From positions 2,285,001 through 2,349,000 of the forward strand of contig NZ_JALJWF010000001.1 in the NCBI RefSeq assembly GCF_024168645.1: a stretch of DNA of 64,000 bases, written 5' to 3'. Shown here one piece after another: positions 1 through 64,000 of this stretch. Both the position numbers and the translations under genes were made by a program. Under the pieces are notes generated by a model. That model made no database searches, was not told the origin of the DNA, and was given only the letters and a program-made list of their open reading frames with translations. How positions within the stretch are numbered: the stretch's first letter is position 1; each line of letters opens with the position of its first letter. This DNA is from Pseudomonas sp. GGS8. GTDB taxonomy: Bacteria > Pseudomonadota > Gammaproteobacteria > Pseudomonadales > Pseudomonadaceae.

Positions 1-1
1 G

Positions 2-646
2 AAAATCACCTCGCAGAACAAGCCGTTCGTGATTCTGGTGGTTGGCGTCAACGGTGCCGGCAAAACCACCACCATCGGCAAACTGGCGAAGAAGCTGCAA
101 CTGGAAGGCAAGAAAGTCATGCTTGCCGCCGGCGATACCTTTCGCGCCGCGGCAGTCGAGCAATTGCAGGTCTGGGGTGAGCGCAACAAGATTCCGGTGA
201 TCGCCCAGCACACCGGCGCCGACTCGGCTTCGGTGATCTTCGACGCCGTGCAGGCCGCCAAGGCCCGTGGCATCGACGTGCTGATCGCCGATACCGCCGG
301 TCGCCTGCACACCAAAGACAATTTGATGGAAGAGTTGAAGAAGGTTCGTCGGGTGATCGGCAAGCTCGACGCCGACGCGCCTCATGAGGTGCTGCTGGTG
401 CTCGACGCCGGTACCGGCCAGAACGCGATCAACCAGGCCAAGCAGTTCAACCAGACCGTCGAACTGACCGGCCTGGCGCTGACCAAACTCGACGGCACCG
501 CCAAGGGCGGGGTGATTTTCGCCCTGGCCAAGCAGTTCGGCTTGCCGATCCGTTACATCGGCGTCGGTGAAGGCATTGACGATTTGCGTACTTTTGAAGC
601 AGAACCCTTTGTCCAGGCATTGTTTGCCGAGCGGGAGCGTTCATGA
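2..646 (+). CDS. ftsY: Signal recognition particle receptor FtsY (5' truncated)
   Basis: This is the C-terminal NG GTPase domain of the SRP receptor, which docks ribosome-SRP complexes at the inner membrane for co-translational insertion. The frame is already open at base 2, so the acidic N-terminal region and the true start lie outside the window. The GTPase motifs are clear: P-loop [10 protein letters not shown] near the left edge, DTAGR in the middle, [10 protein letters not shown] near the end. The stop codon overlaps the ftsE start by 4 bases (ATGA), as in the widely conserved ftsY-ftsE-ftsX operon. Identity is very secure; only the length of the missing part is unknown. Confidence 0.98.
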
Positions 647-1314
647 TTCGTTTCGAACAGGTCGGTAAACGCTACCCGAACGGTCACGTCGGCTTGCATG
701 AGCTGAGCTTTCGAGTCCGTCGGGGCGAATTCTTGTTTGTCACCGGCCATTCCGGCGCCGGTAAAAGCACCTTGTTGCGGCTGTTGCTGGCCATGGAGCG
801 TCCGACCACCGGCAAATTGCTGCTGGCCGGGCAAGACCTGAGCACCATCAGCAACGCGCAGATTCCGTTCCTGCGCCGGCAGATCGGCGTGGTGTTCCAG
901 AACCACCAGTTGCTGTTCGATCGCACGGTGTTCAATAACGTCGCGCTGCCATTGCAGATCCTTGGCCTGTCCAAGGCCGAGGTCGCCAAGCGTGTGGACT
1001 CGGCCCTGGAGCGCGTGGCGCTCTCGGACAAGACCGATCTGTACCCGGGCGATCTGTCCACCGGTCAGCAGCAACGCGTCGGCATTGCCCGCGCCATCGT
1101 TCACCGTCCGGCCTTGCTGCTGGCGGATGAACCGACCGGTAACCTCGACCCGCGTCTGGCGGCCGAAATCATGGGCGTGTTCGAAGACATCAACCGCCTG
1201 GGCACCAGCGTGCTGATCGCCAGTCACGACCTGGCGCTGATTGCCCGCATGCGGCACCGCATGCTGACCCTGCAGCGCGGCCGATTGATTGGCGACGGGG
1301 AGGCCGGCGTATGA
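643..1314 (+). CDS. ftsE: Cell division ATP-binding protein FtsE
   Basis: FtsE is the ABC ATPase of the FtsEX complex, which sits at the division ring and controls periplasmic amidase activation. The 223-residue protein has Walker [10 protein letters not shown] at about residues 35-43, a Q-loop near VVFQNHQ, and Walker B with D-loop [12 protein letters not shown]. The ABC signature reads LSTGQQQR instead of the more usual LSGGEQQR; the same divergence is expected in pseudomonads and does not suggest loss of function. It overlaps ftsY and ftsX by 4 bases at each end, so the three genes are translationally coupled. Confidence 0.98.
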
Positions 1315-2336
1315 GTGCGACACGTAGCCCCAAGGTTTCCGAGCGCGTGGCCCCGAAGGCCGCCGATCCGCAACCGCAACAGAAGAAAAAGCGCGACGAT
1401 GACGACGGCCCGGATTTCGCCACGCTGTTCCGCGCCTGGGTCGAAAGCCATCGCGCCAGTCTGCTGGACAGCCTGCGCCGCTTGGGCAAGCAACCGATCG
1501 GCAGCTTTTTCACCTGTATGGTGATGGCGGTTGCCCTGAGCTTGCCGATGGGGCTGTCACTTTTGCTGAGTAACGTCGAGCGTCTGGGCGGTTCCTGGCA
1601 ACGTGCGGCGCAGATTTCCCTGTACCTGCAGCTTGAGGCCAGCCCTGCCGAGGGTGAGTCGTTGCGTGAGCAGATCAAAGGCATGCCGGGCGTAGCGGAT
1701 GCCGAATACGTGGGTCGCGATCAGGCACTGGAAGAGTTCCAGCAGCAGTCCGGACTGGGCGAAGCCCTTAAGGAACTGCCGGAAAACCCGCTGCCGGGCG
1801 TGGTCCTGGTGACTCCGAAAGAGGTCGATAAGTCCGCGCTTGAAGCATTACGACAAAAACTTTCCGAGTTGCCGAAGGTACAACAGGCGCAACTTGATCT
1901 AGTCTGGGTCGAGCGTCTGGCAGCCATCCTCAAGCTGGGTGACCGTTTTGTCTTCGGTCTGACCGTGCTTTTGGTTTCTGCATTACTTTTGGTGATAGGC
2001 AATACCATTCGTCTTCATATTGAAAACCGCCGCACAGAGATAGAAGTGATTAAACTCGTCGGCGGCACTGACAGTTATGTGCGCAGGCCCTTTCTGTACA
2101 TGGGCGCGCTTTATGGCTTTGGTGCAGGGATTCTTTCCTGGGGCGTATTGGCGTTCGGCCTGAACTGGTTGAACGACGCGGTGGTTGGACTGGCCGGTTT
2201 GTACGGCAGTGATTTTGCACTGGCCGGAGTGCCAGTTGCCGACGGTCTGTCGCTCTTGCTTGGCGCGGTGCTGTTGGGGTATATCGGTGCATGGATTGCA
2301 GTCGCACGCCACCTGCGGGAGCTTGCGCCAAAGTAA
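1311..2336 (+). CDS. ftsX: Cell division protein FtsX
   Basis: FtsX is the membrane partner of FtsE. The 341-residue protein starts with a charged, Gln/Lys/Asp-rich cytoplasmic segment of about 65 residues. It then shows a first membrane helix (about 70-90), a periplasmic domain of roughly 110 residues, and three C-terminal membrane helices (about 220-240, 265-290, 315-335) in the FtsX fold. The start ATG overlaps the ftsE stop. The end of the gene is more AT-rich than its neighbours. No intrinsic terminator follows; instead the spacer to rpoH carries a promoter candidate. Confidence 0.97.
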   Translation: MSATRSPKVSERVAPKAADPQPQQKKKRDDDDGPDFATLFRAWVESHRASLLDSLRRLGKQPIGSFFTCMVMAVALSLPMGLSLLLSNVERLGGSWQRAAQISLYLQLEASPAEGESLREQIKGMPGVADAEYVGRDQALEEFQQQSGLGEALKELPENPLPGVVLVTPKEVDKSALEALRQKLSELPKVQQAQLDLVWVERLAAILKLGDRFVFGLTVLLVSALLLVIGNTIRLHIENRRTEIEVIKLVGGTDSYVRRPFLYMGALYGFGAGILSWGVLAFGLNWLNDAVVGLAGLYGSDFALAGVPVADGLSLLLGAVLLGYIGAWIAVARHLRELAPK

Positions 2337-2373
2337 TATCATTTTGCTCGTATTGACCTTTCAGCCTTTATGG

Positions 2374-2400
2374 GAACTTGTTTTTTGGTTTCCGGTCAAT
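2374..2400 (+). promoter_or_regulatory. Candidate AlgU (RpoE-type) promoter of rpoH
   Basis: The spacer upstream of rpoH contains GAACTT at 2374-2379, then exactly 16 bases, then TCAAT at 2396-2400. This fits the extracytoplasmic sigma factor consensus GAACTT-N16/17-TCnnA used by AlgU in Pseudomonas. AlgU-dependent transcription of rpoH is established in P. aeruginosa. The -10 element is imperfect. A TTGACC at 2353-2358 could belong to a second, vegetative promoter, but no good -10 follows it. Confidence 0.6.
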
Positions 2401-2449
2401 TTTCGCAGTGCTGAACTGCACGAGTTATGTAAGTCGGAGGTTTTTTCGT

Positions 2450-3304
2450 ATGACCAATTCTTTGCAACCTGCATATGCTCTGGTCCCGGGTGCGAACCTG
2501 GAGGCCTATGTGCACACGGTGAACAGCATTCCATTGCTGACGCCGGAGCAGGAGCGTGAACTGGCCGAGAGTCTCTATTATGAGCAGGATCTGGGGGCGG
2601 CTCGGCAGATGGTGCTCGCCCACCTGCGTTTTGTCGTACACATTGCCCGTAGCTATTCCGGCTACGGCCTGGCCCAGGCTGACCTGATCCAGGAAGGCAA
2701 CGTCGGCCTGATGAAAGCGGTCAAGCGTTTCAATCCGGAGATGGGTGTACGCCTGGTGTCCTTTGCGGTGCACTGGATCAAGGCGGAAATCCACGAGTTC
2801 ATCCTGCGCAACTGGCGGATCGTCAAAGTCGCGACCACCAAGGCTCAGCGCAAGCTGTTCTTCAACCTGCGCAGCCAGAAGAAACGTCTGGCCTGGCTGA
2901 ACAACGAGGAAGTCCATCGTGTGGCGGAAAGCCTCGGCGTAGAGCCGCGGGAAGTACGCGAGATGGAAAGTCGCCTGACCGGCCATGACATGGCCTTCGA
3001 CCCGGCCGCGGAAGCGGACGACGACAGTGCCTTCCAATCGCCGGCCAACTATCTGGAAGACCACCGGTACGATCCGGCTCGTCAACTGGAAGACGCCGAC
3101 TGGAGCGACAACTCCAACCACAACCTGCACGAAGCGCTTGAAGTGCTGGACGACCGCAGCCGTGACATCCTCTACCAGCGCTGGCTGGCAGAGGAAAAAG
3201 CCACGCTGCACGACCTGGCGCAGAAATACAACGTGTCGGCCGAGCGTATTCGTCAGCTCGAGAAGAGCGCGATGAACAAGCTCAAGTTGTCGATCGCCGC
3301 GTAA
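2450..3304 (+). CDS. rpoH: RNA polymerase heat-shock sigma factor RpoH (sigma-32)
   Basis: RpoH directs RNA polymerase to heat-shock promoters for chaperones and proteases. The start at 2450 is chosen because GGAGG lies 9 bases upstream; it gives 284 residues, the usual family length, while an upstream in-frame start would add residues of no recognisable kind. Region 2 is seen in [14 protein letters not shown], the RpoH box QRKLFFNLR lies at residues 133-141, and the region 4 helix-turn-helix ends the protein ([20 protein letters not shown]). It is transcribed alone, from a probable AlgU promoter, and closed by a strong terminator. Heat control of translation by mRNA structure is known in E. 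coli; nothing comparable was demonstrated here. Confidence 0.98.
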
Positions 3305-3322
3305 CCGGCGCGAAGGCATAAA

Positions 3323-3356
3323 AAAACGCCCCGATCATTTGATCGGGGCGTTTTTG
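3323..3356 (+). terminator. Intrinsic terminator of rpoH
   Basis: A perfect 10-bp stem (CGCCCCGATC at 3328-3337 pairing with GATCGGGGCG at 3342-3351) with the short ATTT loop is followed by TTTTTG and preceded by a run of A, so it may work in both directions. It lies 20 bases after the rpoH stop. Confidence 0.92.
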
Positions 3357-3387
3357 TTTCTGCCCATTTTTCAGCTTCACCTTGGCC

Positions 3388-3497
3388 CCTGTGGGAGCGG
3401 CGGTGCGGCGATCCGACTTGCCCGCGATGACGGCTGCTCATTCAACATTGATGTCGACTGATACTACGCCTTCGCGGGCAAGCCCGCTCCCACAGGG
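3388..3497. repeat. REPIN, family 1 (GTGGGAGCGGGCTTGCCCGCG)
   Basis: Two inverted copies of the REP unit (TGTGGGAGCGG... and ...CCCGCTCCCACA) flank about 60 bases of unrelated sequence, the layout called REPIN. The left copy has extra bases between its two half-sites. The element fills most of the space between the rpoH terminator and mtgA. Confidence 0.85.
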
Positions 3498-3526
3498 TTC
3501 TGTAGTGCCCGAAAAATCGTGAGCGG

Positions 3527-4249
3527 TTATTGAGCCCACGGCGCCCGGCGCGAATCGTTGAGGTCGAGCAGATAACTGTCACCGCCTAATTGATTCATCT
3601 GCTGGCGAATCCACCCGGCACGCCTTGCTACGTAAGAAGTCGGATGGCTGGCGCTCCACACCCGCGGGTTCGGCAGTACCGCCGCCAGCAAACTTGCCTG
3701 CTGTCGGGACAGCGAACCAGCGCCCACGCCAAAGTGATGCCGGGCCGCCGCTTCGGCGCCAAACACGCCTTCATCCCACTCAACGCTATTGAGGTACACC
3801 TCAAGAATTCGCTGCTTGGGCCAGAACACTTCGATCAACCCGGTAAACCAGGCTTCCAGGCCTTTACGCAGCCAGCTGCGGCCAGACCACAGAAACAGGT
3901 TTTTCGACACTTGCTGGCTCAGGGTGCTGGCGCCGCGAATCGAGCCGCCACGCTCGTTATGCTCAAACGCCGCTTGAATCGCGCTGAAATCAAAGCCCCA
4001 ATGTTCGGGAAACTTCTGGTCTTCACCCGCAATCACCGCGACTTTCAGGTCGTCGGAGATTTCATTCCAAGGCTTCCAGGTGCGTTGCAGGTTGATGGGT
4101 TCGCCGTCGAACCAGGATTCGATCTTGCGCTCGACCATCAATGCCGTTCCCGGTGGCGGCACCACCCGAAACAGTAGAACCAGCAAAACACTGCCGACTG
4201 CGAACCAGAGCAGGGCCTTTGTGAGGCGGTGGAAAATTAACTGCAGCAT
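3527..4249 (-). CDS. mtgA: Monofunctional biosynthetic peptidoglycan transglycosylase MtgA
   Basis: MtgA polymerises lipid II into glycan strands without a transpeptidase domain. The 240-residue protein has one N-terminal membrane anchor (about residues 12-30) and a GT51 domain. The catalytic glutamate is E76 in the motif AGEDQKF; the second conserved block STLSQQVSKNLFL follows at about 105-118, and EVYLNSVEW lies near 151. Length and motif order are those of the family. It is divergent from the DUF423 gene, and the 74-base gap must hold both promoters. Confidence 0.96.
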   Translation of the reverse strand: MLQLIFHRLTKALLWFAVGSVLLVLLFRVVPPPGTALMVERKIESWFDGEPINLQRTWKPWNEISDDLKVAVIAGEDQKFPEHWGFDFSAIQAAFEHNERGGSIRGASTLSQQVSKNLFLWSGRSWLRKGLEAWFTGLIEVFWPKQRILEVYLNSVEWDEGVFGAEAAARHHFGVGAGSLSRQQASLLAAVLPNPRVWSASHPTSYVARRAGWIRQQMNQLGGDSYLLDLNDSRRAPWAQ

Positions 4250-4323
4250 AGAGATGGCTTGGCCGAACCCGTTGAGCCGGCCATTATACAGACCCTGTTG
4301 ATCGAGTCTGACTGGAGTTCTTC

Positions 4324-4692
4324 ATGCTGCGTGGCTTTCTGATGCTGGCCGCTTTCTTCGGCTTCACCGGCGTTGCCTTGGGCGCATTCGCCGCCCACGG
4401 CCTGAAAAGCCGCCTGACGCCGGAGTATTTGGCGATTTTCCACACGGGCGTCACTTATCAGCTGGTGCATACCCTGGCGTTACTGGGTGTGGCGCTGTTG
4501 GCGACACAGATTCCCGGTCGTCTGATTACCTGGGCCGGCGCGTCGTTTGCCATTGGCATTGTGTTGTTTTCCGGCAGCTTGTACCTGCTGACGATGACGG
4601 GCGTCAGCAAGCTCGGGATCGTTACACCTTTCGGTGGCCTGGCGTTTCTGGTCGGCTGGGTTTGCCTGGGGCTTGCCGCCTGGCGTTTGTAG
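4324..4692 (+). CDS. DUF423 family inner membrane protein
   Basis: This is a 122-residue protein with four predicted membrane helices and very few charged loops. It matches the DUF423 (YgdD-like) family by the N-terminal GVALGAFAAHGLKSRLTPE and the C-terminal TPFGGLAFLVGW. The function of the family is not established. In P. aeruginosa the homolog also lies between mtgA and thiS. The gene starts at an ATG 74 bases from the divergent mtgA start. Confidence 0.9.
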   Translation: MLRGFLMLAAFFGFTGVALGAFAAHGLKSRLTPEYLAIFHTGVTYQLVHTLALLGVALLATQIPGRLITWAGASFAIGIVLFSGSLYLLTMTGVSKLGIVTPFGGLAFLVGWVCLGLAAWRL

Positions 4693-4715
4693 GATCGGGT
4701 TTCAAGACGAATGGC

Positions 4716-4745
4716 TTGGGTCGGCCTGACTGATCGGGCTAGAAT
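4716..4745 (+). promoter_or_regulatory. Candidate sigma-70 promoter of thiS-thiG
   Basis: TTGGGT at 4716-4721 and TAGAAT at 4740-4745 are separated by 18 bases and lie 33 bases upstream of the thiS start. The -10 is close to consensus and the -35 is moderate. No TPP riboswitch was recognised upstream. Confidence 0.4.
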
Positions 4746-4777
4746 GCCTGCCCCTAAAAATGATGGCGGCATTCGGT

Positions 4778-4978
4778 ATGCGCATTCAATTGAACGGCGA
4801 ATCCCTTGAACTGCCCGACGGTGAAACCGTTGCGGCCCTGCTGACCCGTCTGGAACTGACCGGGCGCCGGGTGGCGGTCGAGCTCAATCTGGATATCGTC
4901 CCGCGCAGCCAGCACGCAGCAACCACTCTAAATGATGGTGACTCCGTAGAAGTCGTGCACGCCATCGGCGGCGGCTAG
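4778..4978 (+). CDS. thiS: Sulfur carrier protein ThiS
   Basis: ThiS carries sulfur as a C-terminal thiocarboxylate for making the thiazole ring of thiamine. The 66-residue protein has the ubiquitin-like beta-grasp pattern and ends in the required Gly-Gly (here a Gly-Gly-Gly end). The ATG at 4778 was preferred to an upstream ATG at 4760, because MRIQLNGE is the usual N-terminus. It is followed 63 bases later by its partner thiG, so the two are very probably co-transcribed. Confidence 0.95.
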
Positions 4979-5041
4979 TCGCCGGGCCCGAGAGGCCACA
5001 GAATCATTGTGCAAGAACCTCACCCCAACAGAGGATTTCCC

Positions 5042-5836
5042 ATGAGCATCGTTCGTAGCGACAAGCCCTTCGTCCTGGCCGGTCGTACTTACCAGTCGCG
5101 TTTGCTGGTAGGCACCGGCAAATACCGTGACATGGAAGAAACCCGCCTGGCCATCGAGGCTTCGGGTGCCGAGATCGTCACCTTCGCCGTGCGCCGGACC
5201 AACCTCGGCCAGAACCCGGGCGAACCGAACCTGCTCGAAGTCCTGTCGCCGGATCGCTACACCTTCCTGCCGAATACCGCCGGTTGCTTCGACGCTACTG
5301 AGGCTGTGCGCACCTGCCGCCTGGCCCGTGAGCTACTTGGCGGCCACAACCTGGTGAAGCTGGAAGTGCTGGCGGATCAGAAAACCCTGTTCCCCAACGT
5401 GATCGAAACCCTCAAGGCCGCCGAAGTGCTGGTCAAGGAAGGCTTCGACGTGATGGTGTACACCAGCGATGACCCGATCATTGCCCGTCAACTGGCGGAA
5501 ATCGGCTGCATCGCGGTCATGCCGCTGGCTGGTCTGATCGGCACCGGCCTGGGGATCTGCAACCCCTACAACCTGCAGATCATCCTCGAAGAAGCGAAAA
5601 TTCCGGTGCTGGTGGATGCCGGTGTCGGTACTGCGTCCGACGCCACCATCGCCATGGAGCTGGGCTGTGAAGCGGTGCTGATGAACTCGGCCATCGCCCA
5701 TGCCCAGCAGCCGATCATGATGGCCGAAGCCATGAAACACGCCATCGTGGCAGGTCGTCTGGCCTACCTCGCCGGTCGTATGCCGAAAAAACTCTATGCC
5801 AGCGCCTCTTCGCCGCTGGATGGTCTGATCAAGTAA
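5042..5836 (+). CDS. thiG: Thiazole synthase ThiG
   Basis: ThiG condenses deoxyxylulose phosphate, dehydroglycine and the ThiS thiocarboxylate into the thiamine thiazole phosphate. The 264-residue TIM-barrel protein starts at the ATG at 5042, which has AGAGGA upstream. LVGTGKY near the N-terminus and the Schiff-base lysine region [15 protein letters not shown] are visible, as is the phosphate-binding [11 protein letters not shown] toward the C-terminus. It follows thiS; the remaining thi genes are not in this window, which is normal for Pseudomonas. Confidence 0.97.
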
Positions 5837-5845
5837 GAGCCATTG

Positions 5846-6571
5846 ATGATTGAATCAAACGACACGCCTATCCAGCAGGAAGAAGGCGAAGAGCGCCAAC
5901 ACCGCCGCATCAAGAGTTTCGTGATGCGCGCCGGGCGCATGACCGAAGGCCAGCAACGTGGTCTGGAGCAGGGTGCTCCGCTGTTCGTACTGCCTTTGGC
6001 CGATGCACCGGTGGATTTCGATCAGGTGTTCGGTCGCTCCGCGCCACGCTCGCTGGAAATCGGTTTCGGCATGGGCCATTCGCTGCTGGAAATGGCCGCG
6101 GCTTCGCCGGAGCAGGATTTCATTGGCGTTGAGGTTCACCGTCCGGGTGTCGGCGCGCTGCTCAATGGCGTGCTGACTCAGGGCCTGACCAACCTGCGTG
6201 TCTACGATTGCGACGCGATCGAGGTGCTCAACCGTTGCATCGCCGACAACAGCCTCGACCGCCTGATGCTGTTTTTCCCGGACCCGTGGCACAAGAGTCG
6301 TCATCACAAGCGTCGTATCGTTCAGGCGTCGTTCGCTGAGCTGGTGCGCAGCAAGTTGAAGGTCGGCGGTGTGCTGCACATGGCCACCGACTGGGAACCG
6401 TACGCCGAGTACATGCTGGAAGTGATGAGCGTCGCCCCGGGCTATCGCAACCTCGCCGAAGACGGCAAATGCGTACCGCGCCCGGCCGAACGCCCGATCA
6501 CCAAGTTCGAACGCCGCGGCGAACGTCTTGGGCATGGCGTGTGGGATCTGAAGTTCGAAAAACTGGCTTAA
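5846..6571 (+). CDS. trmB: tRNA (guanine-N7)-methyltransferase TrmB
   Basis: TrmB forms m7G46 in the variable loop of tRNAs using SAM. The 241-residue protein has the SAM-binding motif EIGFGMGHS, and the family motif [14 protein letters not shown] in the middle. The ATG at 5846 is preferred over the overlapping TTG one codon upstream. It begins 9 bases after the thiG stop, so it is probably read from the thiSG transcript. A REPIN follows the gene. Confidence 0.96.
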
Positions 6572-6588
6572 GTACGGCGCTGTAAAAA

Positions 6589-6694
6589 CTGTGGGAGCGG
6601 GCTTGCCCGCGATAGCGGTCTAACAATCAACGCAGAGGTTGAATGTTATGGCCTCATCGCGGGCAAGTCGAATCGTCGCACCGCCGCTCCCACA
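6589..6694. repeat. REPIN, family 1
   Basis: Inverted REP units (GTGGGAGCGGGCTTGCCCGC on the left and a copy with inserted bases on the right) flank about 50 bases. It lies between the convergent trmB and DUF3392 genes, where it could also act as a transcript end. Confidence 0.85.
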
Positions 6695-6716
6695 TTGTTT
6701 TGTGTGCTATTCGAAT

Positions 6717-7040
6717 TTAGCGGCGGTCGGCTACGACGCCAATCAACACCAGCACCACCAACAACACCGGTGCCAGGCTGTAGTTGTTGAACTGGCTCAG
6801 GCCTTTAATGATCCATGGCGTGGCATAGATCAGCGCCACGCCGCTGCCGACCATGCACAGCAGGGCCATCAGCGGGATGCGCAAGGCGCCGGCGATGCTG
6901 CCCAGGCGTTGGTCGACCCAGCCCTTGAGGTAGGCGCCAAACAGCACCAGCAGGCAGCCCACCAGCGCCAGAGAGATTTCCGACAGGTTGCTACGGCTCC
7001 AGCGGGACACGGTGGCGAGCAGGTCGAGTACCAGATCCAT
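6717..7040 (-). CDS. DUF3392 family membrane protein
   Basis: This is a 107-residue hydrophobic protein with three predicted membrane helices (about residues 22-40, 50-75 and 85-103). It resembles the DUF3392 family found next to hemW in Pseudomonas. No function is known for the family. It starts 9 bases downstream of the hemW stop and is probably the last gene of the hemW transcript. The start MDLVLDLLATVSRW follows an AAGGAA ribosome binding site. Confidence 0.82.
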   Translation of the reverse strand: MDLVLDLLATVSRWSRSNLSEISLALVGCLLVLFGAYLKGWVDQRLGSIAGALRIPLMALLCMVGSGVALIYATPWIIKGLSQFNNYSLAPVLLVVLVLIGVVADRR

Positions 7041-7049
7041 TCGATTTCC

Positions 7050-8252
7050 TTATGTCAGAAAAGTCTGCAGCAAGTCATTGAGAAAGAGTTGTCCGCGCAT
7101 CGTGGCCGCCAGACGTGACGGTTCGACCTGCAACAAGCCACTTTGTTCGGCCTCGCGGCGGCCTTCGGCAAGGCTTTCCAGGGGCATCCCGGTGCGCTCC
7201 GGATACAACCGTGCTTCGACGCCCTCGGTCAGGCGCAAGGCATTCATCAGGAACTCGAACGGCAGTTCTTCATTGGTCAGCGCCTTCTCGCCAGCCTTGA
7301 AGCTTTTGGCCGGGTTGAGGTAATCCTTCGGCAAACGGGTCTTCCAGGTGCGCACGATGCGCCCGTCCGGATGACTGAGCTTGCCGTGGGCACCGGCGCC
7401 GATGCCGATGAAGTCGCCGAAACTCCAGTAATTGAGGTTATGCCGCGCCGGACGGCCGGGCTGGGCATAGGCCGAAACTTCGTATTGCGCGTAACCGTGC
7501 TCGGCCAACAGCGCCTGACCGGCCTCTTGAATGTCCCACAGGGCGTCATCTTCCGGCAGCGTCGGCGGCTGGTTCCAGAACACCGTGTTCGGCTCCAGCG
7601 TCAGCTGATACCAGGACAGGTGCGTCGGCTTCAGGGCGATGGCCTGGCGCAGGTCGCTCAGAGCGTCGTCCAGAGACTGATCGGGCAAGCCGTGCATCAG
7701 GTCCAGGTTGAAGTTGTCGAAGCCAGCCTGACGGGCCATGCCGGCGGCCCGCACGGCTTCATCGCCGTTGTGAATCCGCCCCAGGGCCTTGAGCTTCTCT
7801 TCCTGGAAACTCTGGATACCGATCGACAGGCGATTGATGCCCAGCGCCCGGTAGGCACGGAATTTCTCCTGCTCGAACGTCCCGGGGTTGGCTTCCAGGG
7901 TGATTTCTATGTCGCTGGCAAACGGAATGCGTTGCTCGACACCCTTGAGCAAACGGCCCAACGCCTCAGCGCTGAACAGGCTCGGCGTACCGCCACCAAA
8001 GAAGATCGAGCTCAGCTCGCGACCATGGACCGCATGCAGGTCCTGATCGAGGTCGGCCAGTAAGGCGTCCACATACTCTTGTTCCGGCAGCACCGGGCTG
8101 GCGGTGTGGGAGTTGAAGTCGCAATAAGGGCATTTGCGTACACACCACGGGATGTGGATGTACAACGCCAGAGGCGGTAGCACTGGCAGGGCCGCCCGAG
8201 GCGATTGCGCGCCGCCGAAAATCAGCGGCGACGTGGAGGATTCAACGGTCAT
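7050..8252 (-). CDS. hemW: Heme chaperone HemW (radical SAM)
   Basis: HemW is a radical SAM protein that binds heme and delivers it to respiratory enzymes; it was formerly annotated as oxygen-independent coproporphyrinogen oxidase. The 400-residue form starts at the ATG at 8252, overlapping the rdgB stop by 4 bases. The iron-sulfur ligands are Cys37, Cys41 and Cys44 in the motif [10 protein letters not shown], which is the HemW type with CxxxCxxC and no extra cysteine. [10 protein letters not shown] follows at about residue 90. The longer open frame upstream runs through rdgB and is not part of this gene. Confidence 0.95.
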
Positions 8253-8845
8253 TTCAGGCCCAGACGCTGGCGCAGCAGATCCATTGCACGGGCGCGGTGA
8301 CTGATCTGGTTCTTGTCGCTCGAGCTCAGCTCGGCGCTGGAGCACTCGCGTTCCGGCACCCAGAACAGCGGATCGTAGCCGAAACCGTGTTCACCACTGG
8401 CCTGGGTCAGGATGCGCCCATGCCACAGACCTTCGCAAAGGATTGGCAACGGATCATCGGCATGACGCACCAGCGCCAATACGCAGACGAATTGTGCGCT
8501 GCGCTCGGCTTGTGGCACGTCTTTCATGACGTCGAGCAGTTTGGCGTTGTTCGCCGCATCGCCCTTGCCATCAGCGTAACGGGCCGAATAGATACCCGGC
8601 GCACCGCCGAGGAAATCCACCGCCAGCCCCGAATCGTCGGCCAATGCCGGCAGACCGGAAATGCGCGAGGCATTGCGGGCCTTGAGAATGGCGTTTTCGA
8701 CGAACGACAGGCCGGTTTCTTCAGGCTCGATGCTGCTGAACTCGCCGATCGAGCGCAAGTGCACCGACTCGCCGAGCATGGCCTGGAGTTCCTTGAGTTT
8801 GCCGGCGTTATGGCTGGCCAGTACGAGTTGCGTGAAATTCATCAT
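8249..8845 (-). CDS. rdgB: dITP/XTP pyrophosphatase RdgB
   Basis: RdgB hydrolyses non-canonical purine nucleotides (ITP, dITP, XTP) to monophosphates, which keeps them out of DNA. The protein of about 197 residues has the family N-terminal motif [11 protein letters not shown], the catalytic block [25 protein letters not shown], and the C-terminal SHRARA. It overlaps the upstream DUF4426 gene and the downstream hemW by 4 bases each, so it is translationally coupled on both sides. Confidence 0.97.
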
Positions 8846-9276
8846 TCGCCGGGGAAAAGCTCTTGGTTGAAATTGATGGTGTTGATTTTGTCGCCGGTCT
8901 GCACCTTGATTTCAAAGGTGCGGATTTCCTGCTGATCCACCGGATACTGGGCGATGTAGTAGACCGCGCCTGTTTCGGTGATTTGTTTGAACTTCAATGG
9001 GACGCTTTGGCTGGTGAGGTCTTTGACCGTCCCGCTGACTTGCGCCGTTTGCGGTTTGCCGTCCTTGAGTACCGAGACGTTGATCACACCCAGGTTTTTG
9101 CTGCGAGTCAGCTCGGCTGCCTTGGCGATGTCCGGTGTCAGATATGTCGAGTTGAAGGTGTTGTAGTGCACCGTCACGTCGCCGAAGGTTTCCTGGCGTT
9201 CGCCTTTGATGACATCGGCGGCCATGGCGGTGACGCTCAGGCAGGCAGTAAGTACAAACAGCGCTAGACGACCCAT
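8842..9276 (-). CDS. DUF4426 family exported protein
   Basis: This is a 144-residue protein with a signal peptide of about 20 residues ending in AMA-A, followed by a beta-rich domain. It matches the DUF4426 family, which sits between metW and rdgB in Pseudomonas; its role is unknown. The ATG at 9276 is chosen over the one two codons upstream, because the ribosome binding site GAGGAG is 7 bases before it but only 1 base before the other. The mature protein is presumably periplasmic. Confidence 0.88.
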
Positions 9277-9302
9277 GATCATTCTCCTCGAAGTGTCGTG
9301 AT

Positions 9303-9923
9303 TCAGACCGCGACCTTGTGGTCCGGCAGACCGGGGCTGCTGACGCGATAGATGCCGATCTCACCTAACAGATTAGGCCATAGCTTACTGGCCCACCCGT
9401 GTCGATGCTGTTGATCCACGGCAAGTCGATCAATGACCTTGGCTTCACGTTCGCGACACAGCGCTTCAAAGTCTTCGAAGGTGCAGAAGTGAATGTTTGG
9501 CGTGTTGTACCAGGTGTACGGCAGAAACTCCGAAACCGGCATCCGGCCCTTGCTCGCCAGGTACCAGCGGCAGCGCCAGTGGCCGAAGTTGGGGAAGGTG
9601 ATGATGCACTGGCGACCGACCCGCAGCATTTCGTCGAGGATCTTGTCCGGGTAATGCACAGCTTGCAGGGCCTGGGTCATGACCACGATGTCGAAGCTGT
9701 TGCTGGCAAAGTTGCCCAGGCCCTTGTCCAGGTCCTGCTCGATGACGTTGATGCCCTTGGCCACGCACTCGGCAATGTTGTCCGGGTCGTTTTCCAGGCC
9801 ATAACCGGTGACCTGCTTGTGGTCACGCAGCCAGGTCAGCAACTCGCCGTCACCGCAGCCGAGGTCGAGCACGCGGCTGCCGGCGGGGATCCATTCCTGG
9901 ATGATTTCCAGATCGGCTCTCAT
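9303..9923 (-). CDS. metW: Methionine biosynthesis protein MetW
   Basis: MetW is a SAM-methyltransferase-like protein required with MetX for homoserine activation in many proteobacteria. The 206-residue protein shows the Rossmann motif VLDLGCGDGELL at about residues 19-30 and the conserved QCIITFPNFGHW around 115. It follows metX with a 7-base gap, the standard metXW pair. Its enzymatic activity is not settled; the family is thought to support MetX. Confidence 0.96.
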   Translation of the reverse strand: MRADLEIIQEWIPAGSRVLDLGCGDGELLTWLRDHKQVTGYGLENDPDNIAECVAKGINVIEQDLDKGLGNFASNSFDIVVMTQALQAVHYPDKILDEMLRVGRQCIITFPNFGHWRCRWYLASKGRMPVSEFLPYTWYNTPNIHFCTFEDFEALCREREAKVIDRLAVDQQHRHGWASKLWPNLLGEIGIYRVSSPGLPDHKVAV

Positions 9924-9930
9924 GTCTTCC

Positions 9931-11070
9931 TCAAAGCGATATGCGGTTCATGTAATTGCTGAAGGCCTGCAAGTAACGCGGGATCGGAATCAGGAAGGCG
10001 TCGTGGCCTTGCGGAGCGTCGATCTCCAGGTAGCAGACGTCTTTCCTGGCCGCCATCAGCGCGTCCACCAGCTCCCGCGAGCGGGCAGGGGAGAAGCGCC
10101 AGTCGGTGGTGAAGGACATCACGCAGAACTTGGCCTGGGCGTTGGCGAAGGTTTTCGCCAGGTCATCGTCGAAATTCGCCGCCGGGTCGAAGTAATCCAG
10201 CGCCTTGGTCATCAGCAGGTAGGTGTTGGCGTCGAAACGTCCGGAAAACTCCTCGCCCTGATACCGCAGGTAGCTTTCGACCTGGAACTCGACGCTGTGG
10301 AAGTCGTAGTTGAGCTTTTCGCTCTTCAGGCCGCGACCGAATTTCTCGCCCATGGAATCGTCGGACAGGTAGGTGATGTGCCCGACCATCCGCGCCAGCA
10401 TCAGCCCGCGCTTGGGGATCACCCCGTGCTCCTGGAACGAACCGCCGTGGAACTCCGGGTCGGTGAGGATCGCCTGGCGTGCGACTTCGTTGAACGCGAT
10501 GTTCTGCGCCGACAGTTTCGGCGCCGAGGCGATGGCCAGGCAGTGCCGCACGCGGTCCGGGTAGGTGATGGTCCACTGCAAGGCCTGCATGCCGCCGAGG
10601 CTGCCGCCGATCACCGCTGCCCATTGGCTAATGCCGAGCAGGTCGGCGAGGCGTGCCTGGCTGTGCACCCAGTCTTCCACGGTCAGTACCGGGAAGTCGG
10701 CGCCGAACGGCCTGCCGGTTTCCGGATTGATGCTGCTGGGGCCGGTGGAACCGTTGCAACCGCCGAGGTTGTTCAGGCTGACCACGAAGAATTTGTGGGT
10801 GTCGATCGGTTTGCCGGGGCCGATGCAGCTGTCCCACCAACCGGGTTTGCGGTCATCGGGGCTGTGGAAACCGGCGGCGTGATGGTGACCGGACAAGGCA
10901 TGGCAGATCAGCACGGCATTGCTCGCCGTGGCGTTCAGCGTGCCGTAGGTTTCATAGATCAGGTCATAAGCTGGCAGCGAACGGCCGCAGGCCAGGGCCA
11001 GGGGTTCACTGAAGTGCGCCAGTTGCGGCGTCACCAGACCAACAGAATCGGGGGGGAAGGCAGCTGGCAT
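9931..11070 (-). CDS. metX: Homoserine O-acyltransferase MetX
   Basis: MetX acylates homoserine as the first committed step of methionine synthesis. The 379-residue alpha/beta hydrolase has the nucleophile Ser157 in the motif GGSLGG, the acid in [12 protein letters not shown] and the catalytic His in QGHDAFL near the C-terminus. In Pseudomonas the MetX enzyme uses succinyl-CoA, so the product is probably O-succinylhomoserine; the sequence alone does not settle the donor. It heads the metX-metW-DUF4426-rdgB-hemW transcript. Confidence 0.96.
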
Positions 11071-11173
11071 CGACCCTGCTCTCGTTGAAATGAGGCGTAA
11101 GTCTAAAGACCGCTGTGGCTAGCGGCAAGCAAAGGCCGGGCCTGATTGCTTTCCCGTCAGACCGAGGCGCGGC

Positions 11174-11241
11174 CATCGCGGGCAAGCCACGCTCCCACAC
11201 GGCAATGCGTACCCTGTGGGAGCGTGGCTTGCCCGCGATGA
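11174..11241. repeat. REPIN, family 1 (short)
   Basis: Inverted copies ATCGCGGGCAAGCCACGCTC and its complement are separated by only about 20 bases. The element ends near the 3' end of the yggU gene, upstream of metX. Confidence 0.88.
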
Positions 11242-11253
11242 ACGATGACGCGG

Positions 11254-11550
11254 TCAACCTGCTGGACGCGTTAAATCCGGCAACTCCGGCAACTTCTTCG
11301 GCGAACAAATCCGCACCCGCTTCTGCCGGTTCAGCTCTCCGCTGATCAAGCTCACTTGACTCTTTGGAACGCCGAACGCCTTGGCCAGAAACGCCATCAG
11401 GTACGCATTGGCCTTGCCCTCGACCGGCGGTGCGGTCAGGCGGATCTTCAGGCGATCCCCGTGCAGCCCGCAGAAATCATCGCTGCGGGCCGCAGGTTGC
11501 AGGTGACATTCCAGAATCAGGTCATCACCGTCCCAGCGAAAGTAGCTCAC
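11254..11550 (-). CDS. DUF167 family protein YggU
   Basis: This 98-residue protein has the DUF167/YggU pattern, with LKIRLTAPPVEGKANAYL and FLAKAFGVPKSQVSLISG. The fold is known from structures, but the function is not established. It lies 4 bases after the yggT stop and forms the end of the pilT-divergent yggS-proC-yggT-yggU unit. The start, MSYFRWDGDDLILECHLQP, is typical. Confidence 0.92.
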   Translation of the reverse strand: MSYFRWDGDDLILECHLQPAARSDDFCGLHGDRLKIRLTAPPVEGKANAYLMAFLAKAFGVPKSQVSLISGELNRQKRVRICSPKKLPELPDLTRPAG

Positions 11551-11554
11551 CGGG

Positions 11555-12145
11555 TCAGATCAGCAGACGCAGGATTTGCGGCATCATGGTCAAGGCCGCG
11601 AGGTTGTTGATCACCAGCATGTCGATCAGCTTGAGCACCATGAATGCCAGGATTGGCGAGATATCCAGGCCGCCGAGGTTTGGCAGAATCTTGCGGAACG
11701 GTGCCAGGGCTGGCTCGCAGATCTGGTTCACCAGTTCGGCGCCGGGGTTGTGGCTGCCCGGTGCGACCCAGGACAGGATCACGCTGATGATCAAGGCATA
11801 GAAGAAGATATTCAGGAACAGCGCCGTTACGCCGATCAGCGACCAGATCAGCAATTGCAACGGATTGCCGGTGGTGCCGAAGGTCAGCAGCAGGGTCAGG
11901 GCCATCAGCGCCAGTTGTACGAGAATCGCCAGCACCAGCGAGGACATGTCCAGGCCGAACAGGCTCGGGATGATCCGGCGCAGTGGTTTGAGCAGTGGCT
12001 GGGTCGCTTTCACGGCGAACTGGCACAGCGGGTTGTAGAAGTTTGCGCGCACCAGTTGCAGCACGAAACGCAGCAGCACGATCAGCAGGTACAGGCTGCC
12101 GAGGGTTTGCAGCACGTAAATCGCTGCAGTGTTCAATCCAATCAT
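11555..12145 (-). CDS. YggT family membrane protein
   Basis: This 196-residue protein contains two YGGT repeats, each with a pair of hydrophobic helices around the motif FYNPLCQFAVKATQPLLKPL in the first and HNPGAELVNQICEPALAPFR in the second. YggT proteins are membrane proteins linked to osmotic tolerance and, in Gram-positives, to division; the role here is not known. It follows proC by 10 bases and is co-transcribed with it. Confidence 0.93.
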   Translation of the reverse strand: MIGLNTAAIYVLQTLGSLYLLIVLLRFVLQLVRANFYNPLCQFAVKATQPLLKPLRRIIPSLFGLDMSSLVLAILVQLALMALTLLLTFGTTGNPLQLLIWSLIGVTALFLNIFFYALIISVILSWVAPGSHNPGAELVNQICEPALAPFRKILPNLGGLDISPILAFMVLKLIDMLVINNLAALTMMPQILRLLI

Positions 12146-12155
12146 GTAAGGCTCC

Positions 12156-12974
12156 TTATTTGCCCAGTTGTTCGGCCATCTCGGCCGAGCGGTGCGCGGC
12201 GGCGCCCAGTGCTTTTTCCACCAGGGCTTCGAAACCGCCGGCCTGGAACGACTTGATCGCCGCTTCCGTGGTGCCCGCAGGCGACGTCACGCGGCGACGC
12301 AGTTCAGCGGCGTCGACATCGCTGGCGACTGCCATGTGTGCAGCGCCCAGCGCGGTTTGCACGGTCAATTGTGCGGCGATTTCGGGTGGCAGGCCGAGCT
12401 TCACGCCTGCGGCGGTCATGGCTTCGATCAGCAGGAAGAAATAGGCCGGGCCGCTGCCGGAAACGGCGGTGACCGCGTCCAGCTGCTGTTCTTCGTCCAG
12501 CCACAAAGCAATGCCGACGGCCGACAGCAGCTCTTGCGCCTGCTGGCGTTGCTCGGTGCTCACTTGGGTCGTGGCATACAAACCGCTCACGCCCTGACGC
12601 ACCAGAGCCGGGGTGTTGGGCATGCAGCGCACGATGGGTTGGGCGCCCAGCCAGTTGTTCATGCTGGCGCAGGTGATGCCGGCCGCAATCGACACCACCA
12701 GCTGATTCGGCTTGAGGTTTGGGCGGATGGCTTCGCAAACGGCTTTCATCGCCTGGGGTTTGACCGCCAGCACGATTACGTCCACGCCCTCGATGGCTTG
12801 GGCGTTGTCGGCAAACATTTCGATGCCGTGTTCGGCGTGCACGCGGGCGCGGGTTTCTTCACCCGGATCGCTGGCGCGGATCTGCGCGGCGTCCAGACCT
12901 TTGGCGCGCAGGCCGCCGATCAGGCTGGCGGCCATGTTGCCGGCTCCGATAAAGGCAATACGAGTCTTGCTCAT
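12156..12974 (-). CDS. proC: Pyrroline-5-carboxylate reductase ProC
   Basis: ProC reduces pyrroline-5-carboxylate to proline with NAD(P)H, the last step of proline synthesis. The 272-residue protein has the nucleotide-binding motif IAFIGAGNMAASLIGGL at its N-terminus and the family signature AVSGSGPAYFFLLIEAMTAAGVK at about residues 165-187. It lies 34 bases after yggS, the widely conserved pairing of these two genes. Confidence 0.97.
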   Translation of the reverse strand: MSKTRIAFIGAGNMAASLIGGLRAKGLDAAQIRASDPGEETRARVHAEHGIEMFADNAQAIEGVDVIVLAVKPQAMKAVCEAIRPNLKPNQLVVSIAAGITCASMNNWLGAQPIVRCMPNTPALVRQGVSGLYATTQVSTEQRQQAQELLSAVGIALWLDEEQQLDAVTAVSGSGPAYFFLLIEAMTAAGVKLGLPPEIAAQLTVQTALGAAHMAVASDVDAAELRRRVTSPAGTTEAAIKSFQAGGFEALVEKALGAAAHRSAEMAEQLGK

Positions 12975-13008
12975 GTCAGGTCCTTATAGAGAGGTGAGTC
13001 AGCCATGT

Positions 13009-13695
13009 TCATGGTCGACTGTAATCGCGGGCGCCAAACAGGGCCGTACCGATGCGGACCCAAGTGGCGCCCTGGGCGATGGCCGACTCGAGGTCGTGGC
13101 TCATGCCCATGGAGAGTGTGTCGAGTGGCAGGTTCAGGCTGGCCTGCAGGTGCTGCACGGCAGCAAAGGCGGCGTCCTGGGCGGCGCGATCTTCAGTCGG
13201 CTCGGGAATCGCCATCAAGCCGCGCAGTTTCAAACGCGGCAGCGCGCTGATGGCATTGGCCAGGGCGGGCAGGTCGGCCGGGGTGCAGCCGGATTTGCTG
13301 GCTTCACCACTGACGTTGACCTGGATGCAGATGTTCAAGGGTGGCAAATCGACGGGGCGTTGTTCGGACAGGCGTTGTGCGATTTTCAAACGATCCACGG
13401 AGTGCACCCAGTCGAAGTGCTCGGCGATAGCACGAGTCTTGTTCGATTGAATGGGGCCGATGAAGTGCCAGATCAAGGGCAGGTCGGCCAATTCGAGCTG
13501 TTTGCCCAAGGCTTCCTGCAAGTAGTTTTCGCCAAAGTCGCGGAGCCCGGCGGCATAGGCTTCACGCAGGGCCTCGGCGGGCTTGGTTTTGCTCACGGCC
13601 AGCAGCTGGATGCTGTTCTCATCGCGGTGGGCGGCTTTGGCTGCTGCCTGGATGCGTGAACTAACCTGAAGAATGTTGTCTGCTATCGTGGACAT
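13009..13695 (-). CDS. PLP homeostasis protein YggS
   Basis: YggS (PLPBP, COG0325) binds pyridoxal phosphate and keeps vitamin B6 and amino acid pools in balance; it has no known catalytic activity. The 228-residue TIM barrel shows the PLP lysine in LLAVSKTKPAE at about residue 37, and the family motif FGENYLQEA. The ATG at 13695 is preferred to the TTG one codon upstream. It is divergent from pilT with a 56-base gap. Confidence 0.95.
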   Translation of the reverse strand: MSTIADNILQVSSRIQAAAKAAHRDENSIQLLAVSKTKPAEALREAYAAGLRDFGENYLQEALGKQLELADLPLIWHFIGPIQSNKTRAIAEHFDWVHSVDRLKIAQRLSEQRPVDLPPLNICIQVNVSGEASKSGCTPADLPALANAISALPRLKLRGLMAIPEPTEDRAAQDAAFAAVQHLQASLNLPLDTLSMGMSHDLESAIAQGATWVRIGTALFGARDYSRP

Positions 13696-13751
13696 CAAGA
13701 GGCGCCAGCGGTCTGAAGGTTCGCGGCATTCTACTGGAATTGAGGAGCGCT

Positions 13752-14786
13752 ATGGATATCACTGAGCTGCTGGCTTTCAGCGCCAAACAGGGCGCGTCCG
13801 ACTTGCACCTGTCCGCCGGTCTGCCACCGATGATCCGTGTCGATGGCGATGTGCGACGCATCAATTTGCCAGCCCTGGACCACAAGGAAGTGCATGACCT
13901 GATCTACGACATCATGAACGACCTCCAGCGGGTGGACTTCGAGAAGCATCTTGAAACCGACTTTTCCTTCGAGGTGCCCGGCGTGGCGCGTTTTCGGGTC
14001 AATGCCTTCAACCAGAATCGTGGTGCGGGCGCGGTATTCCGGACCATTCCGTCGAAGGTCCTGAGCATGGACGACCTGGGCATGGGGGAAGTGTTTCGCA
14101 AGATTACCGAATCCCCCCGAGGTCTGGTGTTGGTGACCGGCCCGACCGGCTCCGGCAAGTCCACCACGCTGGCGGCGATGATCGATTACCTGAACAATCA
14201 TCGCCATCACCACATCCTCACCATCGAAGACCCCATCGAGTTCGTCCACGAATCGCGCAAATGCCTGATCAATCAGCGTGAAGTCCATCGCGATACCCGC
14301 AGCTTCGCCACAGCCCTGCGCTCGGCCTTGCGTGAAGACCCGGACGTGATTCTGGTGGGGGAGATGCGTGACCTGGAGACCATTCGGCTGGCGTTGACCG
14401 CCGCAGAGACCGGCCACCTGGTGTTTGGCACGCTGCACACTACCTCGGCGGCGAAGACCATCGACCGGGTGGTGGACGTGTTTCCGGGTGACGAGAAGTC
14501 GATGGTGCGCTCGATGCTCTCCGAGTCGTTGCTGGCGGTGGTGTCCCAGACATTGATCAAGAAAATCGGCGGCGGGCGGGTTGCTGCCCACGAGATCATG
14601 CTCGGCACCTCGGCGATCCGTAACCTGATCCGTGAAGACAAGGTGGCGCAGATGTACTCGTCGATTCAAACCGGAGGGTCGCTGGGCATGCAGACGCTGG
14701 ATACGTGTTTGAAGGATCTCGTGACCAAGGGCGTGATCAGTCGCGAGCATGCGCGGGAGAAGGCGCGGTCGCCGGATAATTTTTGA
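13752..14786 (+). CDS. pilT: Type IV pilus retraction ATPase PilT
   Basis: PilT is the hexameric motor that depolymerises type IV pili and powers twitching. The 344-residue protein has Walker A GPTGSGKST at residues 130-138, the Asp box region EDPIEF near 163, Walker B GEMRDLETI near 204, and the PilT-specific retraction motif AIRNLIRE toward the C-terminus. The start at 13752 has GAGGAG upstream. In P. aeruginosa pilU follows directly; here a REPIN and an unrelated peptidase gene follow. Confidence 0.98.
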   Translation: MDITELLAFSAKQGASDLHLSAGLPPMIRVDGDVRRINLPALDHKEVHDLIYDIMNDLQRVDFEKHLETDFSFEVPGVARFRVNAFNQNRGAGAVFRTIPSKVLSMDDLGMGEVFRKITESPRGLVLVTGPTGSGKSTTLAAMIDYLNNHRHHHILTIEDPIEFVHESRKCLINQREVHRDTRSFATALRSALREDPDVILVGEMRDLETIRLALTAAETGHLVFGTLHTTSAAKTIDRVVDVFPGDEKSMVRSMLSESLLAVVSQTLIKKIGGGRVAAHEIMLGTSAIRNLIREDKVAQMYSSIQTGGSLGMQTLDTCLKDLVTKGVISREHAREKARSPDNF

Positions 14787-14802
14787 GGGTTGGAGCGCGA
14801 CC

Positions 14803-14936
14803 TGTGGCGAGGGGGCTTGCCCCCGTTCGGCTGCGAAGCAGTCGCAAACTCGGGCGATGCGGTCTTTCTAGTAACGCTTGGTGGCAGGTTTTGGGGCCGC
14901 TCCGCGGCCCAACGGGGGCAAGCCCCCTCGCCACAA
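14803..14936. repeat. REPIN, family 2 (GGCGAGGGGGCTTGCCCCCG)
   Basis: Inverted units CTGTGGCGAGGGGGCTTGCC and GGCAAGCCCCCTCGCCACA flank about 100 bases. The interior carries a conserved accessory palindrome (CGGCTGCGAAGCAGTCGC on the left, GGCCGCTCCGCGGCC on the right), as in the copies at 16239 and 32628. Confidence 0.88.
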
Positions 14937-14941
14937 TCGGA

Positions 14942-15562
14942 TCAGCGCTGTACGACGCGCAGTTGATTCGGTTCTTTCGGCAGAACCCGCTTGGCAACCA
15001 CGTAGTGGTTATCCCAATACGGCTTCTTCAGGGTGTCGATGCTCACCGACTTGCCACGGCGTGGGGCGTGGATGAAGCGGTCGTTGCCCAGGTAGATGGC
15101 AACGTGATTGACCCGACGGCTCTTGATATTGAAGAAAATCAGGTCGCCTGGCTTCAGATCATTGCGGTCGACTTTCTCGCCGTGACCGCTGGCCATGGCG
15201 TTGGAGGTACGTGGCAGGTCGAAGGTGGCGTCGTTGAACGCGTATTTCACCAGGCCGCTGCAATCGAAGCCTTTACTTGGGCTGCTGCCGCCCCAACGAT
15301 AAGGCGTACCGAGGACGTTTACCGCGCGGCTCAACACGTTGCTGCTTTCCCTGGTCGCCATCGACGGGACTGGCTTGCCATTGGCACTGCTCAGATGGGG
15401 GGAGCGTTTTACGGCCTGATGGTTTTTGCTCGAAGGAGCAGAAGCATGGGATTTGGGGGTGTAACCATTAACGTTGGGAAGACGTTGCTCACGATTGGTG
15501 GCGTGGGCGGCCAGGGGCAATAATAGGCAAATGGTTAGCCATGTCTTGAAAAATGGACGCAT
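14942..15562 (-). CDS. C40 (NlpC/P60) family peptidase
   Basis: This is a probable cell-wall peptidase that cleaves peptidoglycan stem peptides in the periplasm. The ATG at 15562 gives 206 residues with a clear signal peptide (hydrophobic core LTICLLLPLAAHA, residues 9-21). The NlpC/P60 domain runs from about residue 73 to the end, with catalytic Cys101 in FDCSGLVKY and His153 in NHVAIYLG; His165 in FIHAP is the third site. An upstream in-frame extension lacks a signal peptide and is rejected. The exact substrate and cellular role cannot be read from sequence. Confidence 0.9.
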   Translation of the reverse strand: MRPFFKTWLTICLLLPLAAHATNREQRLPNVNGYTPKSHASAPSSKNHQAVKRSPHLSSANGKPVPSMATRESSNVLSRAVNVLGTPYRWGGSSPSKGFDCSGLVKYAFNDATFDLPRTSNAMASGHGEKVDRNDLKPGDLIFFNIKSRRVNHVAIYLGNDRFIHAPRRGKSVSIDTLKKPYWDNHYVVAKRVLPKEPNQLRVVQR

Positions 15563-15812
15563 TAGGCAAGGCTCGTATGGGTTGGCGCGCAACTTTATAA
15601 CAGCTTTTTTGGCCCTTCCGAGGCCGTTGGTCGATTCAACCTTGGGGTCAACGGAACCAAATAAGCGAAAAAAGGACGCAATTGTCTGACACAAGTCAGG
15701 CGGTACAGGGCTTTGACGGAAGTGAAGGTAGCATTTGCCGTATGTCGGCTGCCTGTAAAAAAGTCACAAAGAATTCAAGAATATTTCTCTATCGCGTGAA
15801 TCGAGGCTATCC

Positions 15813-16232
15813 ATGAACACCTATCGACAACCCGTTTCACCGCAAGACACGCACAGCAAAGTAATCGGTTACCTGCTGTGGATTTTCGGTTTTACCGGGG
15901 CTCACCGCTTCTATTACGGCAAGCCGGTGACCGGGACGATCTGGTTTTTGACTTTGGGCTTGCTGGGTATTGGCTGGTTGATCGACGTGTTCCTGATCCC
16001 GGCCATGGATCGTGAAGCGGACCTGCGCTTTACCGCCGGACCTATCGAATACAACGTTGCATGGATCCTGCTGACATTCCTGGGGGTGTTCGGTGTGCAC
16101 CGGATGTATCAGGGAAAGTGGATCAGCGGGTTGCTGTACCTGGTCACGGGCGGGTTGTTCTTTCTGGGAGTGTTGTATGACTTCTGGACGTTGAATGACC
16201 AGGTTTCGATTCGCAATGCGCAGAGCCGCTGA
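15813..16232 (+). CDS. TM2 domain-containing membrane protein
   Basis: This 139-residue protein carries two TM2-type modules. Each has a hydrophobic helix, the hallmark GxxGxHRFYYG or GVFGVHRMYQGKW, and a second helix ending in a DxFL-like turn (LIDVFLIPAMD, LYDFWTLND). TM2 proteins are of unknown function in bacteria. It stands alone between the divergent C40 peptidase gene and a REPIN. Confidence 0.85.
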   Translation: MNTYRQPVSPQDTHSKVIGYLLWIFGFTGAHRFYYGKPVTGTIWFLTLGLLGIGWLIDVFLIPAMDREADLRFTAGPIEYNVAWILLTFLGVFGVHRMYQGKWISGLLYLVTGGLFFLGVLYDFWTLNDQVSIRNAQSR

Positions 16233-16238
16233 TTAATT

Positions 16239-16371
16239 GTGGCGAGGGGGCTTGCCCCCGTTCGGCTGCGTAGCAGTCGCAAATCAGCAATGGAGTTCTA
16301 TCTGAAGGAATCCGGTTGCCAATAATGGGGCCGCTTCGCAGCCCAACGGGGGCAAGCCCCCTCGCCACAGG
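16239..16371. repeat. REPIN, family 2
   Basis: Inverted units TGTGGCGAGGGGGCTTGCCC and its complement flank about 95 bases with the accessory palindromes CGGCTGCGTAGCAGTCGC and GGCCGCTTCGCAGCCC. It sits between the TM2 gene and the end of pyrC', 3 bases from the latter. Confidence 0.88.
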
Positions 16372-16373
16372 TC

Positions 16374-17645
16374 TTACGCCTGGTGGCTGATCCGTCCGTC
16401 CACCAGGGTGTAACGCACCACGCCCGGCAGGCTGTGGCCAATGAACGGGCAGTTTTCGCCCTTGGACAGCCAGGTTTCACCGGCCACGGTAGAGGCCGCC
16501 GGGTCGAACAGCACGATATCCGCCGCACCACCCACCGCCAATTTACCCGCCGGCAGGCGCAACGCCTCGGCAGGGCCGGCGCTCAAGCGTGCAAGCAGGG
16601 TCGGCAGGTCGAGCAAACCGTCTTCCACCAAGGTCATCGCCAGCGGCAGCAGCAGTTCAACGCTGCTGATGCCTGGCTCAGTCGCGCCGAACGGTGCCAG
16701 TTTGGCATCGCGCTCGTGGGGCTGGTGATGGCTGGAGATGGCGGATACCACTCCGGACTTCACCGCTGCCCGCAGGCCGTCGCGGTCGGCGCGGGTGCGC
16801 AGCGGCGGCTGGACGTGATAGAGGCTGCTGAAATCGATCAGCGCTTCGTCGGTGAGGATCAACTGATACAGCGCCACGTCCGCCGTGACCTTCAGCCCGC
16901 GGGCCTGGGCCTGAGCGATCAGCGCTACGCCGCGCGCGCTGGTGAGCTGGCTGAAGTGCGCACGCACGCCGCTTTGCTCGACCAGCAGCAGATCCCGGGC
17001 CAGGGCCACGGTTTCGGCCGTTTCCGGAATGCCCGGCAAGCCGAGGAAACTCGCGGTCGGGCCTTCATGGGCGAGGCCACCTTCGGCCAAGTCATGATCC
17101 TGCGAGTTGAAAATCACCGTCAGGTCGAACGTCGCCGCGTATTCCAGCGCCCGGCACAGGGTGCGGGTATTGCGGAAACTCTCCAGACCGTTGCCGAAGG
17201 CCACGCAGCCTGCATCACGCAAGGCAACGAGCTCTGCAAGCTGCTCGCCGTCCAGGCCTTTGCTCAGGGCACCGATCGGGAACACTTTGGTGTTGCCGGC
17301 TTCGCGGGCGCGGTCGAGGATCAATTCAGCCACGGCCGAGGTGTCCAGCACCGGTCTGGTTTTTGGCGGGCAGCACAGGCTGGTCACGCCACCGGCGGCG
17401 GCCGCGCGGGTTTCGCTGGCGATCGAGCCTTTGCGGCTGTAGCCCGGCTCGCGCAGGGCGACGTTCAGGTCAACCAGGCCCGGGGCGGCCACCAGGCCCT
17501 TGGCGTCGATGGTGTCGACGGCAACAAAACCGGCTGGAGCGGCGCCCAGGGCGACGATCTTGCAGGCTTCAACGTGGATATCAGTCACTTGATCCAGGCC
17601 GCTGGCTGGATCGATAACGCGTGCGCCGAGAATGCTGAGCTTCAC
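16374..17645 (-). CDS. Dihydroorotase-like protein PyrC' (inactive), ATCase partner
   Basis: This 423-residue amidohydrolase-fold protein is the inactive dihydroorotase homolog that, in Pseudomonas, associates with PyrB to build the aspartate transcarbamoylase dodecamer. The loss of catalysis is visible: the metal-binding HxH expected after PGLVD is Asn61-Val-Ala63 ([10 protein letters not shown]), the MPNT loop reads PPKT, and the HxED site reads NSQD. Length and flanks are otherwise complete, so this is a fixed structural role rather than decay. It overlaps pyrB by 4 bases. A functional pyrC must exist elsewhere in the genome. Confidence 0.93.
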
Positions 17646-18646
17646 TGGGCGTTCTCCTGCTCGAATTGGCGCTGGGCTGTTTGCCCGCTCATGGCCATGG
17701 ACAGCACGGCCATACGAATCGCGATCCCGTAGGTCACCTGATTGAGAATCACCGAGTGCGGGCCGTCGGCCACCGCCGACTCAATCTCCACCCCACGGTT
17801 GATCGGCCCCGGGTGCATCACGATGGCATCGGGTTTGGCGCCGGCCAGGCGCGCGGTGGTCAGGCCGAACAGGCGGTAGAATTCGCCTTCGCTCGGCAGC
17901 AGGCCCCCAGTCATGCGTTCACGCTGCAGGCGCAGCATGATCACCACGTCGACGTCTTTCAGGCCTTCGGTCATGTCGGTGTAGACCTTCACGCCGTATT
18001 GCTCGATGCCGATCGGCAGCAGGGTTTTCGGCGCGATCACGCGGATGTCCGGGCAGCCGAGGGTTTTCAGGGCCAGCATGTTCGAGCGCGCCACCCGCGA
18101 GTGCAGGATGTCGCCGACGATGGCCACCGAGAGGTTTTCGAAACCGCCCTTGTGCCGACGAATGGTGAGCATGTCGAGCATGCCCTGGGTCGGGTGCGCG
18201 TGACGGCCGTCGCCGCCGTTGATGATCGCCACTTGCGGGCAGACATGCTCGGCGATGAAGTGCGCCGCGCCGGAATCACCGTGACGCACGACGAACATGT
18301 CGGCGGCCATGGCTTCGAGGTTGCGCAGAGTGTCGAGCAGGGTTTCGCCTTTGCTCGCCGACGATGTGGACACGTTCAGGGTAATCACGTCGGCCGACAG
18401 CCGCTGGGCCGCCAGTTCGAAGGTGGTGCGGGTGCGGGTGGAGTTCTCGAAGAACACGTTGCACACGGTCTTGCCGCGCAACAACGGGACTTTCTTCACC
18501 GCCCGGGCGCCGACTTCGAGGAACGAGTCGGCGGTGTCGAGGATTTCCGTCAGCAGCTCGCGGCGCAAACCGTCGAGCGAGAGGAAGTGGCGCAGCTGGC
18601 CCTGATCATTGAGCTGCAGCGGGCGCTTGGTTTCTAGAGGCGTCAT
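17642..18646 (-). CDS. pyrB: Aspartate carbamoyltransferase catalytic chain PyrB
   Basis: PyrB joins carbamoyl phosphate and aspartate to form carbamoyl aspartate, the committed step of pyrimidine synthesis. The ATG at 18646 gives 334 residues, the Pseudomonas length. The carbamoyl phosphate loop STRTRTTFE is at residues 69-77, and [12 protein letters not shown] and [13 protein letters not shown] follow. The N-terminal extension of about 20 residues before the core is typical of the Pseudomonas class, where it takes part in nucleotide control. It is flanked by pyrR upstream and pyrC' downstream. Confidence 0.97.
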
Positions 18647-18673
18647 CGCGAGGGGGACTCTCAATAGGGCGAA

Positions 18674-19177
18674 TTAAAGGGCGAGGTCTTGAAGTTCGAG
18701 CTTGAGTTCCGGGCCGGACAACTTCACCCGTTCATGGGCTGCCAGCGACAGCGTCGCGCCAACCACGTTCGGGCGGATCGGCAGCTCACCGGCGTCCAGG
18801 TCCAGCAGGCACACCAGCGTTACGCTGGCCGGGCGGCCGTAGTCGAACAGTTCGTTCATTGCGGCGCGGATGGTCCGACCGCTCATCAGCACGTCGTCGA
18901 TCAGCACCAGATGCTGGCCTTCGATCTCGAAGGGCAGCGCCGAAGGGCGGACTTGCGGGTGCAGGCCGTTCTGGCTGAAGTCGTCGCGGTAGAAGGACAC
19001 GTCCAGGGTGCCCAGAGGCGCGTCGCTGCCCAGCTCATCGAGCAACGCCTGAGCGACCCAGATGCCACCGGTCCGTATGCCGATGTAACGCGGTTCGCTG
19101 ATGCCACGGTGTTCCAGATAAGCCTTGAGGCGGATCGCCATCTGGCTGATCAGTTCGGCGGGATTGGGCAGGCTCAT
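18674..19177 (-). CDS. pyrR: Bifunctional pyr operon regulator/uracil phosphoribosyltransferase PyrR
   Basis: This 167-residue phosphoribosyltransferase has the PRPP loop [21 protein letters not shown] at about residues 91-111. PyrR makes UMP from uracil and PRPP, and in some bacteria binds pyr mRNA. It is the first gene of the pyrR-pyrB-pyrC' group; no attenuator of the Bacillus type was recognised in the short spacers here, so an RNA-binding role in this strain is not supported by what is seen. Confidence 0.94.
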
Positions 19178-19276
19178 GGTTTGCTCCTTCTTTGTCCCGA
19201 GCCGGATGCTGCTTGAGTGGTGGCTCGGGTTGTCGCTAAGGGAGACGCCGCAGCGGCTCTTCAGAATTAGGTGCGG

Positions 19277-19714
19277 TCAGGATTCAAACAGTGCGGTGTT
19301 CTCGTCGAGCCAGCCTTGCAACAGCAGGGCGGCGGCGATGGCATCGACCGGATTGTCGCGGTAACTGCCCTTCTGGCCGCCACGGACCAGGCGTTCACCC
19401 TTGGCCTCGAAGGTGGTCAGGCGCTCGTCGTGAGTATAGAAGGGCAGGTTGTAGCGGCCGTTCAGGCGTCGGGCGAACTTTTCGGCCCGCAGGCACATGT
19501 CGCTCGGTGTGCCGTCCATGTTCAGCGGCAGGCCGACCACCACGGCGTCGGGTTTCCACTCTTTGATCAGGGCTTCGACCTGATTCCAGTCGGGAATGCC
19601 GTTTTGTGCCTTCAAGGTGCACAGCTCGCGGGCCTGGCCGGTAATGACCTGTCCGACCGCCACGCCGATCTGTTTGGTGCCGTAGTCGAAACCCAGAATC
19701 AACCGCAGGGCCAT
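19277..19714 (-). CDS. ruvX: Putative pre-16S rRNA nuclease / Holliday junction resolvase-like YqgF
   Basis: This 145-residue RNase H-fold protein belongs to the YqgF/RuvX family, implicated in 16S rRNA 5' end processing. The first catalytic Asp is in ILGFDYGTKQIGVAV, the next conserved block is VVGLPLNMDGTPSD, and the C-terminal acidic site is in NPVDAIAAALLLQ. The ATG at 19714 shares one base with the algH stop, so the pair is translationally coupled. The long upstream extension in frame runs inside algH and is not used. Confidence 0.94.
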   Translation of the reverse strand: MALRLILGFDYGTKQIGVAVGQVITGQARELCTLKAQNGIPDWNQVEALIKEWKPDAVVVGLPLNMDGTPSDMCLRAEKFARRLNGRYNLPFYTHDERLTTFEAKGERLVRGGQKGSYRDNPVDAIAAALLLQGWLDENTALFES

Positions 19715-20286
19715 CAGGCGTGCCCCGCCTGGCTGGTGAGCAGGCTGAGGTTGATACCCAGGTGCTTGGCTGCCGCTTCGAGACGCAACTCGCTGCTGGT
19801 GTTGAACAGGATGTTGGCGTCGAACGGGCAGGTCAGCCAGGCGTTGTCCGCCAGTTCGGCTTCCAGTTGCCCGGCTTCCCAACCGGCATAGCCGAGGGTG
19901 ATCACACTTTTCGCGGGGCCGACGCCGTCGGCGATGGCGAACAGCACGTCCTGGGAGGTCGACAGCGACAGCTCGCTTTCCAGATCAACGGTGGCCTGGT
20001 AGGTTTTCCCCGACGGGTGCAGGACAAAGCCGCGATCGGTTTGCACCGGGCCGCCGATAAAAATCGGCACGTGCTGGCAGAGCACTGGCGGTTCGATATC
20101 GGGGCGCAATTGCTCGAGGATATCGGCCAGGTTCAGGTCCTGCGGACGGTTGACCACCAGCCCCATGGCACCATTGGCCGTGTGCTCGACGATATAGGTC
20201 AAGGTGTGCGCAAAGTTCGGGTCGGCCATGTGCGGCATGGCGATCAGGAAGTGATGCTTGAGGTAGCTGGGGCTGACGTTCTTCAT
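19714..20286 (-). CDS. algH: UPF0301 protein AlgH/YqgE
   Basis: This 190-residue UPF0301 protein contains the family motifs HHFLIAMPHMADPNFAHT near the start and GPVQTDRGFVLH in the middle. It was named AlgH in P. aeruginosa from a link to alginate expression, but the biochemical role is not known. The start at 20286 is supported by family length; the in-frame sequence further upstream crosses a REPIN. It precedes ruvX, the nearly universal partner. Confidence 0.93.
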   Translation of the reverse strand: MKNVSPSYLKHHFLIAMPHMADPNFAHTLTYIVEHTANGAMGLVVNRPQDLNLADILEQLRPDIEPPVLCQHVPIFIGGPVQTDRGFVLHPSGKTYQATVDLESELSLSTSQDVLFAIADGVGPAKSVITLGYAGWEAGQLEAELADNAWLTCPFDANILFNTSSELRLEAAAKHLGINLSLLTSQAGHA

Positions 20287-20370
20287 GAGCGCTAGTGTGG
20301 CGTTGGAGGGGCGAACTGACAAGCTGAGGATGCACAGGAAATGCCCCGAATCCCAGCAAACAACCTGTTC

Positions 20371-20464
20371 CCTGTGGGAGCGGGCTTGCCCGCGATGACG
20401 GCGGCACATCCAAAATAGTAGCATCAGGCAGACCGCTATCGCGGGCAAGCCCGCTCCCACAGGG
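20371..20464. repeat. REPIN, family 1
   Basis: Near-perfect inverted units CCTGTGGGAGCGGGCTTGCC and GGCAAGCCCGCTCCCACAGG flank about 40 bases. It separates tonB from algH and ends 11 bases before the tonB stop codon. Confidence 0.92.
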
Positions 20465-20475
20465 TTCTGTGGCGT

Positions 20476-21375
20476 TCAATTGCTCGAAAGCTGGTCCCCG
20501 CGCGCAAACTTCCAGGTGCGGATGATTTCCAGGCGGTCGATGTCCGACAGATCCCCGGTAAACGGTGCGAACGGCGCAGCCAGTCGCACGATGCGTTGAG
20601 CCGCTTGATCCAGCAGCGGTTGGCCGGAGGATTCCAGCACCAGCACTTCATACAGCGAGCCGTCGCGGTTGATCGAGACCATCAGGCGCAAGTTGCCATA
20701 AATCTGTTTGCGCCGGGCCTCGTCGGGGTAATTGAGGTTACCGATGCGCTCGACCTTCTTGCGCCATTCATCTTTGTACCAGGCCCCCTTGTCGCGCATG
20801 GTCGAAGCGGCGCTCAAACGGTGGATGCGCGGGCGCTTGGCGTACAGCTGTTGTTCATTGGCCAGTTCCGCTTCCAGGCTGGCGATGTCGCTGGACAGCT
20901 GCGAGCTGTCGAAGGTCGGTGCCTCGACCTTGGGCTTGGTCTCGGTCTTGACGTCTTCCTGCTTGGTCGCGGCTTTTTTCGGCTTCGGCGCGACAGTCGT
21001 CACGGCGGCCTTGGGTGCGGCTTCCTGCACTTGAGGCTTGGCAGTGGGTGGCGGAGTGACCTTCTGCACCTTGTTGTCCTGGAAGGGCGCGACCTCGGTG
21101 GTCTTGGGAATCGCCTTTTTCTCCAGGGTGCCGCTGCCTTGCTGATTCTCCTGGGCGAGGAAATCGGCCTTTTTCGGCTTGGTTTCACTTTTGAAGGTGG
21201 CGAGAGTGATTTCCAGCGTTTTACTGATTTGCTTGGGTTCGACCATGGTGAACCCGACGCCCAACAGCAAGGCCAGGTGAATCAGCGCCGCGAGAAACAG
21301 GGTAAAGCCGAGGCGATCGGCCGGGCGCACGCCACGATGGGCGAGTTCAGCGGGCAGATCGGACGGGAGTGTCAT
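20476..21375 (-). CDS. TonB-family energy transducer (TonB3-like)
   Basis: This 299-residue protein has a cytoplasmic N-terminal segment, one membrane anchor (about residues 23-42), a long Lys/Pro/Ala-rich periplasmic region (about 60-150), a short coiled segment (about 155-190), and a TonB C-terminal domain (LNYPDEARRKQIYGNLRLMV to the end). By position beside gshB and pilG it corresponds to P. aeruginosa TonB3 (PA0406), which is required for twitching motility rather than iron uptake. No good ribosome binding site precedes the ATG at 21375; a long inverted repeat sits there instead. Confidence 0.88.
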   Translation of the reverse strand: MTLPSDLPAELAHRGVRPADRLGFTLFLAALIHLALLLGVGFTMVEPKQISKTLEITLATFKSETKPKKADFLAQENQQGSGTLEKKAIPKTTEVAPFQDNKVQKVTPPPTAKPQVQEAAPKAAVTTVAPKPKKAATKQEDVKTETKPKVEAPTFDSSQLSSDIASLEAELANEQQLYAKRPRIHRLSAASTMRDKGAWYKDEWRKKVERIGNLNYPDEARRKQIYGNLRLMVSINRDGSLYEVLVLESSGQPLLDQAAQRIVRLAAPFAPFTGDLSDIDRLEIIRTWKFARGDQLSSN

Positions 21376-21384
21376 GACAAGAAA

Positions 21385-21432
21385 ACCAACATCGCGTTTT
21401 TTACAAGCCGGCGATGATAACGCAATGTTGGT
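21385..21432 (-). promoter_or_regulatory. Long inverted repeat between gshB and tonB
   Basis: Arms at 21385-21398 and 21419-21432 (ACCAACATCGCGTT and AACGCAATGTTGGT) match at 13 of 14 positions around a 20-base loop. On the minus strand the hairpin is followed by TTTTCTT and then the tonB ATG, 9 bases away. It looks like a weak terminator or attenuator of the gshB transcript, or a structure that controls tonB translation. Confidence 0.6.
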
Positions 21433-21452
21433 TGTTTCTTGGCTGTTCTCGA

Positions 21453-22406
21453 TCAACGAGTCTTGAGCTTCTGATCGATGGCATCCATCAACTGGCCGCC
21501 AATGTCGGTGCCGAACGCGTTATCGATCTCGCGAATGCAGGTCGGGCTGGTGACGTTGATTTCAGTCAGGTGCTCACCGATCACGTCGAGACCGACGAAC
21601 AGCAAGCCCTTTTCGCGCAAGGTCGGGCCGACTTGCGCGGCAATCCAGCGATCTTTTTCGGTCAGCGGCCGGGCTTCGCCACGGCCACCGGCGGCGAGGT
21701 TGCCACGGGTTTCGCCTGCTGCCGGAATTCGTGCAAGGCAATAATCCACCGGCTCGCCGTCGATCATCAGGATGCGCTTGTCGCCATCAACGATCGCCGG
21801 CAGGTAGCCCTGGATCATGATCTGCTGCTTGCCATGCAGGGTCAGGGTTTCGAGGATCACCGACAGGTTCGGGTGACCCGCGGTGTGACGGAAGATCGAC
21901 GAGCCGCCCATGCCATCCAGCGGTTTGAGGATCACGTCACCGTGATGGTCGGCGAATTCACGCAACACGTCCGGGCGACGGCTGACGATGGTCGGCGGCG
22001 TGCACTGCGGGAATAGCGTGGCGAACAGCTTCTCGTTGCAGTCACGCAGGCTTTGCGGTTTGTTGACCACCAGCACGCCAGCGCGCTCGGCTTGCTCCAG
22101 CAGGTAAGTGGAGTAGACGAACTCCATGTCGAAAGGCGGGTCCTTGCGCATCAGGATCACGTCCAGATCGCTCAGCAGCGCGTCGCTTTCGGCGCCCAGT
22201 TCGAACCACTTGTGCGGGTCGGCGAAGACTTTCAGCGGACGCATCCGCGCGCGGGCCTCGCCCTCGGCCTGATACAAATCGCGCTGTTCCATATAGAACA
22301 GTTCCCAGCCACGCTTTTGCGCGGCCAGCAGCATGGCCAGCGAGCTATCCTTTTTATAGGAGATGCTGGCGATAGGATCCATGACAATCCCGACGCGAAC
22401 GCTCAT
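21453..22406 (-). CDS. gshB: Glutathione synthetase GshB
   Basis: GshB joins gamma-glutamylcysteine and glycine to glutathione with ATP. The 317-residue ATP-grasp protein has the N-terminal MDPIASISYKKDSSLAML, the KPLDGMGGSSIF loop at about 160-171, and the metal site EINVTSPTCIREID near the C-terminus. The start at 22406 gives the exact family length. It precedes tonB on the minus strand and is divergent from pilG. Confidence 0.97.
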   Translation of the reverse strand: MSVRVGIVMDPIASISYKKDSSLAMLLAAQKRGWELFYMEQRDLYQAEGEARARMRPLKVFADPHKWFELGAESDALLSDLDVILMRKDPPFDMEFVYSTYLLEQAERAGVLVVNKPQSLRDCNEKLFATLFPQCTPPTIVSRRPDVLREFADHHGDVILKPLDGMGGSSIFRHTAGHPNLSVILETLTLHGKQQIMIQGYLPAIVDGDKRILMIDGEPVDYCLARIPAAGETRGNLAAGGRGEARPLTEKDRWIAAQVGPTLREKGLLFVGLDVIGEHLTEINVTSPTCIREIDNAFGTDIGGQLMDAIDQKLKTR

Positions 22407-22639
22407 GGGGTTTTCCTCGAAATTGGGGTGAAAAGTGCGATGAAAAAGTGGCGTCAGAGTGGCGCTGAGTGGGTTCCCGGTCAAGGAAAAACCACCGCAT
22501 AGGTCACCCGATAGATTGGAGGGGGAGACTGTGCTAAAAAGGCTGCCATATCGAGCTGGCCCTTGAGTATCAAGGGTTTCGAGCCACCGGTGAGCCGCAA
22601 ACGGACAAATTGATTCACAAAGGCGACGGTAGAGCCCCT

Positions 22640-23044
22640 ATGGAACAGCATTCCAGCGCCTTGAAGGTCATGGTGATCGATGATTCGAAAACGATTCGTC
22701 GCACCGCCGAAACGCTGTTGAAAAACGCAGGCTGTGAAGTCATCACCGCAATCGATGGTTTCGATGCCCTGGCCAAGATTGCCGACAATCATCCCGGCAT
22801 CATCTTTGTCGACATCATGATGCCGCGTCTGGATGGTTATCAGACCTGCGCGTTGATCAAGAACAACAGTGCGTTCAAGTCCACGCCAGTGATTATGCTG
22901 TCGTCCAGGGACGGGTTGTTCGACAAGGCCAAGGGGCGGATCGTCGGTTCCGACCAGTTTTTGACCAAGCCTTTCAGCAAGGAAGAACTGCTGAACGCGA
23001 TCCAGGCCCACGTACCGGGCTTTGCCGCCGTTTCGCCGCAGTAG
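22640..23044 (+). CDS. pilG: Twitching motility response regulator PilG
   Basis: PilG is a single-domain response regulator of the Pil-Chp chemosensory system that promotes pilus extension. The 134-residue protein is a CheY-like receiver: acidic pair in VIDDSKTIRR, phosphoacceptor Asp in IIFVDIMMPRLDG and the conserved Lys in FLTKPFSKEE. The ATG at 22640 was chosen because the receiver starts directly after it. It heads the cluster pilG-pilH-pilI-pilJ-chpA-chpC. Confidence 0.96.
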   Translation: MEQHSSALKVMVIDDSKTIRRTAETLLKNAGCEVITAIDGFDALAKIADNHPGIIFVDIMMPRLDGYQTCALIKNNSAFKSTPVIMLSSRDGLFDKAKGRIVGSDQFLTKPFSKEELLNAIQAHVPGFAAVSPQ

Positions 23045-23101
23045 GACACGCACAGTGACGCTCGGCCATGGGGCCTGGCGTCGACAAGAATGGGGAAGAC
23101 C

Positions 23102-23467
23102 ATGGCACGTATTCTGATCGTCGATGATTCGCCGACTGAAATGTACAAACTGACCGGCATGCTCGAAAAACACGGGCATGAAGTGTTGAAAGCCGAAAAC
23201 GGCGCCGACGGCGTGGCCCTGGCTCGCCAGGAAAAACCCGATGCAGTGCTGATGGACATCGTCATGCCCGGCCTCAATGGTTTCCAGGCAACCCGTCAGT
23301 TGACCAAAGACCCGGAAACCGGGCACATCCCGGTGATCATCATCACCACCAAGGATCAGGAAACCGACAAAGTCTGGGGTACGCGCCAGGGCGCCAAGGA
23401 CTACCTGACCAAACCGGTCGATGAAGAGACCCTGATCAAGACGCTGAACAACGTGCTGGCCGGTTGA
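23102..23467 (+). CDS. pilH: Twitching motility response regulator PilH
   Basis: PilH is the second CheY-like receiver of the Pil-Chp system and counteracts PilG, in P. aeruginosa favouring retraction or acting as a phosphate sink. The 121-residue protein shows ILIVDDSPTEMYK, phosphoacceptor Asp in VLMDIVMPGLNG and Lys in YLTKPVDEE. It begins 57 bases after pilG. The start at 23102 follows GGGGAAG. Confidence 0.96.
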   Translation: MARILIVDDSPTEMYKLTGMLEKHGHEVLKAENGADGVALARQEKPDAVLMDIVMPGLNGFQATRQLTKDPETGHIPVIIITTKDQETDKVWGTRQGAKDYLTKPVDEETLIKTLNNVLAG

Positions 23468-23477
23468 TCGCCCAGCC

Positions 23478-24032
23478 ATGACCGAGTCGCTGACGGCCTT
23501 CGAACTGCTGCTGCAGATTGACCAGCGCTGTCGCCTGCTGGCGGCGGATCTGCCGTCCCAGCCGACTCGTCAGGACAGTTGGAGTGGCATCGGTTTTCGC
23601 CTCGGCGAGCACGGGTACGTCGCGCCCATGGGTGAAGTCAGCGAAGTCCTGCACGAGCCGCGTGTGACCCAATTGCCGGGAGTCAAACCCTGGGTCAAGG
23701 GCGTGGCGAACCTGCGGGGGCGACTGCTGCCGATCATGGACGTGTGTGGCTTTTTTTACGGTTATGAGGCCGGCCATGAACTGTCGGCCCTGCGCAAGCA
23801 GCGGCGGATATTGGTGGTGGAGCACAACGACGTGTTCGCCGGGTTGCTGGTCGATGAGGTCTTCGGCTTACAGCACTTTGCCCAGGACAGCCTGGAACCG
23901 GTGCCCATGGACGAGCTGCAGGGGCCGATCGCACCGTTCGTCAAAGGCCGGTTTCAGCGTGAGCAGAATTGGCAGGTGTTCAGCCCGTTTGCGTTGGCGC
24001 AGTCGCAAGGTTTCATGAACGTAGCACTGTAA
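23478..24032 (+). CDS. pilI: CheW-like adaptor PilI
   Basis: PilI couples the PilJ receptor to the ChpA kinase. The 184-residue protein is a CheW domain, recognised by [22 protein letters not shown] at about 37-58 and [19 protein letters not shown] at about 75-93, with [15 protein letters not shown] after it. It lies 10 bases after pilH. The following gap to pilJ (142 bases) is unusually long for this operon and contains a REPIN. Confidence 0.95.
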
Positions 24033-24041
24033 ACGCGGACC

Positions 24042-24133
24042 TTGTGGGAGCCGGGCTCGCCCGCGATGCAGACGACTCGGTCTAACTTCGAACCGCGTTG
24101 ATGCAATCGCAGGCAAGCCAGCTCCCACAGGGA
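24042..24133. repeat. REPIN, family 1, inside the pil operon
   Basis: Inverted units CTTGTGGGAGCCGGGCTCGCC and GGCAAGCCAGCTCCCACAGG flank about 50 bases between pilI and pilJ. The units are more diverged than most copies in the window. Confidence 0.85.
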
Positions 24134-24174
24134 CCTCGGCAAGCAAAAGGGTGTTGATTAACAGGCGAGGACCG

Positions 24175-26232
24175 ATGATTAAAGCAAAAGCAGGTACGCC
24201 GGAAGGGTCGCGCAGCCGGTCGCAGATCATCGTGCTGTTTATCGCGCTGATCGTCTTCATCATGCTGCTGTTCGCCAACTTTGCGTACCTCAACACCCAG
24301 GCGAATTACGACAAACAGTACATCGGCCACGCCGGTGAGCTGCGCGTGCTGTCGCAACGCATCGCCAAGAACGCCACCGAAGCTGCCGCCGGCAAGGCCG
24401 CGGCATTCAAGTTGCTCAGCGATGCGCGCAACGACTTCGCCCTGCGTTGGGGCTATCTGAAGAAAGGCGATCCTTCCACCGGCCTGCCGCCGGCACCGTC
24501 CACCGTGCGCGCGGAAATGCGCGCGGTGCAGCTGGATTGGGAGCGGCTGCTGAAAAACACCGACGCCATTCTCACCAGCGAGCAGACCGTATTGTCCTTG
24601 CATCAAGTCGCCGCGACGCTGGCCGAAACCGTGCCGCAGTTGCAGGTCGAGTATGAAAAGGTCGTCGAAACCCTCCTGCAACGTGGCGCCCCGGCCGCTC
24701 AGGTGGCAATGGCCCAGCGTCAGTCGCTGCTGGCCGAGCGGATTCTCGGTGCAGTGAACACCGTGCTGTCGGGCGATGAAAACTCGCAGCAGGCCGCCGA
24801 CGCCTTTGGTCGTGATGCAGCGCGTTTCGGTCAGGTGCTCAACGGCATGCTTCAAGGCAATGCGGCGCTGAAAATCAGCCAGGTCGAAGACCACGATGCG
24901 CGTGCCCGGTTGACCGACATTTCCGAACTGTTCGAATTCGTCTCGGGTTCGGTGGACGAAATCCTCGAAACCTCGCCCGAGCTGTTCAAGGTCCGGGAGT
25001 CGGCCAGCAACATTTTTACCCTGTCGCAAACCCTGCTCGATGAAGCCTCGCACTTGGCCAGCCGTTTCGAAAACCTCGCCGGCGGGCGCAATACCGACAC
25101 CATCGGTGGCTATGTACTGGGCTTGCTGGCGCTAATGTCGATCATCCTCATTGGCCTGGTGATGGTGCGCGAAACCAACCGTCAGCTGCGCGAAACCGCC
25201 GAAAAGAACGAGCGCAACCAGAACGCGATCATGCGCCTGCTGGACGAAATCGAAGACCTGGCCGACGGCGACTTGACCGTGACCGCCTCGGTGACCGAAG
25301 ACTTCACCGGGACCATCGCCGACTCGATCAACTATTCCGTCGACCAACTGCGCGATCTGGTAGCGACCATCAACCTCACCGCCGGCCAGGTCGCCGCCGC
25401 CGTGCAGGAAACCCAGGCCACCGCGATGCACTTGGCCCAGGCCTCGGAGCATCAGGCGCAGCAGATTTCCGAAGCCTCCATGGCGATCAACGACATGGCC
25501 GAGTCCATTGATCAGGTCTCGGCCAATGCCGCCGAATCCTCGGCGGTGGCCGAACGCTCGGTGGAAATTGCCAACAAGGGCAACGAAGTGGTGCACAACA
25601 CCATCCACGGCATGGACAACATTCGCGAACAAATCCAGGACACCGCCAAACGCATCAAGCGCCTCGGCGAGTCTTCACAGGAAATCGGCGACATTGTGAG
25701 CCTGATCGATGACATTGCCGATCAGACCAACATCCTCGCCCTCAACGCGGCCATTCAGGCGTCCATGGCCGGTGACGCCGGGCGCGGTTTTGCGGTGGTG
25801 GCCGACGAAGTACAACGGCTGGCCGAGCGCTCGTCCGCGGCGACCCGGCAGATCGAAACACTGGTGCGGGCAATTCAGACCGACACCAACGAAGCGGTGA
25901 TTTCCATGGAACAGACCACCACCGAAGTGGTGCGCGGCGCGCGCCTGGCGCAGGATGCCGGAGTGGCCCTGGAAGAAATCGAAGGCGTATCGAAGACCCT
26001 CGCGGCATTGATCCAGAGCATTTCCAACGCCGCGCAGCAACAGACGTCTTCGGCCGGCCAGATTTCCCTGACGATGAACGTGATCCAGCAGATCACCACG
26101 CAAACTTCGTCCGGCTCCACCGCCACCGCCGAGAGCATTGGCAACTTGGCGAAAATGGCCAGCCAGCTGCGGCGTTCGGTGTCCGGTTTCACCTTGCCGG
26201 CCAAGCCTGCGCAGGCTGCGGACAACGCTTGA
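24175..26232 (+). CDS. pilJ: Methyl-accepting chemotaxis receptor PilJ
   Basis: PilJ is the chemoreceptor of the Pil-Chp system, sensing pilus or surface contact through its periplasmic part. The 685-residue protein has a first membrane helix (about residues 20-42), a periplasmic PilJ-type sensor with two repeats to about 310, a second helix (about 314-333), HAMP, and a methyl-accepting domain whose hairpin tip contains [33 protein letters not shown] in conserved order. The start at 24175 follows GCGAGGA. Note the absence of pilK, the methyltransferase that follows pilJ in P. aeruginosa. Confidence 0.96.
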
Positions 26233-26268
26233 ACCGCCTCAGGGCGTATGCATTTGATTGGAGTAGTT

Positions 26269-29200
26269 ATGGGTGATCGGCACGACTATGTGGCCCTCGA
26301 ATGGGTCAAAGGCGAGATTGCCGAAACGCTGAAGCAGGCTCATCAGGCGATCGAAACCCTGATCGACGACCCGCAGGCGACGCAGGCGCTGAGTGACTGC
26401 CTGGCCTGTGTCCATCAGGTGCACGGCAGTTTGCAGATGGTCGAGTTCTACGGCGCGGCGCTGCTCGCCGAAGAGATCGAGCAACTGACCAGCGCCTTGC
26501 AGCAGAACCGCGTCAGCCATCGCGATGAGGCCATCCGTCTGCTGCTGCATGCCTTGGGGCAACTGCCAACTTACCTCGACCGGGTGCAAGGCGCACGGCG
26601 TGACTTGCCGCTGGTGGTGTTGCCGCTGATCAACGACCTGCGCAGTGCCCGTGGTGAAAGCCTGTTGTCGGAAACCAGCCTGTTCAGCCCGCAACTTCCT
26701 GAACTGCCGCCTCTGAGCGAAGAAGCCCTGGCGCTGCTGGAGCCGTCCGATTTGCCGAATGTGCTGCGCAAGTTGCGGCAAATGCTGCAGATGGCGCTGG
26801 TCGGCTTGCTGCGCGAGCAGGATGACGAAACCCACTTGGCTTATCTGGCCAGGGTTTTTACACGCCTTGAAGGGCTGTGCGGCAATGCGCCCCTTAGCCC
26901 GTTATGGCACGTCGCTTCGGCGCTGGTCGAAGGCATGCGCAATGGTTCGATCGCCAACAGCCCCGCGTTGCGCAGCCTGTTCAAGGACGCCGACAAAGAA
27001 CTCAAGCGTCTGCTCGAACAAGGCATGCCCGCGATCAATCAACCGGCACCGCCAGAGCTGCTCAAGAGTTTATTGTTCTATATTGCCAAGGCCGAACACC
27101 CCACCGGGCAGATGCTGACCATGAAAGATCGCTACTCACTGGACGACGCGCTACCCGACAGTGCGATGGTCGATGAAGAACGGGCAAGGCTGGCCGGCCC
27201 TGATCGCGATGCCATGCGTTCGGTATTGGCGGCGTTGTGCGAAGAGCTGGTGCGGGTCAAGGAGCGCCTGGACCTGTTCGTGCGCAGCGACCGCCAACAC
27301 ACCTCGGACCTCGAAAGCCTGCTGGCGCCCCTGCGGCAAATCGCCGACACCCTGGCGGTGCTCGGTTTCGGTCAGCCGCGCAAGGTCATCATCGATCAAC
27401 TGGCGGTGGTGCTGAGCCTCGTCCAGGGCCATCGCGAACCCAACGACGCGACCCTCATGGACGTCGCCGGGGCCTTGCTCTATGTCGAAGCGACCCTGGC
27501 CGGCATGGTCGGCACCGTGGAGCCGGAAAGCCAGGAAGACAGCCGTCTGCCGACCACCGACCTGACGCAGATCCACCAGATCGTGATCAAGGAAGCGCGC
27601 ATCTGCCTGCAACAGGCCAAGGACATGATCGTCGACTACATCGAAGCCGACTGGGACCGTCAGTATCTGCAACCGTTGCCGGCGTTGCTAACGCAAGTGC
27701 GCGGGGCGCTGGCGATGATTCCGTTGGCCCGCGCAGCGAGCCTGGTCGAGGCCTGTAACGGTTTCATCCGCGAGCATCTATTGGTGGACCCGGGCCAGCC
27801 CGGCTGGCAGCAACTGGACAGCCTGGCCGACGTCATCACCAGCATCGAGTATTACCTGGAGCGCCTCAGCGACGACCCCGAAGCGCCCGGTGAGCAACTG
27901 CTCGACGTCGCGGAAAAAGGTCTGGCCGCACTCGGTTTCTTCCCCAGCGAACAGCATGTGCCGATGCTTGAGGATGTGCTCAGTCCCAGTGAAGCCCTGG
28001 TCATGCAAGACATGCAGGAGCTGGATGACCCTGAGATCGTTCAGTCTCTGGCCGATGTGTTGGCCAGCCCAGTGTCGTCGGTCAATCCACCCGCACTGAC
28101 CACACCAGGCAGTCTATTGCCGCCGCCCGCCGATGAAGAACCGGTGGACGATGAGCTGCGGGAAGTCTTCCTCGAAGAAACCGACGAGGTTCTGGAAATC
28201 CTCCAGGAGTATCTGCCGCGCTGGTCGGCCAATCCCGCCAGCACATCGGCTTTGAGTGAGTTACGTCGCGCCTTCCACACGCTCAAAGGCAGTGGCCGAA
28301 TGGTCCGTGCGCTGGTGCTGGGCGAGCTGGCCTGGGCGGTGGAAAACCTGCTCAACCGCGTGCTTGAACACAGCGTTGCACCTGGGCCTGCAGTGCAGCA
28401 ACTGGTGGGCGAAGCGCTGACATTGCTACCGGAACTGGTGGCCGAGTTCGCCGCCCATGCCCAGCGCCAGCGCAACGATGTCGACCAATTGGCTGCCCGC
28501 GCCCATGCCCTTGCCAAAGGCGATAAGCCGCTGTCCGATGAGGACGCGCAGGATGTCGCGGCGCTCGATCCACTGTTGCTGGAGATCTTCCGCAACGAAG
28601 CTGAAACCCACTTGAACAGCCTCAATCGCTTCCTCGATCAAGCCGCCGAGCACGTACCGCTTCAGGCCAGTGACGAGTTGCAGCGGGCCTTGCACACCCT
28701 CAAAGGCAGTGCCTCGATGGCCGGCGTGCTGCCGATTGCTGAGCTGGCGGCGTCGCTGGATCAATTGGCCCGGGAGTACAAGGCGCACCGGATTGCCCTC
28801 GACCTGGACGAAGTTGAATTGCTGCTGGAGGCCGAAGGTTTGTTCCGCCTGGGGCTGCGACAGCTCAAGAGCGACCCGCTGGCCGACATTCCCGGCGCCC
28901 GTTCGTTGAGCGAGCGCACCCAGGCATTGCTGGCCGAGCGTCTGCAAAGCCTGTCGAGCGCGCCCAATACGGGGCTGCGGATCAAGCGCGATCCGCAACT
29001 GATCAACAACTTCCTTGCCCAGGGCATGGACATCCTGCTGGACGCCGAAAGCCTGTTGCAGCGCTGGCAGCAGCATCCCGGCGAACGTCAGGAGCTCAGC
29101 GCGCTGCTGGACGAATTGACCACCCTGGGCGAAGGCGCGCACCTGGCCGATCTGCACCCGGTGGACGAGCTCTGTGAAGCCTTGCTCGATCTCTACGGCG

Positions 29201-32172
29201 CTGTGGAAGAAAGCAGCCTGGCGGTCAGCGACAGGTTTTTCCATGAGGCGCAAAGTGCCCACGAAGCGCTGATCAACATGCTCGACGAACTGGCCGCCGG
29301 CCAGGAAGTCACCGCGCAACCGCAGCGGGTGCGGGCCTTGCGCGGCTTGCTCGATGAGAGTCTCGACCCATCCTCCATGGGCCTGATTCGCAGTGATGGC
29401 AGCCGCACCCTGAGCATTCGGGAGCTGGGCAGCGCCACGGCCGAGCTGGAGCAGGCCGCGACTGAGGTGGAGCTGGACGACGAAATCGTTTCGATCTTTC
29501 TTGAGGAAGCGGTGGATATCCTCGAAAGCGCCGGCCAGGCCTTGCAACGCTGGTTGAACGATCCGGATAACGCCGCACCGCTATTGTCCTTGCAGCGCGA
29601 CTTGCACACCCTCAAGGGCGGTGCGCGGATGGCCGAGGTCGAGCCGGTCGGTGATCTGGCCCATGAGCTGGAAAGCCTTTACGAAGGCCTGGTGGACCGC
29701 CGTTACAGCTACAGCGAAGCGCTGGCGCAGTTGCTGCAACAGAGCCATGACCGACTGGCCGAGTTCCTCGAACAGTTGCAGCACAACCGTCCGTTGGGCG
29801 ACCCGGGCGAATTGATCGAGGCCATTCGTGAGTTTCGTCTGGGCAATGCCGGCAGCGCCGAGGTGATCGAGCCGGCGGCCAGCAACGATTCGGCGGGGCA
29901 TGATCCCGAGCTTCTGGAAATCTTCCTGGAAGAAGGTTTCGACATCATCGAAAACTCCGGTGCGGCGCTGCTGCGCTGGCAGGCCGAGCCTTCGAATCGC
30001 CAGGAAGTGGAAACCCTGTTGCGCGACCTGCACACCCTCAAGGGTGGCGCGCGAATGGTGGAAATCGCGCCGATTGGCGACCTGGCCCATGAGCTGGAAT
30101 TCCTCTATGAAGGCTTGTCCGCTGGCGTGCTGCAACCGACTGCGGCGCTGTTCACCTTGTTGCAGAGCAGCCATGACCGACTGGCGCAGATGCTCGACGC
30201 CACTCGCGCCGGTCAGCCACTGCCACCGGCCGATCGGCTGATCGAGGCGATCAAGAATTTCAGCCATCCGGCGCTGCCCGAAACACTGGCACCGGTGGCG
30301 ATGCCGGCCGCGCCCAAAGCCGAGTCAGCCACGCTGCAACCCGAAGGCGCCGACACGGTCAAGGTCTCGGCGGAGTTGCTCGACGACCTGGTGAACCTGG
30401 CCGGGGAGACTTCGATCTTCCGCGGCCGTATCGAACAACAGGTCAACGATGCACGTGTAGCCCTGAGTGAGATGGAAACCACCATCGAGCGTATGCGCGA
30501 CCAGTTGCGCCGCCTCGATACTGAAACCCAGGGGCGGATTCTCAGCCGTCAGCAAGTCGAGGCCGAGCGCCTGGGTTATGAAGAGTTCGACCCGCTGGAG
30601 ATGGACCGTCACTCGCAGTTGCAACAGCTGTCGCGGGCATTGTTCGAGTCTGCCTCCGACCTGCTCGACCTCAAGGAAACCCTCGATCGGCGTAATCAGG
30701 ATGCGGAAAACCTGCTGCAACAGCAGGGCCGCATCAACACCGAATTACAGGAAGGCCTGATGCGCACGCGCATGGTGCCGTTCGAGCGAATGCTGCCGCG
30801 TTTGAAGCGCATCGTCCGTCAGGTTTCCAGCGAGCTGGGCAAGGATGTGGACTTCGTCGTTGGCAACGCCGAAGGCGAGATGGACCGCAACGTCCTTGAA
30901 CGCATGGCCGCGCCGCTGGAACACATGCTGCGCAACGCCGTCGACCATGGGCTGGAATCGACCGAGGTGCGGATCGCGGCCGGTAAACCGGCTCAAGGCA
31001 AGATCACCCTCGACTTGTCCCGAGAGGGCGGCGACATCATTTTCGACATCCGCGACGACGGTGCCGGCGTGCCGCTGGACGCCGTGCGGCGCAAGGCGAT
31101 CAAACGCGGGCTGCTCGCCCCGGACAGCGACGTCAGCGATCACGACGTGCTGCAATTCATCCTGCAACCGGGGTTCTCCACCGCCGAGAAAATCACCCAG
31201 ATCTCCGGGCGTGGCGTCGGCATGGACGTGGTTCACGAAGAAGTCCGGCAGCTCGGCGGCACCATGAGCATCGACTCGACTTCGGGGCAGGGCGTGCATT
31301 TCCGGATTCGCCTGCCGTTCACCGTGTCGGTCAACCGCGCGCTGATGGTGCAGTGCGGGGAGGATCAATATGCGATCCCGCTGAACACCATCGACGGCAT
31401 CGTTCGGGTGTTGCCCAACGAACTCGAAGGGCATTACCGGCTCGATCCACCGACCTACGAATACGCTGGGCAATGCTATGAGTTGTGCTACCTCGGCGAA
31501 CTGCTGAAAACCAGTGCCCGCCCGAAACTGCTGGGTCAGAGCCTGCCGTTGCCGGTGTTGCTGGTGCAGTGCAACGAACGGCACGTCGCGGTGCAGGTGG
31601 ACGCCATGGCCGGCACCCGGGAAATCGTGGTCAAAAGCCTCGGCCCGCAGTTCGCCGCAGTGCAGGGGTTGTCCGGCGCGACGATTCTGGGCGATGGTCG
31701 GGTGGTGCTGATTCTCGACTTGCTGGCGCCGATCCGCGGGATGCAAACGCGGGTGCCGCAACGGCCGGTGACACAAGACGTTGAGCCCGAGGCGCAACGA
31801 CCGTTGTTGGTGCTGGTAGTCGACGATTCGGTCACCGTGCGCAAGGTCACCAGCCGTCTGCTGGAGCGTCACGGCATGAACGTGCTGACCGCCAAGGACG
31901 GTGTCGACGCCATGCTGCTGCTGGAAGAACACAGGCCCGACCTGATGCTGCTGGACATCGAGATGCCACGCATGGACGGCTTCGAAGTGGCGACCCGGGT
32001 GCGCGCCGACGAACGCTTGCAGCATCTGCCGATCATCATGATCACCTCCCGCACCGGTCAAAAACACCGCGACCGCGCTATGGCCATCGGCGTCAACGAC
32101 TACCTCGGCAAGCCGTACCAGGAATCGGTGCTGCTCGACAGCATCGCCCGGTGGAGCAAAACCCATGCATGA
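26269..32172 (+). CDS. chpA: Chemotaxis hybrid histidine kinase ChpA
   Basis: ChpA is the CheA-type kinase of the Pil-Chp system. The 1967-residue protein begins with a degenerate FimL-like Hpt segment (His49 in HQVHGS). Four Hpt domains with an HTLKG core follow, with phosphorylatable His at 670, 809, 1113 and 1255. The dimerisation and kinase core spans about 1350-1700 (N box HMLRNAVDHG near 1552), then a CheW-like domain, then a receiver with acidic pair near 1852 and phosphoacceptor Asp1896 in LLDIEMPRMDG. P. aeruginosa ChpA is about 500 residues longer with more Xpt domains, so this is a shorter version. The ATG at 26269 was chosen over one seven codons upstream. Confidence 0.96.
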   Translation: MGDRHDYVALEWVKGEIAETLKQAHQAIETLIDDPQATQALSDCLACVHQVHGSLQMVEFYGAALLAEEIEQLTSALQQNRVSHRDEAIRLLLHALGQLPTYLDRVQGARRDLPLVVLPLINDLRSARGESLLSETSLFSPQLPELPPLSEEALALLEPSDLPNVLRKLRQMLQMALVGLLREQDDETHLAYLARVFTRLEGLCGNAPLSPLWHVASALVEGMRNGSIANSPALRSLFKDADKELKRLLEQGMPAINQPAPPELLKSLLFYIAKAEHPTGQMLTMKDRYSLDDALPDSAMVDEERARLAGPDRDAMRSVLAALCEELVRVKERLDLFVRSDRQHTSDLESLLAPLRQIADTLAVLGFGQPRKVIIDQLAVVLSLVQGHREPNDATLMDVAGALLYVEATLAGMVGTVEPESQEDSRLPTTDLTQIHQIVIKEARICLQQAKDMIVDYIEADWDRQYLQPLPALLTQVRGALAMIPLARAASLVEACNGFIREHLLVDPGQPGWQQLDSLADVITSIEYYLERLSDDPEAPGEQLLDVAEKGLAALGFFPSEQHVPMLEDVLSPSEALVMQDMQELDDPEIVQSLADVLASPVSSVNPPALTTPGSLLPPPADEEPVDDELREVFLEETDEVLEILQEYLPRWSANPASTSALSELRRAFHTLKGSGRMVRALVLGELAWAVENLLNRVLEHSVAPGPAVQQLVGEALTLLPELVAEFAAHAQRQRNDVDQLAARAHALAKGDKPLSDEDAQDVAALDPLLLEIFRNEAETHLNSLNRFLDQAAEHVPLQASDELQRALHTLKGSASMAGVLPIAELAASLDQLAREYKAHRIALDLDEVELLLEAEGLFRLGLRQLKSDPLADIPGARSLSERTQALLAERLQSLSSAPNTGLRIKRDPQLINNFLAQGMDILLDAESLLQRWQQHPGERQELSALLDELTTLGEGAHLADLHPVDELCEALLDLYGAVEESSLAVSDRFFHEAQSAHEALINMLDELAAGQEVTAQPQRVRALRGLLDESLDPSSMGLIRSDGSRTLSIRELGSATAELEQAATEVELDDEIVSIFLEEAVDILESAGQALQRWLNDPDNAAPLLSLQRDLHTLKGGARMAEVEPVGDLAHELESLYEGLVDRRYSYSEALAQLLQQSHDRLAEFLEQLQHNRPLGDPGELIEAIREFRLGNAGSAEVIEPAASNDSAGHDPELLEIFLEEGFDIIENSGAALLRWQAEPSNRQEVETLLRDLHTLKGGARMVEIAPIGDLAHELEFLYEGLSAGVLQPTAALFTLLQSSHDRLAQMLDATRAGQPLPPADRLIEAIKNFSHPALPETLAPVAMPAAPKAESATLQPEGADTVKVSAELLDDLVNLAGETSIFRGRIEQQVNDARVALSEMETTIERMRDQLRRLDTETQGRILSRQQVEAERLGYEEFDPLEMDRHSQLQQLSRALFESASDLLDLKETLDRRNQDAENLLQQQGRINTELQEGLMRTRMVPFERMLPRLKRIVRQVSSELGKDVDFVVGNAEGEMDRNVLERMAAPLEHMLRNAVDHGLESTEVRIAAGKPAQGKITLDLSREGGDIIFDIRDDGAGVPLDAVRRKAIKRGLLAPDSDVSDHDVLQFILQPGFSTAEKITQISGRGVGMDVVHEEVRQLGGTMSIDSTSGQGVHFRIRLPFTVSVNRALMVQCGEDQYAIPLNTIDGIVRVLPNELEGHYRLDPPTYEYAGQCYELCYLGELLKTSARPKLLGQSLPLPVLLVQCNERHVAVQVDAMAGTREIVVKSLGPQFAAVQGLSGATILGDGRVVLILDLLAPIRGMQTRVPQRPVTQDVEPEAQRPLLVLVVDDSVTVRKVTSRLLERHGMNVLTAKDGVDAMLLLEEHRPDLMLLDIEMPRMDGFEVATRVRADERLQHLPIIMITSRTGQKHRDRAMAIGVNDYLGKPYQESVLLDSIARWSKTHA

Positions 32173-32620
32173 ACACCGCTCCAGCAATCTCACGGGGTTG
32201 CTGCTGCCTTTGGCCGACCGCAACCTGATCCTGCCCAACGTCGCTGTCGCCGAACTCATCGATTACCAACCCGGCACCTTCGACCTCGACACCCCACCGT
32301 GGTACCTGGGGCGGGTGACGTGGCGGGAACGGCAGATTCCGTTACTCAGTTTTGAGTCGGCATGTGGCAGCAAAGTGGTGATCGGGGAACGGGCACGGAT
32401 CGTCATCCTCAACGCCCTTGGCGGGCGGCCTGAGCTGAAGTTCATAGCGCTGCTGGTGCAGGGGATTCCGCGCTCTTACAAACTCGACAGCCAGTTGAGC
32501 TATGTGGATGTGCCGTTGTGTTCGCTGGAGAAGGCGGCGGTGCAGGTGGGGGAGCAAGTGGCCAAGGTGCCTGACTTGCTCGCGCTGGAGGAACTGCTTG
32601 TAAGTGCGGGTCTGGTCTGA
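32165..32620 (+). CDS. chpC: CheW-like protein ChpC
   Basis: This 151-residue protein is a second CheW-type adaptor of the Pil-Chp system; in P. aeruginosa ChpC links additional receptors to ChpA. It shows NLILPNVAVAELIDY near the N-terminus and YLGRVTWRERQIPLLSFE in the middle. It overlaps the chpA end by 8 bases. In P. aeruginosa chpB, the methylesterase, lies between chpA and chpC; here it is missing. A REPIN closes the cluster. Confidence 0.92.
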   Translation: MHEHRSSNLTGLLLPLADRNLILPNVAVAELIDYQPGTFDLDTPPWYLGRVTWRERQIPLLSFESACGSKVVIGERARIVILNALGGRPELKFIALLVQGIPRSYKLDSQLSYVDVPLCSLEKAAVQVGEQVAKVPDLLALEELLVSAGLV

Positions 32621-32627
32621 CCGGACC

Positions 32628-32778
32628 CTGTGGCGAGGGGGCTTGTCGGAACGCCGCATCGCCCCGTTCGGCTGCGCAGCAGTCGTAAAACCATTGTTCT
32701 CGGTTTACCTGATACAGCTCGGTTGCAGGTTTTGGGGCTGCTTCGCAACCCAACGGGGGCAAGCCCCCTCGCCACAGG
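32628..32778. repeat. REPIN, family 2
   Basis: Inverted units CTGTGGCGAGGGGGCTTG and GGCAAGCCCCCTCGCCACAG flank about 110 bases; the left unit has an insertion (TCGGAACGCCGCATCG) between its halves. It marks the border between the conserved chp cluster and the accessory block to its right. Confidence 0.87.
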
Positions 32779-32789
32779 GGGGTTGTGCG

Positions 32790-33167
32790 CTAAACCCCGG
32801 CCCGAGCCTTCATCTGCAACGACTCATGATGATCCAGCACCCGCTCCACCAACAACTGCACGCCATCCGCCAAACGGCTGAGCGCCAAGGCTACAGAGCG
32901 GCGTGAGCCTTCCACATCGTCCGCGAGGTCAGCAGCAATGGCGCTGATGGACAGCAGGTCTTCGGAGGCATTGGCCAGAAGGGCTTCGGTGTCGATGTCG
33001 GGGGCGACGGTGAAAAGCTGGGATTTACGGCGTTTGGCCGGTTTTTCGTGAGGTGACGGGAAGTAATGGGGGAAGGCGCGGTCGGCGGCTTCCTTCATTT
33101 TTTGTGTTTCGAGGGAGGCTTGGGAATCGGTCCCGGATTCTGGCGGGTTGGGAGTAGCTTTGAACAT
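32790..33167 (-). CDS. DUF6124 family protein
   Basis: This 125-residue protein begins MFKATPNPPESG, the usual start of a small family (DUF6124) found in many copies in fluorescent pseudomonads. The middle contains VAPDIDTEALLANASEDLLSISAIA, followed by a helical C-terminal part. No catalytic motif, signal peptide or membrane helix is seen, and no function is known. The frame stays open for 85 codons upstream, but that stretch is the structured leader and does not resemble protein; the start used has TGGAG 8 bases before it. Confidence 0.85.
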   Translation of the reverse strand: MFKATPNPPESGTDSQASLETQKMKEAADRAFPHYFPSPHEKPAKRRKSQLFTVAPDIDTEALLANASEDLLSISAIAADLADDVEGSRRSVALALSRLADGVQLLVERVLDHHESLQMKARAGV

Positions 33168-33221
33168 TGTGCATCTCCAGTAATGAGTTTCAGCTGCTCC
33201 ATCGGTTCCAAGCGAAGGGGT

Positions 33222-33402
33222 GGCAGCTGTACGCAGGTTGGAACCCGAGGTGGAGAAAACCCGGCAGACCCGAAGGTCTCCCGCGTACAGCCGCCATAAC
33301 GGAATACACACATTAAAGGTGCGCAAGCATACGTCATGAGGGGCGCTTTTGCGCCTTCTACACCTCGGGGTTCCAAACCCGGTCGCTGAGGTTGGCAGCG
33401 AC
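33222..33402 (-). promoter_or_regulatory. Structured leader of the DUF6124 gene: crossing helices, probable pseudoknot
   Basis: Reading the minus strand 5' to 3': a hairpin with a perfect 7-bp stem (33402-33382); arm A (33379-33356); a hairpin GGCGC-AAAA-GCGCC (33355-33342); arm B (33295-33283); a UUCG tetraloop hairpin AGACC-TTCG-GGTCT (33279-33266); arm A' (33257-33236); one base; arm B' (33234-33222). A pairs with A' over 21 base pairs with two bulges and one mismatch. B pairs with B' over 13 base pairs, one a G-U wobble that is only a pair on the minus strand. The arms interleave, so both helices together form an H-type pseudoknot with a 1-base junction, or they are alternatives. The start codon is 55 bases beyond B'. 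Confidence 0.75.
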
Positions 33403-33556
33403 ACACAAACGATAAAGATCAACGCAAAACCGCACCAGTCAGCGGGTTCCGGCGTTGCTGTAGGCAGCGACGCAAGGTTGTGTAGCCTCTCACCGTTCCT
33501 GCGGACAAACTTTTAAACACAAAACCCCAGGCTATCGGACCTCGCCACAAGGGTGG
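33403..33556. other. Gene-free spacer upstream of the DUF6124 leader
   Basis: No coding region was found. The part 33442-33471 contains a sequence similar to the hairpin at 33382-33402 (both with a GCAGCGAC end), suggesting a partial tandem duplication. An AT-rich stretch at 33505-33522 may hold the promoter of the minus-strand leader, but no convincing -35/-10 pair was found. Confidence 0.4.
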
Positions 33557-33609
33557 TTGAAGATTCCCAAAAAGGGACCTATCGTTCCTTTTTTGGGACT
33601 TATCGGTCG
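33557..33609 (+). promoter_or_regulatory. Promoter with two operator-like repeats for the nucleotidyltransferase/HEPN pair
   Basis: TTGAAG at 33557-33562 and TATCGT at 33580-33585, 17 bases apart, form a sigma-70-like promoter. The 15-base sequence GGGACCTATCGTTCC at 33574-33588 recurs as GGGACTTATCGGTCG at 33595-33609, exactly 21 bases later, i.e. on the same face of the helix. The first copy covers the -10 element, so a repressor bound here would block transcription. The winged-helix product of the next gene is the obvious candidate. Confidence 0.55.
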
Positions 33610-33614
33610 TTGCC

Positions 33615-34244
33615 GTGAAAAACCTGTCATTGAGCGAAGCTTTGTTCACCACCACCCAGCAAAAAGTGCTGGGCCTGCTGTTCGGTAAACCCGACCGAAG
33701 TTTTTACGCCAACGAGATCGCCCGCTGGGCTCAAGTGGGTAAAGGCAGCCTCATGCGCGAGCTGGATCGGTTGCAGCGGGCAGGCGTGCTGACCATGACC
33801 CGTCAGGGCAACCAGACCCACTATCAAGCCAATCCCGACTGCCCGATCTATGCCGAACTGCTGGGCATCGCCCGCAAAACCTTTGGCATTGCCGAACCTT
33901 TGCGTCAGGCGCTCCACCCCTTTGCCGAACAGATCATTTGGGCATTTGTGTACGGCTCTATCGCCAAGGATCAGGCAAACGCATCCAGTGACATTGATCT
34001 CATGCTGATCGGTGAAGGCCTGCACTACAGTGAAGTGATGGAGCGGCTCATGCCTATGGAAGAACAACTGGGCCGCACTCTCAACCCGACGCTCTACACC
34101 CCTGAAGACTGGGCCGCAAAACTGGCGGCTGAAAACAGCTTTGTCGTGCGGGTAGTGCAACAGGACAAGATCAACCTGTTGGGTGAAAACCCTTTGGAGT
34201 CCAAGGATGGGCAGCAACGAGAATCTGGAAAACCTGTTACGTAG
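33615..34244 (+). CDS. Winged-helix regulator fused to a MNT-type nucleotidyltransferase
   Basis: This 209-residue protein has an N-terminal winged-helix domain (about residues 10-80: VLGLLFGKPDRSFYANEIAR, then LMRELDRLQRAGVLTMTRQG). A minimal nucleotidyltransferase domain follows with a perfect GSx10DxD signature (Gly-Ser of YGSIAKDQA, then SDIDLMLIG) at about 115-135. It begins with GTG and has no strong ribosome binding site. The next gene, a HEPN-type protein, overlaps it by 38 bases. By analogy with MntA-HepT pairs it is a plausible antitoxin and autoregulator; that is an inference. Confidence 0.8.
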   Translation: MKNLSLSEALFTTTQQKVLGLLFGKPDRSFYANEIARWAQVGKGSLMRELDRLQRAGVLTMTRQGNQTHYQANPDCPIYAELLGIARKTFGIAEPLRQALHPFAEQIIWAFVYGSIAKDQANASSDIDLMLIGEGLHYSEVMERLMPMEEQLGRTLNPTLYTPEDWAAKLAAENSFVVRVVQQDKINLLGENPLESKDGQQRESGKPVT

Positions 34245-34626
34245 CGGTGGACTGAAAGCTGAGCCACCGGATCGCAAGGAGTGCGAAGGGCTGATGCGTT
34301 CGGCTGTGGATCGATTGAAAGACGCGCAAACGTCTTCGCTTTCCTTCGCGAGTCGTTTCGACCTGGCGTACAACGCTGCCCATGCCCTTGCACTGACGGC
34401 TCTTCGCTTGTGCGGCTACCGTTCAGACAAACGCTATCTGGTGTTTCAGTGCCTGGTTCATACCGCTGATATTGGCAAAGTACAGGTTCGGCTATTCGCC
34501 CTGTGTCATGAGCGACGAAACCTGGCGGAGTACGAAGGCTATATGGATGAAGATCCGGCGTTGTTGGCGCAGCTATTGGAAAGCACCGAGCAGCTGCAGA
34601 TGCGCGTGCAGCAGCAGATGACCTGA
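34207..34626 (+). CDS. HEPN-like protein, partner of the nucleotidyltransferase
   Basis: This 139-residue all-helical protein resembles HEPN-domain proteins of the SAV_6107-like type: FDLAYNAAHALALTALRLCGYRS in the middle and CHERRNLAEYEGY toward the end. The segment RLFALCH has an Arg and a His separated by five residues, the general RxxxxxH spacing of HEPN nucleases, followed by a tyrosine-containing EYEGY. Translation starts at the ATG at 34207, inside the end of the preceding gene, so the two proteins are made together. A toxin role is possible but unproven. Confidence 0.7.
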   Translation: MGSNENLENLLRSGGLKAEPPDRKECEGLMRSAVDRLKDAQTSSLSFASRFDLAYNAAHALALTALRLCGYRSDKRYLVFQCLVHTADIGKVQVRLFALCHERRNLAEYEGYMDEDPALLAQLLESTEQLQMRVQQQMT

Positions 34627-34670
34627 CTGTAATGCACCGTCATTGGAAACTGCGGGGATTGTTCTGGCCC

Positions 34671-34762
34671 CTTCGCGGGCAAGCCCGCTCCCACAGGTAT
34701 TGTGGGTGACTCAGGATTTGAGCACGACACGAACACTGTGGGAGCGGGCTTACCCGCGATGA
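34671..34762. repeat. REPIN, family 1 (outward arrangement)
   Basis: The units CTTCGCGGGCAAGCCCGCTC (34671) and ACTGTGGGAGCGGGCTTACC (34735) are inverted in the opposite sense to most REPINs here and flank about 45 bases. It lies between the HEPN gene and mdcA. Confidence 0.82.
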
Positions 34763-34893
34763 GGCCGGTACTGGCAACAGGGATCCTCTGTCGATTATTA
34801 CCCTGACCGTAACGATCCAACACGCTGCTTGATTGATGCTCCGCCCCCAACCCTCCTAAGGTGACCCCACGACAGCGAACCCGTGGAGTGGTC

Positions 34894-36564
34894 ATGACAA
34901 CAACAATATCCCCCGACTCGCGATGGACGCGGCGGCGCAGCGAAAAGCGGCGGCGTCTCGAATTGGTGAAGGGGCTTGCCGACGGTGTGGTGCTGCCCAC
35001 CGACAAAATAGTCGCCGCGCTGGAGGCGTTGATTCTGCCTGGCGACCGTGTGGTGCTGGAGGGCAATAACCAGAAGCAGGCGGACTTCCTGTCCCGCTCC
35101 CTGGCCAAGGCCGATCCGGGCAAGCTGCATGACCTGCACATGATCATGCCCAGCGTCGGGCGCTCCGAGCACCTGGATCTGTTTGAACGCGGCATTGCCC
35201 GCAAGCTCGAATTCTCGTTCGCCGGCACCCAAAGCCTGCGCATCAGCCAATTGCTCGAAGACGGTTTGCTGGAAATCGGCGCGATCCACACCTACATCGA
35301 GCTCTATGCGCGGCTGGTGGTGGACCTGATTCCCAACGTCGTGCTTTCGGCCGGTTTCATGGCCGACCGCGCCGGCAACATCTACACCGGCCCGAGCACC
35401 GAAGACACGCCCGCGTTGATCGAACCGGCGGCCTTCAGTGACGGCATCGTCATCGTTCAGGTCAACCAATTGGTGGATGACGTCAGCGAACTACCCCGCG
35501 TGGATATCCCCGCGTCCTGGGTCGATTTCGTGGTGGTGGCCGACAAGCCGTTCTACATCGAGCCGTTGTTCACCCGCGACCCACGCCACATCAAGCCTGT
35601 GCACGTGTTGATGGCGATGATGGCGATCCGCGGGATCTACGAAAAACACAACGTCCAGTCGCTGAACCACGGCATCGGCTTCAACACCGCCGCCATCGAA
35701 CTGATCCTGCCGACCTACGGCGAATCCCTCGGTTTGAAAGGCAAGATCTGCCGCAACTGGACGCTCAATCCTCACCCAACCCTGATCCCGGCCATCGAAA
35801 GCGGCTGGGTCGAAAGCGTGCATTGTTTCGGCACCGAACTGGGCATGGAAAACTACATCGCCGCCCGGCCTGATGTGTTCTTCACCGGCCGCGACGGCTC
35901 CCTGCGCTCCAACCGGATGTTCAGTCAGCTCGCCGGGCAATACGCGGTGGACCTGTTCATCGGCGCGACCCTGCAAGTCGATGGCGACGGTCATTCCTCC
36001 ACCGTGACTCGCGGTCGCCTGGCCGGTTTCGGTGGCGCGCCGAACATGGGGCACGACCCGCGCGGTCGTCGTCACGGCACGCCGGCCTGGCTCGACATGC
36101 GTCACACCGACGTCGCCGAGCCGATGCTCGAACGCGGCAAGAAACTCGTGGTGCAGATGGTCGAGACCTTTCAGGAGGGCGGCAAACCGACCTTCGTCGA
36201 AACCCTCGACGCGGTGGAGGTGGCGAAGAAAAGCGGCATGCCGCTGGCGCCGATCATGATCTATGGCGACGACGTCACCCACCTGCTCACCGAAGAAGGC
36301 ATCGCCTACTTGTACAAGGCCCGTTCCCTCGAAGAGCGTCAGGCGATGATCGCCGCCGTGGCCGGCGTAACCGCCATCGGCCTGCGCCACAACCCGAAAG
36401 ACACCGCCCGCATGCGCCGCGAAGGCCTGATCGCCTTGCCCGAAGACCTCGGCATCCGCCGTACCGACGCCACTCGCGAACTGCTCGCAGCGAAAAGCGT
36501 GGCCGATCTGGTGGAGTGGTCCGGTGGCCTCTACAACCCGCCCGCCAAGTTCAGGAGCTGGTAA
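34894..36564 (+). CDS. mdcA: Malonate decarboxylase subunit alpha MdcA
   Basis: MdcA is the acetyl-S-ACP:malonate ACP transferase subunit of malonate decarboxylase: it moves malonate onto the acyl carrier subunit and releases acetate. The 556-residue protein is CoA-transferase-like; the conserved blocks [32 protein letters not shown] and [20 protein letters not shown] are seen. The start at 34894 follows GTGGAG. It opens the tightly packed operon mdcABCDEGH-madLM, whose regulator mdcR lies convergent at the far end. Confidence 0.97.
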
Positions 36565-37439
36565 TGCACGCATTCAACCTGCAACCGAAAACGTTAACCC
36601 TGGCTGAACGGTTGGCGGACCTGGCAGTGGACGCGCTGATCGACGAAGCAGACCTGTCGCCGAAGCCGGCACTGGTGGACCGTCGCGGCAATGGCGCGCA
36701 CACCGATTTGCACCTCGGGCTGATGCATGCTTCGGCGTTGTCCCTGTGGCCGGCGTTCAAGGCAATGGCGGGCGCGGCCATCGAGTTCGGCGAAGTCGGT
36801 TTACTGCTGCGCGAAACCGTTGGGCGGATTGGGCGTGAAGGCGAGCAAGCGATGCTCGCCACCACCAACGGTGTGAACACCCATCGTGGGGCGATCTGGG
36901 CGTTGGGGCTTTTGGTCACTGCCGCCGCGCTGGAACCTGAATCCTGTACCGCAAGCTCAATCGCTTTGCGCGCTGCACGCCTGGCCTTGCTCGACGACCG
37001 TTACTCACCGCGTCCCTTAAGCCACGGTGCCCAGGTTGCCCAGCGTTACGGCGCACGCGGGGCCCGTGAAGAGGCGCAGCTTGGTTTCCCGGCGGTGCTG
37101 CAACGTGGTTTGCCGCAGCTCAAACGCAGCCGCGCTGCCGGCCATGGCGAACAGAACGCCCGGCTCGATGCTCTGCTGGCGATCATGACGACACTGGCCG
37201 ACACCTGCGTCCTTTACCGTGCAGGCGAACAAGGCCTGCACACCATGCAACTCGGTGCTCAGGCCGTACTCGACGCCGGCGGCAGCGCGAGCCTCGCCGG
37301 TCGCCGCCGTTTACATGAGCTGGACCAACAATTAATCGCGTTGAATGCCTCGCCCGGCGGCGCTGCGGACTTGCTCGCAGCCTGCCTGTTTATCGACCGT
37401 ATCGAGTCGCACGATGGCATCTTCCAGGGAGCGTTTTGA
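36564..37439 (+). CDS. mdcB: Triphosphoribosyl-dephospho-CoA synthase MdcB
   Basis: MdcB makes 2'-(5''-triphosphoribosyl)-3'-dephospho-CoA, the precursor of the prosthetic group carried by MdcC. The 291-residue protein is CitG-like: [20 protein letters not shown] near residues 31-50, [16 protein letters not shown] near 100, and [13 protein letters not shown] toward the C-terminus. The ATG shares its first base with the mdcA stop and follows AGGAG. Confidence 0.96.
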
Positions 37440-37738
37440 TGGAAACCTTATCCTTTGAATTTCCCGCCGGGCAGCCGCCTCGGGGCAGGGCGCTGGTGGG
37501 TTGTGTGGGCTCGGGCGATCTGGAAGTGCTGATCGAGCCGGGGCTGGCGGGCAAGTTGACGATCCAGGTGCAGACCTCGGTCAATGGCAGTGAACAACGC
37601 TGGCAGCATCTGTTCGCGCGGATGTTCGATGGCCAGACACCGCCCGCGATGGCGATCGATATCCACGATTTCGGCGCCACCCCCGGCGTGGTGCGCTTGC
37701 GTCTGGAACAGGGCTTTGAGGAGATCGGCCATGACTGA
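37439..37738 (+). CDS. mdcC: Malonate decarboxylase acyl carrier protein MdcC (delta subunit)
   Basis: MdcC is the 99-residue carrier protein of malonate decarboxylase. The prosthetic group is attached to the serine of the motif GSGDLEV, here Ser25. The start ATG overlaps the mdcB stop by one base, and its end overlaps the mdcD start. The sequence also keeps the C-terminal TPGVVRLRLEQGFEE block of the family. Confidence 0.96.
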   Translation: METLSFEFPAGQPPRGRALVGCVGSGDLEVLIEPGLAGKLTIQVQTSVNGSEQRWQHLFARMFDGQTPPAMAIDIHDFGATPGVVRLRLEQGFEEIGHD

Positions 37739-38582
37739 TAGCGCAGCCTTGTTGAATAAACACAGCTTCGTCGAACTCGGTGCGCGGCAACGCGCCAAGG
37801 CCTTGCTCGACGCGGGCACCTTCCGCGAACTGCTCGACCCGTTTCAGCGCGTCATGTCGCCCTGGCTGTCGCGCCAGGGCGTGGTGCCGCAAGCCGATGA
37901 CGGCGTGGTGATCGCCAAGGGCAGCCTCGGCGGTTTACCGGTGGTGATCGCGGCCATCGAAGGCGCGTTTCAGGGCGGTAGCCTGGGTGAAGTCGGCGGG
38001 GCGAAGATTGCCGGTGCGCTGGAGCTGGCCGCCGAGGACAACCGCAAAGGCATTGCCACTCGCGCCGTGTTGCTGCTGGAAACCGGCGGCGTGCGTTTGC
38101 AGGAAGCCAATCTCGGGCTGGCGGCGATTGCCGATATTCATGCGGCGATCGTCGATCTGCGCCAGTACCAACCGGTAATCAGCGTGGTCGCCGGCAGCGT
38201 CGGCTGTTTTGGTGGGATGTCGATTGCCGCCGGGTTGTGCAGTTATTTGCTGGTGACTCAGGAAGCGCGCCTTGGCCTCAACGGCCCGCAGGTGATCGAG
38301 CAGGAAGCCGGGCTTGAGGAATACGACTCCCGTGATCGCCCGTTTATCTGGAGCCTGACGGGCGGCGAGCAACGGTTCGCCAGTGGCCTGGTGGACCGCT
38401 ATGTCGAGGACGATGTGGCGCAGATTCAGCAACTGGTCGGCGAATTGCTCAAGCAAGGTTTGCCGGACCAACAACGTAGCTGTCAGGCCGAATGGTTCTT
38501 GCAACGACTGGCCCGTCTGGACGCCGAACCGCAAATCGAGCCGGCGACGGTTCGCGATCTGTATCAAGGAGAGCGCTCATGA
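37731..38582 (+). CDS. mdcD: Malonyl-S-ACP decarboxylase beta subunit MdcD
   Basis: MdcD and MdcE form the decarboxylase that releases CO2 from malonyl-S-carrier and regenerates acetyl-S-carrier. The 283-residue protein has the crotonase/carboxyltransferase fold shared with acetyl-CoA carboxylase beta chains; AIEGAFQGGSLGEVGGAKIAGALELA and VVAGSVGCFGGMSIAAGL form the acyl-CoA site. The start at 37731 overlaps the end of mdcC by 8 bases. Confidence 0.96.
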   Translation: MTDSAALLNKHSFVELGARQRAKALLDAGTFRELLDPFQRVMSPWLSRQGVVPQADDGVVIAKGSLGGLPVVIAAIEGAFQGGSLGEVGGAKIAGALELAAEDNRKGIATRAVLLLETGGVRLQEANLGLAAIADIHAAIVDLRQYQPVISVVAGSVGCFGGMSIAAGLCSYLLVTQEARLGLNGPQVIEQEAGLEEYDSRDRPFIWSLTGGEQRFASGLVDRYVEDDVAQIQQLVGELLKQGLPDQQRSCQAEWFLQRLARLDAEPQIEPATVRDLYQGERS

Positions 38583-39382
38583 GTTCGTATTCCCTGAGGG
38601 GCCTGAACTGGTTCAACGCTTTGAGTGCTGGCGCGAAATCGGTCGAGGGTTTGCCGGCTTCGCTGAAAGTCGCCGATGGTTTATTGGGTGATCAACCTGT
38701 GCGTTTTATCGCGGTGGTGGCCGACCCCGACAACCGCTTCGTCCGTGCCCGCAATGGCGAGGTTGGTCTGCTGGAAGGTTGGGGCCTGGCCAAAGCGGTG
38801 GATGAGGTGATCGAAGCCGATCGGGATAAGTCGCACAAACGGGCGTTGATCGCCATCGTCGATGTGCCGAGCCAGGCTTACGGTCGGCGCGAAGAAGCCC
38901 TCGGCATTCATCAGGCTCTGGCCGGTGCCGCAGACAGTTATGCCCGCGCCCGACTGGCCGGCCATGCGGTGATCGGTTTGCTGGTGGGCAAGGCGATGTC
39001 CGGGGCGTTTCTGGCTCACGGGTATCAGGCCAATCGACTGATCGCGTTGCGCGACCCGGGGGTGATGGTGCATGCGATGGGCAAGGCTTCGGCGGCGCGG
39101 GTCACATTGCGCAGCGTCGAAGAACTTGAAGCCCTGGCCGCCAGCGTGCCGCCGATGGCCTATGACATCGACAGCTATGCCAGCCTGGGCTTGCTCTGGG
39201 AAACCTTGTCGGTGGAGCAGATCGAGCAGCCGACGACGGCGGATCTGGCTCGCGTGACGGAGTGCCTGAGCCAGGCGGTTGGCGATGTCGCCGCCAACGG
39301 TCGCGATCTGAGCAGCCGCCTGGGGGCGAGTAACCGCGCCGCGTCGAGCAAGGTTCGCCAACTGCTGAGAGCGCAGTGGTGA
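38579..39382 (+). CDS. mdcE: Malonate decarboxylase gamma subunit MdcE
   Basis: MdcE is the second chain of the decarboxylase. The 267-residue protein is related to carboxyltransferase alpha chains, with VDVPSQAYGRREEALGIHQAL in the middle and GKAMSGAFLAHGYQANRLIAL after it. It starts by a 4-base overlap with mdcD (ATGA). Fusions of D and E occur in some species; here they are separate genes. Confidence 0.95.
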   Translation: MSSYSLRGLNWFNALSAGAKSVEGLPASLKVADGLLGDQPVRFIAVVADPDNRFVRARNGEVGLLEGWGLAKAVDEVIEADRDKSHKRALIAIVDVPSQAYGRREEALGIHQALAGAADSYARARLAGHAVIGLLVGKAMSGAFLAHGYQANRLIALRDPGVMVHAMGKASAARVTLRSVEELEALAASVPPMAYDIDSYASLGLLWETLSVEQIEQPTTADLARVTECLSQAVGDVAANGRDLSSRLGASNRAASSKVRQLLRAQW

Positions 39383-39996
39383 ACACGTTTCTGGCCCACG
39401 ACCTGCTGTGGGGGATGACCCCGGAGCAGTTGCCGGCGGATGCGCCTGGGTGGGTGGTCGAGTCGATCAGCGCGGGTCAGCCGGTGGTGGTTCGGCGCGC
39501 GATCACCGTGCCGGGTCAAATCGCGGTCGGGGTGCGTGGGCGCTTGCGCGAACAGCGTTATGCAACGTCGATGGCGATCGCTGCGATCTCGCATCGAGTA
39601 CGTCCGGAAGACCTCTGTCATGTCGAGACAACTCGCGACCTGCCGACCCTGCGAGCGCTGGCGCAACTGCGGCCGATGCTCGACGCCTGTGGTTGGGTGT
39701 GGGGTGTCAGCGGCAGCGCCGGGTTTGAATTGGCCAGTGGTTTTGCGGCGCTCCATGAGCGCAGCGATCTCGACTTGATCCTGCGTACCCCACAGCCGCT
39801 GAGCCGATCTCAAGCGCAGGCGTTGGTGATGCTGATGGGCACCGCTGAGTGTTTGGTGGACATGCAATTGCAGACACCGAATGGCGCTGTCGCCTTGCGC
39901 GAATGGGCGGGTCCGTCGCAACGGGTTCTACTCAAGAACGCCCATGAAGCGTGTCTGGTTTCCGATCCCTGGAACTCGCAGGAGCAAGCAGCGTGA
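39379..39996 (+). CDS. mdcG: Phosphoribosyl-dephospho-CoA transferase MdcG
   Basis: MdcG transfers the prosthetic group made by MdcB onto Ser25 of MdcC. The 205-residue protein has a nucleotidyltransferase-type active site: GVSGSAGFELASG with the acidic pair in SDLDLIL at about residues 134-140. A GTG at 39379 overlaps the mdcE stop (GTGA) and is used as start; a second GTG one codon upstream is less likely. Confidence 0.95.
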   Translation: MNTFLAHDLLWGMTPEQLPADAPGWVVESISAGQPVVVRRAITVPGQIAVGVRGRLREQRYATSMAIAAISHRVRPEDLCHVETTRDLPTLRALAQLRPMLDACGWVWGVSGSAGFELASGFAALHERSDLDLILRTPQPLSRSQAQALVMLMGTAECLVDMQLQTPNGAVALREWAGPSQRVLLKNAHEACLVSDPWNSQEQAA

Positions 39997-40904
39997 GCAG
40001 TTTGCTGGTGTTCCCCGGCCAGGGCGCGCAGCAACCGGGCATGCTCCATCGTTTGCCTCGGGAAACGCTGATCGAGGCGAGCGAGGTGCTGGGTGAGGAT
40101 GTTTTGTTGCTTGATACTGCCGAGGCGTTGCAGTCGACGAGGGCGGTTCAGCTGTGCCTGCTGATTGCCGGTGTTGCCGCTTCGCGTCAGTTATTAATGG
40201 CGCCGGATTATGTGGCCGGATTGTCCATCGGTGCCTACCCGGCAGCGGTGGTCGCGGGTGCCTTGAGCCTCAGTGATGCGCTGCATCTGGTCAGCCTGCG
40301 CGGTGAGCTGATGCAACAGGCTTATCCTCAGGGCTATGGCATGACCGCGATCATCGGTCTGGAGTTGGCCACGGTGGAAGGGTTGCTGGCGCAGGTTCAC
40401 AGTGTTGATACACCGGTTTACCTGGCCAATATCAACGCCGATAACCAGGTGGTGATTGCTGGCAGTGATTCAGCGATGAAAGCAGTTGCCGATCTGGCGC
40501 GCAGTCGTGGCGCCGGTCTGGCCAAGCGTCTGGCGGTCAGCGTGCCGTCCCATTGCCCGCTGCTGGAAACACCGGCGAAAACTCTGGCAGCAGCCTTCGC
40601 CAAGGTGCAATTGAACACGCCGGCCCTGGGTTACCTGAGTGGCAGTCGCGCCCGGCCTGTTATCAATCCCGAGGCGTTACGCGACGACCTGGCGTTCAAC
40701 ATGTGCCGTGTCGTCGATTGGCGTGGCACGGTGCAAAGCGCTTACGAGCGCGGCGTGCGTTTACAGATCGAACTGCCACCCGGCGCGGTGTTGACCGGGC
40801 TGGCGCGCCGGGTGTTTGAGCAGGGCACCGTGATTGCCTACGACGGTGCACGGCTCGATACCTTGCAGGCGCTGTTACGTGAGGAGGGAGGCCGCCAACC
40901 CTAG
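39993..40904 (+). CDS. mdcH: Malonate decarboxylase epsilon subunit MdcH (malonyl-CoA:ACP transacylase)
   Basis: MdcH primes the carrier subunit with a malonyl group from malonyl-CoA before the catalytic cycle starts. The 303-residue protein is FabD-like: LVFPGQGAQQPGML at the N-terminus, the nucleophile Ser78 in GLSIG, and the catalytic His in VPSHCPLLE. It starts with GTG overlapping the mdcG stop, so the whole mdc series is translationally coupled. The gap to madL is 66 bases. Confidence 0.96.
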   Translation: MSSLLVFPGQGAQQPGMLHRLPRETLIEASEVLGEDVLLLDTAEALQSTRAVQLCLLIAGVAASRQLLMAPDYVAGLSIGAYPAAVVAGALSLSDALHLVSLRGELMQQAYPQGYGMTAIIGLELATVEGLLAQVHSVDTPVYLANINADNQVVIAGSDSAMKAVADLARSRGAGLAKRLAVSVPSHCPLLETPAKTLAAAFAKVQLNTPALGYLSGSRARPVINPEALRDDLAFNMCRVVDWRGTVQSAYERGVRLQIELPPGAVLTGLARRVFEQGTVIAYDGARLDTLQALLREEGGRQP

Positions 40905-40970
40905 ACCACCGACTCAGGTTGCGAATGACAAAAACAACAATTCAGACGATGCACTTTGAGGACTACAACA

Positions 40971-41387
40971 ATGATTATTTACGGTGTGGCGCTGTTGGCG
41001 ATCTGTACGTTGGCAGGGGTGATCATGGGTGACATGCTCGGCGTGTTGCTGGGTGTGAAGTCCAACGTCGGTGGGGTCGGGATCGCGATGATCCTGCTGA
41101 TTTGCGCGCGGTTGTGGATGCAAAAGCGCGGCGGCATGACCAAGGATTGCGAGATGGGCGTCGGCTTCTGGGGCGCCATGTACATTCCGGTGGTGGTGGC
41201 GATGGCAGCACAGCAGAACGTCGTGACTGCGCTGCACGGCGGCCCGGTGGCGGTGCTGGCGGCAATCGGTTCAGTGGTGATCTGCGGTTGCACCATTGCC
41301 CTGATCAGCCGGAGCCACAAAGGCGAACCCTTGCCCGATGAGCCGGCGGAAGTCACCCCGGTCGGCACGCCAGTAGGAGGTCGCTGA
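40971..41387 (+). CDS. madL: Malonate transporter subunit MadL
   Basis: MadL is the smaller subunit of the two-component malonate carrier, related to the sodium-linked MadLM transporter of Malonomonas rubra. The 138-residue protein has four predicted helices and the conserved GVIMGDMLGVLLGVKSNVGG at about residues 15-34. It ends in a short polar tail. madM follows after one base. Confidence 0.95.
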   Translation: MIIYGVALLAICTLAGVIMGDMLGVLLGVKSNVGGVGIAMILLICARLWMQKRGGMTKDCEMGVGFWGAMYIPVVVAMAAQQNVVTALHGGPVAVLAAIGSVVICGCTIALISRSHKGEPLPDEPAEVTPVGTPVGGR

Positions 41388-41388
41388 T

Positions 41389-42153
41389 ATGTGGGAACTC
41401 ATTGAGAAAGGCCTGGTAAATAACAGTCTGGTCACGGCGTTCGCGTTCGTTGGCGTCATCATGTGGGTGTCGGTGATTCTGTCCAAACGCCTGACGTTCG
41501 GCCGGATTCACGGCTCGGCGATAGCCATCGTCATCGGCCTGGTGCTGGCCTGGGTCGGCGGCACCCTGACCGGCGGGCAAAAAGGCCTGGCGGATTTGTC
41601 ACTGTTTTCCGGCATCGGTTTGATGGGCGGCGCCATGCTGCGTGACTTCGCCATCGTCGCCACGGCGTTCGAGGTGCAGGCCACCGAAGCGAAAAAGGCC
41701 GGGATGATTGGCGTTATCGCGTTGCTGCTGGGCACGATTCTGCCGTTCATTGTCGGGGCAAGCATTGCCTGGGTGTTCGGTTATCGCGATGCGATCAGCA
41801 TGACCACCATTGGCGCGGGTGCGGTGACGTACATCGTCGGGCCGGTGACGGGGGCTGCGATTGGAGCCTCATCCGATGTAATGGCGCTGTCGATTGCCAC
41901 CGGGTTGATCAAGGCGATTCTGGTGATGGTCGGCACGCCGGTGGCGGCGCGCTGGATGGGCCTGGATAACCCGCGCTCGGCGATGGTATTTGGCGGCTTG
42001 GCCGGGACTGTCAGCGGTGTGACTGCCGGGTTGGCGGCGACGGATCGGCGACTGGTGCCCTATGGTGCGCTGACCGCGACGTTCCACACCGGGCTTGGAT
42101 GCTTGCTTGGGCCATCGTTGCTGTACTTCATTGTTCGCGGGATTGTGGGTTAG
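41389..42153 (+). CDS. madM: Malonate transporter subunit MadM
   Basis: MadM is the larger membrane subunit of the malonate carrier. The 254-residue protein has about eight hydrophobic helices; FSGIGLMGGAMLRDFAIVATAFEV and GAGAVTYIVGPVTGAAIGASSD are the blocks by which it was recognised. It is the last gene of the operon; a REPIN follows before the convergent mdcR. Confidence 0.95.
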   Translation: MWELIEKGLVNNSLVTAFAFVGVIMWVSVILSKRLTFGRIHGSAIAIVIGLVLAWVGGTLTGGQKGLADLSLFSGIGLMGGAMLRDFAIVATAFEVQATEAKKAGMIGVIALLLGTILPFIVGASIAWVFGYRDAISMTTIGAGAVTYIVGPVTGAAIGASSDVMALSIATGLIKAILVMVGTPVAARWMGLDNPRSAMVFGGLAGTVSGVTAGLAATDRRLVPYGALTATFHTGLGCLLGPSLLYFIVRGIVG

Positions 42154-42183
42154 GTTCAGAGCTTGAGTCGTCTGACCTGACGT

Positions 42184-42250
42184 CATCGCGGGCAAGCCCG
42201 CTCCCACAAGGACAGCGCATTTCCTGTGGGAGCGTGGCTTGCCCGCGATG
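42184..42250. repeat. REPIN, family 1 (short)
   Basis: Units CATCGCGGGCAAGCCCGCTC and CTGTGGGAGCGTGGCTTGCC are separated by about 18 bases between the convergent madM and mdcR genes. It may serve as a shared transcript end. Confidence 0.88.
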
Positions 42251-42266
42251 CAGGCGCCGCGGTCTG

Positions 42267-43181
42267 TCAGGCCTGCCGATTGGCATACATCCGACACTCC
42301 GCCAACAGCGCCAGCAGATTCGGGTCGCGCTCCTTGGCCTTGAGAAACACCACGCCAATGTGCTGTTGCAACCGGTACTTTTCCTGCAATGGAATCAGCT
42401 TCACCCGGTTCTCATACACCGCTGCAATCCGCCCCGGCAGCAACGCATAACCCACCCCCGAGCTGACCATGCTCAGCAGGGTGAAGATGTCGTTGACCTG
42501 CATCGCCACTTTCGGTTCAAACCCCGCCTGCTTGAACACCCGAATACCGTCCTGGTGCGTGGCGAAGCCTTGGGTCAAGGTGATGAACGTTTCGTCACGG
42601 ACCTCGGCCAGATCGACTTCGGCCCTTTGGGCAAAGGGCGAGTCCGCCGGGGTGGCGAGGAAGATGTCATCGGAAAACAGCGGGATCTGCTCGCAGTCCG
42701 GGTCGTTGACGCTGTCGTCCAGCGACACCAGGATCGCGTCGACTTCCATGTTCTTGAGCTTGTACAACAGGTCGATGTTCGAGCCCAGGATCAGGTCGAT
42801 ATTGAGTTCGCTGCGGCGGATTTTCAGGCCCATGATCAGCTGCGGCACGGTTTTCACGGTCAGCGAATACAGCGAGCCGAGTTTGAAACGTTCGGCGGAG
42901 AATCCGGCGGCTTCACGGGTCAGGCGCACGGTTTCGAGCACGTCCTGAATCAGCTTCTGTGCCCGCTCTTCCAGCACATAAGCGCTTTCCAACGGGGTCA
43001 GGTTGCGCCCTTCGTGCTTGAATAGCGGGCAACGCAAGGCGCTTTCCAGTGAGTGGATGGCGCGATGGACGCTGACGTTGCTGGTCTGCAACTCGACCGC
43101 AGCGCGGGCCAGGTTGCCGGTGCGCATGAAGGCCAGGAACACCTCGAGTTTTTTCAGGGTCAACTCTTCATCGATCAACAT
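42267..43181 (-). CDS. mdcR: LysR-type regulator MdcR of malonate utilisation
   Basis: This 304-residue LysR-type regulator has an N-terminal winged helix-turn-helix (about residues 8-65: LEVFLAFMRTGNLARAAVEL) and a ligand-binding domain from about 90. Its place beside mdc/mad genes and its fit to the MdcR family point to malonate-responsive activation of the operon. It is transcribed toward madM, so its target promoter would be the distant mdcA region, 8 kb away; this is also the arrangement in other Pseudomonas. Confidence 0.92.
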   Translation of the reverse strand: MLIDEELTLKKLEVFLAFMRTGNLARAAVELQTSNVSVHRAIHSLESALRCPLFKHEGRNLTPLESAYVLEERAQKLIQDVLETVRLTREAAGFSAERFKLGSLYSLTVKTVPQLIMGLKIRRSELNIDLILGSNIDLLYKLKNMEVDAILVSLDDSVNDPDCEQIPLFSDDIFLATPADSPFAQRAEVDLAEVRDETFITLTQGFATHQDGIRVFKQAGFEPKVAMQVNDIFTLLSMVSSGVGYALLPGRIAAVYENRVKLIPLQEKYRLQQHIGVVFLKAKERDPNLLALLAECRMYANRQA

Positions 43182-43338
43182 GGGCCAAACTCTTTTTGGA
43201 ATGACCTGATTGTGCCCAATTGGCTAACGTTTGGCTTGATGGTTTTCGTAGGGGGCATTGTGTTCTGAAACATTGCGCTTTTAACCTTGAGGCCTGAGCC
43301 TTGCGCGCGGCGTTAATGAACGTAGAGGTGAGCAACAC

Positions 43339-43956
43339 ATGTATCACGGGGAAAGATTGAACGCCTGGACGCATTTGGTCGGGGCTGTCGCAGCATTTGT
43401 CGGGGGCGTGTGGCTGCTGGTGATCGCCAGTATGGACGGCAGCCCGTGGAAGATCGTCAGCGTGGCGATTTACGCGTTTACCCTGTTGGTGCTCTACAGC
43501 GCTTCGACCGTTTACCACAGCGTGCGTGGGCGCAAGAAAGCGATCATGCAGAAGGTCGATCACTTTTCGATCTACCTGCTGATCGCCGGCAGTTACACGC
43601 CGTTCTGCCTGGTGACCCTGCGCGGGCCATGGGGCTGGACACTGTTCGGGATTGTCTGGGGGCTGGCGCTGATCGGCATCCTGCAAGAAATCAAACCACG
43701 CTCGGAGGCGCGGATTCTGTCGATCGTGATTTATGCGGTGATGGGCTGGATCGTATTGGTGGCGGTCAAGCCGTTGCTGGCGGCACTGGGCCCTGTCGGC
43801 TTTACCTTGCTGGCGTCGGGCGGGGTGCTCTACACCGTAGGAATTATCTTTTTCGCCCTCGACCATCGTCTGCGCCATGCCCATGGGATCTGGCATCTGT
43901 TCGTGATCGCCGGGAGTTTGCTGCACTTTGTGGCGATTTGGTTTTACGTTCTGTAG
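43339..43956 (+). CDS. Hemolysin III family (PAQR-like) membrane protein
   Basis: This 205-residue integral membrane protein has seven predicted helices and belongs to the hemolysin III/TrhA family. The conserved sites are present: NAWTHLVGA in the first part, the Ser of YSASTVYHSV, KVDHFSIYLLIAGSYTPF, and the C-terminal HGIWHLFVIAGSLLHFVA with its metal-binding histidines. E. coli TrhA acts in membrane lipid homeostasis; haemolytic activity should not be assumed. The TAG stop codon lies inside a small repeat element. Confidence 0.92.
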   Translation: MYHGERLNAWTHLVGAVAAFVGGVWLLVIASMDGSPWKIVSVAIYAFTLLVLYSASTVYHSVRGRKKAIMQKVDHFSIYLLIAGSYTPFCLVTLRGPWGWTLFGIVWGLALIGILQEIKPRSEARILSIVIYAVMGWIVLVAVKPLLAALGPVGFTLLASGGVLYTVGIIFFALDHRLRHAHGIWHLFVIAGSLLHFVAIWFYVL

Positions 43957-43992
43957 GAGCGAGGCTGTCCGCGAAAGCTTCGCTCCTACGGG
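43952..43992. repeat. REP element, family 3 (TGTAGGAGCGA)
   Basis: The arms TGTAGGAGCGAGGC and GCTTCGCTCCTAC form a compact palindrome. The first arm supplies the TAG stop codon of the hemolysin III gene. A fuller copy of this family is at 54981. Confidence 0.8.
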
Positions 43993-44002
43993 CGAAGGTG
44001 GC

Positions 44003-44722
44003 CTAGAAGTCACCCCACAACTGTTGCGCCACCGCCAATGCCACCACCGGCGCGGTTTCGGTGCGCAGCACGCGCGGGCCGAGGCGGGCGGCGTGGAAAC
44101 CACCCGCCTTGGCTTGCTCGACTTCAACGTCGGACAAGCCGCCTTCCGGGCCGATCAGGAACGCCAGGCTTGAAGGTTTGGCGTGACTCACCAACGGCTC
44201 GGCCACCGGGTGCAGCACCAGTTTCAATTCGGCCGCCGTCTGCTTCAACCAGTCGGCCAACAGTAAAGGCGGATGAATCACCGGCACCCGTGAGCGCCCG
44301 CACTGCTCGCAAGCGCTGATCGCCACCTGACGCCAGTGCATCAGGCGTTTGTCGGCGCGTTCGTCCTTAAGGCGGACTTCGCAGCGGTCGGTGAAAATCG
44401 GCGTGATTTCGGTGACGCCCAGTTCGGTGGCTTTCTGAATCGCCCAGTCCATCCGTTCGCCACGGGACAAACCCTGGCCGAGATGGACCGCCAGCGACGA
44501 GTCGATCTGCCCAGTGAAACTTTCATCGATTTGCACCACCACGCGCTTCTTGCCGACTTCCACCAGCGTGCCGCGAAACTCATGGCCCGAGCCGTCGAAC
44601 AATTGCACCGCATCACCCTCGGCCATGCGCAGCACACGGCTGATGTAATGCGCCTGGGCTTCGGGCAACTCGTGTTCGCCGGTGCTCAAAGGGGCGTCGA
44701 TAAAGAAGCGGGACAGTCTCAT
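44003..44722 (-). CDS. rsmE: 16S rRNA (uracil-1498-N3)-methyltransferase RsmE
   Basis: RsmE methylates U1498 of 16S rRNA using SAM. The 239-residue protein has an N-terminal PUA-like part and a SPOUT domain with the trefoil-knot motifs FLIGPEGGLSDVEVEQAK and RLGPRVLRTETAPVVAL. The ATG at 44722 is used; the TTG one codon upstream is unlikely. A REPIN separates it from bioA, though the order bioA-rsmE is the same as in P. aeruginosa. Confidence 0.96.
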   Translation of the reverse strand: MRLSRFFIDAPLSTGEHELPEAQAHYISRVLRMAEGDAVQLFDGSGHEFRGTLVEVGKKRVVVQIDESFTGQIDSSLAVHLGQGLSRGERMDWAIQKATELGVTEITPIFTDRCEVRLKDERADKRLMHWRQVAISACEQCGRSRVPVIHPPLLLADWLKQTAAELKLVLHPVAEPLVSHAKPSSLAFLIGPEGGLSDVEVEQAKAGGFHAARLGPRVLRTETAPVVALAVAQQLWGDF

Positions 44723-44758
44723 CAATGGTCTCTGTAAAAGTGTGGAAGTCTGGCGGCC

Positions 44759-44841
44759 CCATCGCGGGCAAGTCGGGTCGCCGCATCGCCGCTCCCACAG
44801 GGTTTTCGCCGATCCTGTGGGAGCGGGCTTGCCCGCGATGA
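44759..44841. repeat. REPIN, family 1
   Basis: Units CATCGCGGGCAAG...CGCTCCCACAGG (with an inserted segment) and CCTGTGGGAGCGGGCTTGCC lie between bioA and rsmE, in the outward arrangement. Confidence 0.85.
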
Positions 44842-44879
44842 GGGTAGTCCGGTCACCGCTGAAGCTTAGGTGAAATCAA

Positions 44880-46286
44880 TCAGCCCGGATCACGATAGCC
44901 CGGATGAAAGTCCTTCGGCACCGCCACGCTGATGGTGTCACGGGTGGCGATGTCGATGCCTTCGCTGGCCACTTCGGCCAGAAAATCGATCTGCTCCGGG
45001 GTAATCACGTAAGGCGGCAGGAAATACACCACGCTGCCCAACGGCCTCAGTAAAGCACCTCGTTGCAGCGCATGCTGGAAAACGGTCAAACCACGACGTT
45101 CCTGCCACGGGTAAGCAGTCTTGCTGGCCTTGTCCTTGACCATCTCGATCGCCAGGACCATGCCGGTCTGGCGCACTTCGGCAACGTTCGGATGATCGGC
45201 CAGGTGCGCGGTGGAGGAGGCCATGCGCTGGGCCAGGGCCTTGTTGTTCTCGATGACGTTGTCTTCTTCGAAGATATCCAGCGTCGCCAATGCCGCCGCG
45301 CAGGCCAGCGGATTGCCGGTGTAGCTGTGGGAATGCAGGAAGGCGCGCAGGGTTGGGTAGTCGTCGTAGAACGCGCTGTAGACCTCATCGGTGGTCAGGC
45401 AGGCCGCCAACGGCAGGTAACCGCCGGTCAGGGCCTTGGACAGGCAGAGGAAGTCCGGGCGGATGCCGGCCTGTTCGCAGGCGAACATCGTGCCGGTGCG
45501 GCCGAAGCCGACGGCGATTTCATCGTGGATCAGGTGCACGCCGTAACGGTCGCAGGCGTCGCGCAGCAGCTTGAGGTACACCGGGTGATACATGCGCATG
45601 CCGCCGGCGCCCTGAATCAGCGGCTCCAGAATCACGGCGGCCACGGTATCGTGGTGGTCGGCCAGCGTTTGCTCCATGGCGGCGAACATAGTGCGCGAGT
45701 GTTCTTCCCAGCTCATGCCCTCGGGTCGCAGGTAGCAATCGGGGCTGGGCACCTTGATGGTGTCCATCAGCAGGGCTTTGTAGGTTTCGGTAAACAGCGG
45801 CACGTCGCCCACCGCCATCGCCGCCATAGTCTCGCCGTGGTAACCGTTGGTGAGGGTAACGAAGCGCTTCTTGTTCGGCTGGCCGCGGTTGAGCCAGTAG
45901 TGAAAGCTCATTTTCAGCGCGATTTCGATACACGACGAACCGTTATCGCCATAGAAGCACCGGGTCAGGCCGTCGGGTGTCATGTTCACCAGACGTTCCG
46001 ACAATTCGATCACCGGCTGATGGCTGAAACCGGCGAGGATCACGTGTTCCAGCTGATCGACCTGATCCTTGATGCGCTGGTTGATCCGCGGGTTAGCGTG
46101 GCCGAATACGTTGACCCACCAGGAGCTGACGGCGTCGAGGTAGCGTTTGCCTTCGAAGTCCTCAAGCCACACGCCTTCACCGCGCTTGATCGGGATCAGC
46201 GGCAGCTGTTCGTGGTCTTTCATCTGGGTGCAGGGATGCCACAACACGGCGAGATCGCGTTCCATCCACTGTTTATTCAGGCCCAT
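44880..46286 (-). CDS. bioA: Adenosylmethionine-8-amino-7-oxononanoate aminotransferase BioA
   Basis: BioA converts KAPA to DAPA with SAM as amino donor, in biotin synthesis. The 468-residue class III aminotransferase has the PLP lysine at residue 284 in LSKALTGGYLPL, the Asp of LIHDEIAVGFGRTG, and GDNGSSCIEIALKM for phosphate binding. The N-terminal HPCTQMKDHE is characteristic of BioA. The other biotin genes are not nearby, as is usual in Pseudomonas. The start follows GAGGAGACAG. Confidence 0.96.
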   Translation of the reverse strand: MGLNKQWMERDLAVLWHPCTQMKDHEQLPLIPIKRGEGVWLEDFEGKRYLDAVSSWWVNVFGHANPRINQRIKDQVDQLEHVILAGFSHQPVIELSERLVNMTPDGLTRCFYGDNGSSCIEIALKMSFHYWLNRGQPNKKRFVTLTNGYHGETMAAMAVGDVPLFTETYKALLMDTIKVPSPDCYLRPEGMSWEEHSRTMFAAMEQTLADHHDTVAAVILEPLIQGAGGMRMYHPVYLKLLRDACDRYGVHLIHDEIAVGFGRTGTMFACEQAGIRPDFLCLSKALTGGYLPLAACLTTDEVYSAFYDDYPTLRAFLHSHSYTGNPLACAAALATLDIFEEDNVIENNKALAQRMASSTAHLADHPNVAEVRQTGMVLAIEMVKDKASKTAYPWQERRGLTVFQHALQRGALLRPLGSVVYFLPPYVITPEQIDFLAEVASEGIDIATRDTISVAVPKDFHPGYRDPG

Positions 46287-46508
46287 TTTCTGTCTCCTCG
46301 AGGCTACCCGTGACGTAGGCGGGTAAACAATCGCGCAAGCCTATGCAATGCGCGTCACCGGGACAACCCATTGTGTCGATTGAGCTACTTTGTATTGGAC
46401 GATAGACGTTGCTGGCGGCGTTTTGATGGCTGACGTATTCTTCGCGGCTCTTTGAGTCGTCTGACTCGTAAAACCGCTATTTCCTCGTGTATTTCCGGAG
46501 TTCGCTGA

Positions 46509-48377
46509 ATGTCTGCTGGTTGGCTGCGCGCCTGTGCGCTGGTGATGTTGGGGCTGTTCAGCGTTTCGGCGCTGGCCAAGGATAAAACGGCGATCGTGGT
46601 CGGCGGCGGGCTTTCGGGCCTCACCGCGGCGTACGAACTGCAGAGCAAAGGCTGGCAGGTGACTCTGCTGGAAGCCAAACCGACCCTGGGCGGTCGTTCC
46701 GGCATGGCCACCAGTGAGTGGATCGGCAACGACAAGACCCAACCGGTTTTGAACAAGTACATCTCGACGTTCAAGCTGAGCACCACGCCAGCCCCTGAGT
46801 TCGTGCGGACCCCGGGTTACCTGATCGACGGTGAATACTTCAGCGCCGCCGATCTGGCGACTAAACAGCCGGCCACCAGCGACGCGCTGAAACGCTACGA
46901 AAAGACTCTGGATGACCTGGCGCGCTCGATCGAAGACCCGCAAAACCCGGCCGCCAACAGCACGCTGTTCGCCCTGGACCAGATCAACGTGGCCAACTGG
47001 CTCGATCGCCTGAATCTGCCAGCCACTGCGCGTCAGTTGGTGAATCAGGAAATTCGTACCCGTTACGACGAACCTTCGCGCCTGTCGCTGCTGTATTTCG
47101 CTCAACAGAGCCGCGTCTACCGTGGCGTTGCCGACCGTGACCTGCGTGCCTCGCGCCTGCCCGGCGGCAGCCCGGTGCTGGCCCAGGCCTTCGTCAAACA
47201 ACTGAAAACCATCAAGACTGCTTCCCCGGTTTCGTCCATTACCCAGGACAAGGACGGCGTGACCGTCAAGGTCGGCAGTGTCGGCTATCAGGCGGACTAC
47301 GTCGTGCTGGCCGTGCCGTTGCGCGCACTGAGCAAGATCCAGATGACTCCGGCGCTGGACGCCCAGCACATGGGCGCCATCAAGGGCACCAACTACGGCT
47401 GGCGTGACCAGATCATGCTGAAGTTCAAGACGCCAGTGTGGGAAAGCAAGGCGCGCATGTCTGGCGAGATCTACAGCAACGCCGGTCTGGGCATGTTGTG
47501 GATCGAGCCGGCCTTGAAAGGCGGCGCCAACGTGGTGATCAACATTTCCGGCGACAACGCACGGGTGATGCAAGCTTTCGGCGACAAGCAGATGGCCGAT
47601 CAGGTACTGATTCGTCTGCACACCTTTTATCCACAGGCTCGCGGTTCGTTCACCGGTTATGAAATCCGCCGCTACAGCACCGACCCATCGATGGGCGGCG
47701 CTTACCTGGCCTTCGGTCCGGGGCAGATCAGCAAATACTGGCGCCTGTGGGAGCGTCCGCTGCAGCGTGTAGCCTTTGCCGGTGAACACACTGACACCTT
47801 GTACCCAGGCACCCTGGAAGGCGCCTTGCGCACCGGTCAGCGTGCAGCCAGTCAGGTTGAAGACCTGGCAGCGGGCAAGTCGTTTGAACCGGCGAAGGTT
47901 GTTCCAGCGGCGACCGCTGCGGCGGCAGGCGCGGTGGTGGCGAAGAAAGGCAACTTCTTCAGCAACCTGTTCGGTGGTTCGTCCGATAAAGCGGTCGACA
48001 AAGCAGAACCGGCCAAGGTTGAAGCGAAAGCTGAAGAGACCAAGCCTGGCTTCTTCTCGCGGATGTTCGGTGGCGGTTCCGACAAAGCTCCGGCCAAGGC
48101 GCCAGAACCCGTGACACCTGTTGCTCCGGCACCCGCTCCAGTCGCTGCGCCGGCCCCGGCACCCGCACCGGTTGAGGCACCGAAGCCTGTGGTGCCGGTG
48201 AAGGCCGAGCCTGCCAGGAAAGCACCGGTCAAAGCACCTGTGAAAAAGCCTGCTGCCAAAACCGAGGCCAAAAAGGCTCCGGCCAAGGCGACGGCGAAAA
48301 AGGCTGCGCCGGTGAAGAAACCAGCGACCAGCCCCGCTGCGACTACTACTGCAGCGACTGAAACCAAGACGCAGTAA
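46509..48377 (+). CDS. Exported FAD-dependent amine oxidase-like protein with long Ala/Lys/Pro tail
   Basis: This 622-residue protein starts with a signal peptide (about 23 residues, ending SALA-K). An FAD-binding amine oxidase domain follows: GGGLSGLTAAYELQSKG at about 32-48, LLEAKPTLGGRSG after it, and the flavin-contact FAGEHTDTLYPGTLEGAL near 430. From about residue 455 the protein becomes a low-complexity tail. It holds two copies of a motif FF-S-x-x-FGG-x-SDKA (near 483-496 and 515-528), then Pro/Ala and finally Lys/Ala-rich histone-like repeats. It corresponds in position to PA0421 of P. aeruginosa. Substrate is unknown; a Sec signal with a cofactor-binding protein is unusual. Confidence 0.82.
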   Translation: MSAGWLRACALVMLGLFSVSALAKDKTAIVVGGGLSGLTAAYELQSKGWQVTLLEAKPTLGGRSGMATSEWIGNDKTQPVLNKYISTFKLSTTPAPEFVRTPGYLIDGEYFSAADLATKQPATSDALKRYEKTLDDLARSIEDPQNPAANSTLFALDQINVANWLDRLNLPATARQLVNQEIRTRYDEPSRLSLLYFAQQSRVYRGVADRDLRASRLPGGSPVLAQAFVKQLKTIKTASPVSSITQDKDGVTVKVGSVGYQADYVVLAVPLRALSKIQMTPALDAQHMGAIKGTNYGWRDQIMLKFKTPVWESKARMSGEIYSNAGLGMLWIEPALKGGANVVINISGDNARVMQAFGDKQMADQVLIRLHTFYPQARGSFTGYEIRRYSTDPSMGGAYLAFGPGQISKYWRLWERPLQRVAFAGEHTDTLYPGTLEGALRTGQRAASQVEDLAAGKSFEPAKVVPAATAAAAGAVVAKKGNFFSNLFGGSSDKAVDKAEPAKVEAKAEETKPGFFSRMFGGGSDKAPAKAPEPVTPVAPAPAPVAAPAPAPAPVEAPKPVVPVKAEPARKAPVKAPVKKPAAKTEAKKAPAKATAKKAAPVKKPATSPAATTTAATETKTQ

Positions 48378-48395
48378 GTCTTGGGGTCAAAGAAA

Positions 48396-48422
48396 AGCGC
48401 GGCAGAGATGCCGCGCTTTTTT
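48396..48422 (+). terminator. Intrinsic terminator after the FAD protein gene
   Basis: A perfect 8-bp stem GCGCGGCA (48397-48404) with TGCCGCGC (48409-48416), loop GAGA, is followed by TTTTTTT. The run of A before the stem suggests it may also stop the convergent YVTN gene. Confidence 0.93.
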
Positions 48423-48439
48423 TATATGTTTTTTTGGCA

Positions 48440-49369
48440 CTAAGTTAGATCGACAATATGGACTTCGTCGCCTTGGTAGTCGCTGATATAGGCTCGGTTG
48501 TGCTGATCAAGAACCATGTCATACGGTTCGACAGCGCGAGGGATGGGAACTCTGCCAACTATCTCATAGGTGTTGGTATTAATTTCCACGACCTCTTTAC
48601 TGGTTTGATCAACGGCATAAGCGTTCTTTTCGCCGAAGACTATTTTTCCTTCGCAAGTCACAAAGTCGAAATGTCGGGTGCTCGATGACTCCGTGTCCAG
48701 TACCGTCAGTTTTCGAGCGTCCAGACACACGATATATACCTTTCTACCGTCGGGACTGACGGTAACCGTCGACGGATATTGTTCGGTTTTGATGATGTTG
48801 ACGATTTCGAAAGTCTTGCTGCTGATGACCGTGAGCGCGTCCTCATAAGCGCCGGCAGGGGGGTTGGTACTGGAAATGTAAAGGCGCGAATCGTCCGGGC
48901 TGATATCCACACTTATGGACGGAGAGGGTAAGCCTTGTACTCTGCTCACCGCATACAGGCGGGTATCAATAATTGCCAACCACTCTTTATTCTGTCGAAC
49001 GGTGACGTAAACATGTTTCCCGTCTCGACTCACGACGACTCCGCTAGGGTGTCTACCCACCATGATGTTACCCACCGCATATGTGTCGGTATCAATAACC
49101 GAAACCGAACTTGAACCGTAGTTGGTCACGTAGGCTCTTTTTCCCTCATGGCCAAGGGCGATGTTTCGGGGATACTGCTCTACGGCGATGGTGCGGATGA
49201 CCTTTTTGTTCCGGGTGTCGATGACGGACACAGTGCCCGAGATGTAATTGCAAACAAAAACCCGTGATCCGTCGGCGCTGATGGCTATCCCTCGTGGCCC
49301 TTCCCCTACGGCTATCGAATTGGATTGATTGGGCGTTATCACGGGGGATGAACCCGAATTGTGACTCAT
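48440..49369 (-). CDS. YVTN-type beta-propeller protein
   Basis: This 309-residue protein consists of about seven blades of 40-45 residues, each with the YVTN pattern: a xP(R/S)xIAxSxDGxxxYV strand pair followed by SVIDT or related. Examples are GPRGIAISADGSRVFVCNY and YPRNIALGHEGKRAYVTNY. No signal peptide, membrane helix or catalytic motif is seen, so it is probably cytoplasmic or exported by an unknown route. The DNA is visibly more AT-rich than its neighbours and the gene interrupts an otherwise conserved order, both suggesting acquisition. The start follows CAGGAG, with a small hairpin 22 bases upstream. Confidence 0.78.
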   Translation of the reverse strand: MSHNSGSSPVITPNQSNSIAVGEGPRGIAISADGSRVFVCNYISGTVSVIDTRNKKVIRTIAVEQYPRNIALGHEGKRAYVTNYGSSSVSVIDTDTYAVGNIMVGRHPSGVVVSRDGKHVYVTVRQNKEWLAIIDTRLYAVSRVQGLPSPSISVDISPDDSRLYISSTNPPAGAYEDALTVISSKTFEIVNIIKTEQYPSTVTVSPDGRKVYIVCLDARKLTVLDTESSSTRHFDFVTCEGKIVFGEKNAYAVDQTSKEVVEINTNTYEIVGRVPIPRAVEPYDMVLDQHNRAYISDYQGDEVHIVDLT

Positions 49370-49390
49370 GGTAGAACTCCTGTTCAGACG

Positions 49391-49408
49391 CTCGGACTAA
49401 GGTCCGAG
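49391..49408 (-). promoter_or_regulatory. Short hairpin in the leader of the YVTN gene
   Basis: CTCGGAC and GTCCGAG form a perfect 7-bp stem with a 4-base loop, located just 5' of the ribosome binding site. It may be an operator or an mRNA structure; no terminator T-run follows on either strand. Confidence 0.4.
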
Positions 49409-49526
49409 TTCAAGTCCATCAATGACCTGTAATGTTGGCTACTGTCAGATATGACAGTTCTGACGAGTGGCAAAGGCACTTGAAAGCGACGAAGGGGGAC
49501 GGCGGCTGAAGGTTTTTTCCTTCGGT

Positions 49527-49543
49527 TAACACTCTCTTAACCT
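49527..49543 (+). promoter_or_regulatory. Direct TTAAC repeat upstream of cybB-yceI
   Basis: TTAAC recurs after 11 bases (TTAACACTCTCTTAAC), the spacing typical of response regulators of the OmpR/PhoB class. It lies about 110 bases upstream of the cytochrome b561 gene. The binding protein is not known. Three TCGATA copies follow at 49572, 49605 and 49617. Confidence 0.3.
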
Positions 49544-49654
49544 CTCGCCCCCAAGGTCTTGATCGTATTTCTCGATATTTCAGAGCGAAATTTTCCGCTT
49601 TAATTCGATAGATAACTCGATAGTCTTGGGCGCAGTTCTTACAGGATTTGGGCA

Positions 49655-50206
49655 ATGCAGCTACGTAACTCTTCTTCCCGCTACGGTTGGGTCAGCATCT
49701 TTATGCACTGGGGTGTGGCGTTGGTCGTCTTCGGCCTGTTTGCGTTAGGGTTGTGGATGGTCGGTCTCGACTACTACAGCACCTGGCGTAAAGACGCGCC
49801 GGATCTGCACAAAAGCATTGGTCTGGTGTTATTTGTCGTCATGTTGCTGCGCGTAGTGTGGCGCTTCATCAGCCCACCGCCGCCGCTCTTGCCGAGCTAT
49901 AGCCGCATGACCCGTCTTGGCGCCAAGTTCGGCCATTCCTTCCTTTATCTCAGTCTGTTCGCTGTGATGATTGCCGGTTACCTGATTTCCACCGCAGACG
50001 GTGTCGGGATTCCGGTGTTTGGCCTGTTTGAAGTTCCTGCACTGGTTTCCGGACTACCGGACCAGGCAGACACCGCGGGTGTGATTCATTTGTACCTGGC
50101 CTGGCTGCTGGTAATTTTTTCCGGTTTCCATGCGTTGGCAGCATTGAAACACCATTTTATCGATCGTGATGCGACCCTGGCGAGAATGCTGGGGCGTAAA
50201 GCCTGA
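49655..50206 (+). CDS. Cytochrome b561
   Basis: This 183-residue protein is a four-helix inner membrane diheme cytochrome of the b561 (CybB) family. The expected heme histidines are seen in [37 protein letters not shown] and [14 protein letters not shown]. CybB-like proteins can oxidise superoxide and pass electrons to quinone. It ends directly before yceI, and the pair cybB-yceI is widely conserved. Confidence 0.93.
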
Positions 50207-50238
50207 TGTTCAACCTCGACTCCAAAGGAATAGAAAGC

Positions 50239-50832
50239 ATGTTGAAAAAGACGCTCGCCGCTCTGGCAATCGGTTCTGCTCTACTGTCGGCTAACGTGAT
50301 GGCGGCCGACTATGTGGTCGACAAAGAAGGTCAGCACGCCTTCGTTGACTTCAAGATCAGCCACTTGGGTTACAGCTACATCGTCGGTACCTTCAAGGAT
50401 ATCGACGGCAAGTTCAGCTTCGACGCTGCCAAGCCTGAAGACAGCAAGATCGAGTTCAATGTGCGCACCGCCAGCGTGTTCACCAACCACGCCGAACGCG
50501 ACAAGCACATCGCCAGCGCTGATTTCCTGAACGTGGGCAAATTCGCCGACGCGAAGTTCGTCTCCACCAGCGTCAAACCTACCGGCAAAAACGCCGCAGG
50601 CAAAGACACGGCCGACGTGACCGGCAACCTGACTCTGCTGGGCGTGACCAAGCCAATCGTGGTTAAAGCCACGTTCCTGGGTGAAGGCAAGGATCCATGG
50701 GGCGGCTACCGTGCCGGCTTCGAAGGCACCACCAGCATCAAGCGTTCCGATTTCGGCAAGCAGAAAGACCTGGGCCCAGCGTCTGACGCGGTCGAGCTGT
50801 ACGTTACGTTTGAAGGTGTGAAAGCGAAGTGA
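50239..50832 (+). CDS. YceI family periplasmic lipid-binding-like protein
   Basis: This 197-residue protein has a signal peptide (about 23 residues, ending VMA-A) and a YceI lipocalin-like beta barrel: [21 protein letters not shown] at about 26-46, [22 protein letters not shown], and [15 protein letters not shown]. Family members bind polyisoprenoids; the exact ligand here is unknown. It corresponds by position to PA0423 of P. aeruginosa. The start at 50239 follows GGAATAGAAAGC, 32 bases after the cytochrome b561 stop codon. Confidence 0.93.
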
Positions 50833-50850
50833 ATTTCGCTGCTTGAACAA

Positions 50851-50886
50851 AAACGCCCCTGATCTCGCGATCCGGGGCGTTTTTTA
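50851..50886 (+). terminator. Intrinsic terminator of cybB-yceI
   Basis: ACGCCCC...GGGGCGT with an inner GATC-CGC-GATC loop region is followed by TTTTTTA and preceded by AAAA. It lies 20 bases after the yceI stop. Confidence 0.92.
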
Positions 50887-50921
50887 TGGTCTGCCAGAAT
50901 CCATGCGGACGGTGCCGAGCC

Positions 50922-50955
50922 ACTGTGGGAGCGGGCAAGCCTGCTCCCACAGGGT
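50922..50955. repeat. REP element, family 1 (single compact palindrome)
   Basis: CTGTGGGAGCGGGC and GCCTGCTCCCACAG meet head to head with AA between them. It sits between two near-identical terminators. Confidence 0.82.
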
Positions 50956-50970
50956 TCTTCGCCAGCATAA

Positions 50971-51006
50971 AAAAATGCCCCTGATCTTTCGATCCGGGGC
51001 ATTTTT
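50971..51006 (-). terminator. Intrinsic terminator of rhlE
   Basis: A stem ATGCCCC...GGGGCAT with A- and T-rich flanks reads in both directions, so it ends the rhlE transcript from the right and backs up the yceI terminator from the left. It is a near copy of the terminator at 50851, with one base pair changed on both sides of the stem. Confidence 0.88.
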
Positions 51007-51022
51007 CATGGCGTTGAGAAAC

Positions 51023-52879
51023 TCAGCGGTTGCGGGTCAGCAATGCTGGTTTTTCGCCGCGCGGACGGCCTGGCAGTTGATCCAGTTGCTCAGGGGTCGG
51101 GAAGCGATCGCTTTTCGACTCCTTGTGAATGATCTTCGGTGCCGGGCTCCGCGGGTTCTGCACGGCCGGTTCCGAACGAGGCTGGTCGTCACGGGCCGGA
51201 CGGCGATTGCGGGACTCTTCACGACGGGCCTGGCCGTCACGTGGAGCGCCATTGCGTGGGCCGCTGCGCTTGGCCGGTGGAGTGCCGGTGGTTGCGCCGC
51301 TGCTGCTGCGCGGACCGTTCTGGCGACCTTGTGGCTGACCGGTGCGTGGAGCACCAGCGCCTTGTGCCGGTGCGCCCGGACGGCGGCCACGGCCCTGAGC
51401 CGGTTTAGCTTGAGGCACGTAATCGACGCGGTTACCGAAGTTATCGATATCGTCGTCCAGGAACTCGTCCGGAGCACGGTCAGCGGCAGCGCGAGGGGCC
51501 GGGCGTTGTTGCTCGCGGGCCGGGGTGCCTTCGCGTGGCTTGTGTTCACGGGCCGGGCGCTCGCCACGGCCAGCAGCAGGTTTTTCCTTGCCGCCCTTGT
51601 CCTTGCCTTTGTCTTTACGACCGCCGCCGCCACCGCTGCCGTTCGGGCCGTCGCCGCGTGGGCCACGTGGGTTGCGCGGGTTACGCACATCCGGACGCTC
51701 GCGAACTTCCGGTTTCTCGGCTTCCACAGCGCTGGAGTCGAAGCCCATCAGGTCGCCGTCGGCGATTTTCTGCTTGGTCATGCGCTCGATGCTTTTCAGC
51801 AGTTTTTCTTCGTCTGGAGCGACCAGCGAGATCGCCTCGCCCGAACGACCGGCACGGCCGGTACGACCGATACGGTGCACGTAATCTTCGTCGACGTTTG
51901 GCAGCTCGAAGTTGACCACATGGGGCAACTGGTCGATGTCGAGGCCGCGCGCGGCGATGTCGGTGGCGACCAGGATGCGCACTTCACCGGCCTTGAAGTC
52001 GGCCAGGGCTTTGGTGCGGGCGTTCTGGCTCTTGTTGCCGTGGATCGCGACGGCGGTGAGACCGTGTTTGTCCAGGTACTCGGCCAGGCGGTTGGCGCCG
52101 TGCTTGGTGCGGGTGAATACCAGCACCTGTTCCCAGGCGCCGGCGGTGATCAGGTGCGCCAGCAACGAACGCTTGTGGCTGGCGGCCAGACGGAATACGC
52201 GTTGTTCGATCCGCTCGACCGTGGTGTTCGGTGGCGTGACTTCGATGCGTTCCGGGTTGTGCAGCAGCTTGCCGGCGAGGTCGGTGATGTCTTTGGAGAA
52301 CGTCGCCGAGAACAACAGGTTCTGCCGTTTGGCCGGGAGGCGGGCGAGGACCTTTTTCACGTCATGGACAAAGCCCATGTCGAGCATGCGGTCGGCTTCA
52401 TCCAGTACGAGGATTTCCACGTGGGACAAATCGACACTGCCTTGGCCGGCGAGGTCGAGCAGGCGACCGGGGCAGGCCACCAACACGTCGACACCACGGG
52501 ACATGGCTTGAACCTGCGGGTTCATGCCGACGCCACCGAAAATGCAGGCGCTGACGAACTTCAGGTCACGGGCATAGACCTTGAAGCTCTCGTGCACCTG
52601 AGCCGCGAGTTCGCGGGTTGGGGTCAGGACCAGTACGCGTGGTTGGCGCGGGCCGTGACGCTGGGATTTGTCCGGGTGACCGTTGGGAAACAACCGCTCC
52701 AGAATCGGAAGGGCGAAGCCGCCGGTTTTACCAGTACCTGTCTGAGCCGCAACCATCAGGTCGCGACCTTGCAACACGGCGGGAATGGCCCGCTGTTGCA
52801 CCGGAGTAGGCTCGGTATAGCCCGCTGCCTCGATGGCGCGGACTAAAGCCTCGGAGAGACCGAGGGAAGCAAAGGACAT
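51023..52879 (-). CDS. rhlE: DEAD-box RNA helicase, RhlE2-like
   Basis: This 618-residue RNA helicase has all DEAD-box motifs: the Q motif [10 protein letters not shown], motif [13 protein letters not shown] in [14 protein letters not shown] in LLFSATF, and HRIGRTGR near residue 335. From about residue 385 the protein is a long Arg/Gly/Pro/Lys-rich, low-complexity tail. By its place before metF and ahcY it corresponds to PA0428 (RhlE2) of P. aeruginosa, which takes part in RNA turnover and cold growth. The ATG at 52879 follows AGGATT; the open frame upstream is leader. Confidence 0.94.
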
Positions 52880-53088
52880 GAGTAATCCTGTTTTAGTTAG
52901 GGCTTGGCCCAATGGGAGTCTTGCCTGGCGCGAATGGCGTTTAAGAGGACGCAATCCCGTCCGGTCCTGCTGGGCCTCGAAGGCTCGTCTGGAGCGCTCG
53001 CGCGGGCCGGTAAAGCTGCGCTGTAGCGGGATCGAGATGCCTTGAACAAGTCCGAGCGTCCGGGCGTGAGCCTGGCGGGAAGGCCGGA

Positions 53089-53098
53089 GTATAACAGA
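53089..53098 (-). promoter_or_regulatory. Extended -10 promoter of rhlE
   Basis: On the minus strand TGTTATACT contains a -10 TATACT with the extended TG element. It lies 5 bases beyond the stop codon of the neighbouring gene. No consensus -35 is seen 16-18 bases upstream. It would give a leader of about 200 bases for rhlE. Confidence 0.5.
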
Positions 53099-53102
53099 GC
53101 AA

Positions 53103-53918
53103 TCACTGTGCGCCGCTTTCCTGCTGCTCAACGGTTTTTCCGCCGGTTGCGGTGGCGTTGGCGGCCCGTGCTTCGGTGGCCAGGCCGGCACCATAGCGGG
53201 CGCTCAGTTCGGCGTAGGCGGGCTCACGCTTGAAGCGCTTGAGTTCGGCCCCGAACCGCTGCACCAGCAAATCCATCCCGGCATTGCGGCGTACCGCCAG
53301 ATACTGGCTCTGCTGGCTGATGACGGTCGGGTTCTCGGTGATCTTGTCGCGGATGTCCAGTTGATCGAGCAAGTACTGGCCGACCCGGCGATCGGTGATC
53401 AGCAGGTCGATTCGCCCGCGCACCAGTTTGCCGAAGTTGGCTTCATGGGTGGGGGCCGGTTCCCGGGTGAACAGCGTCGATTCGCTGAAGTCCTTGCTGT
53501 ACAGGTAGCCCGGCGAGGTGCCGATGGTCAGGCCTTTCAGGTCGTCCAGGGTGCGAAATGGAAATGGCCGTTCATTGGCGTAGAACATCACGAATTCGAC
53601 TTGCGAGAGCGGTTCGCTGGGGTAGAGCAGGGTCGCTTCGCGTTCATCGCTGTGGAAAATATCCAGCACGCCGTCCGCCTGGCCTTGCTCGAGCATCGAC
53701 AGGCAGCGCTTCCACGGCAGGAACTGCCATTCCACGTCGATCCCGAGACGTTTGAAGACAATGGCCGTGGTTTCGTAGTCAAGACCCAGCGACGTGCCGT
53801 TTTCTTCATACACGTAAGGCGCCCAGGGTTCGGTGACAATGCGCAACTTCTCGCCCCAAGCGGTGAAGCTCAGGCAAGTGAACAGAAGGACGGTCAGTAA
53901 CTGAGTGATCAGGGGCAT
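53103..53918 (-). CDS. Periplasmic solute-binding family 3-like protein
   Basis: This 271-residue protein has a signal peptide (about 22 residues, ending TAWG-E) and an SBP family 3 domain: [25 protein letters not shown] at about 25-49, [25 protein letters not shown], and [18 protein letters not shown]. The last 30 residues are Ala/Thr-rich. No ABC permease genes lie nearby, so it may be a stand-alone sensor-type binding protein. The ligand cannot be inferred. It has the same position as PA0429. Confidence 0.82.
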
Positions 53919-53960
53919 GGCTTGAGATTACGACGAGAAATCATAAAGAGCCAGAAACTG

Positions 53961-53979
53961 GATCCAGAGGCTCTGGATC
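53961..53979. repeat. Perfect 19-base palindrome between metF and the binding-protein gene
   Basis: GATCCAGAG and CTCTGGATC, with one G between, form a perfect 9-bp inverted repeat 42 bases upstream of the binding-protein start. It may be an operator; there is no U-run for a terminator. Confidence 0.45.
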
Positions 53980-53990
53980 GGACGTTAAAA

Positions 53991-54070
53991 GCAAAAGATC
54001 GCAGCCTTCGGCAGCCCCTGCAGAGGTACGTAATCCCCTGGAGGCGCTGCTGAAGGCTGCGATCTTTTGA
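53991..54070. repeat. Inverted repeat, family 4 (AAAAGATCGCAGCCTTCGGC)
   Basis: The arms AAAAGATCGCAGCCTTC (53994 on) and GAAGGCTGCGATCTTTT flank about 40 bases with an inner partial palindrome. It ends 18 bases before the metF stop; a second copy is at 61056. Confidence 0.82.
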
Positions 54071-54087
54071 GCTTGCGTTAACGGCTA

Positions 54088-54933
54088 TTAGCGCGGCAAC
54101 TTCAGGTTATTCCACACTGCCAGGCTCGGTTCAGCCTGGTTTAGCGTGTAGAAGTGCAGCCCTGGTGCGCCACCTTGCAACAGGCGTTCGCACATCTCGG
54201 TGATGACTTGCTCGCCAAAGCTTTGAATGCTCTGGGTGTCGTCGCCGTAGGCTTCCAGTTGCTTGCGGATCCAACGCGGGATTTCCGCACCGCAAGCGTC
54301 GGAGAAGCGCGCCAGCTTGCTGTAATTGGTGATCGGCATGATCCCCGGCACGATCGGGATGTTCACACCCTTGGCCCGTACACGCTCGACGAAGTAGAAA
54401 TAGCTGTCGGCGTTGAAGAAGTACTGAGTGATCGCACTGTTGGCACCGGCGTTGGCCTTGCGTACGAAGTTGTTGAGATCGTCTTCGAAGTTGCGCGCCT
54501 GCGGATGCATTTCCGGGTAAGCGGCGACTTCGATGTGGAAATGATCGCCAGTCTCTTCACGAATGAATTCAACCAGGTCATTGGCGTGACGCATCTCGCC
54601 GCTGGCCATGCCCATGCCCGAGGGCAGGTCACCGCGAAGCGCAACGATTCGCTGGATGCCGGCGGCCTTGTACTGGGTCAGCAGGCCGCGCAGGTCGTCC
54701 TTGCTGTCGCCCACGCAAGACAGATGCGGTGCGGCAGGAACTTTGACTTCACTTTCCAGTTGCAACACGGTGTTGAGGGTGCGATCACGAGTCGAACCGC
54801 CAGCGCCGTAGGTGCAGGAGAAGAAGTCGGGATTGTAGGTCGCCAGCTGGCGGGCAGTGGCGATCAGTTTTTCATGCCCAGCATCGGTTTTCGTCGGGAA
54901 GAATTCGAAGCTGTAGCGACGGTCTTGGGACAT
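54088..54933 (-). CDS. metF: Methylenetetrahydrofolate reductase MetF
   Basis: MetF reduces 5,10-methylene-THF to 5-methyl-THF for methionine synthesis. The 281-residue FAD-binding TIM barrel shows YSFEFFPTKTDAG at the N-terminus, FFSCTYGAGGSTRD at about 38-51, and ALRGDLPSG for flavin binding. The ATG at 54933 is used because AAGGA lies 7 bases upstream; the ATG two codons earlier is too close to it. It follows ahcY, so methyl-group recycling genes are together. Confidence 0.97.
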   Translation of the reverse strand: MSQDRRYSFEFFPTKTDAGHEKLIATARQLATYNPDFFSCTYGAGGSTRDRTLNTVLQLESEVKVPAAPHLSCVGDSKDDLRGLLTQYKAAGIQRIVALRGDLPSGMGMASGEMRHANDLVEFIREETGDHFHIEVAAYPEMHPQARNFEDDLNNFVRKANAGANSAITQYFFNADSYFYFVERVRAKGVNIPIVPGIMPITNYSKLARFSDACGAEIPRWIRKQLEAYGDDTQSIQSFGEQVITEMCERLLQGGAPGLHFYTLNQAEPSLAVWNNLKLPR

Positions 54934-54980
54934 GGTCATATCCTTGGAAGCGTATAAGCCTTGCAGGACGCTACGTTCTT

Positions 54981-55070
54981 TGTAGGAGCGAAGCTTGCTC
55001 GCGAATCAGGCGCCGCGGTGTTTCAGAAGCACCGTGGTGAAGCGTTCGCGAGCAAGCTTCGCTCCTACAG
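54981..55070. repeat. REPIN, family 3 (TGTAGGAGCGAAGCTTGCTCGCG)
   Basis: Inverted units TGTAGGAGCGAAGCTTGCTC and GAGCAAGCTTCGCTCCTACA flank about 45 bases between ahcY and metF. The inner part has a further palindrome (CACGGTGCTTC type). Confidence 0.9.
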
Positions 55071-55128
55071 AGCGCGCGTGGTTTCTGCATAAGTCCGCTC
55101 CCTTTGAGGAAGCGGACAGCAGGACCGA

Positions 55129-56738
<1,610 letters not shown>

Positions 56739-56858
56739 AGCGTTTCTGTTGGTCAATGTCCGAACGGTAATCGAGATCATAGTCGATGCTTAATAGAGCT
56801 CTAGTCCGGGCTCTGCCATGATGGCCGGCATTAATCGGCAAGACGGTCAGGAGTGAGT

Positions 56859-57263
56859 ATGAATTTCCACACCCGAAAATGGGTAAAACCCGAAGACCTC
56901 AACCCCAATGGCACGCTGTTTGGTGGCAGCTTGCTGCGCTGGATCGACGAAGAGGCGGCGATCTACGCCATCGTCCAGCTGGGTAATCAGCGTGTGGTCA
57001 CCAAGTACATTTCCGAAATCAACTTCGTCAGCGCCTCGCGCCAGGGCGACATCATCGAGCTGGGCATCACCGCCACCGAGTTCGGTCGCACTTCGATCAC
57101 CCTGACCTGTGAAGTGCGCAACAAGATCACTCGCAAGAGCATTTTGACGGTAGAGAAGATGGTGTTCGTGAACCTTGGCGAAGACGGCCTGCCCATGCCG
57201 CACGGCCGGACCGAGATCAGGTACGTCAAAGACCAGTTCAAGGATGATGACATTGGCGAATAA
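56859..57263 (+). CDS. Acyl-CoA thioesterase (hotdog fold, YciA-like)
   Basis: This 134-residue single-hotdog protein is an acyl-CoA thioesterase-type enzyme, with LNPNGTLFGGSLLRWIDEEAA at about 12-32 and VSASRQGDIIELG in the middle. The start ATG at 56859 has AGGAG 5 bases before it; the GTG two codons earlier overlaps that site. Substrate range is unknown. It is divergent from ahcY. Confidence 0.9.
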   Translation: MNFHTRKWVKPEDLNPNGTLFGGSLLRWIDEEAAIYAIVQLGNQRVVTKYISEINFVSASRQGDIIELGITATEFGRTSITLTCEVRNKITRKSILTVEKMVFVNLGEDGLPMPHGRTEIRYVKDQFKDDDIGE

Positions 57264-57272
57264 TTGCCGCTT

Positions 57273-57419
57273 CTGTGGCGAGGGAGCTTGTCGGATCGCC
57301 GCACCGTCCCGCTCGGCTGCGAAGCAGTCGTAATCCGGCAATGAAGTCTGTCTGAGGAACCCGGTGAAAGGTTTTAGGGCCGCTTCGCGCCCCAGCGGGA
57401 GCAAGCTCCCTCGCCACAG
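57273..57419. repeat. REPIN, family 2 variant
   Basis: Units CTGTGGCGAGGGAGCTTG (with an insertion) and GAGCAAGCTCCCTCGCCACAG flank about 100 bases, with inner palindromes CGGCTGCGAAGCAGTCG and GGCCGCTTCGCGCC. The core base pair differs from the other family 2 copies on both arms. Confidence 0.86.
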
Positions 57420-57500
57420 GGTTTGCTGTGTTCCCCCGGGTAGTGAACAGCTCCGATCCCCGCGTGTCGTACCTAGACACGCCACCGGTTCAGGAACGCT

Positions 57501-58388
57501 ATGGACACGCCCAAAGACGGCAAGACCCCGGACCTCTCGGCACAGGAACAGCGCGAGGTCGACAAAAACCAGCCCCCGCGTGCGGCGGTGCTGCACGAAA
57601 TCATTCGCACCCAAGGCGATCAGGAACTCGAGCGTAGCGTTGCGGCGCTGTGGTGGTCGGCCCTGGCTGCCGGCCTGACCATGGGTCTGTCGCTGATGGG
57701 CATGGGGCTGCTCAACTCGCGCCTGCCGGACGGCGAAGGCTTCAAGGTGATCGCCAGCTTCGGTTATTGCGCAGGTTTTCTCGCGGTGATCCTCGCCCGT
57801 CAGCAACTCTTCACCGAAAACACCCTGACTGCCGTGCTGCCGATCATGAGCAAGCCAACGCTGGGTAATTTCGGTCGATTGTTGCGGCTGTGGACGGTGG
57901 TGCTGGTGGGCAACCTCTGTGGCACCTTGTTGGTGGCGTATGTGATGCTGCACCTGCCGATTTTCGACAGCAAGACCGATCTGGCCTTCCTTGAGATCGG
58001 GCGCAAGGTCATGGAGAACGATGCCAGCAAGATGTTCGCCAAAGGCATCATCTCCGGCTGGATGATCGCCACCATGGTCTGGATGATCCCGTCCATGGAA
58101 AGCGCCAAGATGTGGATCATCATCCTCATCACCTATTTCATGGCGCTGGGCGATTTCACCCACATCGTGGTCGGATCGGTCGAGGTCTCGTACCTGGTGT
58201 TCGCCGGCGAGTTGCCGTGGAAGGATTTCTGGCTGGTGTTCGCCGCTCCCACGTTGGCGGGGAACATTATTGGCGGCAGTTTTATCTTCGCGCTGATCAG
58301 TCACGCGCAGATTCGCAGTGAAAGCGGGCCGCCGAAGACCTCTGCGGAGCGGGCTCAGGAATCCGAACCGCAGAAGATCAAAAAATGA
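57501..58388 (+). CDS. Formate/nitrite transporter (FNT) family protein
   Basis: This 295-residue protein has a polar N-terminal segment of about 45 residues, six predicted membrane helices and a charged tail. It belongs to the FNT family (YfdC-like): SLMGMGLLN in helix 1, FGYCAGFLAVILARQQLFTENTL in helix 2, and FTHIVVGSVEVSYLVFAGE, whose His aligns with the central FNT histidine. The transported anion is unknown. The gene ends 6 bases from the stop of a convergent MFS gene. Confidence 0.85.
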   Translation: MDTPKDGKTPDLSAQEQREVDKNQPPRAAVLHEIIRTQGDQELERSVAALWWSALAAGLTMGLSLMGMGLLNSRLPDGEGFKVIASFGYCAGFLAVILARQQLFTENTLTAVLPIMSKPTLGNFGRLLRLWTVVLVGNLCGTLLVAYVMLHLPIFDSKTDLAFLEIGRKVMENDASKMFAKGIISGWMIATMVWMIPSMESAKMWIIILITYFMALGDFTHIVVGSVEVSYLVFAGELPWKDFWLVFAAPTLAGNIIGGSFIFALISHAQIRSESGPPKTSAERAQESEPQKIKK

Positions 58389-58394
58389 TCAATG

Positions 58395-59564
58395 TCAGCT
58401 AGAGGCATTAACCGCGGCAGCACTGCGGCGTTGCAGGTAGATGAAGAACAGCGCCGTCAGCACCGTGAACACGCTGACCAGTGCGCCGGTCCACGGCAAG
58501 TCCGCCAGGTCCGCGCCGCTGGCCACGACCAGCCCGCCAATCCACGCCCCGGCTGCGTTGCCGAGATTGAATGCGCTTTGATTCAACGTCGACCCGAGGT
58601 TTGGCGCCTCATGGGCTTGATCGATGATCAGCAATTGCAGGATCGGGCACAGCGCGAAGGCGAAGATCCCCCACAACACCAGTGTGATCGCCGCCGGGAT
58701 CACCGAATGGCTGGTCTGGCTGAAGGCGGCCAGCACGACGGCCACAGCCAATGTCATCCCCACCAGCGAAGGCAGCAAACGACTGTCCGCCAATCGGCCG
58801 CCGAGCATGCTGCCCCCGGTCAAGCCGACCCCGAACAACAGCAACATGATGGTTACGCCATGCGGACTGACGCCGGTAATGTCTTGCAGGATCGGCGCAA
58901 TGTAAGTGAACACGCTGAACAGGCTGGTGGACGCCAGCACGCTCATGCCCAGCGCCAGCAGCACATTGACCTTGCCCAGCACTTTGAACTCGCTGGCCAG
59001 GTTGGCCTTGTCCATGGGAATTTCCTTGGGCAGCCAGACCCACTGCGCAATCGCTGCAATTACGCCAATCACCGACACCGCCCAGAAGGTCGAACGCCAG
59101 CCGGCGTATTGCCCCAGCGCAGTGCCCAATGGCACGCCCAGCACGTTGGCCAGGGTCAGGCCGGTGAACATCATGGCAATCGCCTGGGCTCGTTTGTTCG
59201 GTGCCACCAGACTGGCAGCGACCACTGAGCCGATACCGAAAAACGCACCATGGCACAAAGCAGTAATCACCCGTGCAGCCATCAATGTGGCGTAGTTCGG
59301 CGCAAGGGCGCAGAGGGTGTTGCCGAGAATGAACATCATCGTCATGCCCAACAGCGTGGCTTTACGCGGCATGTTGGCGGTGCCGACCGCGAGGATCGGC
59401 GCACCGAACACCACGCCCAGGGCGTAACCGGTGATGAGCAGGCCGGCGTGAGGAATGCTCACGGCGAGGTCGCGAGCGACATCGGGCAGCAAACCCATGA
59501 TGACGAACTCAGTGGTGCCGATGCCGAAAGCGGCAACGGCCAGTGCAAGCAAGGCGAGTGGCAT
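58395..59564 (-). CDS. MFS transporter (AraJ/sugar efflux-like)
   Basis: This 389-residue protein has 12 predicted membrane helices and the 12-TM MFS motifs of the drug/sugar efflux group: FGIGTTEFVIMGLLPDVARDL at the N-terminus, and GAPILAVGTANMPRKA between helices 2 and 3 in the place of motif A. The ATG at 59564 is used since the first helix starts right there. Substrate is not predictable. Confidence 0.86.
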   Translation of the reverse strand: MPLALLALAVAAFGIGTTEFVIMGLLPDVARDLAVSIPHAGLLITGYALGVVFGAPILAVGTANMPRKATLLGMTMMFILGNTLCALAPNYATLMAARVITALCHGAFFGIGSVVAASLVAPNKRAQAIAMMFTGLTLANVLGVPLGTALGQYAGWRSTFWAVSVIGVIAAIAQWVWLPKEIPMDKANLASEFKVLGKVNVLLALGMSVLASTSLFSVFTYIAPILQDITGVSPHGVTIMLLLFGVGLTGGSMLGGRLADSRLLPSLVGMTLAVAVVLAAFSQTSHSVIPAAITLVLWGIFAFALCPILQLLIIDQAHEAPNLGSTLNQSAFNLGNAAGAWIGGLVVASGADLADLPWTGALVSVFTVLTALFFIYLQRRSAAAVNASS

Positions 59565-59779
59565 GCGCAAGGTCTCTGTCGGTAGTCTTGACGCTTTGAT
59601 CAGGCATACGCAGGCCGACAACCGTTCTCGATGAGAACGGGCAGAGGCAGGAATTATTGGAATTAGTCCGTGCGCAACTGAGTGCGGCGTGGTCGCTTGC
59701 AGTATAAACAGCTGCGGACATATGGCGAATCAAATCTCTGCCCTACGGGGGAGGGTGGGGGCAACATAAGGAGTGTGCC

Positions 59780-60613
59780 GTGCTTGCGACGATTCTGGTG
59801 TTGGTGGCGGCGCTGTTGCATGCGGCGTGGAATACCCTGATCAAATTCAGCGCGGAGCGGCTGTTGGTGGTGGCCTGCATGGACAGCGTGGCGTTGCTGT
59901 TTGTCGCGTTGATGCTGCCATTCGTGGCGCTGCCGCCACTGGAGATGTGGCCGTGGATTCTTGCGTCGGCGGCATTCGAGTTGCTCTATCGCTACCTGTT
60001 GATCCAGGCCTATCGGGTCGGCGATCTCGGGCTGGTCTATCCGTTGATGCGTGGCCTGTCACCCTTGGTGGTGCTGGCGCTGACGCTGATCTTCGCCGGC
60101 GAAGTGCTCACGGCTCAGCAGATCTTCGGGATTTTGCTCATTCCGTTCGGCATGTTGTGCCTGCTCTGGCAGGGCGGCGGCGGGGTGCGCCTGCCGTGGT
60201 CGATGCTGCCGGTGGTGGCGCTGATCGGGTTGTGCATCGGTTGCTACACCTTCATCGATGGCCAGGCCTTGCGGCGTTGGTCCCATCCGCTGGACTACCT
60301 TGTGTGGGTCACCTTGTTCAGTGCCTGGCCGTTTCCGCTGTTGGCGCTGGTGAGCAAACGCCCCGCGTTCATGCTGTTCTGGCGCGAGCAGTGGCGGTTG
60401 GGCTTGGCGGTCGGGTTTTGCGTACTGTTCAGTTACGCTCTGGTGCTGTGGGCCATGCAACTCGGCTCGATTGCCGAAGCGGCGGCGCTGCGCGAAATCA
60501 GTGTGATTCTGGTGGTGCTGTTCGGGATGCGCTATCTGAAAGAACCTTTCGGCAAGCCCCGGCTCTTAGCCTGTGGGTTGGTGCTGATCGGCATGTTGGT
60601 GATGAAGTTTTAG
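59780..60613 (+). CDS. EamA/DMT family transporter
   Basis: This 277-residue protein has ten predicted membrane helices in two EamA halves; the first starts LLHAAWNTLIKFSAE. It starts with GTG at 59780, preceded by AAGGAG. EamA proteins export metabolites; the substrate here is unknown. A longer overlapping frame on the same strand (59773-60648) is rich in Arg and lacks any pattern and was rejected. Confidence 0.88.
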   Translation: MLATILVLVAALLHAAWNTLIKFSAERLLVVACMDSVALLFVALMLPFVALPPLEMWPWILASAAFELLYRYLLIQAYRVGDLGLVYPLMRGLSPLVVLALTLIFAGEVLTAQQIFGILLIPFGMLCLLWQGGGGVRLPWSMLPVVALIGLCIGCYTFIDGQALRRWSHPLDYLVWVTLFSAWPFPLLALVSKRPAFMLFWREQWRLGLAVGFCVLFSYALVLWAMQLGSIAEAAALREISVILVVLFGMRYLKEPFGKPRLLACGLVLIGMLVMKF

Positions 60614-60662
60614 TCACCCCTGATGGAATTCGATTCTCTATAACTTGAAAAGGGACTGCGTT

Positions 60663-61046
60663 ATGACGGTTGCTCTGTGGTGCATTTTGATTGCGATCGG
60701 CTTGCCTTATTTGTGCATAGGCATCGCCAAGGTCAGTGGCGGGTTCAGGCTTAGGCACAACCATGATCCTCGGGGCTTTCTCGATTCCCTGGAAGGCTTG
60801 GGCAAGCGGGCGCATGCGGCGCAACTGAACAGTTTTGAAGTGACCCCGGCGTTTGCGGCGGCGGTGATCGTGGCTCACTTGGCCGGCAATGCCGAACTGG
60901 TGACGATCAATGTGCTGTCGGTGCTGTTCATCACCAGTCGACTGCTCTTCATCATTTGCTACTTGGCGGACTGGGCATTGCTCCGGTCGCTGGTGTGGTT
61001 TGTGGGGATGGGGTTGATCGTCAGTTTCTTTGTGGTGTCTGTTTAA
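60663..61046 (+). CDS. MAPEG family membrane protein
   Basis: This 127-residue protein has four predicted helices and the MAPEG pattern (RAHAAQLNSFEVTPAFAAAVIVAHLAG in the middle, then ITSRLLFIICYLAD). Bacterial MAPEG proteins of this length have unknown function. The ATG at 60663 follows AAAGGGA, 50 bases after the EamA gene. Confidence 0.87.
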   Translation: MTVALWCILIAIGLPYLCIGIAKVSGGFRLRHNHDPRGFLDSLEGLGKRAHAAQLNSFEVTPAFAAAVIVAHLAGNAELVTINVLSVLFITSRLLFIICYLADWALLRSLVWFVGMGLIVSFFVVSV

Positions 61047-61055
61047 AGACAAGAT

Positions 61056-61159
61056 CAAAAGATCGCAGCCTTAGGCAGCTCTACAGGGGGCGATGTTCAT
61101 CCGCGACATTGGACGAACGCGGTCAATGTAGGCGCTGGCGAAGCCTGCGATCTTTTGCT
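61056..61159. repeat. Inverted repeat, family 4
   Basis: The arms AAAAGATCGCAGCCTTAGGC (61058 on) and GCGAAGCCTGCGATCTTTT flank about 60 bases between the convergent MAPEG and mltA genes. It matches the copy at 53991 in the outer 15 bases. Confidence 0.82.
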
Positions 61160-61160
61160 T

Positions 61161-62333
61161 TTAAAGTGTGTCAGCCACCTGCGGCACTTGTGGCAACGCC
61201 GCCCCTTTAGGCCAAAGCATCCAGATCTGTCCTTGCTGTTTCATGTCGCCGGCCAGTTGCCCGGCTGCCTCGCCCGTGCCCCAGAACAGGTCTGCGCGGA
61301 CCTCGCCGGCAATCGCGCCGCCGGTGTCTTGTGCAGCCACCGGACGTACCAATGCGCTGCCGTCCGGGCGTGTGGTCGATAACCACAACAGACTGCCGAG
61401 CGGAATCACCTTGCGGTCCACTGCCGCGCTATAACCTGCGGTCAGCGGTACATTCAGCGAACCACGCGGCCCTTCGTTGCTGTCCGGGTTGCGATTGAAG
61501 AACACGTAGCTGGGGTTGCTGCCGAGCAGTTCGGGAATGCGCGTCGGATTGGCCTTGGCCCAGTTATCGATGGCGCTCATGGTCACCTCTTCTTTCTTCA
61601 GCTCACCCTGATCCACCAGCCAGCGACCGATGGGGCGGTAAGGGTGGCCGTTCTGGTCGGCATAACCGATGCGCAATTGACGGCCATCATCGAGCTGAAT
61701 GCGCCCCGAACCCTGGATTTGCAGAAACTGCAGGTTCATCGGGTCGGTCAGCCAGGCAATCACCGGCGCCTTCACGCCTTTGGTTTCAATGGTTGCCGCA
61801 TCGTCATAGGGCTTGAGTACGCGACCTTCGAGCCGTCCACGCAAGCGTTTGCCCTTGAGCTCCGGGTAGATACTGTCCAGCGAGACGATGATCATGTCCT
61901 CGGGCACGCCGTACACCGGGATGTTCGCTCGCTCGGTCTGAGTCAGGCTGCCGGGGTACACCGGTTCGTAGTAACCGGTGATCAGGCCGTTGGGGTTGTC
62001 ATTGGCGGCGCGCAAGCCGTAAACATCGAGGTTCTGCTTGAGGAAGCCGCGGATGTCGCTGGCGGTCGGCTGCACGTTGGCGGAAGCGGCACAGGTGCCA
62101 CCCCAGACCGGGTCGGCCTTGAGTCGGGTGCAGGCGCTGCGCCACGAGCTGAAACCGGCGATGAGGTCGTTGTCGGACACCGCTGGAAGGGCTTCCCAGG
62201 TAGCGCTGGAGTAGGTCGCCAGTGCGTGGGTTTTCGGTTTGCTGCTGTCGCCACCGGTGCAGCCCGCAAGTACGGCCACCATCGGAAGGGTCCAGGCCAG
62301 GTTGTGACGCCACGCCTTGAAACGGCTGTTCAT
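61161..62333 (-). CDS. mltA: Membrane-bound lytic murein transglycosylase A (MltA)
   Basis: MltA cleaves peptidoglycan glycan strands to 1,6-anhydro ends. The 390-residue protein has a lipoprotein signal with Cys25 in VLAGC. The 3D/MltA domain follows, with GLITGYYEPVYPGS and QDTGGAIAGEVRADLFWGTG containing the catalytic Asp. The ATG at 62333 is used because the lipobox starts 20 residues later. It is the outer membrane-anchored form. Confidence 0.95.
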   Translation of the reverse strand: MNSRFKAWRHNLAWTLPMVAVLAGCTGGDSSKPKTHALATYSSATWEALPAVSDNDLIAGFSSWRSACTRLKADPVWGGTCAASANVQPTASDIRGFLKQNLDVYGLRAANDNPNGLITGYYEPVYPGSLTQTERANIPVYGVPEDMIIVSLDSIYPELKGKRLRGRLEGRVLKPYDDAATIETKGVKAPVIAWLTDPMNLQFLQIQGSGRIQLDDGRQLRIGYADQNGHPYRPIGRWLVDQGELKKEEVTMSAIDNWAKANPTRIPELLGSNPSYVFFNRNPDSNEGPRGSLNVPLTAGYSAAVDRKVIPLGSLLWLSTTRPDGSALVRPVAAQDTGGAIAGEVRADLFWGTGEAAGQLAGDMKQQGQIWMLWPKGAALPQVPQVADTL

Positions 62334-62461
62334 GGAGTAATTCCTTTGCCGGTTGCCTGAGTGCTCCATGCACTCAAACAACCCGTATTGATAATAGGGC
62401 TATTGGTCTTTACCGGTGACGCGAGGATACTGGTTGCCGATTCCAGTGACCTGTAGCCACC

Positions 62462-62911
62462 ATGACTCTTAAAAGACTTTCTGTTGTATTGCTGGCCTGC
62501 CTGACCTTGTCCGCCTGCGGCGGTGTCGACCCGAATTCGCCATTGGGCCAACGCAAGGCGATCTTCAAGCAAATGCTCAAGACCGGTGAAGACCTGGGTG
62601 GCATGTTGCGTGGGCGTATTCCGTTCGATGGTCCGAAATTCGCCGACGGTGCCGTGAAGCTTGACGCGTTGTCCCATGAGCCGTGGAAACATTTCCCGCA
62701 GGTGCGCGAAGAAGATCACACCAGCGCCAAGGACGATGTCTGGCAGAAACAGGCGCGTTTCCAGGAAATGGCCCGCACCCTTGAAGGCGCCACCGGTGAG
62801 CTGGTGATTGCCAGCCAGATGCAACCCTACAAGGCCAGTAACCTGGGGCCGGCGGTGCAGAAAGTAGAAGACGCCTGTAGTGCCTGCCATAAAGAGTTTC
62901 GGGATCATTGA
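62462..62911 (+). CDS. Lipoprotein c-type cytochrome (cytochrome c'-like)
   Basis: This 149-residue protein has a lipobox signal (LSAC, Cys19) and a helical domain ending with the heme motif Cys139-Ser-Ala-Cys142-His143 (CSACHKEF) seven residues from the C-terminus, the position typical of cytochrome c'. The family binds NO or serves in electron transfer; this membrane-anchored variant has no known partner nearby. It is divergent from mltA. Confidence 0.85.
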   Translation: MTLKRLSVVLLACLTLSACGGVDPNSPLGQRKAIFKQMLKTGEDLGGMLRGRIPFDGPKFADGAVKLDALSHEPWKHFPQVREEDHTSAKDDVWQKQARFQEMARTLEGATGELVIASQMQPYKASNLGPAVQKVEDACSACHKEFRDH

Positions 62912-62926
62912 AGCGGCGTATTCCTG

Positions 62927-62954
62927 TGACGAGGGGGCAAGCCCCCTCGCCACA
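62927..62954. repeat. REP element, family 2 (single compact palindrome)
   Basis: GTGACGAGGGGGC and GCCCCCTCGCCAC meet directly (AA between). It lies between the convergent cytochrome and DUF1090 genes and could end both transcripts. Confidence 0.82.
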
Positions 62955-62977
62955 ACAAGCCTTGTGCTCAAACTGGA

Positions 62978-63373
62978 CTACTTATCCAGCTCGTCGAGCG
63001 CGTCCTGCAAATCCTTGCGCGATTGAGCCAGTTTGTCTTTGCGCTTGTTGATCTTCTCGGCGTCGCCTTTTTTCATCGCTTTGTCGAGGTCGGCCTGACG
63101 CCTGCTGACTTCATGCTTGGCGTCGAGCACCTTGTTTTCCCGTTCCTTCTTCAAGGACGCGTCGGTGCAATGGGCGGTGACTTCGCTCAGGGCGGTTTCC
63201 AGGCCAGCTTGTTGATCGGCGTTGCCGTGAGACTTGGCCAGTTCGATCTGGTTGATGATGCCTTGTTTTTTGGCGGCGCAGCCGGACAGGCCCGGGGCGT
63301 CTTCGGTAGCCATTAATGGAGCGGCCATCACGCTGCACAGGGTCAACAAGGCAAGCGGTGAAAGAAGTTTCAT
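62978..63373 (-). CDS. DUF1090 family periplasmic coiled-coil protein
   Basis: This 131-residue protein has a signal peptide (about 22 residues, ending LMA-T) and a short mature region with two cysteines (GLSGCAAKK and TAHCTD), then a long Lys/Glu/Asp-rich coiled coil to the end. It matches DUF1090 (YqjC-like) proteins of unknown role. The gene lies after ligB, an arrangement known in Pseudomonas. Confidence 0.88.
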   Translation of the reverse strand: MKLLSPLALLTLCSVMAAPLMATEDAPGLSGCAAKKQGIINQIELAKSHGNADQQAGLETALSEVTAHCTDASLKKERENKVLDAKHEVSRRQADLDKAMKKGDAEKINKRKDKLAQSRKDLQDALDELDK

Positions 63374-63464
63374 AAAAGCTCCAAGTGAAAAGTTCGATGT
63401 AGCGATGGGCTGTTTGAGCGCATCGGCACCTATGGGTTCCCAGGCTGGCGGGCGTCGCCGGCTG

Positions 63465-64000
63465 CTAAAAACCGTCAATCCCGGCAACGCGTAATGTCTC
63501 GCTCAAGGCCAGGACCTGCGGGTCGCGGAAAAATGCGCTCAATTGCGCCGCGCGTCCCGGGCCGATGCCGGTTTCAGCCTGCCATTGTTCGGTGTTTCGT
63601 TGCGCCAGCACCTGCCATGAGTCGGCTAGGCGTGCCTGGCCGGTCGGCGGCAAGCCCAGGGCTTTGAGCCAGCGAGCGAACGGTCGTTGTCGGGCGCTGT
63701 TGAAACTGTTCAAAAGACGAGCACTGCTGCGCTCGCCGAAGCCGTCAATGTTAGCAAGCTCTTGCTCATCGAGGGTTAACCAATCGAGCAGGCTGCCAAG
63801 GCGTTCAGCCTTGAGCAGTTTCTCCCAGGTGCCCGGCCCGACATGAGGCAAGGCCAGCCCCTGTTTGCCGCTGAGCCAGGCCAGGCGTGCGAGGAACTGG
63901 CTTTCGCATCCGGGTGTCGGCTGCCAGCAACTTAACGGATGAAAATCTGCTGCCAGCGGTACGTTTAATTCAGGGCGTTCGGTGCTGCGCAATACGACAC
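63465..64000 (-). CDS. ligB: NAD-dependent DNA ligase LigB (5' part outside window)
   Basis: This is the C-terminal third of LigB, an NAD-dependent ligase without a BRCT domain. The frame is open to the right edge, so the adenylation domain lies beyond it. The visible part includes a zinc-site-like CWQPTPGCESQ region and the helix-hairpin-helix repeats (ALPHVGPGTWEKLL, LANIDGFGERSSARLL, ETGIGPGRAAQLSAFF). Its end has no BRCT, which separates it from LigA. Confidence 0.9.
   Translation of the reverse strand, partial: VVLRSTERPELNVPLAADFHPLSCWQPTPGCESQFLARLAWLSGKQGLALPHVGPGTWEKLLKAERLGSLLDWLTLDEQELANIDGFGERSSARLLNSFNSARQRPFARWLKALGLPPTGQARLADSWQVLAQRNTEQWQAETGIGPGRAAQLSAFFRDPQVLALSETLRVAGIDGF

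Follow-up and report, generated by a model that had tools for sequence, protein, structure and literature searches.

A C4-type antisense RNA leader preceding a DUF6124 gene of Pseudomonas sp. GGS8 and its differently coded copies in the genus

The systems closest to the leader described here are known from phages. In the record of phage P1, a1, b1, c4 (77 nt), a2, b2 and icd follow one another in that order, and a2 is annotated as serving the repression of icd ant translation. According to the part of PMC5320573 available, RNase P cuts the phage C4 RNA at the 5' end of its closing stem, the ribosome site is covered in part by b', and the specificity comes from a'; the part of PMC8198154 available states that the full repression of ant requires C4. 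In Acinetobacter baumannii, 21 related C4-like sRNAs have been described, and targets in trans have been proposed for them (PMC5320573, same part). C4 is listed in Proteobacteria and phages (PMC2864571, in part) and has been reviewed (PMC12197685, in part). Two structures published for IsrK, A and B, represent alternative pairings, and a stable processed RNA lies downstream (PMC4825925, in part). In the literature searched, which was covered partly, no report was found on the pairing of C4 with DUF6124 in Pseudomonas or on a dispersed, privately coded set of C4 copies in this genus; the supplement of PMC2864571 may say more.

In the window (the whole stretch of 64,000 nucleotides of Pseudomonas sp. 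GGS8 that was analyzed), a DUF6124 gene on the minus strand is preceded by a structured leader that is read toward it and can pair in alternative ways close to the ribosome binding site. The initial annotation had described two crossing helices, A-A' and B-B', an AAAA hairpin adjoining A, a UUCG-capped hairpin between B and A', and a "third option" for pairing with part of A'. Each of these elements is present on the minus strand. Both helices were also recovered by an inverted-repeat search, which gave a 17-nt repeat at the closing stem (33280-33296 x 33221-33237, 88% complementary) and a 14-nt core of A-A' (33356-33369 x 33244-33257, 93% complementary) located within the longer bulged helix, and the "third option" at 33211-33204 turned out to be the downstream target a2. 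The opinion that there was no named element of this kind was wrong, since the Rfam search that had been recommended gives two covariance models above their curated thresholds: the C4 antisense RNA (RF01695) at 33301-33216 of the minus strand (70.1 bits, gathering 45), covering the full model (1-87), and c4-a1b1 (RF03163) at 33415-33362 of the same strand (49.1 bits, gathering 46.7). The leader that looked new now has a name: it is a C4 family RNA, and the copy, not the family, is new. The main features are as follows.

33409-33437, minus strand: promoter-like pair TGGTGC (33437-33432) and TATCGT (33414-33409), 17 nt apart, read from the column pattern
33362-33415, minus strand: c4-a1b1, upstream target of C4 (RF03163, Rfam), with a stem-loop at 33402-33382
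33356-33376, minus strand: a1b1 target proper, i.e., arm A, with the a1 core TTGGAACC at 33376-33369 (from the sequence)
33342-33355, minus strand: GGCGC-AAAA-GCGCC hairpin without a T run after it (from the sequence)
33216-33301, minus strand: C4 antisense RNA (RF01695; Rfam and fold), predicted mature RNA 33295-33219
33222-33295, minus strand: C4 closing stem of 16 pairs, 33295-33280 x 33237-33222 (fold and covariation)
33251-33258, minus strand: antisense loop b', with the loop at 33258-33252 and the core TCTCCA at 33256-33251 (fold)
33238-33245, minus strand: antisense segment a' (GGTTCCAA), of which 33244-33238 is unpaired in the C4 fold (fold and covariation)
33204-33211, minus strand: downstream target a2 (TTGGAACC; pairing with a' and covariation)
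33174-33179, minus strand: candidate for the downstream target b2 (TGGAGA), which overlaps GGAG, the Shine-Dalgarno sequence (six pairs with b')
32790-33167, minus strand: the putatively regulated gene, encoding a DUF6124 protein of 125 aa (PF19619, 92.3 bits, cut-off 27)

B-B' is part of the C4 closing stem, A is a1b1, and A' holds b' and a'. The crossing-helix pattern arises because the antisense RNA, closed by B-B', adjoins its own target, paired in A-A'; before processing, the transcript may form a pseudoknot in cis. Position 33295 corresponds to the GG of the closing stem, the trailing ACC is also present, and the predicted mature RNA of 77 nt has a C4 fold of -44.6 kcal/mol. The chance of the pairings in the window was judged against 5000 mononucleotide shuffles. 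The longest run between a1b1 and a'b' (9) was equalled in 24 of them and that between a' and a2 (8) in 14, while the run of 6 between b' and b2 at the Shine-Dalgarno was equalled in 328 and is therefore not significant alone. Nested co-folding of C4 with the mRNA, by a method which cannot represent loop pairing, gave a net energy of 0.0 kcal/mol with a2b2 and -1.9 kcal/mol with a1b1.

Of the modes of regulation initially suggested, the one by RNA agrees with these matches to an antisense family and its target. The leader is very probably a self-antisense leader of the C4 type blocking the translation of the DUF6124 gene, as in P1. The transcript would start near 33402 and take in a1b1 and C4 before the DUF6124 gene. 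RNase P would excise C4 at the GG of the closing stem, as the P1/P7 and Acinetobacter cases suggest, and the processed C4 would expose a' and b', free to pair with a2 and with the Shine-Dalgarno b2 of its own mRNA; this pairing would block DUF6124 translation. In the uncut transcript, a1b1 could hold a'b' and thus limit the formation or the action of C4.

Upstream of the leader, the last base of TATCGT (33409) precedes the a1 hairpin by 7 nt. The same arrangement, TTG, 17 nt and TAnnnT ending 7 nt upstream of the a1 stem, was observed at 69 of the 81 C4 loci with a recognizable stem, where the search rewarded the a1 stem and not the promoter columns (90, 62, and 67% for TTG; 74, 81, and 86% for TA...T). 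A generic promoter scan made no call at 33437-33409 in the window.

With the uncut leader of the window, the free nested fold, which includes A-A', is ahead of the C4 fold by 10.8-12.3 kcal/mol depending on the stretch folded. Over 30 loci, the lead amounts to about 1 kcal/mol (median) and to nothing in 9 of the 30; which pairs replace C4 in the free fold was counted in the window only. Since the free fold of the window keeps A-A' and a case of this kind has been published for IsrK (PMC4825925), a1b1 is a plausible brake on C4. The same observations could be read the other way round: as in IsrK-like activation, the full transcript would be silent owing to the cis pairing of a1b1 with a'b', and a short a1b1 RNA would free it in trans, the upstream part being the regulator and C4 a by-product. 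We regard this possibility as rather unlikely. The large lead of the free fold in the window (10.8 or 12.3 kcal/mol) and the alternative pairings A and B of IsrK (PMC4825925, in part) speak in its favor, as does a weak match of the isrK model (RF01394) at 33402-33336; this match reaches 25.8 bits, however, which is below the gathering threshold of 50. In addition, the GGCGC-AAAA-GCGCC hairpin which follows a1b1 has no T run and was not called as a terminator, and the lead of the free fold dwindles over the 30 loci.

The same genome contains 35 C4 matches, at least 34 of which are above the cut-off, this number being a lower bound because 150 of the 1791 first-look candidates were scored. It also contains 31 a1b1 matches (13 above the cut-off), 26 DUF6124 matches, and four DUF3077 matches. 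Thirty of the 35 C4 loci, those with an ATG located 47-56 nt past C4 and a frame of at least 40 aa, were tested. Pfam identified DUF6124 in 19 of the 30 frames, DUF3077 in one, and Bro-N in one, and at least nine gave no match. Some DUF6124 genes (L064-L068) have no C4 match alongside, two of which retain an a1b1 match upstream.

Judging from their sequences, most of the tested copies carry a matching code of their own. The 30 loci have 30 different b' loops and 19 different a' 7-mers. A perfect 7-nt complement of a' occurs within 22 nt after C4 at 21 of the 30 loci versus none of 834 combinations with a non-identical a', and upstream, at a1, at 23 of the 30 versus 6 of the 834. At least seven contiguous pairs of b' in the 28 nt before the start were found at 19 of the 30 loci versus 8 of 870 mismatched pairings. 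When contiguous matches were scored, the cognate antisense segment was the best or tied for the best for its target in 21 (b) and 20 (a) of the 30 cases, and the means (20.47 for b and 17.30 for a) exceeded the maxima reached over 20,000 permutations (15.10 and 14.27). Against a longer upstream region, the cognate was the best in only 6 (b') and 8 (a') of the 30 cases, and no permutation attained the cognate mean; likewise, when ranked by duplex energy, the cognate came first for its a2 target in none of the 30 cases, and none of the 20,000 permutations attained its mean. The b2-side matches of six or more cover positions -14 to -7 in all 26 of the own loci and in 43 of the 44 other loci having such a match, and the place of b2 in the window agrees with this.

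The covariation check recommended in the initial annotation was made on the 30 paralogous leaders, the structure being taken from one member, and both of these choices favor high counts. It bore out B-B' (98.1% of cells paired, with two-sided change in 7 of the 16 pairs) and the a half of A-A' (80.3%), but not the b half, which is unsupported in the register of the window (43.9%) and in which b1 aligns poorly. The second C4 hairpin was paired in 96.0% of cells and the third, in the register of the window, in 50.6%. Between a' and a1, both partners had changed in 54 cells (a count that none of 500 shuffles reached), the signal being less marked on two of the five measures (two-sided pairs, 29/500; further pair types, 78/500); between a' and a2, both had changed in 60 cells (0/500), with 7/500 for pairs and 1/500 for types. 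Slid controls dropped well below the a1 and a2 registers. The predicted pairing of a' with a2 is supported by this covariation, and that of b' with b2 is supported mainly by the other loci.

For a second set, a single locus was taken from each of 60 genomes among the 98 other Pseudomonas genomes, and 51 of these loci were usable; the 60 were picked from the best-scoring loci listed and are thus biased toward typical C4. With unchanged scoring, the cognate was the best or tied for the best in 44 (b') and 49 (a') of the 51 cases. A perfect 7-nt match of a' at a2 was present in 50 of the 51 loci versus 8 of 2166 mismatched pairings, and seven or more pairs of b' in 39 of the 51 versus 62 of 2438. 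Many codes are common to several species in this set, which has 14 different a' 7-mers and 31 different b' loops. The frames behind C4 matched DUF6124 (19), Bro-N (5), and DUF3077 (4), with at least 23 giving no match. In both sets taken together, where the first frame is shorter than 70 aa, the ATG of the second frame overlaps its stop by four bases at 19 of the 23 loci, which resembles the arrangement of icd and ant1 in P1. L032, L101, L110, and similar loci carry C4 followed by a conserved frame of about 52 aa, with this overlap with the next frame.

C4 was found in 92 of the 99 Pseudomonas genomes, in numbers ranging from 0 to at least 39 copies per genome (scoring stopped at 39), and DUF6124 in 78; their copy numbers are correlated (Spearman 0.89). 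DUF6124 was found in none of 368 genomes of other Gammaproteobacteria, and C4 was found outside Pseudomonas in 22 of 338 other genomes. Nineteen of these non-Pseudomonas C4 loci were read: 17 were correctly placed, and 15 of the 17 had a perfect a'-a2 match. Four of the nine proteins scanned behind them were phage-type regulators above the cut-off (AntA twice, Rha, and Bro-N). For this reason, the C4 leader seems to have been ancestrally tied to antirepressor genes, and Pseudomonas would have attached it to DUF6124.

No paper was found under the name DUF6124 in the literature searched, and the part of PMC9630843 available mentions one DUF3077 pseudogene and nothing more. When the profiles of DUF6124 and DUF3077 are compared, they match (probability 94.5, E 7.6e-8). 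The chpC site was surveyed in 30 species (best 30 of 59 genomes, 3.4 kb read in each). C4 with a close DUF6124 was present on the opposite strand in four of the 30 species, a different C4 and DUF copy on the same strand in six, another such copy farther away in two, and a DUF without an over-threshold C4 in two, and neither C4 nor DUF was present within the 3.4 kb read in 16. Among the named relatives (best 80 of 372 found), 69 carry C4. In the 29 chpC-adjacent leaders with C4 among them, the a' code varies from species to species, with a matching a2 in 24. The a'-a2 match is weaker over all 69 C4-bearing relatives, with 37 of the 69 by a fixed 7-mer and 46 of the 69 (vs. 10.5%) by any 7-mer.

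Six chpC-adjacent leaders of the named relatives have no C4 by the finder used. In L205, the lost stretch begins inside a1 or directly behind it and ends directly behind a2, which fits a deletion between these direct repeats; in L203 and L213, the junctions are elsewhere. In L229, the start and the ribosome site are missing along with most of C4. Because some copies have kept the gene after losing C4, these cases would speak against a strongly toxic DUF6124 product. One might also wonder whether the cassettes are decaying phage remnants without any present function, in view of these repeated losses of C4, the apparently broken reading frame of L041, and the C4 copies of L053, L057, and L058, which have no fitting gene behind them. 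This is improbable: codes are matched in many species, and DUF6124 at the chpC site is under purifying selection, with dN/dS values of 0.11-0.31 (10 pairs of five copies, including the C4-less L073).

Several other features were noted around the leader and the chpC site. Directly after the DUF6124 gene, window positions 32626-32779 contain a perfect inverted repeat of 20 nt that looks REP-like to the eye, and similar repeats occupy the same intergenic site in other species (L087 and L091, for example). On the plus strand, 33615-34244 encodes a protein with a nucleotidyltransferase domain (Polbeta above the cut-off) and a weak winged-helix match, and overlaps a frame of 147 aa without a Pfam match (34183-34626); we take the two to be perhaps an MNT/HEPN-like pair. 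Inverted repeats at 33565-33598 resemble an operator of the 33615-34244 gene and are found again in L088 and L098. Another species has a TwoAYGGAY RNA close to its chpC site (RF01731, 57.2 bits, L088:1113-1232). Farther along the window, an ordinary SAH riboswitch (RF01057, 66.4 bits) occupies 56660-56562 of the minus strand, and the frame directly after it reads as adenosylhomocysteinase by eye.

The C4 RNAs might alternatively act mainly in trans on other genes or incoming phages, as proposed for the C4-like family of Acinetobacter (21 sRNAs with proposed trans targets, PMC5320573, in part), but cognate cis targets at most of the tested loci and the few cross-matches between different codes among them make this a poor prospect. 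Since the a'/b' code varies among the tested copies, each of the copies, at least 34 in number, is likely to repress chiefly the gene that follows it. It is extremely improbable that the leader, as its crossing-helix geometry might suggest, is a riboswitch binding a ligand or a genuine H-type pseudoknot with no relation to antisense regulation: no finding supports a ligand switch, the leader belongs to a named antisense family, and a', unlike a ligand pocket, varies freely while matching its targets.

Whether many Pseudomonas chromosomes hold dozens of dispersed and privately coded C4 cassettes that come and go like small mobile units and in which an immunity leader of phage type drives DUF6124 (with the related DUF3077), a family seen only in Pseudomonas here, is a proposal to which we give about even weight. 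Since matching a', a1, a2 and b', b2 must persist in each copy, the set would drift into channels which hardly cross-react. If this were true, the direct repeats a1 and a2 would allow C4 to be deleted, leaving a copy permanently unrepressed. These many naturally varied antisense-target pairs could serve as a test bed for the evolution of RNA specificity, and the C4 pairing provides a handle on DUF6124. Chromosomal C4 RNAs with cis targets in Pseudomonas also bear on the role of multi-copy C4-like RNAs in bacteria.

Among the known systems, the seqA - CI RNA - seqC arrangement of phage P4 resembles the window in that an antisense RNA is flanked by upstream and downstream copies of its target; the CI RNA is described as acting by transcription termination, and the likeness is one of description (PMC4825925, in part). 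The isrK-orf45-anrP leader of prophage Gifsy-1 (RF01394) shares with the window an upstream segment complementary to a downstream one, two folds and, according to the part of PMC4825925 available, a processed RNA placed downstream like C4, and differs from it in that no terminator was called after a1b1 in the window. The Group 1 C4-like sRNAs of Acinetobacter baumannii resemble the Pseudomonas set in their many chromosomal copies and variable a'/b' loops, but trans targets have been proposed there, as we know it from the description (PMC5320573, in part), whereas most of the tested Pseudomonas copies have cis targets. The C4 of P1 and P7 has the same order as the window (a1-b1-C4-a2-b2-gene), a closing stem with a UUCG hairpin, a2 close behind C4, and b2, a candidate element in the window, at the ribosome site; in P1, c4 is 77 nt long and lies 50 nt from the start codon, versus a predicted 77 nt and 51 nt in the window. 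What differs is the downstream gene, icd-ant in the phages and a chromosomal DUF6124 here, and the presence of at least 34 over-threshold copies of C4 in a single chromosome.
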